From: Syntrophobacterales bacterium
GTDB lineage: Bacteria > Desulfobacterota > Desulfobaccia > Desulfobaccales > 0-14-0-80-60-11
DNA length: 32,457 nt
Assembly (NCBI GenBank): GCA_023512475.1
Contig: JAILZL010000031.1
Location: 1 to 32,457 of the forward strand
Reading direction: 5' to 3'
The translations under genes were made by a program, and so were the position numbers. The notes beneath the pieces are model-generated. The model was given only the letters and a program-made list of their open reading frames with translations. It had not been told where the DNA came from and did not search any database. Within the stretch, counting starts at the first letter, position 1, and the number at the start of each line of letters is the position of its first letter. Shown here in pieces: positions 1 through 32,457 of the stretch.

Positions 1-86
1 GGGCACGGGATGGGTTGAAGAACGGGTGAAAACGTGAAAATGATCCAAGTCAGTCTCGCACCTCTGGTAAACTTTCAGAATAACGG

Positions 87-1298
<1,212 letters not shown>

Positions 1299-1354
1299 AG
1301 GACGGGAGGGACCGGGGTCTGGGAGCTCTGACTTCTGCCCCGCCCTGGTCCCTG

Positions 1355-1384
1355 AAAAGACCGAAACCGCCTGGAAAGGCGGTT
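1355..1384 (-). terminator. Probable terminator of the tRNA-Pro gene
   Basis: A 7-bp perfect stem (1365-1371 with 1378-1384, loop of 6) lies 12 bases after the CCA end of the tRNA in the direction of its transcription. It is followed on the minus strand by TCGGTCTTTTC, a short T-rich tail. This is the only hairpin in the window with a noticeable T stretch after it. Confidence 0.55.
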
Positions 1385-1396
1385 GGGTGAGTGAGA

Positions 1397-1473
1397 TGGT
1401 CGGGACGAGAGGATTTGAACCTCCGACCCCAGCGTCCCGAACGCTGTGCTCTACCAGGCTGAGCCACGTCCCG
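1397..1473 (-). tRNA. tRNA-Pro with anticodon CGG, CCA encoded
   Basis: Read on the minus strand, the 77 bases fold into a complete cloverleaf. The acceptor stem is CGGGACG/CGTCCCG, the D arm GCTC/GAGC, and the anticodon stem CAGCG/CGCTG with loop TTCGGGA, giving anticodon CGG. The variable loop is GGGTC and the T arm GGAGG-TTCAAAT-CCTCT. The discriminator base is A and the terminal CCA is encoded at 1397-1399. The C1-G72 pair is typical of bacterial proline tRNAs. The gene stands alone between argG and the solute-binding protein gene, on the opposite strand to both. Confidence 0.96.
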
Positions 1474-1544
1474 ACATTATTTATTCTAATCGAGCCGGGG
1501 CCGCAGGGCAAGGGGAAAGTGCGGTCCTCCAGGTGGCACCCGGC

Positions 1545-3206
1545 ATGAGATCACCCACGGGGCGGAGGGGATGGATGGTTTTCCTCCAGGGGGTGTTTTT
1601 GCTTCTGGCGGCCCTGCTGGCGGGGGGCTGTGGCACCGGCGCGGAGCGGGAGCTCCCGGAGGCGCCCGCGGACACCGGCCCGGCGTATGGGGACATCTTC
1701 ATTGATGCCGGGATCGGCGATGCCAGCACCCTCATCCCGCCCCTGGCGACGGACGCCACCTCCCATGGGATTGCCGGGCTGATTTACAACGGCCTGGTGA
1801 AGTATGACGGCGACCTGAACCTGGTGGGCGACCTGGCGGAGAGCTGGGAAATCTCCCCGGACAACCTCACCCTCACCTTCAAACTCAGAAAAGGGGTGAA
1901 GTGGCACGACGGCGCGCCCTTCACCGCCCGGGATGTGCTCTTCACCTACCAGGTGATGGTGGATCCCAAGACTCCCACCGCCTATGCCGGCGACTATCAG
2001 CAGGTGAAGCGGGCCGAGGCCCCGGATGACTACACCTTCCGGGTGACCTATGAGCGGCCCTTTGCCCCGGCTTTGGCCTCCTGGGGGCTGGCCATCCTGC
2101 CCCGGCACCTTCTGGAGGGCCAGGACATCACCCAGTCACCCCTGGCCCGGGCGCCGGTGGGCACCGGCCCTTTCCGCTTCCGGGAGTGGCGGGCCGGGGA
2201 GCGCATTGTCCTGACCGCCAATCCGGATTATTTCGCCGGCCGGCCATACCTGGACAGCTACGTCTATCTCATCAAGCCGGATCTCTCCACCATGTTCATG
2301 GAGCTCAAGGCGGGCAATCTGGACCGCATGAACCTCACGCCCCTGCAGTACCGCCGCCAGACCGCCTATCCCAAGTTCGAGCGCCTCTACCAGAAATACC
2401 GCTATGTGGCCTTTTCATATGTATATTTAGGCTATAATCTGGAGGACCCCCGCTTTGCCGACCGGCGGGTGCGCCAGGCCCTGACCCATGCCATCAACCG
2501 GGAGGAGATCATCCAGGGGGTGCTCCTGGGGCTGGGGCAGGAGGCCACCGGGCCCTACAAGCCCGGCACCTGGTTTTACAACCCCCACGTCCCCCGGTTT
2601 CCGTATAACCCGGCCCGGGCCCGGGAGCTTTTGGCGGAGGCGGGCTGGCGGCCCAACGGCGAGGGCATCCTGGAGAAGGACGGCCGCCCCTTTGAATTCA
2701 CCATCCTCACCAACCAGGGAAACACCATCCGGGAGCAGGCGGCCCAGATCATCCAGCGGCGCCTCAAAGAGGTGGGAGTGCGGGTGAAGATCCGCACGGT
2801 GGAGTGGGCCGCCTTCATCGCCGAGTTCATCAATAAGGGGCGCTTCGAGGCGGTGCTGCTGGGCTGGACCACCGGCCAGGACCCGGATGTCTATGACATC
2901 TGGCATTCCTCCAAGACCCGGCCCGGGGAACTCAATTTCATCCATTACCGCAATCCCGAGGTGGACCGCCTCCTGGAGGAGGGCCGCCACACCTTCGACC
3001 GGGAAAAACGCCGGGCCGCCTATTTCCGCCTCCAGGAGATCCTGGCGGAGGATCAGCCCTACACCTTCCTCTTTGTGCCCGACGCCCTGCCGGCCATCGC
3101 CCGGCGCTTCCGGGGGGTGAAGCCTGCGGCTGCGGGGATTGACTACAATTTCCCGGAGTGGTATGTGCCCCGGCCGGAGCAGAAATACCGGCTGTCGCCC
3201 TTCTGA
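1545..3206 (+). CDS. ABC transporter substrate-binding lipoprotein, family 5 (peptide/nickel/oligosaccharide type)
   Basis: This is a periplasmic solute-binding protein of the DppA/OppA/NikA family (SBP_bac_5), about 553 residues, the usual length. The start at 1545 gives a basic N-region (RSPTGRRG), a hydrophobic core and a lipobox-like LLAGGC with the acylated cysteine near residue 29; it is preferred over ATG 1575, which would lack positive charges. Family landmarks are NGLVKYDGDLNLVGDLAESW, the segment LTFKLRKGVKWHDGAPFTA, and PVGTGPFRF. The substrate cannot be read from the sequence. No permease or ATPase gene lies beside it, so it is an orphan binding protein that must borrow a transporter encoded elsewhere. 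The open frame extends upstream into the tRNA gene, which rules out the longest start. Confidence 0.9.
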   Translation: MRSPTGRRGWMVFLQGVFLLLAALLAGGCGTGAERELPEAPADTGPAYGDIFIDAGIGDASTLIPPLATDATSHGIAGLIYNGLVKYDGDLNLVGDLAESWEISPDNLTLTFKLRKGVKWHDGAPFTARDVLFTYQVMVDPKTPTAYAGDYQQVKRAEAPDDYTFRVTYERPFAPALASWGLAILPRHLLEGQDITQSPLARAPVGTGPFRFREWRAGERIVLTANPDYFAGRPYLDSYVYLIKPDLSTMFMELKAGNLDRMNLTPLQYRRQTAYPKFERLYQKYRYVAFSYVYLGYNLEDPRFADRRVRQALTHAINREEIIQGVLLGLGQEATGPYKPGTWFYNPHVPRFPYNPARARELLAEAGWRPNGEGILEKDGRPFEFTILTNQGNTIREQAAQIIQRRLKEVGVRVKIRTVEWAAFIAEFINKGRFEAVLLGWTTGQDPDVYDIWHSSKTRPGELNFIHYRNPEVDRLLEEGRHTFDREKRRAAYFRLQEILAEDQPYTFLFVPDALPAIARRFRGVKPAAAGIDYNFPEWYVPRPEQKYRLSPF

Positions 3207-3234
3207 GGGGGAAAACGCCGGGCAAGGAGACCGA

Positions 3235-3265
3235 AAGCCGGCTTTGGGTGCCAGGGCTCCGGCTT
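3235..3265. terminator. Weak hairpin between two convergent genes
   Basis: AAGCCGG (3235-3241) can pair with CCGGCTT (3259-3265) across a 17-base loop, in the 90-base gap between the convergent solute-binding protein and MFS genes. There is no T run on either side. It may help end transcription from both sides, but the evidence is only the inverted repeat and its position. Confidence 0.25.
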
Positions 3266-3296
3266 CTCTGCCCCGCAGGGCCGGTTCTCCTCTTCC

Positions 3297-4511
3297 TCAG
3301 CGGGCCGGCGGCACGAACGGCCGCACCAGCAGGATGAATCCCACGGCACTGACGGCCACCGCCAGCCCGGTCAGCCCGAAGCTGACCGCCATCCCCCAGG
3401 GGCCCACGGTGAGGCCCATCCCCAACGCCCCCAGCATCATGCCCAGATACAGGCTGGCATTGTAGCCGCCCATGGCCAGCCCCCGGCCCCCCGGGGGCGC
3501 CACTTCGGCGATGAGGGCGCCGACGGAAGTGAAGGCCAGGCCCATGGCCACACCCAGGGCCAGGGCCGCGGCGGTGAGCTGGGCGAAGGTCCGGGTGAGG
3601 CCGAGGAGGGCCACCGCCGCGGCGATGGCCCCAAGACCGCCGGCGGCCGGAATATAGCGTCGGCGGACGGCATCGCTCAGGCGGCCGAAAGGCAGGCGGG
3701 ACAGGGCGCTGGCCGCGGCCTGCACCGCAAAGACGACCCCGATGGCCTTCAGGCTCAGGCCCCGGTCCTGGGCATGCAGGGGGGTGAAGGTAACGAAGGC
3801 CCCCAGCCCGTAGCAGCCCCCCAGAGAGGCCAGCCAGCAGCCCCACAGGGGGCCATGGCGCCGGAGAATCACTCCCAGGGGGGGCGGTGGAAGCCCGTTC
3901 CCCGGGGGTTCCGACTTTTTCAGTTCCTCCCGGCCCGGGAGCAGCACCCAGCTCAGGGCCGCCAGCGCCAGGGTCAGGCCCGCGGACACCAGGAAAAGGG
4001 GGCGGTACCCCAGGTGGGCCGCCAGCCAGCCTCCCACCGCCGGTCCCAGGCTCATGCCGGCATAGATGGCGGTGGTGTACCAGCCGTAGGCCCGGCCGAG
4101 GTAGCCCAGAGGCGAGAGGTCGGCCACCGCGCTCATGAGGTTGGGGCCCACCGCCGCCAGCCCCAGACCGAAGAGCACATAGACGGCCACCACCTGGCGC
4201 ACGGTGGCGGTGAGGGCCAGGAGCACCCCGGACACCCCCGCCACCAGCAGTCCCGCGGCCACCAGGGGGGTGCGCCCCAGGCGGTCGGAGAGCAGGCCGA
4301 AGGGGAAGGACAACATCCCCAGCATCAACAGGAAGGCGGAGTTGATGAGGCCCACCTCCCGGGCCGTGCCGCCCAGCTCCCGGGCGAAGAGGGGCACCAC
4401 CGGCAGCCGCATGTAGGAGGCGAAATAACTGGCCCCCGCCAGTCCGCAGATCACCACCAGCAGGGCCGCCAGGGAGCGGGGTGGCCGGGGTCCGGGGGCA
4501 GTATGGGGCAT
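3297..4511 (-). CDS. MFS transporter (drug/metabolite efflux type)
   Basis: This is a 404-residue inner-membrane protein of the major facilitator superfamily, with about 12 hydrophobic segments in two halves separated by a polar central loop near residues 195-220 (EELKKSEPPGNGLPPPP). The loop between TM2 and TM3 carries the MFS motif A form GLLSDRLGRTPLVAAG, and a matching copy, FGRLSDAVRRRY, is at the start of the second half. The segment after TM4 (GRAYGWYTTAIYAGMSLGPA) resembles the motif C region of antiporters, which favours efflux. The substrate is unknown. It stands alone, convergent with the preceding gene and divergent from the following one. Confidence 0.88.
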   Translation of the reverse strand: MPHTAPGPRPPRSLAALLVVICGLAGASYFASYMRLPVVPLFARELGGTAREVGLINSAFLLMLGMLSFPFGLLSDRLGRTPLVAAGLLVAGVSGVLLALTATVRQVVAVYVLFGLGLAAVGPNLMSAVADLSPLGYLGRAYGWYTTAIYAGMSLGPAVGGWLAAHLGYRPLFLVSAGLTLALAALSWVLLPGREELKKSEPPGNGLPPPPLGVILRRHGPLWGCWLASLGGCYGLGAFVTFTPLHAQDRGLSLKAIGVVFAVQAAASALSRLPFGRLSDAVRRRYIPAAGGLGAIAAAVALLGLTRTFAQLTAAALALGVAMGLAFTSVGALIAEVAPPGGRGLAMGGYNASLYLGMMLGALGMGLTVGPWGMAVSFGLTGLAVAVSAVGFILLVRPFVPPAR

Positions 4512-4607
4512 GGGGTCATGAAGTCCTGGACACGATTCCTGGGGGAAGGGCGCCAGGGAGAGCCGCCCCTCCCCGGCCCTGCCCTCAGGAAAAGGTTTGC
4601 ATCTCCC

Positions 4608-4655
4608 ATTATAGCCGCTTTGCCGGCGGCAGGGGCGGCGGCTTTGGGGTATAAT
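4608..4655. promoter_or_regulatory. Two TATAAT-like boxes in a divergent intergenic region
   Basis: The gap between the divergent MFS and phosphotransferase genes has a local AT-rich patch. A plus-strand TATAAT is at 4650-4655, about 50 bases before the downstream start. On the minus strand TATAAT is at 4608-4613, about 97 bases before the MFS start. Neither has a convincing -35 box at 16-18 bases, so these are candidates only. Confidence 0.25.
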
Positions 4656-4706
4656 ATCATTATCTCAGGGTCGTAACGGGCGGCCCCAACCCGGGTGGAC
4701 GGCGCC

Positions 4707-5729
4707 ATGGACCTCGTGGCAGGGCTGATGGATCCGGCGGCTTATCCGGAAGCCACCTCCCGGGTGGAGCTGGTGCAGACGCATATCTCCTGGGTCTTCC
4801 TCACCGACCGCTTCGCCTACAAGGTGAAAAAGCCGGTCCGGCTGGAATTTCTGGACTTCAGCACCTTACGGCAGCGCCATTACTACCTGAAGCAGGAGCT
4901 CCTCCTCAACCGCCGTCTCTGTCCTGACCTCTACCTGGAAGTCCTGCCCCTGACGGTGAGGAGGGGCCGGCTGCAGGTGGGGGGGCAGGGCAAGCCGGTG
5001 GACTACGCCTTAAAGATGGTGCGGCTGCCCCAGGAGCGCATGATGGATGAGGTGGCGGCGGCCGGCGGCCTCAGCCGGGAGGTCATGGAGCGGCTGCTGG
5101 CCGTGCTCATCCCCTTTTATCGCCGGGCGGCCACCGGCCGGCACATCCGCCGCTACGGGGAGCCCTCCATCCTGGCCTACAACCATGAGGAGAATTTCGC
5201 CCGCATGAAGTCGGGGGTGGGGCAGGTGCTGTCGCCGGAGCTCTTTGAGGAGATCCGGGACTATGTGCGGGGGTTCCTGCACCACCGCCGGCCCCTGCTC
5301 CGGCGCCGTCTGCGGGAGGGCTTCATCCGGGACTGCCACGGCGACCTGCACATGCGGAACATCTGTCTGGCCGACGGCATTTATGTCTTTGACTGTATTG
5401 AATTTAATCCCCGATTCCGATATGGTGATGTGGCGGGGGATGTGGCCTTTTTGGCCATGGATCTGGACTTTCACGGGTGGGAGGAGCTGAGCCGGCATTT
5501 CACCCAGGGGTTCGCCGCCGGGTTTCCGGACCCGGACCTGTTCGGGCTCCTCAACTTCTATTGCTGTTATCGGGCCTGCGTCCGGGGCAAAATCCACCTC
5601 CTGTCGGCCCAGGAGCCCGGTTTGACACCCCTGAGGCGGGAGGAGGAAGCGGCCCTGGCCCGGGCGTACTTTCACCTGGCCGGGCGCTACGCCCGGGAGG
5701 ATACGAGGTGGGCCGGCTCCTGGTGGTGA
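4707..5729 (+). CDS. Aminoglycoside-phosphotransferase-fold protein (COG2187-like)
   Basis: This is a protein-kinase-like/APH-fold phosphotransferase of unknown substrate, about 340 residues. The catalytic loop CHGDLHMRNI (about 210-219) and the following metal-binding FDCIEFN (about 228-234) are intact. A lysine-rich AYKVKKP near residue 40 is where the nucleotide-binding lysine is expected. In many bacteria this domain is the N-terminal half of a fusion whose C-terminal half is a P-loop kinase; here that second half is the next gene, overlapping by 22 bases in another frame. Despite the family name, resistance should not be assumed. ATG 4707, with GGTGGA just before it, is preferred; an in-frame GTG lies at 4695. 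Confidence 0.82.
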   Translation: MDLVAGLMDPAAYPEATSRVELVQTHISWVFLTDRFAYKVKKPVRLEFLDFSTLRQRHYYLKQELLLNRRLCPDLYLEVLPLTVRRGRLQVGGQGKPVDYALKMVRLPQERMMDEVAAAGGLSREVMERLLAVLIPFYRRAATGRHIRRYGEPSILAYNHEENFARMKSGVGQVLSPELFEEIRDYVRGFLHHRRPLLRRRLREGFIRDCHGDLHMRNICLADGIYVFDCIEFNPRFRYGDVAGDVAFLAMDLDFHGWEELSRHFTQGFAAGFPDPDLFGLLNFYCCYRACVRGKIHLLSAQEPGLTPLRREEEAALARAYFHLAGRYAREDTRWAGSWW

Positions 5730-6292
5730 TCTTCGGGCTCATGGGCACGGGCAAGACCACCCTGGCCCGGGAACTGGCGGCGGCCCGGGGCTGGCCGGTC
5801 CTGCACAGCGACGTGGTGCGCAAGGAACTGGCCGGCCTGCCTCCCACCGCGCCGGTGCGGGAGGAGTTCGGCCGGGGAATCTATGATGAGAGCTTTTCCG
5901 CCCGGACCTACGCCGAGCTGCGCCGCCGGGCCGCAGAATACCTGACGGCTGGCGCCGCCGGGGTGATTGTGGACGCTTCCTTCAAAAGCGCCCGGGAGCG
6001 GCGTCTGGTGCAGGAGCTGGCCCGGGAGCAGGGGGCCCGGGCGGTCTTTGTGCTCTGTGAATGTCCCCGGGAGACGGTGCGGGAACGCTTAACCCGGCGG
6101 GCCGCAGCCGCCTCCATCTCCGACGGCCGCCTGGAGATCCTGGAGCTCCAGGAACAGGACTTCGAGCCCGTCACCGCGGCGGAGGAGCCGCTGCTGCGCG
6201 TCGATACCGGCGGCGAAGTGGCCGGGGCGCTGGCGCAGGTGGAGGAGTTTCTGCGGCAGCAAGGTGTATCTGCGGAGGGCCGGGAGGCATGA
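5708..6292 (+). CDS. P-loop kinase of the AAA/zeta-toxin-like type (COG0645-like)
   Basis: This is a predicted small-molecule kinase of 194 residues. A Walker A loop GLMGTGKTT is at about residues 10-18, and DVVRKELAG and VIVDASFKSARERR are typical of the COG0645 group. The substrate is not known. The chosen start is GTG 5708, which has GGGAGG seven bases upstream inside the end of the preceding gene; the open frame runs further upstream but that part shows no similarity to the family. The gene overlaps the preceding phosphotransferase by 22 bases and the next gene by four (ATGA), so translation is very likely coupled. With its neighbour it appears to be a two-gene version of a protein that is commonly fused. 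Confidence 0.82.
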   Translation: MGRLLVVIFGLMGTGKTTLARELAAARGWPVLHSDVVRKELAGLPPTAPVREEFGRGIYDESFSARTYAELRRRAAEYLTAGAAGVIVDASFKSARERRLVQELAREQGARAVFVLCECPRETVRERLTRRAAAASISDGRLEILELQEQDFEPVTAAEEPLLRVDTGGEVAGALAQVEEFLRQQGVSAEGREA

Positions 6293-6945
6293 GAGGGTGG
6301 AGGCGGCTGGCGGGGGCCGGTGCCCTCGGGGTGCTCCTGGCGGCGGTGGCCGGGTTCACCCTGGGGACGCGGCACTATGAGAATTTTTTCCCCCTGCAGG
6401 AGAAGACCACCTGGGAGTATGCCGTCAGCCGCAGCCGTACCGGGGGCACCCCGGAGGAGGGCCGCCTCACGGTCACCAATCTGGGCCTCACCCGGGTCAA
6501 CCAGCGGCCGGTGACGCCCCGGCGCTACGAGATCGCGGTGGGACCGGCCCGGCAGCGTTATACAGTGTTTTTCCACAACGACCGGGAGGGCATGCTCTTT
6601 TATGCCCTGCAGACGGAGAAGGACCCCCAGCCCCGGGTGGCGGAGCCGCCCTTCTATTATCTGAGAAATCCCCTGACGCCCGGAGCCGTCTGGGGCGGGG
6701 AGGACGGCCCCACAGGGCGGGTGGAAAGTGTTAGGGAGACGGTGGGGGTGCCGGCGGGCACCTTTCGGGATTGCGTGGTGGTGACGCTCACCTTCCCCCC
6801 GGGCAAGCCCCTGAAGGAGGGGCGCATCTGGTACGCCGAGCGGGTGGGGATTGTGCAGTCCCGCTTTCAGTATCACGACGGCCTGACGGAGACCTTCCGC
6901 CTGGTGGCGGTCAGGGAAGAGAAGGCGGGCGGAGAGCGGCCCTGA
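6289..6945 (+). CDS. Exported protein of unknown function
   Basis: This 218-residue protein starts at ATG 6289, which overlaps the stop of the kinase gene as ATGA and is preceded by GGGAGG. The N-terminus (MRGWRRLAGAGALGVLL, followed by about 10 more hydrophobic residues) is a signal peptide or membrane anchor. The rest looks like a soluble beta-rich domain, with the segment VPAGTFRDCVVVTL that recurs in exported proteins of the TapB/DUF3108-like kind, followed by IWYAERVGIVQSRF. I cannot assign a function; periplasmic location is inferred. It is probably co-transcribed with the two kinase-like genes before it and the redox-type gene after it. Confidence 0.75.
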   Translation: MRGWRRLAGAGALGVLLAAVAGFTLGTRHYENFFPLQEKTTWEYAVSRSRTGGTPEEGRLTVTNLGLTRVNQRPVTPRRYEIAVGPARQRYTVFFHNDREGMLFYALQTEKDPQPRVAEPPFYYLRNPLTPGAVWGGEDGPTGRVESVRETVGVPAGTFRDCVVVTLTFPPGKPLKEGRIWYAERVGIVQSRFQYHDGLTETFRLVAVREEKAGGERP

Positions 6946-6969
6946 GCCAGCCCGTGCCGGGAGGAGAGG

Positions 6970-7503
6970 ATGGACGTGACGCCGGAAGCGATGGTGGAGC
7001 AGGTGAAGCAGCGGGCCAAGGAGAATTTCAAACTGGGCCTGAACTGCGCCGAATGTGTCATGGAGGCCTTTTTGCGCCATGTGCCCACGGATTTTTCCCC
7101 GGAGGCCATGTGCTTCATGAGCGGGTTCGGCGGCGGCGGGGGGCTCTTCGGGGACACCTGCGGGGCGGTGGTGGCCGCCATGGCCGCCTTGGGCGCGGTT
7201 TACGGCCGCCGGCAGCTGCCTCCGGATTTCAAGACCGGAGTGGAGGAGCTCTACGGCAAGCCCGGCCTGTATCGCATCTTCAACCGGGTGCCCAACGAAT
7301 TCGCCCGCCGCTGGGGGACCACCCAGTGCCGGGCCCTGACCAAAAAGTGGCAGGGCAAGGACTGGCTCTGCCGGGAGCACGCCCTGTTCTGCCGCAATCT
7401 CATCACTTTTGCCGCCGGTCTGGCGGCGGAGATGGCCTACCCCAAGGACTTCGAGCGCTGGGCCACCCAACCCTTTGGAGAAAATCTGGAAGGTCTCACT
7501 TAA
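6970..7503 (+). CDS. C_GCAxxG_C_C family putative redox-active protein
   Basis: This 177-residue protein fits the C_GCAxxG_C_C family, found mostly in anaerobes and thought to bind a metal or act in redox chemistry. Cysteines are at about 26, 29, 48, 64, 120, 134 and 141. The core GFGGGGGLFGDTCGAVVAA (about 52-70) matches the family pattern of a glycine-rich stretch followed by CGA, though the usual following glycine is alanine here (CGAVVA). No signal peptide is seen, so it is cytoplasmic. GGGAGGAGAGG lies just upstream of the ATG. It ends one base before trpS and is probably in the same transcript. Confidence 0.85.
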   Translation: MDVTPEAMVEQVKQRAKENFKLGLNCAECVMEAFLRHVPTDFSPEAMCFMSGFGGGGGLFGDTCGAVVAAMAALGAVYGRRQLPPDFKTGVEELYGKPGLYRIFNRVPNEFARRWGTTQCRALTKKWQGKDWLCREHALFCRNLITFAAGLAAEMAYPKDFERWATQPFGENLEGLT

Positions 7504-7504
7504 G

Positions 7505-8518
7505 ATGACCCAGGAAAAGAAGCGGATCTTAAGCGGCATGCGGCCCACCGGCCGCCTGCACCTGGGCAACTATTACGGCGCCCTGTACAACTGGCTGCGG
7601 CTGCAGGAGCAGTATGAGTGCTACTTTTTTGTGGCCGACTGGCATGCCCTGACCACGGAGTATGAGAACCCCGGGCCCCTGGGGGAGTATATCCAGGAGA
7701 TGGTCATCGACTGGCTGGCCGCCGGGCTGGACCCGGAGCGCAGCACCCTGTTTGTGCAATCCGGCATCCCCGAACACCCGGAGCTCTACCTCATCTTCGG
7801 CATGTTCACCCCGGTCTCCTGGCTGGAGCGCAACCCCACCTACAAGGACCAGATCCAGGAGCTGGCTCACAAGGAGCTGGCCACCTACGGCTTTCTGGGC
7901 TATCCCGTGCTCCAGGCGGCGGATATCCTGATGTACAAGGCCCACGGAGTGCCGGTGGGGGTGGATCAGGTGCCCCATGTGGAGATGACCCGGGAGATCG
8001 CCCGGCGGTTCAATCACCTCTACGGCCCCTTATTTCCGGAGCCGGAGGTGCTGCTCACGGAGGTGCCCAAGCTCACCGGCACCGACGGCCGCAAGATGAG
8101 CAAGAGCTACGACAACTGCATCTACCTGAGCGACCCGCCGGAGGTGGTGGCCCGGAAGGTGCGGGGCATGGTCACCGACACCCAGCGGCCCTACCGGCGG
8201 GATCCCGGGGAACCGGACCGCTGCCTCACCTTCCCCTTCCTGCGGCTGAACCTGCCGCCGGCCCGGATTGAGGAGATCGCCCGGGCCTGTCGGGCGGCGG
8301 AGCTGGGCTGCGTGGAGTGCAAAAAGGAGCTGGCCGAAGCCCTGGTGGCCAATCTGGCCCCGGTCTATGAGCGGCGGCAGTATTACGCCGGCCTGCCGGA
8401 GCTGGTGCGAGAGATTCTGGTGGCCGGCAACGCCCGGGCCCGGCAGACCGCCCGGCGGACCCTCCGGGAGGTGCGCCAGGCCCTGGGGTTTCAGCGGGAT
8501 TATCAACTCTGGGAATAA
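7505..8518 (+). CDS. trpS: Tryptophan--tRNA ligase
   Basis: This class I aminoacyl-tRNA synthetase charges tRNA-Trp in the cytoplasm. At 337 residues it has the normal bacterial length. The HIGH-type motif is HLGN (about 19-22) in SGMRPTGRLHLGNYYGA, and the KMSKS loop is at about 197-201 in GTDGRKMSKSYDN. The start at ATG 7505 begins the conserved region ten residues in and lies one base after the stop of the preceding gene; GGAAGG is about 11 bases upstream. There is no room for a T-box or attenuator leader, so its expression depends on the upstream operon. Confidence 0.97.
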   Translation: MTQEKKRILSGMRPTGRLHLGNYYGALYNWLRLQEQYECYFFVADWHALTTEYENPGPLGEYIQEMVIDWLAAGLDPERSTLFVQSGIPEHPELYLIFGMFTPVSWLERNPTYKDQIQELAHKELATYGFLGYPVLQAADILMYKAHGVPVGVDQVPHVEMTREIARRFNHLYGPLFPEPEVLLTEVPKLTGTDGRKMSKSYDNCIYLSDPPEVVARKVRGMVTDTQRPYRRDPGEPDRCLTFPFLRLNLPPARIEEIARACRAAELGCVECKKELAEALVANLAPVYERRQYYAGLPELVREILVAGNARARQTARRTLREVRQALGFQRDYQLWE

Positions 8519-8538
8519 CTGAGGGGAAGGGCACCGGT

Positions 8539-8577
8539 GGGCCACCCAGGCCGGCGGATTCCCGGCCTCCTTGGCCC
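8539..8577 (+). terminator. Two-tier hairpin after trpS
   Basis: An inner 7-bp stem (AGGCCGG at 8548-8554 with CCGGCCT at 8562-8568, 7-base loop) sits inside an outer 6-bp stem (8539-8544 with 8572-8577). It lies 20 bases after the trpS stop. No T run follows, so it is terminator-like rather than a classical intrinsic terminator. Confidence 0.35.
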
Positions 8578-8628
8578 TGACGCACCCTTCAGGCACGGGG
8601 ACGGCACACCGCACGGCCCGGAATCCAT

Positions 8629-9450
8629 ATGCCTCTGGAACGGTTGCAGAAATATCTGGCCCGCTGCGGCGTGGCCTCCCGGCGGGAGGCGGAGGAGCTC
8701 ATCCGGGCGGGCCGGGTCAAGGTGAATGGCCAGGTGGTCACCGTCCTGGGGGCCAAGGTGGACCCCCGGCGGGACCGGGTGCAGGTGGACGGCCGCCCGG
8801 TGGAGCCGGTGGCCCCCGTCACCCTGATGCTCCACAAACCGGCGGGGTATGTCTCCACCACCCGGGACCCCCAGGGGCGCCGGGTGGTGCTGGATCTGGT
8901 GCCCAAGGAGTTCGGCCGCCTCTATCCGGTGGGCCGCCTGGATTATGACGCCACCGGGCTGATGCTCCTCACCAACGACGGCGAGCTGGCCCAGCGCCTC
9001 ATGCACCCCCGCTATCAGGTGCCGCGCACCTACCGGGTGACGGTGGCCGGGGAGATGAGCGACGAGACCCTGAAGCACCTGGCCGGCGGGGTGGAGCTGG
9101 AGGGCCGGCCGGTGTCCACCGCGGTCACCCTGCTGAAACGGGAGGCGGATCGCACCGTGCTGGAGCTCACGGTGTGGGAGGGCCGCTACCATTTGGTGAA
9201 GCGGCTGCTGGAAGGGGTGGGCCATCCGGTCCTCAAGCTCAAGCGCATCGCCTTCGGGCCCCTGCGTCTGGGGCGCCTGAAGCGGGGGGCCTTCCGGCCC
9301 CTCACCAAGGGGGAGCTCATCAACCTGATGGGCACGGCCCGGGCCAAGTTTCTCAAGCCCGCCACCCCGGCGCCGCGCCCAGAGGCCCCCCGGCGGGAGG
9401 AGCCGCCGCCGCCCCGGCCCCGGCGCATCCGGGTGCGCACCCCCCAGTGA
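8629..9450 (+). CDS. RNA pseudouridine synthase, RsuA/RluB/E/F family
   Basis: This enzyme converts a uridine of ribosomal RNA to pseudouridine. It has 273 residues. An S4 RNA-binding domain covers about residues 2-48 (LERLQKYLARCGVASRREAE). The catalytic domain contains GRLDYDATGLMLLTNDG at about 102-118, with the catalytic aspartate near 105, followed by RTYRVTV. The C-terminal 25-30 residues are a proline- and arginine-rich tail (about EAPRREEPPPPRPRRIRVR), a common RNA-binding extension in RluB. RluB (23S U2605) is the most likely member, but RsuA or RluE/F cannot be excluded from sequence alone. ATG 8629 has no strong Shine-Dalgarno site. Confidence 0.9.
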   Translation: MPLERLQKYLARCGVASRREAEELIRAGRVKVNGQVVTVLGAKVDPRRDRVQVDGRPVEPVAPVTLMLHKPAGYVSTTRDPQGRRVVLDLVPKEFGRLYPVGRLDYDATGLMLLTNDGELAQRLMHPRYQVPRTYRVTVAGEMSDETLKHLAGGVELEGRPVSTAVTLLKREADRTVLELTVWEGRYHLVKRLLEGVGHPVLKLKRIAFGPLRLGRLKRGAFRPLTKGELINLMGTARAKFLKPATPAPRPEAPRREEPPPPRPRRIRVRTPQ

Positions 9451-9488
9451 GACCCGGTGCCCTCCGGCACCGGCCGACGAGAGGCGTG

Positions 9489-10397
9489 ATGTCCGACAGT
9501 CAGCTGCCGCCGGCATCCCTGATCCCTGAGGAGGTTCCGGAGGAGGAGGTCAGCCCCCCGGGATGGAAGCTCAACCTGGGCCTGTTTCTCCTCACCGTTC
9601 TGACCACGGTGGTGGCCGGGGCGCTGCAACAGGGAGTCAACCCGCTGGCCAGCCCGGGGCAGCTTTACCGGGGCATTCCCTTCTCCTTCACCCTGCTCCT
9701 CATCCTGGGGGCCCACGAGACGGCCCATTTTCTGGCCTCCCGGCATCACCACCTGGATGTGTCGCTGCCGTATTTTCTTCCGGCCCCCCCCTATCCCTTC
9801 ATTGTCGGCACCTTCGGGGCCTTCATCCGCATCCGCTCGCCCATCCGGGACAAGCGGGCCTTGCTGGATGTGGGCTGCTCCGGGCCCCTCACCGGGGTGG
9901 CGGTGGCCCTGCCGGTGCTCTATTGGGGCCTGCTCCATTCCCAGGTGCGCTATTTTCCCCCCGGGAGTGTGCCGGGCCTGGTTCTGGGAGAGCCCCTGTT
10001 CTTCAAGCTGGTGAGCTGGCTGGTCCTGGGCAGCCTGCCCCGGGAGGCGGTGGTGGTGATGCACCCGGTGGCCTTCGCCGGCTGGATCGGGCTTCTGGTG
10101 ACGGCCCTCAATCTCCTGCCGGTGGGCCAGCTGGATGGTGGACACGTGGTGTACGCCCTGTTTCCCCGGCAGCATCGGCTCATTTCCTGGGGCTGCCTGG
10201 GGGTGCTGGTCCTTCTGGGGGTGACGGTCTGGCAGGGCTGGCTGGTATGGGCCGGGCTCCTGTTGCTGTTGGGGGTGCGCCATCCTCTGCCCATGGATAC
10301 CTGGGTGCCTTTGGATCGGCGCCGCCGGGTTCTGGGGGTGGTGACCATGGCGGTCTTCCTCCTGAGCTTCACCCCGATGCCCTTCTCTCTGGATTGA
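9489..10397 (+). CDS. Site-2 protease family membrane metalloprotease
   Basis: This is a 302-residue integral membrane protein of the S2P/M50 class. The zinc motif HETAH is at about residues 76-80 within a membrane segment, and the second active-site motif NLLPVGQLDGGH is at about 208-219, so the catalytic HExxH and LDG residues are both intact. There is no PDZ domain, unlike RseP. The acidic N-terminal 25 residues are cytoplasmic or disordered. Several more hydrophobic segments follow, ending with a basic RRRR loop and a last helix. Such proteases cut membrane-bound regulators, but the substrate is unknown and no anti-sigma factor is nearby. ATG 9489 is preceded by GAGAGG. Confidence 0.88.
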   Translation: MSDSQLPPASLIPEEVPEEEVSPPGWKLNLGLFLLTVLTTVVAGALQQGVNPLASPGQLYRGIPFSFTLLLILGAHETAHFLASRHHHLDVSLPYFLPAPPYPFIVGTFGAFIRIRSPIRDKRALLDVGCSGPLTGVAVALPVLYWGLLHSQVRYFPPGSVPGLVLGEPLFFKLVSWLVLGSLPREAVVVMHPVAFAGWIGLLVTALNLLPVGQLDGGHVVYALFPRQHRLISWGCLGVLVLLGVTVWQGWLVWAGLLLLLGVRHPLPMDTWVPLDRRRRVLGVVTMAVFLLSFTPMPFSLD

Positions 10398-10682
10398 GGG
10401 GGGAGGCGGCCGGGAGATGGCCTCGGGGAAAGCCTCAGGCGATAACGGCAATGTAACCCAGGAAACCCATGAGGCTGGGACCCCGGGTTTGCGGGTCGCC
10501 ATGAAGGGGCGCTGGAGCGGGGGGAGCGGGGCTCTGGCGGAGCGGGATCTCCCCGACAGGACTTAAGCCCGGGAAACTGCCCCAGTTAAGGCTTGGCCGG
10601 TTTCCGATCATCTAAGGAGGTGTCCCTCCCAGCCGGTGGGCCCCGGCAGGCTGAGGGCAACGGCTTGGGTGACACACATCGT
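10398..10682. other. 285-bp intergenic spacer with consecutive hairpins and a buried Shine-Dalgarno
   Basis: No plus-strand gene is visible. Reading on the plus strand there are short hairpins in a row: CCCAG/CTGGG (10457-10461 with 10475-10479), CCCG/CGGG (10482-10485 with 10492-10495) and CGCC/GGCG (10497-10500 with 10508-10511, 7-base loop). Further on, a perfect Shine-Dalgarno AAGGAGGTG (10614-10622) is closed into its own hairpin, GGAGG-TGTC-CCTCC (10616-10629), with no start codon at a normal distance. On the minus strand a 58-codon frame (10435-10611) ends in a hydrophobic segment. I could not match the region to a riboswitch class I know. Confidence 0.4.
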
Positions 10683-11189
10683 ATGTTCCCGGAAGATTAT
10701 CGTTTCTGTCCGGTGTGCGGCGGGGTCCTGGCCCGGCGGCTGCTCAAGGCCGGCGAACCCCAGCGTCTGGTGTGCACGCACTGCGGCTTCATCTTTTACA
10801 TCGACCCCAAGCTGGCGGTGCTGGCCTTGGTGCCCTATCAGGGCGGCCTGGTCCTGGTGCGCCGGTCCATTGAGCCGGGCTACGGCCGCTGGGTCCTTCC
10901 CGGGGGCTTTGTGGACCTGGGAGAGACGGTGGAGGAGGCGGTGGTGCGGGAGACCCTGGAGGAAGCGGGCCTGAGGGTCCGGGTGGTGCGGCTGCAGAAT
11001 GTCTATTCCTATCGCCATTCCCGCACGGTGCTGTTGGCCTTTGAAACCGAATACCTCTCCGGCACCCTGGCGCCCGGCGAGGAGGAATCGGAGGCCCGGA
11101 GCTTCGCCCCCCACGAGATTCCCTGGGAGGAGATCGCCTTCAGCTCCAGCCGGGATGCCCTGCGGGAATACCTGGGCCTGCCCCGATGA
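10683..11189 (+). CDS. Nudix hydrolase with N-terminal zinc ribbon
   Basis: This 168-residue protein is a NUDIX pyrophosphohydrolase. Four cysteines (C9, C12, C31, C34, in CPVC and CTHC) form an N-terminal zinc ribbon. The Nudix box runs from about residue 75 to 97 (GGFVDLGETVEEAVV then RETLEEAGL) and keeps G, E, RE, EE and G at the required spacing; the usual hydrophobic residue after RE is threonine. The zinc ribbon recalls NudC, but the protein is much shorter, and the substrate (a nucleoside diphosphate derivative) cannot be named. ATG 10683 begins exactly at the zinc ribbon; the frame is open further upstream with only GTG/TTG starts. The upstream spacer has unusual structure that may affect this gene. 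Confidence 0.88.
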   Translation: MFPEDYRFCPVCGGVLARRLLKAGEPQRLVCTHCGFIFYIDPKLAVLALVPYQGGLVLVRRSIEPGYGRWVLPGGFVDLGETVEEAVVRETLEEAGLRVRVVRLQNVYSYRHSRTVLLAFETEYLSGTLAPGEEESEARSFAPHEIPWEEIAFSSSRDALREYLGLPR

Positions 11190-11204
11190 GGGGGCGTGAC
11201 CGCC

Positions 11205-11771
11205 ATGGACGAGAAAAGACGAAAACTTCTGGCCCTGCTGCGGGAGAAATCCTTCCGGTATTCGCCGGAGAAGCCCTTCCGGCTGGCCTCCGGGCGGGAG
11301 AGCCCGTATTATGTGGACTGCCGGCCGGTGAGCCACAGCGCCTATGGGCTGGCCCTCATCGGGGAGGTTCTCTTTGAGATGGTGCGGGACCTGGAGATCC
11401 GGGCGGCCGGCGGCCTCACTATGGGGGCCGACCCCCTGGCCCACGCCCTGGCCCTGGTGAGCTACCAGAGGGGCCGGCCCATCGACGCCTTTTCCGTGCG
11501 CAAGTTTCCCAAGGATTATGGCGCCGGGGGGCTCATCGTGGGGCCGGTGGCCCCCGGAGACCCGGTGGCGGTGCTGGAGGATGTGGTCACCACCGGCGGC
11601 TCCCTGAGACAGGCCATCACCGCGGCTCGGGACTTCGGCCTGCTGGTCCGGGGGGTCATCATCCTGGTGGACCGCCAGGAGGGGGGGCGGGAGATGGTGG
11701 AGGCGCTGGTGAAGCCGGTGAGGACGGTCTTCACCCTGGAGGAACTCATGGGAGAGGGTTCCCGGGCGTAA
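11205..11771 (+). CDS. pyrE: Orotate phosphoribosyltransferase
   Basis: This enzyme adds ribose phosphate from PRPP to orotate, the fifth step of UMP synthesis. The length, 188 residues from ATG 11205, is typical. The PRPP-binding motif VAVLEDVVTTGGS is at about residues 121-133, and FRLASGRESPYYVDCRP near 25-41 is the substrate-binding start of PyrE. The flexible-loop region is FSVRKFPKDYGAGG. A GTG at 11196 is in frame but lies too close to the GAGGGGG ribosome-binding site, so ATG 11205 is chosen. It follows the Nudix gene by 15 bases and is likely co-transcribed with it. Confidence 0.93.
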   Translation: MDEKRRKLLALLREKSFRYSPEKPFRLASGRESPYYVDCRPVSHSAYGLALIGEVLFEMVRDLEIRAAGGLTMGADPLAHALALVSYQRGRPIDAFSVRKFPKDYGAGGLIVGPVAPGDPVAVLEDVVTTGGSLRQAITAARDFGLLVRGVIILVDRQEGGREMVEALVKPVRTVFTLEELMGEGSRA

Positions 11772-12062
11772 AGATGCCTCGGAAAGGGCCGGGCCGGCCC
11801 CGCCTGCCCCCTTGCAGACCGCTCCGCAAGGATTATTGTACCATTGCGCCCCCAGGTGGGCGGGTAACGGGCCGGAGGATCCGGACTTCTCCTGGACCCA
11901 CCTTCGGCCGCCCCGGAAAAATCAGGGTTGCGCCGCTGCCGTGGTGGGAGGGCGGCGGCCGGTGCCAGCCCCGGGGCCCTGACCCGCGCTTTTGGGCGCA
12001 CCCAACCCACCGGGCCGTGGCCGCCCGGCCCGTGGGCGCAGACCTTTCCCCTAAGCTGATCC
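11772..12062. other. 291-bp spacer with no recognisable gene
   Basis: The segment is very GC-rich with many short inverted repeats but no long stem followed by T residues. The only AT-rich patch is around 11831-11845. I see no convincing promoter, RNA gene or conserved frame. It presumably holds the end of the pyrE transcript and the start region of the next gene. Confidence 0.4.
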
Positions 12063-12605
12063 ATGCAGACACCCCCTTCGGCCTCAGACGCACGGATGAT
12101 GAAGCTGAACAAGCTGAAACGCTTTTTCGGCTCCCAGACTTCCTATGGCATCTCCGGCATCCTGCAGAACCTCCAGAACCTCATCGTGGTGGTCATCTGT
12201 CTGTTGATGTTCTGGATCATGATCACCCAGATCGTGCGCACCGGGGAGGCGGTCCTGGAGGCCAAATCCTTCCGGGATATAGCCGGGCATCTCATGTATC
12301 TCTTTGTGATGACCGAGCTTTTCCGCCTGATGATCCATTACCTCGAGGAGCAGCACATCCTGCTGGGGACCATCATCGAGGTGACCATCGTTAGCCTGCT
12401 CCGGGAGGTCATTCTCGACGGGGTGCTGTCCATCTCCTGGGACCGGCTCCTGGCGGTGTGTGCCCTGATTTTGACCCTCACCGCCATCCTGGTGGTGCAT
12501 CACCGTCTGGAGAAGGGCCGGGCCAAGCTGGGGCAGATCACCATTGCGGAAGTGGATCAGCGGCGCCGGGAGGAAGAAATGCTGCGCCGGGCGGCCGGCG
12601 GCTGA
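12063..12605 (+). CDS. Phosphate-starvation-inducible PsiE family membrane protein
   Basis: This 180-residue protein resembles the PsiE family of small inner-membrane proteins of unknown biochemical role. It has about four hydrophobic segments: LIVVVICLLMFWIMI near 40-55, a second around 78-92 (HLMYLFVMTELFRLMI), a third around 100-125 with IIEVTIVSLLREVIL, and LLAVCALILTLTAILVV near 130-146. The conserved family core is ELFRLMIHYLEEQHI to IVSLLREVIL. The C-terminus is charged (QRRREEEMLRRA) and probably cytoplasmic. The start could be ATG 12063 or ATG 12096/12099; none has a strong ribosome-binding site. The PhoB link known in E. coli is not supported here, as no Pho box was recognised. Confidence 0.75.
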   Translation: MQTPPSASDARMMKLNKLKRFFGSQTSYGISGILQNLQNLIVVVICLLMFWIMITQIVRTGEAVLEAKSFRDIAGHLMYLFVMTELFRLMIHYLEEQHILLGTIIEVTIVSLLREVILDGVLSISWDRLLAVCALILTLTAILVVHHRLEKGRAKLGQITIAEVDQRRREEEMLRRAAGG

Positions 12606-12960
12606 GGCCCGGGTGGGGGCTTTTCCCCTGAGGTCGGACTTGGTCGCTCAGTGAGGGAGAGGGGTGGGGCCCCGGCAAGGAATGCGGGAGGAAAGGGGCA
12701 GGAAGCACCTTCTTGCCGGCCCCCCTCGGGACCCACCCGTGGCGCGACTGTAAATTTCCCTTCCGGGATTGCCCACCTGCGCCTTAACAGGTTGTTGACA
12801 AAGGCGAATCGGGGAAAGTGGCCAGGGGTCACAGACTCCCTGCCCCCTCCTCCGAAACCCCTCTGCCAACTCCATACCTGGGATGTGGCTTCGCCTGACG
12901 GGCACAATCGGCCAGCCTCATCCCACCCAGCTCCGGGGAAGAGAGTTTTTCACCAGCCGG
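12606..12960. other. 355-bp spacer between convergent genes, no gene seen
   Basis: No frame in this segment looks coding. It contains an 8-bp inverted repeat, CCGGCAAG (12672-12679) with CTTGCCGG (12712-12719), about 66 bases past the PsiE-family stop. A lone TTGACA is at 12795-12800 on the plus strand without a -10 box at the right distance. No tRNA or other RNA gene was recognised. Confidence 0.4.
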
Positions 12961-13149
12961 TCAGATATCCACCAGCATTTCAGATTCATTGCCGCAGCGG
13001 GTGCAGACCAGGGTCTTTTTCTCCGGTGCGGCCGGCGGCGGGGTGGGGGCGGCGGGCTCCTCGATAATCACCTCTTCGCATTTGATGGTCATCTCCGCTT
13101 CGTTGCCGCAGTTTTCACAGGTGCAGACGATGGTCTTCCGGGTGGTCAT
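12961..13149 (-). CDS. Small Cys-rich zinc-ribbon-like protein with two related halves
   Basis: This 62-residue protein has six cysteines in two similar blocks. The first, KTIVCTCENCGNEAEM (5-20), has a C-x-C-x-x-C pattern and is followed by C24. The second, KTLVCTRCGNESEM (45-58), has C-x-x-C. The blocks are joined by a proline/alanine linker (about 32-42), so the gene appears to come from an internal duplication. Metal binding (zinc or iron) is likely; the function is unknown. The start ATG at 13149 overlaps the stop of the upstream PerR-like gene as ATGA and has GGAGGAG before it, so the two are translated together. A role in redox or metal handling under the regulator is an inference from this coupling. 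Confidence 0.78.
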   Translation of the reverse strand: MTTRKTIVCTCENCGNEAEMTIKCEEVIIEEPAAPTPPPAAPEKKTLVCTRCGNESEMLVDI

Positions 13150-13724
13150 GGTCTCCTCCATGGGGTGGGCTCCGCCCCGTCCCCCGGGGCATGAGGGGGG
13201 GCGCAATCACCTGATAACCGGATGGGAAGGCGGTTCCCATCCGTCTCCGTTCCGTGGGCCGGGGGGGCGTCCTCCCCGCCCTGCTCCCGGGCCTGGCACT
13301 CCGGGCAGAGCCCGTAAAGGTCCAGGCGGTGGCTGAGGATGCGGAAGCCGGTCCGGCGTGCCGCGGTCTCCACCAGGGGGGTGAGGCTGCCGAGGTCGGG
13401 GTCCAGGATTTTGCGGCAGCGCACGCAGATAAGGTGCGGATGCGGGTAGGGTTTGGCGCCGTCGTAGCGTTTGACGCCCTCCTCCGGAAAACTCAGCTCC
13501 AGCACTTCCCCCAACTCCTTGAGGAGGGTCACGGTCTTGTACACCGTGGCGATGCTCATGGTGGGGAAATCCTCCCGAAGGTGCTCGTAGATCTCTTCAA
13601 TGCTGGGATGCCCGTCGCTTCGGGCCACCAGACGCAGGATGGCCAGCCGCTGAGGGGTGAGGCGGAAGCGCCGGCCTTGGAGGACCGCCATCAGGTGGCT
13701 CAGGCGGGCATCGGAGGAAGACAT
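13146..13724 (-). CDS. Fur-family transcriptional regulator, PerR-like
   Basis: This 192-residue repressor has the Fur fold: an N-terminal winged helix (about 10-85; RLTPQRLAILRLV and SIATVYKTVTLLKELG) and a C-terminal metal/dimer domain. The structural zinc site is two CxxC pairs, C100/C103 and C140/C143. Regulatory metal ligands are probably H39, D88, H95 and H97 (RYDGAKPYPHPHLICVRC), a PerR-like arrangement; a peroxide-sensing role is inferred, and Fur or Zur is less likely. The domain ends near residue 145, and about 45 extra low-complexity residues follow (APPAHGTETDGNRL and on), ending in the ATGA overlap with the Cys-rich gene. AAGGA precedes ATG 13724. A strong promoter with a palindrome over its -10 suggests autoregulation. 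Confidence 0.88.
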   Translation of the reverse strand: MSSSDARLSHLMAVLQGRRFRLTPQRLAILRLVARSDGHPSIEEIYEHLREDFPTMSIATVYKTVTLLKELGEVLELSFPEEGVKRYDGAKPYPHPHLICVRCRKILDPDLGSLTPLVETAARRTGFRILSHRLDLYGLCPECQAREQGGEDAPPAHGTETDGNRLPIRLSGDCAPPHAPGDGAEPTPWRRP

Positions 13725-13735
13725 GAATTAATCCT

Positions 13736-13749
13736 TATAGAAAACTATT
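13736..13749 (-). promoter_or_regulatory. Palindromic operator candidate of the PerR-like gene
   Basis: TATAGAAAACTATT (plus strand) contains ATAG-AAAA-CTAT, a 4-bp inverted repeat with AT-rich flanks in an otherwise GC-rich sequence. It overlaps the last bases of the -10 box and the expected transcription start of the PerR-like gene. Its AT-rich, symmetric form resembles PerR/Fur boxes but is not a perfect match to the 7-1-7 consensus. Autoregulation is inferred. Confidence 0.5.
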
Positions 13750-13775
13750 ATCCTATGAAATCCGAAGGAAGTCAA
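13747..13775 (-). promoter_or_regulatory. Sigma-70 promoter of the PerR-like regulator operon
   Basis: On the minus strand TTGACT (13770-13775) is followed after exactly 17 bases by GATAAT (13747-13752), a good match to the sigma-70 consensus. The start codon is 23 bases past the -10 box, giving a short leader with AAGGA. It is one of the clearest promoters in the window. Confidence 0.75.
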
Positions 13776-13801
13776 AGCTTTTCGCGGCTTCCGGGCCGGC
13801 C

Positions 13802-13818
13802 TCCCGCCGGGGGCGGGA
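13802..13818 (-). terminator. Hairpin after the amino-acid permease gene
   Basis: TCCCGCC/GGCGGGA forms a perfect 7-bp stem with a 3-base loop immediately after the permease stop and before the regulator promoter. No T run follows. Termination is possible but unproven. Confidence 0.3.
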
Positions 13819-13819
13819 A

Positions 13820-15217
13820 TCAGGGCGCCGGGCGCACCGCCCGGGCCCGGCGGCGCCCATAGAAGGCATAGAGGCAAAGCCCCGCCAGGAGCCACAGCCC
13901 CAGCCGCCACCAGGAGGAGGCGGGCATGGAGAGCATCAGACCCAGGCAGACCAGGGTGCCGGCCCCGGCGACAAAGATACCGGCGGGACAGCGGAAGGGG
14001 CGGGGCATCTCCGGCCGGGCCAGGCGCAAATACAGGGTGGCGAGACAGACCAAGGAAAAAGCAAAAAGGGTGCCGATATTGCACAGGAAGGCCAGGCGCT
14101 CGATGGGGGTGAGGGAGGCCGCCAGAGCCACCGCCAGGCCGCAGAGCAGGGTGAGGCGGTGAGGGGTGCGGTAGCGGGGGTGAAGGGCCGCCAGCCAGCC
14201 GGGGAGGAAACCGTCCCGGGCCATGGCGAAGAGAATCCGGGGCTGGGCCAAAAGCAGCATGTAAAAGACGCTGGTGATGCCGATGAGGGCCCCCACCGCC
14301 ACCACATCCCCGGCCCAGGAAAGCCCCGTCTGCCGGAAGGCGGCGGCAAAGGGGGCGTCGGGGTGGATCTCCCGATAGGGCACCATCCCCAGGAGCACCA
14401 GGACCATGGCCAGATAGATGAGGCTGCACAGGCCCAGAGAGCCGATGATGCCAAAGGGCACATCCCGTTCCGGCCGCCGGGCCTCCTCGGCGGTGACGCT
14501 CACCACATCAAAGCCCAGGTAGGCGAAAAAGACCAGGGAGGCCGCGGTGATGATGCTCCCGGGCCCATGAGGGACCAAGGGGAGCCAGTTGCCCGGATCC
14601 ATCCGGGTGGCGCCCACCGCCAGGATGAAGAGGATGAGCCCCAGCTTCACCGCCACGATGCCCCGGGCCACCAGGGCATTGAGGCGGGTGCGGAACATCA
14701 AAAGAAGGGAGAAGACGGCCACCACCACGGCGGCGGGCAGGTTGATCAGCCTTCCCGGCTGGCTGAAGGGCGGGCCGCTGGCCCAGTGGGGCAGGGTCAC
14801 CCCATAGGCCCGGAGCAGCTCCTGCAGGTAAAAGGACCAGCCCGCGGCCACGGTGGCCGCGCCCATGCCGTACTCCAGGAGCAGATCCCAGCCCAGGATC
14901 CAGGCGGGCAGGGGCCCGAAGGTGGCCAAGGCATAGGAGTAGGCGCTCCCGGCCCGGGGCATCATGGCCGCCAGCTCGGCGTAGCACAGGGCCGCCAGGG
15001 TGCAGGCGCCGCCGGCCAGCAGAAAGGATAACAGGAGGCCGGGGCCGGCGATCTGCACCCCCACCCCGGCGATCACGAAGATGCCGGCCCCGATGATCTG
15101 GGCCACCCCGATGACCACCAGATCCAGGCGGGTCAGGCTCCGGGAGAGGGAGATCTCCCCGGGCGCCTCCCCCGCAGGGCCGGGCCGGCCTCCGGGGTCG
15201 GGGGCCTCGGTCAGCAC
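13820..15217 (-). CDS. APC-family amino-acid permease (cationic amino-acid transporter type)
   Basis: This 465-residue inner-membrane protein belongs to the amino acid-polyamine-organocation superfamily, closest in style to the CAT/YfnA group. The first helix carries the substrate-binding motif VAQIIGAGIFVIAGVGVQIA (about 37-56), and CYAELAAMMPRAGSAYSYA (about 78-96) is the conserved TM3 region. The segment FFAYLGFDVVSVTAEEARRP (about 230-249) matches TM6 and its following loop. At least 12 hydrophobic helices are visible. The substrate is an amino acid, probably neutral or basic, but cannot be fixed. The start is GTG 15217, 19 bases after the stop of the lipoprotein gene, so the two are likely one transcript; no ATG alternative exists before the first helix. 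Confidence 0.9.
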   Translation of the reverse strand: MLTEAPDPGGRPGPAGEAPGEISLSRSLTRLDLVVIGVAQIIGAGIFVIAGVGVQIAGPGLLLSFLLAGGACTLAALCYAELAAMMPRAGSAYSYALATFGPLPAWILGWDLLLEYGMGAATVAAGWSFYLQELLRAYGVTLPHWASGPPFSQPGRLINLPAAVVVAVFSLLLMFRTRLNALVARGIVAVKLGLILFILAVGATRMDPGNWLPLVPHGPGSIITAASLVFFAYLGFDVVSVTAEEARRPERDVPFGIIGSLGLCSLIYLAMVLVLLGMVPYREIHPDAPFAAAFRQTGLSWAGDVVAVGALIGITSVFYMLLLAQPRILFAMARDGFLPGWLAALHPRYRTPHRLTLLCGLAVALAASLTPIERLAFLCNIGTLFAFSLVCLATLYLRLARPEMPRPFRCPAGIFVAGAGTLVCLGLMLSMPASSWWRLGLWLLAGLCLYAFYGRRRARAVRPAP

Positions 15218-15236
15218 CGCCTGACGCTCCCCGGAG

Positions 15237-15794
15237 TCAGAACTCCACCACTTCCGCCACGATCTGCAGCCGGGAGGGGTCCTTGCCCACCCCGGCGGAC
15301 TGCGTCAGGGTGCCGGTGACGGTGACAGGGGTTTCCAGGGCCTGGGCGGTGAGGCGCTCCAGCTGCTTCTTGTCAGGCAAATGGGAGAAATTCACCTCCA
15401 AAAGCCCGGCGGGAGAGGTGAGATAGAGGATCTTCTTGTGCATCAGCACCGGCCCCGGGGTGCCCCGCACCACCACCCGGGTGTTCAGATAGCGCTCCCG
15501 GTCCTTGAGCACCTGCTCCACCGTGAGCACCCCCGGGGCGGGGGCGCTGGGAGGGGGCACCGGCGCCGGCGCCGCGGCCGGGGGTGGGGCTTCCCGGACC
15601 TGGGCCAGCTCCTGGAGCCTGGCCTCCAGCTGCTTCTGGGCCTCCTCCAGGTGCGTCAGCTTTTCCTTCAGGGCCACCGCCTCGCCCTTCAGACCCTGCA
15701 CCTCCTTTTCCAGCTCCGTCAGCTTGGGCTGCTCACAGGCGGCCAGCAGCAGCAGGGGCATAAGCCCCAGGGTGCACCACCGGAATCCTGGCAT
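15237..15794 (-). CDS. Lipoprotein with coiled coil and C-terminal OB-fold-like domain
   Basis: This 185-residue protein begins with a signal peptide ending in the lipobox LLLLAAC, acylated cysteine at 20. Residues about 24-66 (LTELEKEVQGLKGEAVALKE and on) form a coiled coil rich in Leu, Glu and Lys. A proline/alanine linker (about 70-88) follows. The C-terminal part, from LTVEQVLKDRERYLNTRVVV to VTVTGTLTQ, resembles the OB-fold seen in exported tRNA_anti-like/BOF proteins. It is probably anchored in the envelope. ATG 15794 has AGGAGG seven bases upstream. The open frame continues far upstream across the opposite strand of the next gene, but no start beyond 15794 is credible. Function unknown. 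Confidence 0.78.
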   Translation of the reverse strand: MPGFRWCTLGLMPLLLLAACEQPKLTELEKEVQGLKGEAVALKEKLTHLEEAQKQLEARLQELAQVREAPPPAAAPAPVPPPSAPAPGVLTVEQVLKDRERYLNTRVVVRGTPGPVLMHKKILYLTSPAGLLEVNFSHLPDKKQLERLTAQALETPVTVTGTLTQSAGVGKDPSRLQIVAEVVEF

Positions 15795-15860
15795 CACGCA
15801 TCCTCCTGATTCGGGCCCTCCCGGGACATCCTCCCGTCCGGTCAGCCCCGGTTTTCCCCC

Positions 15861-15890
15861 ATCATCCGGAAAAAGCGGCATTTCTGTCAA
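15861..15890 (-). promoter_or_regulatory. Promoter of the lipoprotein-permease unit
   Basis: On the minus strand a perfect TTGACA (15885-15890) is followed after 18 bases by GATGAT (15861-15866), four of six matches to the -10 consensus. The lipoprotein start lies 66 bases beyond the -10 box. The promoter is back to back with the one for the decarboxylase gene. Confidence 0.5.
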
Positions 15891-15897
15891 TGCCCAA

Positions 15898-15926
15898 TTT
15901 ACCGCAACCCCGGAGGCGGTTACAAT
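15898..15926 (+). promoter_or_regulatory. Promoter candidate for the UDP-glucuronate decarboxylase gene
   Basis: TACAAT (15921-15926) is a good -10 box, with TTTACC (15898-15903) 17 bases upstream as a weak -35 box. It is 60 bases before the start codon and lies next to the divergent promoter of the lipoprotein gene. Confidence 0.45.
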
Positions 15927-15986
15927 AAGGCGGCATCCCGGCCGCCGACCCGCGGGGCGCGGCGGCCTCCAGAAAGGCAGAGAGCC

Positions 15987-16949
15987 ATGGCAGTCATTCT
16001 GGTGACCGGCGGCGCCGGTTTCATCGGCTCCCACCTGGTGGAGTATCTGTTGGCTCAGGGGCATGAGGTCCTGAGCCTGGACAACTATTTCACCGGCTCC
16101 AAGGACAACCTGCGCCATCTCCTGGACCATCCCCGGCTGGAACTCATCCGCCACGACGTGGTCAATCCCATCATGCTGGAGGTGGAGCAGATCTACCACC
16201 TGGCCTGCCCCGCCTCGCCGGTGCATTACCAGTACAACCCGGTGAAGACCATCAAGACCAACGTCATGGGCACCCTGAACATGCTGGGGCTGGCCAAGCG
16301 GGTAAAGGCCCGCATTCTGTTGGCCTCCACCTCGGAGGTCTACGGCGACCCCCAGGTGCACCCGCAACGGGAGGATTACTGGGGCAACGTCAACTGCCTC
16401 GGCCCCCGGAGCTGCTACGATGAAGGCAAACGGGTGGCGGAGACCCTGATGATGGACTACCACCGGCAGAACGGGGTGGACATCCGTATTGCCCGCATCT
16501 TCAATACCTACGGGCCCCGCATGGCCATCAACGACGGCCGGGTGGTGAGCAACTTCATCGTCCAGGCCCTTACCGGCAGAGAGATCACCATCAACGGCGA
16601 CGGCCGTCAGACCCGCTCCTTCTGTTATGTCTCGGACCTGGTCCGGGGGCTGGTGGCCCTGATGAACACGCCGGAGGTGTATCTGCCGGTGAATCTGGGG
16701 AACCCCGAGGAGTTCACCATCCTGGAGCTGGCCCGGCAGGTGCTGGAGATGACGGGGAGCCCCTCCCGTCTCAGCTTCCAGCCGTTGCCGGCGGATGATC
16801 CGGTGATGCGGCGGCCGGACATTACCCGGGCCCGGGAACTCCTGGGCTGGCAGCCCACCATCCCCCTGGCCCAGGGGCTTCAGGCCACCATCCCCTATTT
16901 TCTGGAGACCCTGAAGGCGAAGGGCTATGAGCTGGCGGTGGCTGCTTGA
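15987..16949 (+). CDS. uxs: UDP-glucuronate decarboxylase (UDP-xylose synthase)
   Basis: This is a short-chain dehydrogenase-type sugar-nucleotide enzyme of 320 residues that turns UDP-glucuronate into UDP-xylose, a precursor of surface polysaccharides. The NAD-binding loop GGAGFIGS is at about 8-15. The catalytic Y-x-x-x-K is YDEGK at 144-148, and TSEVYGDP near 115-122 carries the conserved glutamate of the UXS group. [18 protein letters not shown] and [17 protein letters not shown] are typical of this family rather than of UDP-glucose epimerases. The start ATG 15987 immediately precedes the Rossmann fold. The last bases overlap the next gene. No other polysaccharide gene is adjacent. Confidence 0.92.
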
Positions 16950-17562
16950 GCTGACGGCGGTGCTGTTCCTGGTGGGCTGCGGCGCCCCCTCCCCGGGGGA
17001 GGCCCCCGCCGTCGGGGTGGTGGCCCAGGTGCAGGACGGCGACACCCTCACCCTCACCGACGGCCGCAAGGTGCGGCTGGTGGGCATCGACGCCCCGGAG
17101 CTGGAGAAGGAGGGCCAGCCGGCGGAGTTCCTGGCCCATAAGGCCAAGAAGATCCTCACCGACCTGACCCAGGGCCGCCGGGTGCGCCTGGAATATGACC
17201 GGCTGCGCTATGACCGCTTCCAGCGCCTGCTGGCTTATGTGTTTCTGGAGGACGGCACCTTCGTGAACCGGGAACTGGTGGCCCGGGGGCTGGCCCGGGT
17301 TTACAGCCAGCCTCCCAACACCGCCCGGCAGGAGGAGCTCCTGGCCGCCCAAAGGGAGGCCCTGGAGGCCGGCCGGGGCATCTGGCGGGAGGCCCTGAAA
17401 CAGGACGAGGACTTTTACCTGGCCAACCGGAAGACCCTGCGCTTCCATCGCCCCGGCTGCCATCTGGCCGGGGAGATCGCCCCGGCCAACCGCCTGCGGC
17501 TCACCTCCAAGAAGGACGCCTACCTCCAGGGCTTCAGTCCCTGCCGCACCTGCAGGCCGTAA
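16927..17562 (+). CDS. Thermonuclease-family (SNase-like) lipoprotein with C-terminal Cys motif
   Basis: This 211-residue protein starts with a lipoprotein signal (lipobox LFLVGC, Cys 18). The staphylococcal-nuclease fold covers about 29-140. Active-site residues are kept: DGDT (D39, T40), R50, GIDAPE (D55, E58) and the second arginine near 100 ([10 protein letters not shown]). It is predicted to cut DNA/RNA or bind nucleic acid outside the inner membrane. The C-terminal 45 residues ([11 protein letters not shown] up to FSPCRTCRP) have the FHxPxC...PCxxC pattern of Ada-type metal-binding tails. The ATG at 16927 overlaps the preceding decarboxylase gene by 23 bases, an unexpected pairing; a later start would lose the signal peptide. 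Confidence 0.87.
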
Positions 17563-17567
17563 AGGGG

Positions 17568-17601
17568 CGGAAAGGGGGCCAGGGAGCGGGACCCCTTTCC
17601 G
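17568..17601. terminator. Shared hairpin between convergent genes
   Basis: A perfect 10-bp inverted repeat, CGGAAAGGGG (17568-17577) with CCCCTTTCCG (17592-17601) and a 14-base loop, lies in the 51-base gap between the thermonuclease and methyltransferase stops. It can act from both directions. No strong T run is present on either side. Confidence 0.5.
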
Positions 17602-17613
17602 GATCCGCCTGCC

Positions 17614-18126
17614 TTACCGCCGACCGATGTCCACCCCCTCGTGGCGGAGGAGCCACAGCTTGCGCTCCAGGCCGCTGCTGTAGCCTCCGAGTTGGCCCCG
17701 GGCGGCCAGGACCCGGTGGCAGGGGATGAGGAGGGGGAGGGGATTTCTCTTCAGGGCCTGGCCCACCGCCAGGGCGGCCCGGGGTTGGCCCAGTCGGCGG
17801 GCCAGCTCCCCGTAGCTCACCGTCTGCCCCGGAGGGAGGCGGCGCAGCTCCCGCCAGACCCGCTGCTGAAAAGGGGTGCCGGCCAGATCCAGGGGCAGGG
17901 AGGAGAAATCGGCCGGGCGGCCGGCAAAATAATCCGTCAGCAGGGCCACGGCCCGGCCCAGCCACGGGGGCGCGGCCGGGGGGACTACCCCGGACACCTC
18001 CGCCGGGGGGGAGGGGGTGAATTCCAGGCCGGCAAGCCCGAGGTAAGTGGCGCTGAGAACTGCAGGGCCCCAGGGGGTGGCAAGCAGCACCCGCCAGGTG
18101 GGGCAGTAACGGCGGCCCCCCGTCAT
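17614..18126 (-). CDS. ogt: Methylated-DNA--[protein]-cysteine S-methyltransferase
   Basis: This suicide DNA-repair protein moves the methyl group from O6-methylguanine to its own cysteine. It has 170 residues. The active-site motif IPCHRV is at about 134-139 (acceptor C136). The helix-turn-helix segment is FQQRVWRELRRLPPGQTVSY, and AVGQALKRNP and GGYSSGLERKLWLL are conserved Ogt segments. There is no Ada regulatory domain. The start chosen, ATG 18126, overlaps the upstream methyltransferase stop as ATGA and has GGAGG upstream; a longer frame begins at 18159 inside that gene. Coupling to a ribosomal-protein methyltransferase homologue is probably just operon packing. Confidence 0.92.
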   Translation of the reverse strand: MTGGRRYCPTWRVLLATPWGPAVLSATYLGLAGLEFTPSPPAEVSGVVPPAAPPWLGRAVALLTDYFAGRPADFSSLPLDLAGTPFQQRVWRELRRLPPGQTVSYGELARRLGQPRAALAVGQALKRNPLPLLIPCHRVLAARGQLGGYSSGLERKLWLLRHEGVDIGRR

Positions 18127-18944
18127 GTCCCCCTCCGACGGGCCAAAACCGCATACCACATATTCTGGTCCAAAGCCGCCACCACCTCCAGGGGGCTGGC
18201 ACCCAGGGCCTCCCGGAAAGGCACCATCTGGGTGCCCAGGATGCCGGAGAAGATATACCAGGTCTTGGTCAGGAATTCCGGCACTGCCAGCAGGTCCAGG
18301 AGCACATCCAGGTGGATGTTGGCCAGGGCCAGATCGGCGGCGGGGTGGGTGAAATGGCGGGCGTCCCCCTGGATGAGGAGCACCCGGTCACTCACCCCGT
18401 TGTGGCGGAAATTACGCTGGGCGGTGCGGGCCGCCAGCTCGTTGTACTCCACCGCCACCGCCTGCTCCGCGCCCAGGGCCAGGGCCGCCAGGGTGAGGAC
18501 CCCGGTGCCGGTGCCCAGATCCAGCACCCGGGACACGGGCCCGGATTCAAAGACCTGGCGCAGCAGGGTGAGACAGAGGCGGGTGGTGGGGTGATAGCCC
18601 GAGCCGAAGGCCAGCCCCGGCTCCAGGCGCAGAAGGACATCCCCGGGCTGGGGCTGGGGCTCCCACCACACCGGGCACAGGTAAAACCCCGCCACCCGGG
18701 TGGGCGTGAAGGCCTGACCGGCCTCCCAGTCGGCGTAGTTCAGTTCGGTGGCGGAAAGATAGGCGCCGGCCTCCGGCTCCAGGGCCAGCCACCGGCGCAC
18801 CTCCGCCTCCCGGGGCGTGGCAAAGAAGAGATACGAGCAGTCCCCCTCCCGCCAGCAGCCGAGAAAATCCTCCTGCGTGAGCCATCCCGGGGGGGTGACC
18901 CGGCCCAGGATCTCATAGACATACAGTTTTTCCGGCGGCGCCAT
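18123..18944 (-). CDS. prmA: Ribosomal protein L11 methyltransferase homologue
   Basis: This SAM-dependent methyltransferase has 273 residues. The SAM-binding motif VLDLGTGTGVLTLAALALGA (about 140-159) is clear. Before it lies the PrmA-type segment EPGLAFGSGYHPTTRLCL (about 108-125), where PrmA usually has AFGTGxHxTT. ANIHLDVLLDLL is at the place of the usual NIL motif. The N-terminal domain is shorter and more divergent than that of E. coli PrmA, so L11 as the substrate is likely but not certain. The start ATG 18944 has GGAGG five bases upstream; the frame is open further up without a better start. It overlaps ogt by four bases. Confidence 0.75.
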   Translation of the reverse strand: MAPPEKLYVYEILGRVTPPGWLTQEDFLGCWREGDCSYLFFATPREAEVRRWLALEPEAGAYLSATELNYADWEAGQAFTPTRVAGFYLCPVWWEPQPQPGDVLLRLEPGLAFGSGYHPTTRLCLTLLRQVFESGPVSRVLDLGTGTGVLTLAALALGAEQAVAVEYNELAARTAQRNFRHNGVSDRVLLIQGDARHFTHPAADLALANIHLDVLLDLLAVPEFLTKTWYIFSGILGTQMVPFREALGASPLEVVAALDQNMWYAVLARRRGT

Positions 18945-19125
18945 GCCACCTCCGGGGATGAGTTGACTCAAAGGAAGGGCCGGGGGGCGACCGCTTCCCC
19001 GTCCTGCCCCCAGGCTCCCCTGCCGGCCCACCTTACGAGAGGGAGAAAGAGCGCTGGAGAGAGGGCAGTCCCATCTCTGACCCTTCCTCCCAGAATATCG
19101 GCTTTGGAGGGTCCCGACAATCCCC

Positions 19126-19155
19126 TTGTATTTTTTCCCGGACCGCTGATATATT
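19126..19155 (+). promoter_or_regulatory. Promoter of leuD-leuB
   Basis: TTGTAT (19126-19131) is followed after 18 bases by TATATT (19150-19155). The downstream leader has TTTTTTAAAAAA, so the stretch is AT-rich in a GC-rich genome. The leuD start is 31 bases past the -10 box; there is no room for a leader peptide or T-box. Confidence 0.6.
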
Positions 19156-19186
19156 TAGTTTTTTAAAAAATCATTCAGGGTATGAG

Positions 19187-19690
19187 ATGCTTTTGACCGG
19201 ACGCACCCACAAATTCGGGGATGACATCAACACCGATGAGATCATCCCGGCCCGTTATCTCAACACCTCGGATCCCGCGGAACTGGCCCGCCATGTCATG
19301 GAGGACGCCGACCCGGAGTTTGTGCAGAAGATGCAGCCCGGGGACTTCATCGTGGCGGGCAAGAATTTCGGCTGCGGTTCCTCCCGGGAGCACGCGCCTA
19401 TCGCCATCAAGGCGGCGGGGCTCTCCGGAGTCATTGCCGAATCCTTCGCCCGCATCTTTTATCGCAACGCCTTCAACATGGGGCTGCCCATCCTGGAGTG
19501 CCCGGAGGCGGCCCGGGAGCTGAAGGGCGGGCAGACGGTGACGGTGAACCTGGACACCGGCGAGATCACGGTGAAAGAGACCGGCAGGCGCTACCACAGC
19601 CGGCCCATCCCGCCCTTCATGCAGGAGCTGCTGGCGGACGGCGGGCTCATACCCCATCTGAAAAAACGACTGGAGGCACGCGCAACATGA
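19187..19690 (+). CDS. leuD: 3-isopropylmalate dehydratase small subunit
   Basis: This is the swivel-domain subunit that pairs with LeuC to isomerise 2- to 3-isopropylmalate in leucine synthesis. At 167 residues it is of the short LeuD/HacB type found in anaerobes and archaea rather than the 200-residue E. coli type. The conserved GDDINTDEIIPARYL is at about 11-25 and GKNFGCGSSREHAP at 58-71. ATG 19187 has CAGGG upstream; a second ATG at 19182 opens only four codons. It overlaps leuB as ATGA. LeuC and LeuA are not in the window, so the partner must be encoded elsewhere. A homoaconitase-type role is a weaker alternative. Confidence 0.92.
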   Translation: MLLTGRTHKFGDDINTDEIIPARYLNTSDPAELARHVMEDADPEFVQKMQPGDFIVAGKNFGCGSSREHAPIAIKAAGLSGVIAESFARIFYRNAFNMGLPILECPEAARELKGGQTVTVNLDTGEITVKETGRRYHSRPIPPFMQELLADGGLIPHLKKRLEARAT

Positions 19691-20742
19691 CCTATCGCAT
19701 TGCAGTCATCCCCGGGGACGGCACCGGCCCGGAGGTGGTGGCCGAAGGCCTGAAGGTGCTCAAAGCCGTGGCCGGCCCCGCCAACCTGTCCTTTGATTTT
19801 GTCCACTACGATCTGGGGGGCGAGCGCTACCTGCGCACCGGCGAGATCCTGCCGGACAGCGTCCTCCACGAGCTGCGCCAGTTCCACGCCATCTATCTCG
19901 GCGCCATCGGCCACCCGGATGTCCCCCCGGGCATCCTGGAGAAAGGCATTCTGCTCCGGTTGCGCTTCGAGCTGGACCAGTACATCAACCTCCGGCCCGT
20001 GGTCCTCTATCCCGGGGTGGAAACGCCCCTGAAGGACAAAACGCCGGAGGACATCAACTTCGTGGTGGTGCGGGAGAACACTGAGGGCCTCTATGCCGGC
20101 GCCGGGGGGGTGCTCAAATACGGCACCCCCGATGAGGTGGCGGTGCAGGAGTCCATCAACACCCGCAAGGGCGTGGACCGCTGCCTGAAATACGCCTTTG
20201 AGCTGGCCCAAAAGCGCCGCAAGAAACTCACCCTGGTGGGCAAGACCAACGTTCTCACCTACGCCTTCGGCCTCTGGTACCGGGCCTTTGAGGAGATGGC
20301 CCCCGCCTATCCGGACGTCACCACCGATTACGCCCATGTGGACGCCACCTGCATGTGGTTTGTGAAAAACCCCGAGTGGTTCGATGTCATCGTCACCGAC
20401 AATATGTTCGGGGACATCATCACTGACCTGGGGGCCATCATCCAGGGGGGCATGGGGGTGGCTGCAGGCGGCAATATCAACCCTGAGGGGGTCTCCATGT
20501 TCGAGCCCATCGGCGGTTCCGCCCCCAAGTACACCGGGAAAAAGGTGGTCAATCCCATTGCCGCCATCGCCGCGGCCCAGATGATGCTGGAGACCCTGGG
20601 GGAGGCCAAGGCTGCGGCCGCGGTGGAGGCCGGCATCCGCAAGACCGTGACCATGATGAAATCCATGGCCGCGGGCCAGATGGGCTACAACACCGAAGAA
20701 GTGGGCGACCTGGTGGCCCAACACGCCGCCGCGGCGCTGTGA
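19687..20742 (+). CDS. leuB: 3-isopropylmalate dehydrogenase
   Basis: This NAD-dependent beta-decarboxylating dehydrogenase makes 2-ketoisocaproate in leucine synthesis. It has 351 residues. The N-terminus MTYRIAVIPGDGTGPEV is typical, and VVVRENTEGLYAG, the catalytic region KTNVLTYAFGLW, and VTDNMFGDIITDLGAIIQGG with PIGGSAPKYTGK are conserved. The ATG overlaps the leuD stop by four bases, so the pair is translationally coupled. The family also includes isocitrate and tartrate dehydrogenases; the leuD partner makes the leucine role most likely. Confidence 0.92.
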   Translation: MTYRIAVIPGDGTGPEVVAEGLKVLKAVAGPANLSFDFVHYDLGGERYLRTGEILPDSVLHELRQFHAIYLGAIGHPDVPPGILEKGILLRLRFELDQYINLRPVVLYPGVETPLKDKTPEDINFVVVRENTEGLYAGAGGVLKYGTPDEVAVQESINTRKGVDRCLKYAFELAQKRRKKLTLVGKTNVLTYAFGLWYRAFEEMAPAYPDVTTDYAHVDATCMWFVKNPEWFDVIVTDNMFGDIITDLGAIIQGGMGVAAGGNINPEGVSMFEPIGGSAPKYTGKKVVNPIAAIAAAQMMLETLGEAKAAAAVEAGIRKTVTMMKSMAAGQMGYNTEEVGDLVAQHAAAAL

Positions 20743-20881
20743 GGTTGCAGAGGGGGGAGGGCCAGGAACCTGAGGTCCCCTCCCTCAGACCCCTCCCCAC
20801 CCCCGACGGGAGGGAGGAAGGGGTATGGGCTGGCCAACGGGGCTTGTCGCGCAGCCCCTCCCCTGATAACGGAGACGAACC

Positions 20882-21904
20882 ATGACCCGGCAATACAAGG
20901 TCGCAGTGGTGGGCGCCACCGGCGCGGTGGGCCAGCAGATGGTGGAATGTCTGGAAGAGCGCCAGTTTCCGGTGAGCGAGCTCAGGCTATTGGCTTCGGA
21001 GCGCTCCCTCGGCAAATATCTCAGCTTCAAAGGCCGGGAGATCCCGGTGGATGTCCTCACCCGGGACTCCTTTCAGGGCATTGACCTGGCCCTGTTTTCC
21101 GCCGGCGGCAGCGTCAGCAAGGAATTTGCCCCCATTGCGGCGGCGGCCGGCGCGGTGGTGATTGACAATTCCAGCGCCTGGCGCATGGATCCGGAGGTGC
21201 CCCTGGTGGTGCCGGAGGTCAACCCCCAGGACATCGCCCTCTATAAAAACAAGGGCATCATCGCCAATCCCAACTGCTCCACCATCCAGATGGTGGTGGT
21301 GCTGAAGCCCCTGCACGATGCCGCCCGCATCAAACGGGTGGTGGTCTCCACCTACCAGGCGGTCTCCGGCACCGGCCAGAAGGCGGTGGAGGAGCTGGCG
21401 GACCAGGTGCGGGCCCTGTTCAACAACCAGGAGCTGCCCCGGAAGGTCTATCCCCACCGCATCGCCTTCAACTGCTTCCCCCACATCGATGTCTTCCTGG
21501 AGAACGGCTACACCAAGGAAGAGATGAAGATGGTGAATGAAACCCGGAAGATCATGGGGGATGACAGCATCCGGGTGACGGCCACCACGGTGCGGGTGCC
21601 CATCTTCTACGGGCATTCCGAGTCGGTGAATATCGAAACGGAGCGCAAGCTCACCCCGGCGGAGGCCCGGGCCATCCTCTCCCAGGCGCCGGGGGTCAAG
21701 GTGGTGGACGACCCGGCCCACAACCGCTACCCCATGCCCCTGGAGGCCGCGGGCCAGGACCTCACCCTGGTGGGCCGCATCCGGGAGGACTTCAGCATCG
21801 ACCACGGTCTCAACCTGTGGATTGTGGCGGACAATATCCGCAAGGGCGCGGCCACCAACGCGGTGCAGATCGCGGAGATCCTCATCCGCGACTACCTGCG
21901 CTGA
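20882..21904 (+). CDS. asd: Aspartate-semialdehyde dehydrogenase
   Basis: This NADPH-dependent enzyme reduces aspartyl phosphate to aspartate semialdehyde, the branch point to lysine, methionine, threonine and cell-wall diaminopimelate. It has 340 residues. The nucleotide-binding loop GATGAVGQQM is at about 11-20 and the catalytic cysteine C132 is in ANPNCSTIQM. VVSTYQAVSGTGQKAVEEL is also conserved. ATG 20882 is preceded by GGAGA. A 139-base gap separates it from leuB, with GC-rich repeats but no clear promoter, so it may be read from the leuD promoter. Confidence 0.96.
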   Translation: MTRQYKVAVVGATGAVGQQMVECLEERQFPVSELRLLASERSLGKYLSFKGREIPVDVLTRDSFQGIDLALFSAGGSVSKEFAPIAAAAGAVVIDNSSAWRMDPEVPLVVPEVNPQDIALYKNKGIIANPNCSTIQMVVVLKPLHDAARIKRVVVSTYQAVSGTGQKAVEELADQVRALFNNQELPRKVYPHRIAFNCFPHIDVFLENGYTKEEMKMVNETRKIMGDDSIRVTATTVRVPIFYGHSESVNIETERKLTPAEARAILSQAPGVKVVDDPAHNRYPMPLEAAGQDLTLVGRIREDFSIDHGLNLWIVADNIRKGAATNAVQIAEILIRDYLR

Positions 21905-22004
21905 AGCCGGCCGGCGGGGCAGGCCGGAGAGCTCAGGGCGGCGCGCCTTTCCGGCTACAGAAGGGAAATGGCGGGAGGGAGTGCGCCGCCAGGCTGAGGC
22001 CGCC

Positions 22005-22577
22005 ATGCGCATCATTGCCGGGGAGTTCCGGGGCCGGCGCCTGGCGGGGGTGAAGGGCGGGGTGCGCCCCACCAGCGACCGGGTGCGGGAGGCCATCTTC
22101 AGCATCCTGGGGGAGGGGGTGGCCGGGGCCCGGGTGCTGGATCTCTTTGCCGGCACCGGCGCCTTGGCCCTGGAGGCCCTGAGCCGGGGGGCCGGCTCGG
22201 CGGTGCTGGTGGAGGAGGCCCCCGCGGCCCTGGCCGTCATCCGGCGGAATGTGGCGGCCTTGGGGGTGGAAGCCCGGGTGCGCCTCTTGCCCCTGCCGGT
22301 GGCCGGCGCGATAAAGAAGCTGGCCCAGGCAGGAGAACGCTTCGACCTGATCTTCCTGGACCCCCCGTATGGCCGGGGGTTGGCGGCCGCCACCCTTCAG
22401 CTGCTGGGGGAGGGCGGGGTGCTGGCGGCCGGGGCCCGGGTAGTGGCCGAAATGAGCCGCCGGGAGAGCCCGCCGCCCGCCGCCGGCTGCCTCACCCTCA
22501 CCGATCTCCGGCGCTACGGCGACACCCAGGTGGCCTTCTACGGGCCCGCCGCCGTGGATGATGAAAAGGAGCCATGA
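22005..22577 (+). CDS. rsmD: 16S rRNA (guanine(966)-N(2))-methyltransferase
   Basis: This SAM-dependent enzyme methylates guanine 966 of 16S rRNA. It has 190 residues from ATG 22005 (MRIIAGEFRGRRL), which is the usual family N-terminus; GAGG lies seven bases upstream. RPTSDRVREAIFSIL is at about 21-35, the SAM loop VLDLFAGTGALALEAL at 44-59, and the catalytic DPPY at 119-122. It overlaps coaD by four bases, an arrangement found in many bacteria, which supports both calls. Confidence 0.95.
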   Translation: MRIIAGEFRGRRLAGVKGGVRPTSDRVREAIFSILGEGVAGARVLDLFAGTGALALEALSRGAGSAVLVEEAPAALAVIRRNVAALGVEARVRLLPLPVAGAIKKLAQAGERFDLIFLDPPYGRGLAAATLQLLGEGGVLAAGARVVAEMSRRESPPPAAGCLTLTDLRRYGDTQVAFYGPAAVDDEKEP

Positions 22578-23077
22578 CCTTCATGCCTGATCTGGCGGTT
22601 TATCCGGGGACCTTCGACCCCATCACCAACGGCCATGTGGACCTCATCCAACGGGGCCTGAAGATCTTTGACCGCATCATCGTGGCGGTGGCCAAAAATC
22701 CCGGCAAGAAGCCCCTGTTCACCCTGGAAGAGCGGGCCGAAATGCTGCGCATGGCCCTGAAGGATATCCCCGGCGTCACCATCGACACCTTCGACGGTCT
22801 GCTGATGGACTACTGCAAGAAGGTGCAGGCCCGGGTGGTGCTTAGGGGATTGAGGGCGGTCACCGATTTCGAATACGAGTTTCAGATGGCCATGATGAAC
22901 CGGCGCCTGGAGCCCGAGGTCGAAACGGTCTTCCTCATGACCGGCCTCAAGTGGGTCTTCCTCAGTTCCAGCATCCTGAAGGAGGCTGCGGTGCATGGCG
23001 GCGACATCCAGGAGATGGTGCCGCCCTTCGTTTACCAGATGCTCCGGAAAAAATTCGGACTTCCCCCGAAGGATTGA
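22574..23077 (+). CDS. coaD: Phosphopantetheine adenylyltransferase
   Basis: This enzyme makes dephospho-CoA from 4'-phosphopantetheine and ATP. It has 167 residues. The nucleotidyltransferase loop YPGTFDPITNGH is at about 10-21, VLRGLRAVTDFEYEFQMA is the conserved centre, and FLSSSILKEAA is the C-terminal ATP-binding motif. The start ATG 22574 overlaps rsmD (ATGA) with AAGGAG directly upstream; ATG 22583 is an alternative. Confidence 0.96.
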   Translation: MTFMPDLAVYPGTFDPITNGHVDLIQRGLKIFDRIIVAVAKNPGKKPLFTLEERAEMLRMALKDIPGVTIDTFDGLLMDYCKKVQARVVLRGLRAVTDFEYEFQMAMMNRRLEPEVETVFLMTGLKWVFLSSSILKEAAVHGGDIQEMVPPFVYQMLRKKFGLPPKD

Positions 23078-23080
23078 CCC

Positions 23081-23500
23081 ATGCGCATCTGCGTCATTGA
23101 CGGCCAGGGGGGCGGCATCGGGGCGGCCATCATCAAGCGTCTCAAGGAGGTCTACGGGGAGGAGCACGAGGTCATCGCGTTGGGCACCAACGCGGTGGCC
23201 ACCGCCCAGATGATGAAGGCCCGGGCCAACCGGGGGGCCAGCGGCGAAAACGCCATCGTCCGCATCGCGCCCACCGCCGATGTCATCCTGGGGCCCCTCT
23301 CCATCGTGCTGGCCAACTCCATGATGGGGGAGCTCACCCCCAAGATGGCGGAGGCCATCGCCTCAGCCCCGGCCCCCAAACTGCTTTTGCCCCTGACCCA
23401 GGAAAAGGTGGAGATTGTGGGCCTTGTCCCCGAGCCCCTGCCCCACCTGGTGGAGAAGATCGTCAGCGATCGCCTCAAGGAGTTAAGCCGACATGTGTGA
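23081..23500 (+). CDS. DUF3842 family protein
   Basis: This 139-residue cytoplasmic protein matches the DUF3842 family as I know it: N-terminal MRICVIDGQGGGIGAAII, a Rossmann-like glycine-rich start, then VIALGTNAVATAQMMKARAN and a central ENAIVRIAPTADVILGPLSI. It has no cysteine or histidine cluster apart from the N-terminal Cys 4. The function is unknown. It starts three bases after coaD and overlaps the following cooT-like gene by eight bases, so it is likely coupled to that nickel-binding protein. The glycine loop suggests nucleotide binding, which is only inference. Confidence 0.82.
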   Translation: MRICVIDGQGGGIGAAIIKRLKEVYGEEHEVIALGTNAVATAQMMKARANRGASGENAIVRIAPTADVILGPLSIVLANSMMGELTPKMAEAIASAPAPKLLLPLTQEKVEIVGLVPEPLPHLVEKIVSDRLKELSRHV

Positions 23501-23687
23501 AGCCTCTGCCTATATCATCCGCAACGGCCAGGAGGAGCTCCTCCTGGCGGATGTGGACATCATCGAGCCCGACGGCGACCACCTGCGCCTGGTGAGCATC
23601 TTCGGCGAACAGAAGGTGGTCAAGGCCGCCATCCACAGCCTCAACCTCATCAATCACAAGGTGCTCCTGGTGGAAAAGACCCCGTGA
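23493..23687 (+). CDS. CooT family nickel-binding protein
   Basis: This 64-residue protein begins MCEASAYIIRNGQEELLL, matching the CooT family, whose characterised member binds nickel at its N-terminus through Cys 2 and helps mature the nickel CO dehydrogenase. Cys 2 is present. The rest is a small beta-rich fold ending in NHKVLLVEKTP. The ATG lies inside the end of the DUF3842 gene (eight-base overlap). No CO dehydrogenase gene is in the window, so its client is unknown. Confidence 0.85.
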   Translation: MCEASAYIIRNGQEELLLADVDIIEPDGDHLRLVSIFGEQKVVKAAIHSLNLINHKVLLVEKTP

Positions 23688-23698
23688 CGGATGCCTGA

Positions 23699-23733
23699 GG
23701 GGAGGGCCGGGGACAGGCACCCCGGCCTTCCCT
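23699..23733. terminator. Strong hairpin between convergent genes
   Basis: A 14-pair stem (23699-23712 with 23720-23733, including two G-T pairs) with a 7-base loop ACAGGCA lies 12 bases after the CooT stop, facing the MBL-fold gene from the other side. It is the longest hairpin seen in the window, but no T run follows it. Confidence 0.55.
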
Positions 23734-23804
23734 GAGGGCGGCGACGGGATGCCCAAACCCCAGGGGCCCAGGCCCCAGATCTTCATGGTCGCGGCCGCCC
23801 CGGC

Positions 23805-24431
23805 TCACACCTTGGGCAGGATTTCCACCCGGATCTTGCCGTCCAGGAGGGCCCGGAAGGTCTCGGCGTCCTCCAGGGTGCCCAGGGTGCCGCCGAAGTG
23901 CATGGGGATGGCCACCTGGGGCTTCAGGGCCAGGGCCGCTTCCGCCGCCTCCCGGGCGTTCATCATCATCATGCCGCACACCGGCAGGAGGGCGATGTCC
24001 ACCTCCAGGTCGGCCATCTCCGGAATGAAGTCGGTATCGCCGGCAAAGTAGAGGCGCACGCCCTCCACGGTGACAATGAACCCCAGATAGCCGGCCCGCC
24101 GGGGGTGAAAGTGCGCCTCCCGGTTGTAGGCCGGCACCGCCTGGATCAGCACCTCCCCCACTTTCGCCTCTTCCCCCGGTTCCAGGGCCAGGACCGGGGG
24201 CTCGATTTTGGCGGCCCCCTTCCTGTCGCTCACCACCACCGTGTGGGCCCGGCGCACCCGCTGGATATCCACCGGGGAACAATGCTGGGGATGCTCGTGG
24301 CTGATGAGGATGAGATCCGCCGGCTGGCTGCGCTGCAGGGCAAAGGGGTCAAAATAGATGACCGGCGGGCCTTCGTAGATGAAGCTGGCGTTTCCCAGCC
24401 ACCCCAGTCGGGACAGAACCTGCTCCAGCAT
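23805..24431 (-). CDS. MBL-fold metallohydrolase-like protein with altered metal motif
   Basis: This 208-residue protein has the metallo-beta-lactamase fold of the small UPF0173-like group. The usual H-x-H-x-D-H motif reads HEHPQH (45-50): the aspartate that binds the second metal is glutamine. Other ligands look present: FAGDTDF (about 129-135) and IPMHFGG (about 175-181, H178). MMMMNAREA is unusual but lies where the family has a conserved active-site segment. It could be a one-metal enzyme, or inactive. The start ATG 24431 has GAGGAGG seven bases upstream and is preferred over the GTG at 24470. It is convergent with cooT and not in an operon. Confidence 0.82.
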   Translation of the reverse strand: MLEQVLSRLGWLGNASFIYEGPPVIYFDPFALQRSQPADLILISHEHPQHCSPVDIQRVRRAHTVVVSDRKGAAKIEPPVLALEPGEEAKVGEVLIQAVPAYNREAHFHPRRAGYLGFIVTVEGVRLYFAGDTDFIPEMADLEVDIALLPVCGMMMMNAREAAEAALALKPQVAIPMHFGGTLGTLEDAETFRALLDGKIRVEILPKV

Positions 24432-24740
24432 CTCTCGCCTCCTCAGATAAGGAATCAGCCGGCCGTCCACACCGGCTCAGGGTGGTGGAAATAGACCAAG
24501 GGCGGCAGCCTGGGGTCCCACGCCCTAAATCAGCCCCCGGAACGAGCGCTGCCTGGTAAGGGCCCCGCCCGCCTCAGATTGCGGGGCGTCCTCCCCTCAG
24601 CGGTGAAATGCGGGGCTTTTAGCCCCAGGCCGTCGGGGAACCGGTCCTTCGGGCATCCCCCGGGCTCGGACAAAAGATAAGTCGGGGCAGGCGGAAAGGG
24701 AAGGGCGAACCTGGCGGCAAGGGGCCGGCGGGCCAAAGGT
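24432..24740. other. 309-bp GC-rich spacer, no gene seen
   Basis: The frames that cross this segment are rich in proline and arginine and look non-coding. One small hairpin, GGGGC-TTTTA-GCCCC (24612-24626), is present. The upstream region of the MBL-fold gene presumably lies at its left edge, but no clear promoter was found. Confidence 0.4.
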
Positions 24741-24769
24741 CCCGGGGGCGGAAGCGGCCCGCCCCCGGG
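24741..24769 (-). terminator. Hairpin at the end of the liv operon
   Basis: A perfect 11-bp stem, CCCGGGGGCGG (24741-24751) with CCGCCCCCGGG (24759-24769) and a 7-base loop, begins 11 bases after the stop of the solute-binding protein gene. It is followed by ACCTTTGG on the minus strand, without a real T run. Confidence 0.45.
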
Positions 24770-24780
24770 CGCAGCAGGGA

Positions 24781-25920
24781 TCACTGCACCTTCACATACT
24801 TGCCGTCTTTGATTTCAAAGAGATAGACGCCGCCGCCGGCCACGCCGCTGCGCACCACGTCCCGGCTCTCATTGAAGGAGAGCTTGCCGGTGACGCCGTC
24901 AAAGTCCTTCACCTCATCCAGGAATTTCTTCACTCCCTCGCTGGTGGGGCCGTATTTGGCCATGCCCGCCAGGATGAGGGAGGTGGCGTCATAAGTGAGG
25001 GCGGCGAACATGATGTTCACCGGCTCCTTGGCGGCGTCCGCCTGCCGGTAGTAGTTCTCCCGGAACTTCCGGTTTTTGGGGGTGTCATAGTTTTCGTCAT
25101 ACTCGCCGTTGATGAGATGGCCTTCCGCCGCCTTCCCCGCCAGCTTGGCGTATTCCGGGTCCATGTCGCCGTACACCCCGACGATCCTCTGGTTCAGGCC
25201 GAGGCTCCGGGCCTGGGCCGCGGCAGGCGCGGTCTCCGGGGTGTAGCCGGGGATGAAGAGGAGATCCGGGTTGGCCGCCTTGATATTGGTGAGCTGGGCC
25301 TTGAAATCCCGGGAGCCCCGCATGAAGGACTCGGTGGCCACCACCTTGATGCCCTTGGCCTCGAAGTCCTTGGTGAAGACCTCGGCGCAGCCCTTGCCGT
25401 AGGGTTCATTGCTGAAGAGGATGGCCACGGTTTTGGGCTTCAGCTTCTCGGCAATGTACTGGGTCATCACCGCGGACTGGGCGTCAATGCGGGTGCAGCC
25501 CCGGTAGAGGTAGGGGCTGGCGCCGCTGATCTTGGGGGAGGTGGCAGTAGGGGTGATGAAGACCACCTTGGCCTCATCGGCGCTCTTGAAGGCCGCCAGG
25601 GTGCCTCCGGAGGTCATGGGCCCCACCAGGGCCACCACCTTGTCCACATTGATGAGCTTCTGCACCGCATTCACCGCGGCGGTGGGGGAGTCCTTCTCGT
25701 CTTCGAAGATGACCTCCACCTTGCGGCCCTGAATGCCGCCCGCGGCGTTGACCTCATCCACCGCCATCTGCACGCCCCGCTTGGCGGGGATGCCGTGCTC
25801 GGCGCCGATGGAGAGCCTGAGCACCGAGCCGATCTTCACCGGCTCCGCCGCCAGGGCTCCGGACGCCAGACCCAGGGCGAGCACCAGGACTGCCACCAAA
25901 CAACCACGCACCATCTTCAT
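24781..25920 (-). CDS. Branched-chain amino-acid-type ABC transporter substrate-binding protein
   Basis: This is a periplasmic binding protein of the LivJ/LivK (Peripla_BP_6) family, 379 residues. A signal peptide covers residues 1-24 (MKMVRGCLVAVLVLALG, ending ALA before AEPVKIG). Family landmarks are GIPAKRGVQMAVDEVNAAGG, VVALVGPMTSGGTLAAF and the hinge-region AILFSNEPYGKGCAEVFTKD. ATG 25920, eight bases after GGGAGG, is preferred to the GTG at 25929. It is last in the liv cluster, 238 bases after the PDZ gene, and may have its own promoter. The ligand may be a branched-chain amino acid, or an aromatic acid if the neighbouring PaaK-like gene is a guide. Confidence 0.92.
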   Translation of the reverse strand: MKMVRGCLVAVLVLALGLASGALAAEPVKIGSVLRLSIGAEHGIPAKRGVQMAVDEVNAAGGIQGRKVEVIFEDEKDSPTAAVNAVQKLINVDKVVALVGPMTSGGTLAAFKSADEAKVVFITPTATSPKISGASPYLYRGCTRIDAQSAVMTQYIAEKLKPKTVAILFSNEPYGKGCAEVFTKDFEAKGIKVVATESFMRGSRDFKAQLTNIKAANPDLLFIPGYTPETAPAAAQARSLGLNQRIVGVYGDMDPEYAKLAGKAAEGHLINGEYDENYDTPKNRKFRENYYRQADAAKEPVNIMFAALTYDATSLILAGMAKYGPTSEGVKKFLDEVKDFDGVTGKLSFNESRDVVRSGVAGGGVYLFEIKDGKYVKVQ

Positions 25921-26158
25921 TTGCCACACCTCCCGGAAATATTTTCACCGCACCACAGACTGCTGACTGTATCAGGGACGGGGTCCGGGTGGTGCAGCCC
26001 GGCATACCCGGGAACCCCGGTCCTCCCCGCAGCGCCTCAGAGGCACCAGATTGTCCCGGCTGCCCCAGAGCCCCCGACCCGTTCCGGACTTTCCGGGGCG
26101 GGACCCCCAAGGGGCCGGCGCATTGACTCGGCTCTGCCCCGGGCTTCCCTCCGGTGCC

Positions 26159-27067
26159 TTAAAAACTCACCGGCGTGACCACCTTCAGTTTGATGGTCTT
26201 CCCGCCCCGGGAGACGGTGAGGATGTTCTCCTCAGGCTTCAGCAGGGCCGGCAGCTGCCGGACGGCGCTCACCTCGGTGCCGTTGACGGCCAGAAGGATA
26301 TCCCCCGCCGCCAGCCCCGCCTTGTCCGCCGGGCTGCCCTTCTCCACCTCGGTGACACCCAACCCCTGGCCCCCGGACGACGGCACCACGGAGAAGCCGA
26401 GCTTCGGGGGCGGGGCCGCGGCCGGGTGGCCGGCGCCCCCCTTCTCAAAGGTCAGGGAGGCAGGCACCTTCCCCTGGGGGACCTGGGGGTTGCGGGCCGC
26501 GGCCATCAGGGAGATCAGGACATTATACAGGGTTTCGGCGGTGTCCCGGGAGGAGGTGGCCAGGTCGGTGATGTCCGGCAGGCCGGCGGGCCCGGGGAGG
26601 ATCACCCACAGGCTCCAGGTGGGGTCCTTGGCCTCCGGCGCCATCAGGCCGGAGGAGAGCTTCACCCGGTCCAGGGGGAAGGTCTTGCTTTCCTCCACCT
26701 CCTCCGGCGTCTGGGTGGAGAAATGCAGGGGCACCGGCCGGGTGTAGATCACCCCGCTCCCCTCCCGCAGGCGGGGAACCTTATAGCGCAAAGTCAGGGT
26801 CTTGGGCCCCAGGACAAAGGCCTGGAGCGGCAGCCGGGCCGGGTCATACCCCCCTTTGTCCGAAGGGAGCATCTTCATAATCCTCACGTCCGTCAGGATG
26901 GCCTGCAACGCTCTGGCCGCCTCCTCCACCTCCCGGTAGAAGACCGGGGTGACGGAGACGGTGGTCTTGGCGCCCAGGGCGGCGCCGGCCCAGAGGCTGC
27001 CCGCCAGCCAGATACCCAGAAGGGAAAAGAGACCTTTCTTCCTTTCAGACCTGCTCTGCCGCATCAT
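26159..27067 (-). CDS. Exported PDZ-domain protein of the liv cluster
   Basis: This 302-residue protein has a signal peptide (RSERKKGLFSLLGIWLAGSL, cleaved near AALGAKT at about 33). Residues about 35-205 form a domain I do not recognise (EEAARALQAILTDVRIMK, LYNVLISLMAAARNP). A PDZ domain occupies about 223-298: LGFSVVPSSGGQGLGVTEVE, then GSPADKAGLAAGDILLAVNG. There is no protease domain, so it is not a DegP/HtrA protein; it probably binds partners in the periplasm. It starts one base after the stop of the PaaK-like gene with GGAAGG upstream, so the two are coupled. Its presence in a liv cluster is unusual. Confidence 0.78.
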   Translation of the reverse strand: MMRQSRSERKKGLFSLLGIWLAGSLWAGAALGAKTTVSVTPVFYREVEEAARALQAILTDVRIMKMLPSDKGGYDPARLPLQAFVLGPKTLTLRYKVPRLREGSGVIYTRPVPLHFSTQTPEEVEESKTFPLDRVKLSSGLMAPEAKDPTWSLWVILPGPAGLPDITDLATSSRDTAETLYNVLISLMAAARNPQVPQGKVPASLTFEKGGAGHPAAAPPPKLGFSVVPSSGGQGLGVTEVEKGSPADKAGLAAGDILLAVNGTEVSAVRQLPALLKPEENILTVSRGGKTIKLKVVTPVSF

Positions 27068-27068
27068 G

Positions 27069-28322
27069 TCAACCTTCCGACGTCATTTCCCTCAGCTTGA
27101 TCCGGGCGGTGATCCCCAGGTGATCCTGGAGGTGGCGGCGCACCAGGCGGCACAGCCCCTCCAGGGCCTTGACCTCATCGGAAAAGAGGGTCTCGTCCAG
27201 CACCAGGTGAATGTCCAGCACCTCCAGGCCGTCTTCTTCGGCCACCTGCCAGGAATGGGGCGGCAGATGCCCTCCCAAGGCCTCCCGGAGCAGGGCCCGC
27301 AGGTGCTCGGGGTGCACCTTGATGCCGCCCACGGAACAGATGGCGTCCACCCGGCCGAAGATGCCGGTGAGGCGGGGGAGGGTGCGGCCGCAGGGGCAGG
27401 GGGTGGGGTCCAGGGCGGTGCGGTCGCCGCTGCGGAAGCGCACCAGGGGGAAGGCCAGGGTGGAGAGGGTGGTGATGACCAGCTCCCCTTCCTCCCCGGG
27501 AGGCAGAGGCCGGCCGCTCTCCGGGTCCACCACCTCGGGATAGAAGTGATCGGCATTGAAGTGGAAGCCGCTTTCGGCCTCGCAGGAAAAGGCCAGTCCC
27601 GGGCCCATGACCTCGGTGATGCCGTAGGCCCGGGCGAGGCTCACCCCCAGGCCCTCCCGGAGCTCCTCCCTGACCGCCTGGGGCAGGGGCGCGGCCACCA
27701 GGAGAGCCCGTTTCAGGCTGAACTCCGCCGGGCTGAGCTCCAGGGCCCGCATGACGGTGAGGAGATGCCGGGCCGCGGGCGGAGTGGCCACCAGGACCGA
27801 GGTCTTGTAGTCCCGCATCACCATGAGCTCTTTGGCGTAATTGAGGGTGGCGGCGGGGATCACCGAGGCCCCCAGATGCTCGGCCCCGGCCTGCAGGTCC
27901 CGGCGCCAGTTGGCCAGCCCGGGGGGGATGATGAACTGCACGATGTCCTCCCGGGTGACGCCCGCCGCCCGGTAGAGGCGGGCCAAAAGCTCCAGCCAGA
28001 GCCTCAGGTCCTGGGCGGTGTAGCCCACCACCAACGGCCGCTCGGTGGTGCCCGGGGAGGAGACGATGCGCACGATGTCCCTCAGGGGCACGGCAAAGAG
28101 GCCGTAGGGATAGTTTTCCGACAGGTCCTCCCGGGTGGTGAAAGGAAGGCGCCTCAGGTCCGCCAGGGATCTGATGTCCTCCGGCCGCATCCCGGCCGCA
28201 TCGAAGCGGCGGCGGTAAAACTTCACCTGGCGGTAGGCCCGGGTGAGGGTGCTCTGGAGGCGCTCCAGCTGCAAAAGCTCCAGCTCCGCCGCGTCCACAG
28301 TCTCAGGAGAGGGCTCGTGCAC
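27069..28322 (-). CDS. PaaK-like (phenylacetate--CoA ligase family) protein, probably lacking key catalytic residues
   Basis: This 417-residue protein is a homologue of phenylacetate-CoA ligases, which activate aromatic acids with ATP and CoA. Homology is clear in YRRRFDAAGM, PFTTREDL, AYGITEVMGPGLAFSCEAE (about 232-250), PLVRFRSGDRTAL and CPCGRTLPRLTGIFGRVD (about 309-326). Two things are odd. The AMP-binding loop, usually SSGTTGKP, reads SSPGTTERP (88-96), losing a serine, a glycine and the lysine. The protein ends at about ITARIKLREMTSEG, just where the LPRSEGKAxRV motif with the catalytic lysine would begin. It may be inactive or regulatory. GTG 28322 has GGGAGG upstream and lies three bases after livF. 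Confidence 0.82.
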   Translation of the reverse strand: MHEPSPETVDAAELELLQLERLQSTLTRAYRQVKFYRRRFDAAGMRPEDIRSLADLRRLPFTTREDLSENYPYGLFAVPLRDIVRIVSSPGTTERPLVVGYTAQDLRLWLELLARLYRAAGVTREDIVQFIIPPGLANWRRDLQAGAEHLGASVIPAATLNYAKELMVMRDYKTSVLVATPPAARHLLTVMRALELSPAEFSLKRALLVAAPLPQAVREELREGLGVSLARAYGITEVMGPGLAFSCEAESGFHFNADHFYPEVVDPESGRPLPPGEEGELVITTLSTLAFPLVRFRSGDRTALDPTPCPCGRTLPRLTGIFGRVDAICSVGGIKVHPEHLRALLREALGGHLPPHSWQVAEEDGLEVLDIHLVLDETLFSDEVKALEGLCRLVRRHLQDHLGITARIKLREMTSEG

Positions 28323-28325
28323 GCC

Positions 28326-29063
28326 TTACCTCCCGTCGGTGAATTCCTTGTAGTCCCGGCCCAGATAGGCCCGGGTCACCTGGCGGTCGGCCAGAAGATC
28401 CCGGGCGGCGCCGCTTAAGATGATGCGGCCGGTCTCCAGCACGTAAGCCCGGTCGGCGATCTTCAGGGCGGCCCGGGCGTTCTGCTCCACCAGGAGCACG
28501 GTGAGGCCCTGTTTCCGGAGGCGGGCCAGGGTGGTCATGATGGCCTCCACCACCAGGGGGGCCAGGCCCAGGGAGGGCTCATCCAGCAGCAGGAGTCGGG
28601 GGCGGGCCATGAGGGCCCGGGCGATGGCCAGCATCTGCTGCTCCCCGCCGCTCATGGTGCCCGCGGGCTGCTCCAGGCGCTCCTGCAGGCGGGGAAAGAG
28701 CTGGAAGATGCGCTCCCGGTCGGCGGCGATCTCCCGGGCCGGCACCCGGCGATGGCGGCAGTAGGCCCCCAGCAGGAGATGATCCGCCACGCTCAAAGGC
28801 GCAAAGAGCTGCCGGCCCTCGGGCACCAGGGCCACTCCCAGGGAGACCAGCTCCTCGGGGGCCACGGTCATCAGGGAGCGCCCTGTAAAGGTGATCTCCC
28901 CCTCCCGGCGCACCAGCCCGGCGATGGCGTTCAGCAAGGTGGTCTTCCCCGCACCGTTGGCCCCGATCAACGCGACGATCTCCCCTTCCCGGACGTGCAG
29001 GGTGACCCCGGCCAAGGCGGTCACCGGGCCGTAGGAAGCGGTGAGATTGCGGATCTGCAACAT
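28326..29063 (-). CDS. livF: Branched-chain-type ABC transporter ATP-binding protein LivF
   Basis: This is one of two ATPase subunits of the import complex, 245 residues. Walker A is GANGAGKTT (about 37-45), the ABC signature MSGGEQQMLAIARAL is near 138-152, and Walker B is LLLLDEPSLGLAP, typical of LivF. The chosen start is ATG 29063 (MLQIRNLTASYG), which fits the family; a GTG 51 bases upstream overlaps livG. The sequence LVPEGRQLFAPLSVADHLLLGA is the LivF-type middle segment. It follows livG closely and precedes the PaaK-like gene by three bases. Confidence 0.95.
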   Translation of the reverse strand: MLQIRNLTASYGPVTALAGVTLHVREGEIVALIGANGAGKTTLLNAIAGLVRREGEITFTGRSLMTVAPEELVSLGVALVPEGRQLFAPLSVADHLLLGAYCRHRRVPAREIAADRERIFQLFPRLQERLEQPAGTMSGGEQQMLAIARALMARPRLLLLDEPSLGLAPLVVEAIMTTLARLRKQGLTVLLVEQNARAALKIADRAYVLETGRIILSGAARDLLADRQVTRAYLGRDYKEFTDGR

Positions 29064-29097
29064 GGATGCGGTTGCCTGTTCCCCCCGGAGCCGGGGT

Positions 29098-29866
<769 letters not shown>

Positions 29867-29880
<14 letters not shown>

Positions 29881-30832
29881 CCCCGCTCTCCCGGCGGAAG
29901 TGCCGGTATTCCCACAGATCCAGGAGCCCTCGCACCAGTCCCCGGGGCAGAAAGATCATCACCACCATGAGGATGGCCCCGAAGAGGACCACCTCGAAAT
30001 CGTGAAAGACCACCAGCAGTTCCGGCAGCACCGTGAGCACCCCGGCCCCCAGAAGGGAGCCCCAGATGCTGGCCATCCCCCCCACCACCACCATGGTCAC
30101 CAGCTTGATGGAGAACATGATATCAAAGGAGGAGGGCGCGACGAAGTTGAGGGTGTGGGCATAGAGACTGCCGGCCAGTGAAGCGTAGAGGGCGCTCCAG
30201 ACAAAGATGAGGAGCTTCAGGCGCTGGGTGTGGATGCCCAGGGATTCCGCGGCCACCTCGCTGTCATGCAGGGCCCTGAGGGCCCGGCCGAGGCGGGAGT
30301 CCACCAGCCCGGCGCTCAAGGCGAGAATGCCCAGGGTGGCGGTCCAGATGAGACCATAGAGGCGCAAGGGGGTGTGAAAAGTGAAACCCGGCAGGCTGAG
30401 AGCGGGGATGCCGCTCAGGCCCGAGGGCCCGCCGGTGAACCGCTGGGCCTGGACGAAAAAGATATAGACAATGACCCCGAAACCCAGGGTGGCCATGGCC
30501 AGGTAGTAGCCCCGGAGCTTCAGGGCGGGAACCCCGATGAGGAAGGCCAGGCCCGCGGCCAGGGCCAGGCCCGCGACCAGGGCCAGCCAGGGGTTCACCC
30601 CGTAGGTGGCGGTGAGGATGCCGGAGGTGTAGGCCCCCACCCCGAAGAAGGCGGCGTGCCCCAGGGAGATCTGGCCGGCATAACCCATAAGTAGATTGAG
30701 CCCCACCACCAGGATGGTGTGAATGCCGATGAAATTGAGGAGGGAGAGGTAGTAGTCGTTCCGCCACCCCAGCGGCAGCAACGCCAGGACCAGGGCGAAG
30801 CCTCCCCAGAGAGCCAGGCGGGCCCCCCTCAT
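29867..30832 (-). CDS. livM: Branched-chain-type ABC transporter permease LivM
   Basis: This is an inner-membrane permease subunit of 321 residues with about 8-10 hydrophobic helices. GLNLLMGYAGQISLGHAAFF (about 44-63), FGVGAYTSGILT, and the EAA-type loop with RALHDSEVAAESLGIHTQRL are typical LivM landmarks. The ATG overlaps the livH stop by four bases. It forms the pore with LivH and is driven by LivG and LivF. Confidence 0.95.
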
Positions 30833-31704
30833 GTCCGCCCCCCCAACAGGCCCTGGGGGCGCACGAAGAGCACCACCAGCAGGATGAAGAAGGCCACCGC
30901 GTCCCGATAGCCCGAGGAGATGAGGCCGCTGGCCAGGGATTCCGCCACCCCGAGGAGCAGACCCCCCAGGACGCCGCCCAGACTGCTCCCCAGCCCCCCG
31001 AGGATGGCGGCGGAAAAGCCCTTGAGTCCCAGCATGGTGCCCATGTCATAGACCCCCAGGGTCAGGGGCGCAATGAGAATGCCCCCGGCCGCGCCCAGGG
31101 CGGCGGAGAGGCCGAAGGAGAGCTGCACCATGCGCATGGCGGGGATGCCCACCAGGCGGGCGGCCACGGGGTTGTAGGCGCAGGCCCGCATGGCCTTGCC
31201 GGTGAGTGTCAGCCGGAAGAAGGCTTCCAGTCCCGCCACCAGGAGGGCCGCCACCCCCAAAACCCAGAGGTTCTGGGGCAGGATGGTGGCCGGCCCCAGA
31301 TGCAGGGGAGTGGCACCGGTGAAGGGGGGGAGATTGTAGGCCTCCTTGCCCCACCAGAGCATGGCCAGCCCCTTGAGGAGCACCGCGCCGCCCACGGTGA
31401 TGATGATGAGGGTGAGGGGGCTGCGGTCCTTTACCGGCCGCAAGGCCAGACGCTCAAAGAGGAGCCCCAGGAGAGTCACCAGCAGGGTGCTCCCCAGGAA
31501 GGCTGCGGGCAGGGAGGGAAAGACCTGGTAGAGGCTGATGGCGCACAGGGCCCCCAGCATGACGAACTCACCCTGGGCGAAGTTGATGATGTGGGTGGCG
31601 TTGAAGATGATGCCGAAGCCCAGGGCGATGAGGGCGTAAATGGCCCCGTTGGTAAGTCCGGAGATGAGATATTGCAGCACGGCTCCAAAGATCTCTGACG
31701 GCAT
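30829..31704 (-). CDS. livH: Branched-chain-type ABC transporter permease LivH
   Basis: This is the first permease gene of the liv cluster, 291 residues. LQYLISGLTNGAIYALIALG (about 9-28), HIINFAQGEFVMLGA and GRAMRACA-type loop TGKAMRACAYNPVAARLVGI are characteristic, followed by GLKGFSAAILGGLGSSLGGV. ATG 31704 matches the family N-terminus; a GTG at 31746 is in frame but overlaps the previous gene. The start lies two bases after the stop of the membrane glycosyltransferase gene on the same strand, so there is no separate promoter space; expression must start inside or before that gene. No strong ribosome-binding site is visible. Confidence 0.93.
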   Translation of the reverse strand: MPSEIFGAVLQYLISGLTNGAIYALIALGFGIIFNATHIINFAQGEFVMLGALCAISLYQVFPSLPAAFLGSTLLVTLLGLLFERLALRPVKDRSPLTLIIITVGGAVLLKGLAMLWWGKEAYNLPPFTGATPLHLGPATILPQNLWVLGVAALLVAGLEAFFRLTLTGKAMRACAYNPVAARLVGIPAMRMVQLSFGLSAALGAAGGILIAPLTLGVYDMGTMLGLKGFSAAILGGLGSSLGGVLGGLLLGVAESLASGLISSGYRDAVAFFILLVVLFVRPQGLLGGRT

Positions 31705-31706
31705 TG

Positions 31707-32457
31707 TTATGAATCCGACGATCGCCCGTGGGAAAAACAGTGCCACACATAGGAGGTGACCAACATGAACATGAGTGGTTCAACAGCCAGACGCCATCGG
31801 GTGGTCCCCCAAAAAATAAGGCTGACGATAATCGGGACGAAAAAGGGAATGAAAAAAATTGGATAATTATGGCAAAAATATCTTATTTTAATAAAAAACA
31901 AAATATAAAGAATAATAAATGGTGTAATCAATACTATATTTAAAATATCGATAATCAGGTTTCCTTCCTGAAAAACGCGAAAATGAGGCCGAAACGTGTT
32001 AAAAAGCCTCTTTACGGCAACCAGGGAGAGGAGAAGAGGATTATATGATTTGATTGTCTCCCAAGCTCGCCTCCATTTGTATTTATTGGCTTCCACCTCG
32101 CTCATCCGGCTTACCAGATGGATTTCCTCCGGACTGGCATAGCTGGAGAACCTCCCCCAGCTCCCGGAGCGATTTCCCAAAATCCTCTCGTTATGCGCTC
32201 CGGAAAAGACTTCCCCGGACATGGTGGAGAGGCCGACAAAATTCATGCTCCGGTGATTCCGCACCAGCCACGGTGCGATAACCGCTGCGGCACTGAGCAG
32301 GACGATCAAGGGAAAGGAGAGAAGCCGGAGGTCACGGCGCCAGACCCACATCAGGGAGAGGGTGAGAATGAAGGCAAACAGCGCTCCTTCCGCCCGGGCC
32401 AGAGTAGTAAGTCCGCAGGAGACGCCGGTTCCCACCGCGAATAAGGTTCTCTTCTCC
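31707..32457 (-). CDS. Membrane glycosyltransferase (GT39/PMT-like), C-terminal part, cut by the window end
   Basis: The frame is open to the end of the window, so only the C-terminal 249 or so residues are seen. Features are a helix preceded by ATLTRPE-like GLTTLARAEGALFAF, then IAPWLVRNHRSMNFVGLSTM followed by SGEVFSGAHNERILGN, which matches the PWxxRN...LSTNGG region of lipid-linked-sugar glycosyltransferases of the GT39/ArnT-like type. Four to five more membrane helices follow. The real start lies outside the window. The last third of the gene (about 31790-32060) is strikingly AT-rich compared with everything else here, a sign of foreign origin or a replaced segment. Substrate and role, probably surface polysaccharide or lipid A/protein glycosylation, are inferred. 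Confidence 0.7.
   Translation of the reverse strand, partial: EKRTLFAVGTGVSCGLTTLARAEGALFAFILTLSLMWVWRRDLRLLSFPLIVLLSAAAVIAPWLVRNHRSMNFVGLSTMSGEVFSGAHNERILGNRSGSWGRFSSYASPEEIHLVSRMSEVEANKYKWRRAWETIKSYNPLLLSLVAVKRLFNTFRPHFRVFQEGNLIIDILNIVLITPFIILYILFFIKIRYFCHNYPIFFIPFFVPIIVSLIFWGTTRWRLAVEPLMFMLVTSYVWHCFSHGRSSDS

Follow-up and report, generated by a model that had tools for sequence, protein, structure and literature searches.

The window analyzed here, a stretch of 32,457 nucleotides from a Syntrophobacterales bacterium, carries a closely packed set of genes in the order livH-livM-livG-livF-PaaK-like-PDZ-solute-binding protein (Table 1). The PaaK-like gene, which resembles phenylacetate-CoA ligases, has an intact reading frame that starts with GTG and stops with TGA. 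At the far end of the window (31674-32457), the likeness to a sister genome ends at the start of livH, and the open reading frame beyond it (31707-32435) has no Pfam match and a lower G+C content (0.36-0.60 vs 0.61-0.72). The contig that carries the operon head in this genome, C11, has an end that is likewise low in G+C. The break beyond livH and the end of C11 could stem from an assembly break, a mobile insertion or a rearrangement.

Table 1. Genes of the liv operon in the window and motifs of the PaaK-like protein.
Feature	Position	Strand	Basis
livH permease	30829..31746	-	PF02653
livM permease	29867..30832	-	named by operon position and match to livM of relatives
livG ATPase	29098..29880	-	LivG model, E 1.5e-77
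livF ATPase, ending 3 bases before the GTG of the PaaK-like gene	28326..29114	-	LivF model, E 7e-77
Liv-linked protein of 417 aa with the PaaK fold and no adenylation residues	27069..28322	-	ORF, profile matches, AF2 model, fit to 2y4o
A3 phosphate loop SSPGTTERP, residues 88-96 (canonical ASSGTTGKP)	28035..28061	-	sequence and alignment
A5 motif YGITEVMGPG, residues 233-242, kept	27597..27626	-	alignment
A7 motif RFRSGD, residues 295-300, ribose Asp kept	27423..27440	-	alignment
CPCGRT, residues 309-314; forms the invariant CHCC set with C247 and H254	27381..27398	-	alignment
A8 linker GRVDAICSVGGIKVHP, residues 323-338; Arg324 present, hinge Asp327 gone	27309..27356	-	alignment
TGA stop, ahead of where the A10 lysine motif would lie	27069..27071	-	sequence and orthologues
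PDZ-domain protein, ATG one base past the TGA of the PaaK-like gene; outside the conserved unit	26159..27067	-	genus-specific
Second solute-binding protein of the operon (Peripla_BP_6)	24781..25929	-	profile match

An earlier, sequence-only reading of this DNA had taken both neighbors of the PaaK-like gene, the liv ATPases and an exported PDZ protein, as clues to its function. The position beside the liv ATPases is fixed among relatives. The PDZ gene carries no weight as a clue: it adjoins the PaaK-like gene only in the three genomes of the window's own genus, its slot in other relatives being occupied by the second solute-binding protein alone or by a different gene, and we therefore rejected a PDZ partnership as a conserved feature. 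The PDZ protein has a likely signal peptide and is 57% identical between species, vs ~93% for its neighbors.

Relatives with longer contigs showed the full order of the operon: iorAB where present, a canonical paaK, an ACT-pair protein, the first solute-binding protein, livH, livM, livG, livF and the PaaK-like gene, followed in this taxonomic order by the second solute-binding protein. In the window's own genome the head of the operon lies on a separate contig, C11. The head normally encodes a canonical PaaK (SSGTTGKP, RSEGKAQRV) and the tail, here, the altered one, an arrangement with a fully canonical PaaK at the opposite end that spans 13 family-level groups. Several relatives also have small open reading frames amid the liv-operon genes (L044:9527-9886, L050:10916-11272 and L051:14367-14723), of ~118 amino acids with a start like MTKNYTDLIVWQKAMTLVTEIYR, which encode apparent four-helix-bundle proteins.

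A second liv operon, on contig C16 of the window's own genome (G000), likewise ends with a lysine-less PaaK (L054:7864-9162; loop STGSPGNP, tail RRRETSPLVIDLR) and is kept across the order. We found no ior or ACT genes near this copy in the stretch examined, so the protein's link is with the importer and not with the true PaaK.

By profile, the 417-amino-acid protein belongs near PaaK without reaching the curated thresholds of the specific models. TIGR02155 (PaaK) matched with an E value of 5e-95 and 318.5 bits against a cut-off of 646.3 bits, and NF045666 (the DVU_1553 family) with 201.7 bits against a cut-off of 300 bits. The protein also matches the AMP-binding family PF00501, and a match to PF14535 just under its cut-off covers profile positions 1-80 of 96. 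Its nearest solved relatives are PaaK2 and PaaK1 of Burkholderia cenocepacia and BT_0428 of Bacteroides thetaiotaomicron.

An AlphaFold2 model built with 36 sequences (pLDDT 91.8, pTM 0.89) contains both domains and superposes on 2y4o_B with Z 46.4, TM 0.92 and an rmsd of 2.2 Å over 412 residues at 36% identity. The model also superposes on 6he0, a structure in the thioesterification state; 2y27 and 2y4n could be fitted by either domain alone but not by the whole chain (whole-chain rmsd 11), a result that a domain rotation would produce. The pose of a predicted model is weak evidence. A loss of the cap domain, which the sequence-only reading had raised, is not borne out, since the C-terminal fold is complete in the model and only the last, lysine-bearing stretch is gone.

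The protein does have the degraded adenylation motifs and the preserved cysteine site that were read from the sequence. A gap-free alignment to PaaK paired the phosphate loop residue by residue (A88S, S89 unchanged, S90P, G91, T92, T93, G94E, K95R, P96) and thus ruled out an inserted proline; the change is one of substitution, with Ser94 of B. cenocepacia PaaK1 replaced by Pro and the next loop Gly by Glu. In PaaK1, Ser94, Thr96 and Thr97 bond the ATP phosphates, and the A10 lysine is the key catalytic residue (PMC8388817). Mutation of an A10 lysine hurts adenylation and affects thioester formation little (PMC11255334). The chain studied here ends in ...ARIKLREMTSEG*, ~16 residues short of the end of PF14535, and lacks the SEGK lysine. 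The residues for adenine and ribose (Y233, E237, D300 and R324) are all present.

The early stop could have reflected a frameshift or a sequencing error. Both were ruled out: the ATG of the next gene lies one base past the TGA, and orthologues at the level of genus, family and order stop at this point too and share the SPG loop. A displaced lysine motif was also ruled out, as the C-terminal part has only two invariant lysines in the query's clade, the linker residue K335 and a lysine of the DEVK helix, and neither is terminal. TGA flags in the orthologue search were terminal stops, which ruled out selenocysteine.

One scan of genome contigs yielded only one close relative. Orthologues are 93% identical to the window protein within the genus, 69-76% within the family and 59-63% within the order, and every whole orthologue has SPG at the loop and stops at about the same point. 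The proline at the Ser94 position is present in 20 of 20 orthologues compared from the family and order. Because the loop glutamate is sometimes glycine within the family (SSPGTTGQP; residue 94 is Gly in L020 and L026), the group is defined by the proline and the missing lysine, not by the glutamate. The loop proline and the early stop recur as a clade, in about 20 orthologues of the same family and order.

The gene is also under purifying selection. In a pairwise comparison of genomes G000 and G001, dN/dS was 0.15 for the PaaK-like gene and 0.158 for the canonical paaK, and the solute-binding protein and liv genes gave 0.105-0.152; together with the conservation, these values rule out a pseudogene. 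Lysine-less proteins across the survey described below keep the A5 Tyr (62/63), the A5 Glu (61/63), the A7 Asp (61/63) and the A8 Arg (62/63). The CHCC set (C247, H254, C309 and C311) is present in all 63 of them and in all 82 lysine-bearing proteins; the residue pattern of the set suggests zinc binding. Not kept are the serine equivalent to Ser94 (12/63), the threonine equivalent to Thr97 (26/63) and the hinge Asp (13/63). Within the query's clade, the acyl pocket has changed from YG.GLFTGG..H to PPGLANWRRD..Q and the GAEPW loop to VAAPL. The replacement of both by new, invariant residues means that the ligand has probably changed. The linker lysine K335 is new and invariant in this clade; a few lysine-bearing proteins also have Lys there.

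To see how far these features extend, we took ~150 PaaK open reading frames from genomes of the order and from a sample of the phylum (84 of 198 genomes gave a match), the survey being confined to the window's phylum. PaaKs linked to ior or ACT genes kept both the loop and the lysine in 48 of 48 cases. Among the 86 PaaKs directly after livF or livG, 61 lacked both, which is not an unbiased rate as the genes were chosen by similarity to the query; 18 had both, and none had a good loop without the lysine. The other 7 had the lysine with an altered loop, although the lysine of one of them (L116) aligns within a degraded tail and is doubtful, and the residue-retention counts above (n=63) treat L116 as lysine-less. 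The coupling of loop and lysine, and the contrast with the ACT-linked copies, are independent of the rate of 61 in 86. These two sites lie ~330 residues apart and share only the adenylation step, and they decay together. An inactive protein is not required by the position as such, since part of the after-Liv PaaKs are fully canonical.

Several liv-linked PaaKs have loops that are no longer recognizable (PSAKSSKP in L116, LRGSREAP in L124, FPGPR-TP in L133 and TAFNFEQP in L139); these four largely keep the A5 and A7 region, sit on long branches and have an unsure place in the tree. SMGNASVP is another such loop in related liv-linked proteins. In L074 and L114:1426-4162, two PaaK genes stand in tandem behind livF/livG; the first has an altered loop (TTET..TP) and the second a canonical one.

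We built a tree without the loop and tail columns. If the long-branch rows stay in, at least three changes must be assumed for the lysine-less proteins; once six long rows are taken out, all 35 lysine-less rows group as a single clade (support 85/76), which 87% of 200 bootstrap trees recover. All told, the after-Liv PaaKs form one side of a branch (89/73). Most likely, then, the lysine-less proteins are one old clade, with one to three losses possible, and we favor one old loss within a lineage linked to liv, after which the loop drifted widely. Repeated convergent loss was dropped, and we do not claim convergence, because a single clade remains once the six long rows are removed.

What is established is an intact, position-fixed PaaK paralogue that is under selection and without adenylation residues. 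The idea of an inactive or reprogrammed ligase therefore held for its central part, the adenylation site being truly degraded and the trait clade-wide in sequence, and failed for the lost cap. The behavior of known mutants, taken with the lost phosphate-contact serine, C-terminal lysine and hinge Asp, leads us to expect no acyl-AMP from ATP, and that the protein does not adenylate is an inference with good support. Less strongly supported is a part in transport, in which the protein would bind a ligand of the AMP type and regulate the importer or dock to it; its role as a sensor or chaperone, as the sequence-only reading proposed, we only infer. Overall, we lean slightly towards a non-adenylating, nucleotide-binding pseudo-ligase derived from PaaK and tied to the LivHMGF importer, which it would regulate or dock to.

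For such a protein, an ordinary CoA ligase would have been duplicated to the end of the liv operon, as position and tree support. The sequence shows that the residues for the chemistry of adenylation (phosphate-contact serine, C-terminal lysine, hinge Asp) were then lost, while purifying selection kept the fold, the adenine and ribose residues and the CHCC site. In the cytoplasm the protein would bind an AMP-containing ligand, AMP or an acyl-adenylate, and this binding would govern its regulation of, or docking to, the importer whose ATPases precede the gene. As the last and least certain step, it might act as a reporter of energy charge or of the acid taken in. Against a nucleotide, the rebuilt acyl pocket and GAEPW loop may mean a different ligand, or no nucleotide binding at all.

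There are three rival readings. The lysine-less protein might be an inactive partner that forms heterodimers with the operon's ior-linked PaaK and controls how active that PaaK is or where it is located. PaaKs are dimers whose shared sheet supports the isolated P-loop (PMC8388817), the two PaaK genes share an operon in most of the genomes whose contigs are long enough, and most genomes with a lysine-less PaaK also gave a canonical one; the lysine-less copy of the second liv operon (L054), however, has no canonical PaaK beside it, and we consider such a partnership unlikely. Somewhat less likely still, in our view, is a half-enzyme that does not adenylate but moves acyl groups between CoA and an acyl-adenylate made elsewhere, or the reverse. 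In luciferase and PrpE the thioester half reaction survives loss of the A10 lysine (PMC11255334), the ribose and adenine residues are kept, and the model adopts a pose like 2y4o and the thioesterification-state 6he0 and unlike 2y27. Yet a model's pose tells little, free acyl-adenylates are short-lived, the query's clade has rebuilt its acyl pocket and GAEPW loop, and the hinge Asp is relaxed.

We also considered an ordinary, if slow, CoA ligase, for which T92 and T93 would suffice together with another lysine, from K335 or from a partner. The query keeps both threonines, residue 94 is Gly in some orthologues (L020 and L026), and K335, invariant in the query's clade, could in principle stand in for the A10 lysine. 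But loss of the lysine always comes with an altered loop, related liv-linked proteins have loops beyond recognition (SMGNASVP, PSAKSSKP, TAFNFEQP), and K335 lies in the linker at a site where a few lysine-bearing proteins also have Lys; slow ligase activity is thus improbable.

Comparison with known systems bears on the pseudo-ligase that we favor. The protein shares with PaaK (TIGR02155; 2y4o, 2y27, 4r1l) the whole two-domain fold, A5, A7 and the A8 Arg, and differs in its loop proline, missing A10 lysine and hinge Asp, rebuilt acyl pocket and a score far under the cut-off. The DVU_1553 family (NF045666) and EhpF (3hgv) are also shortened PaaK-like proteins, but the DVU_1553 model (331 aa) and EhpF chains (~350 aa) end at about the start of the C-terminal domain, whereas the window protein keeps that domain bar its last stretch. 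An acyl-CoA ligase fold can reportedly act as a sensor: DsfR, as cited in PMC12754631, is said to sense BDSF without acting on it. DsfR and FadD1 are fatty-acid ligases of another branch that are described as transcriptional regulators, with no importer linkage. A search of the open-access literature for liv-linked or inactive PaaK found nothing relevant.

The operon's other PaaK resembles the arylacetate-CoA ligase of Bacteroides in lying beside IOR genes. The Bacteroides ior-linked ligase is active on arylacetates (PMC13285125), whereas the window protein is the operon's non-canonical paralogue, encoded at the opposite end. By analogy, the ligase linked to ior in this operon probably acts on arylacetates too. 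Aryl or branched acids are therefore the likely acids involved, and the substrate class is probably aryl or related acids. More tentatively, and as less likely than not, we propose that CoA ligases gave rise to an old family of cytoplasmic sensors, spread through the phylum, that would bind AMP or acyl-adenylates and gate Liv-type ABC importers, such that uptake of aryl or branched acids would be set by the activation state of these acids or by energy charge.

Position defines a group that, as a whole, is without adenylation residues. To sequence models, the lysine-less genes linked to liv look like phenylacetate-CoA ligases, and they are likely annotated as enzymes and counted as such in metabolic models. 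If the protein does regulate Liv importers, it would represent direct cytoplasmic control of uptake in organisms that feed on aryl or branched acids, which is not described in the open-access literature searched, and the series from canonical to degraded forms in the same operon slot would offer a clean natural record of an enzyme turning into a pseudo-enzyme.
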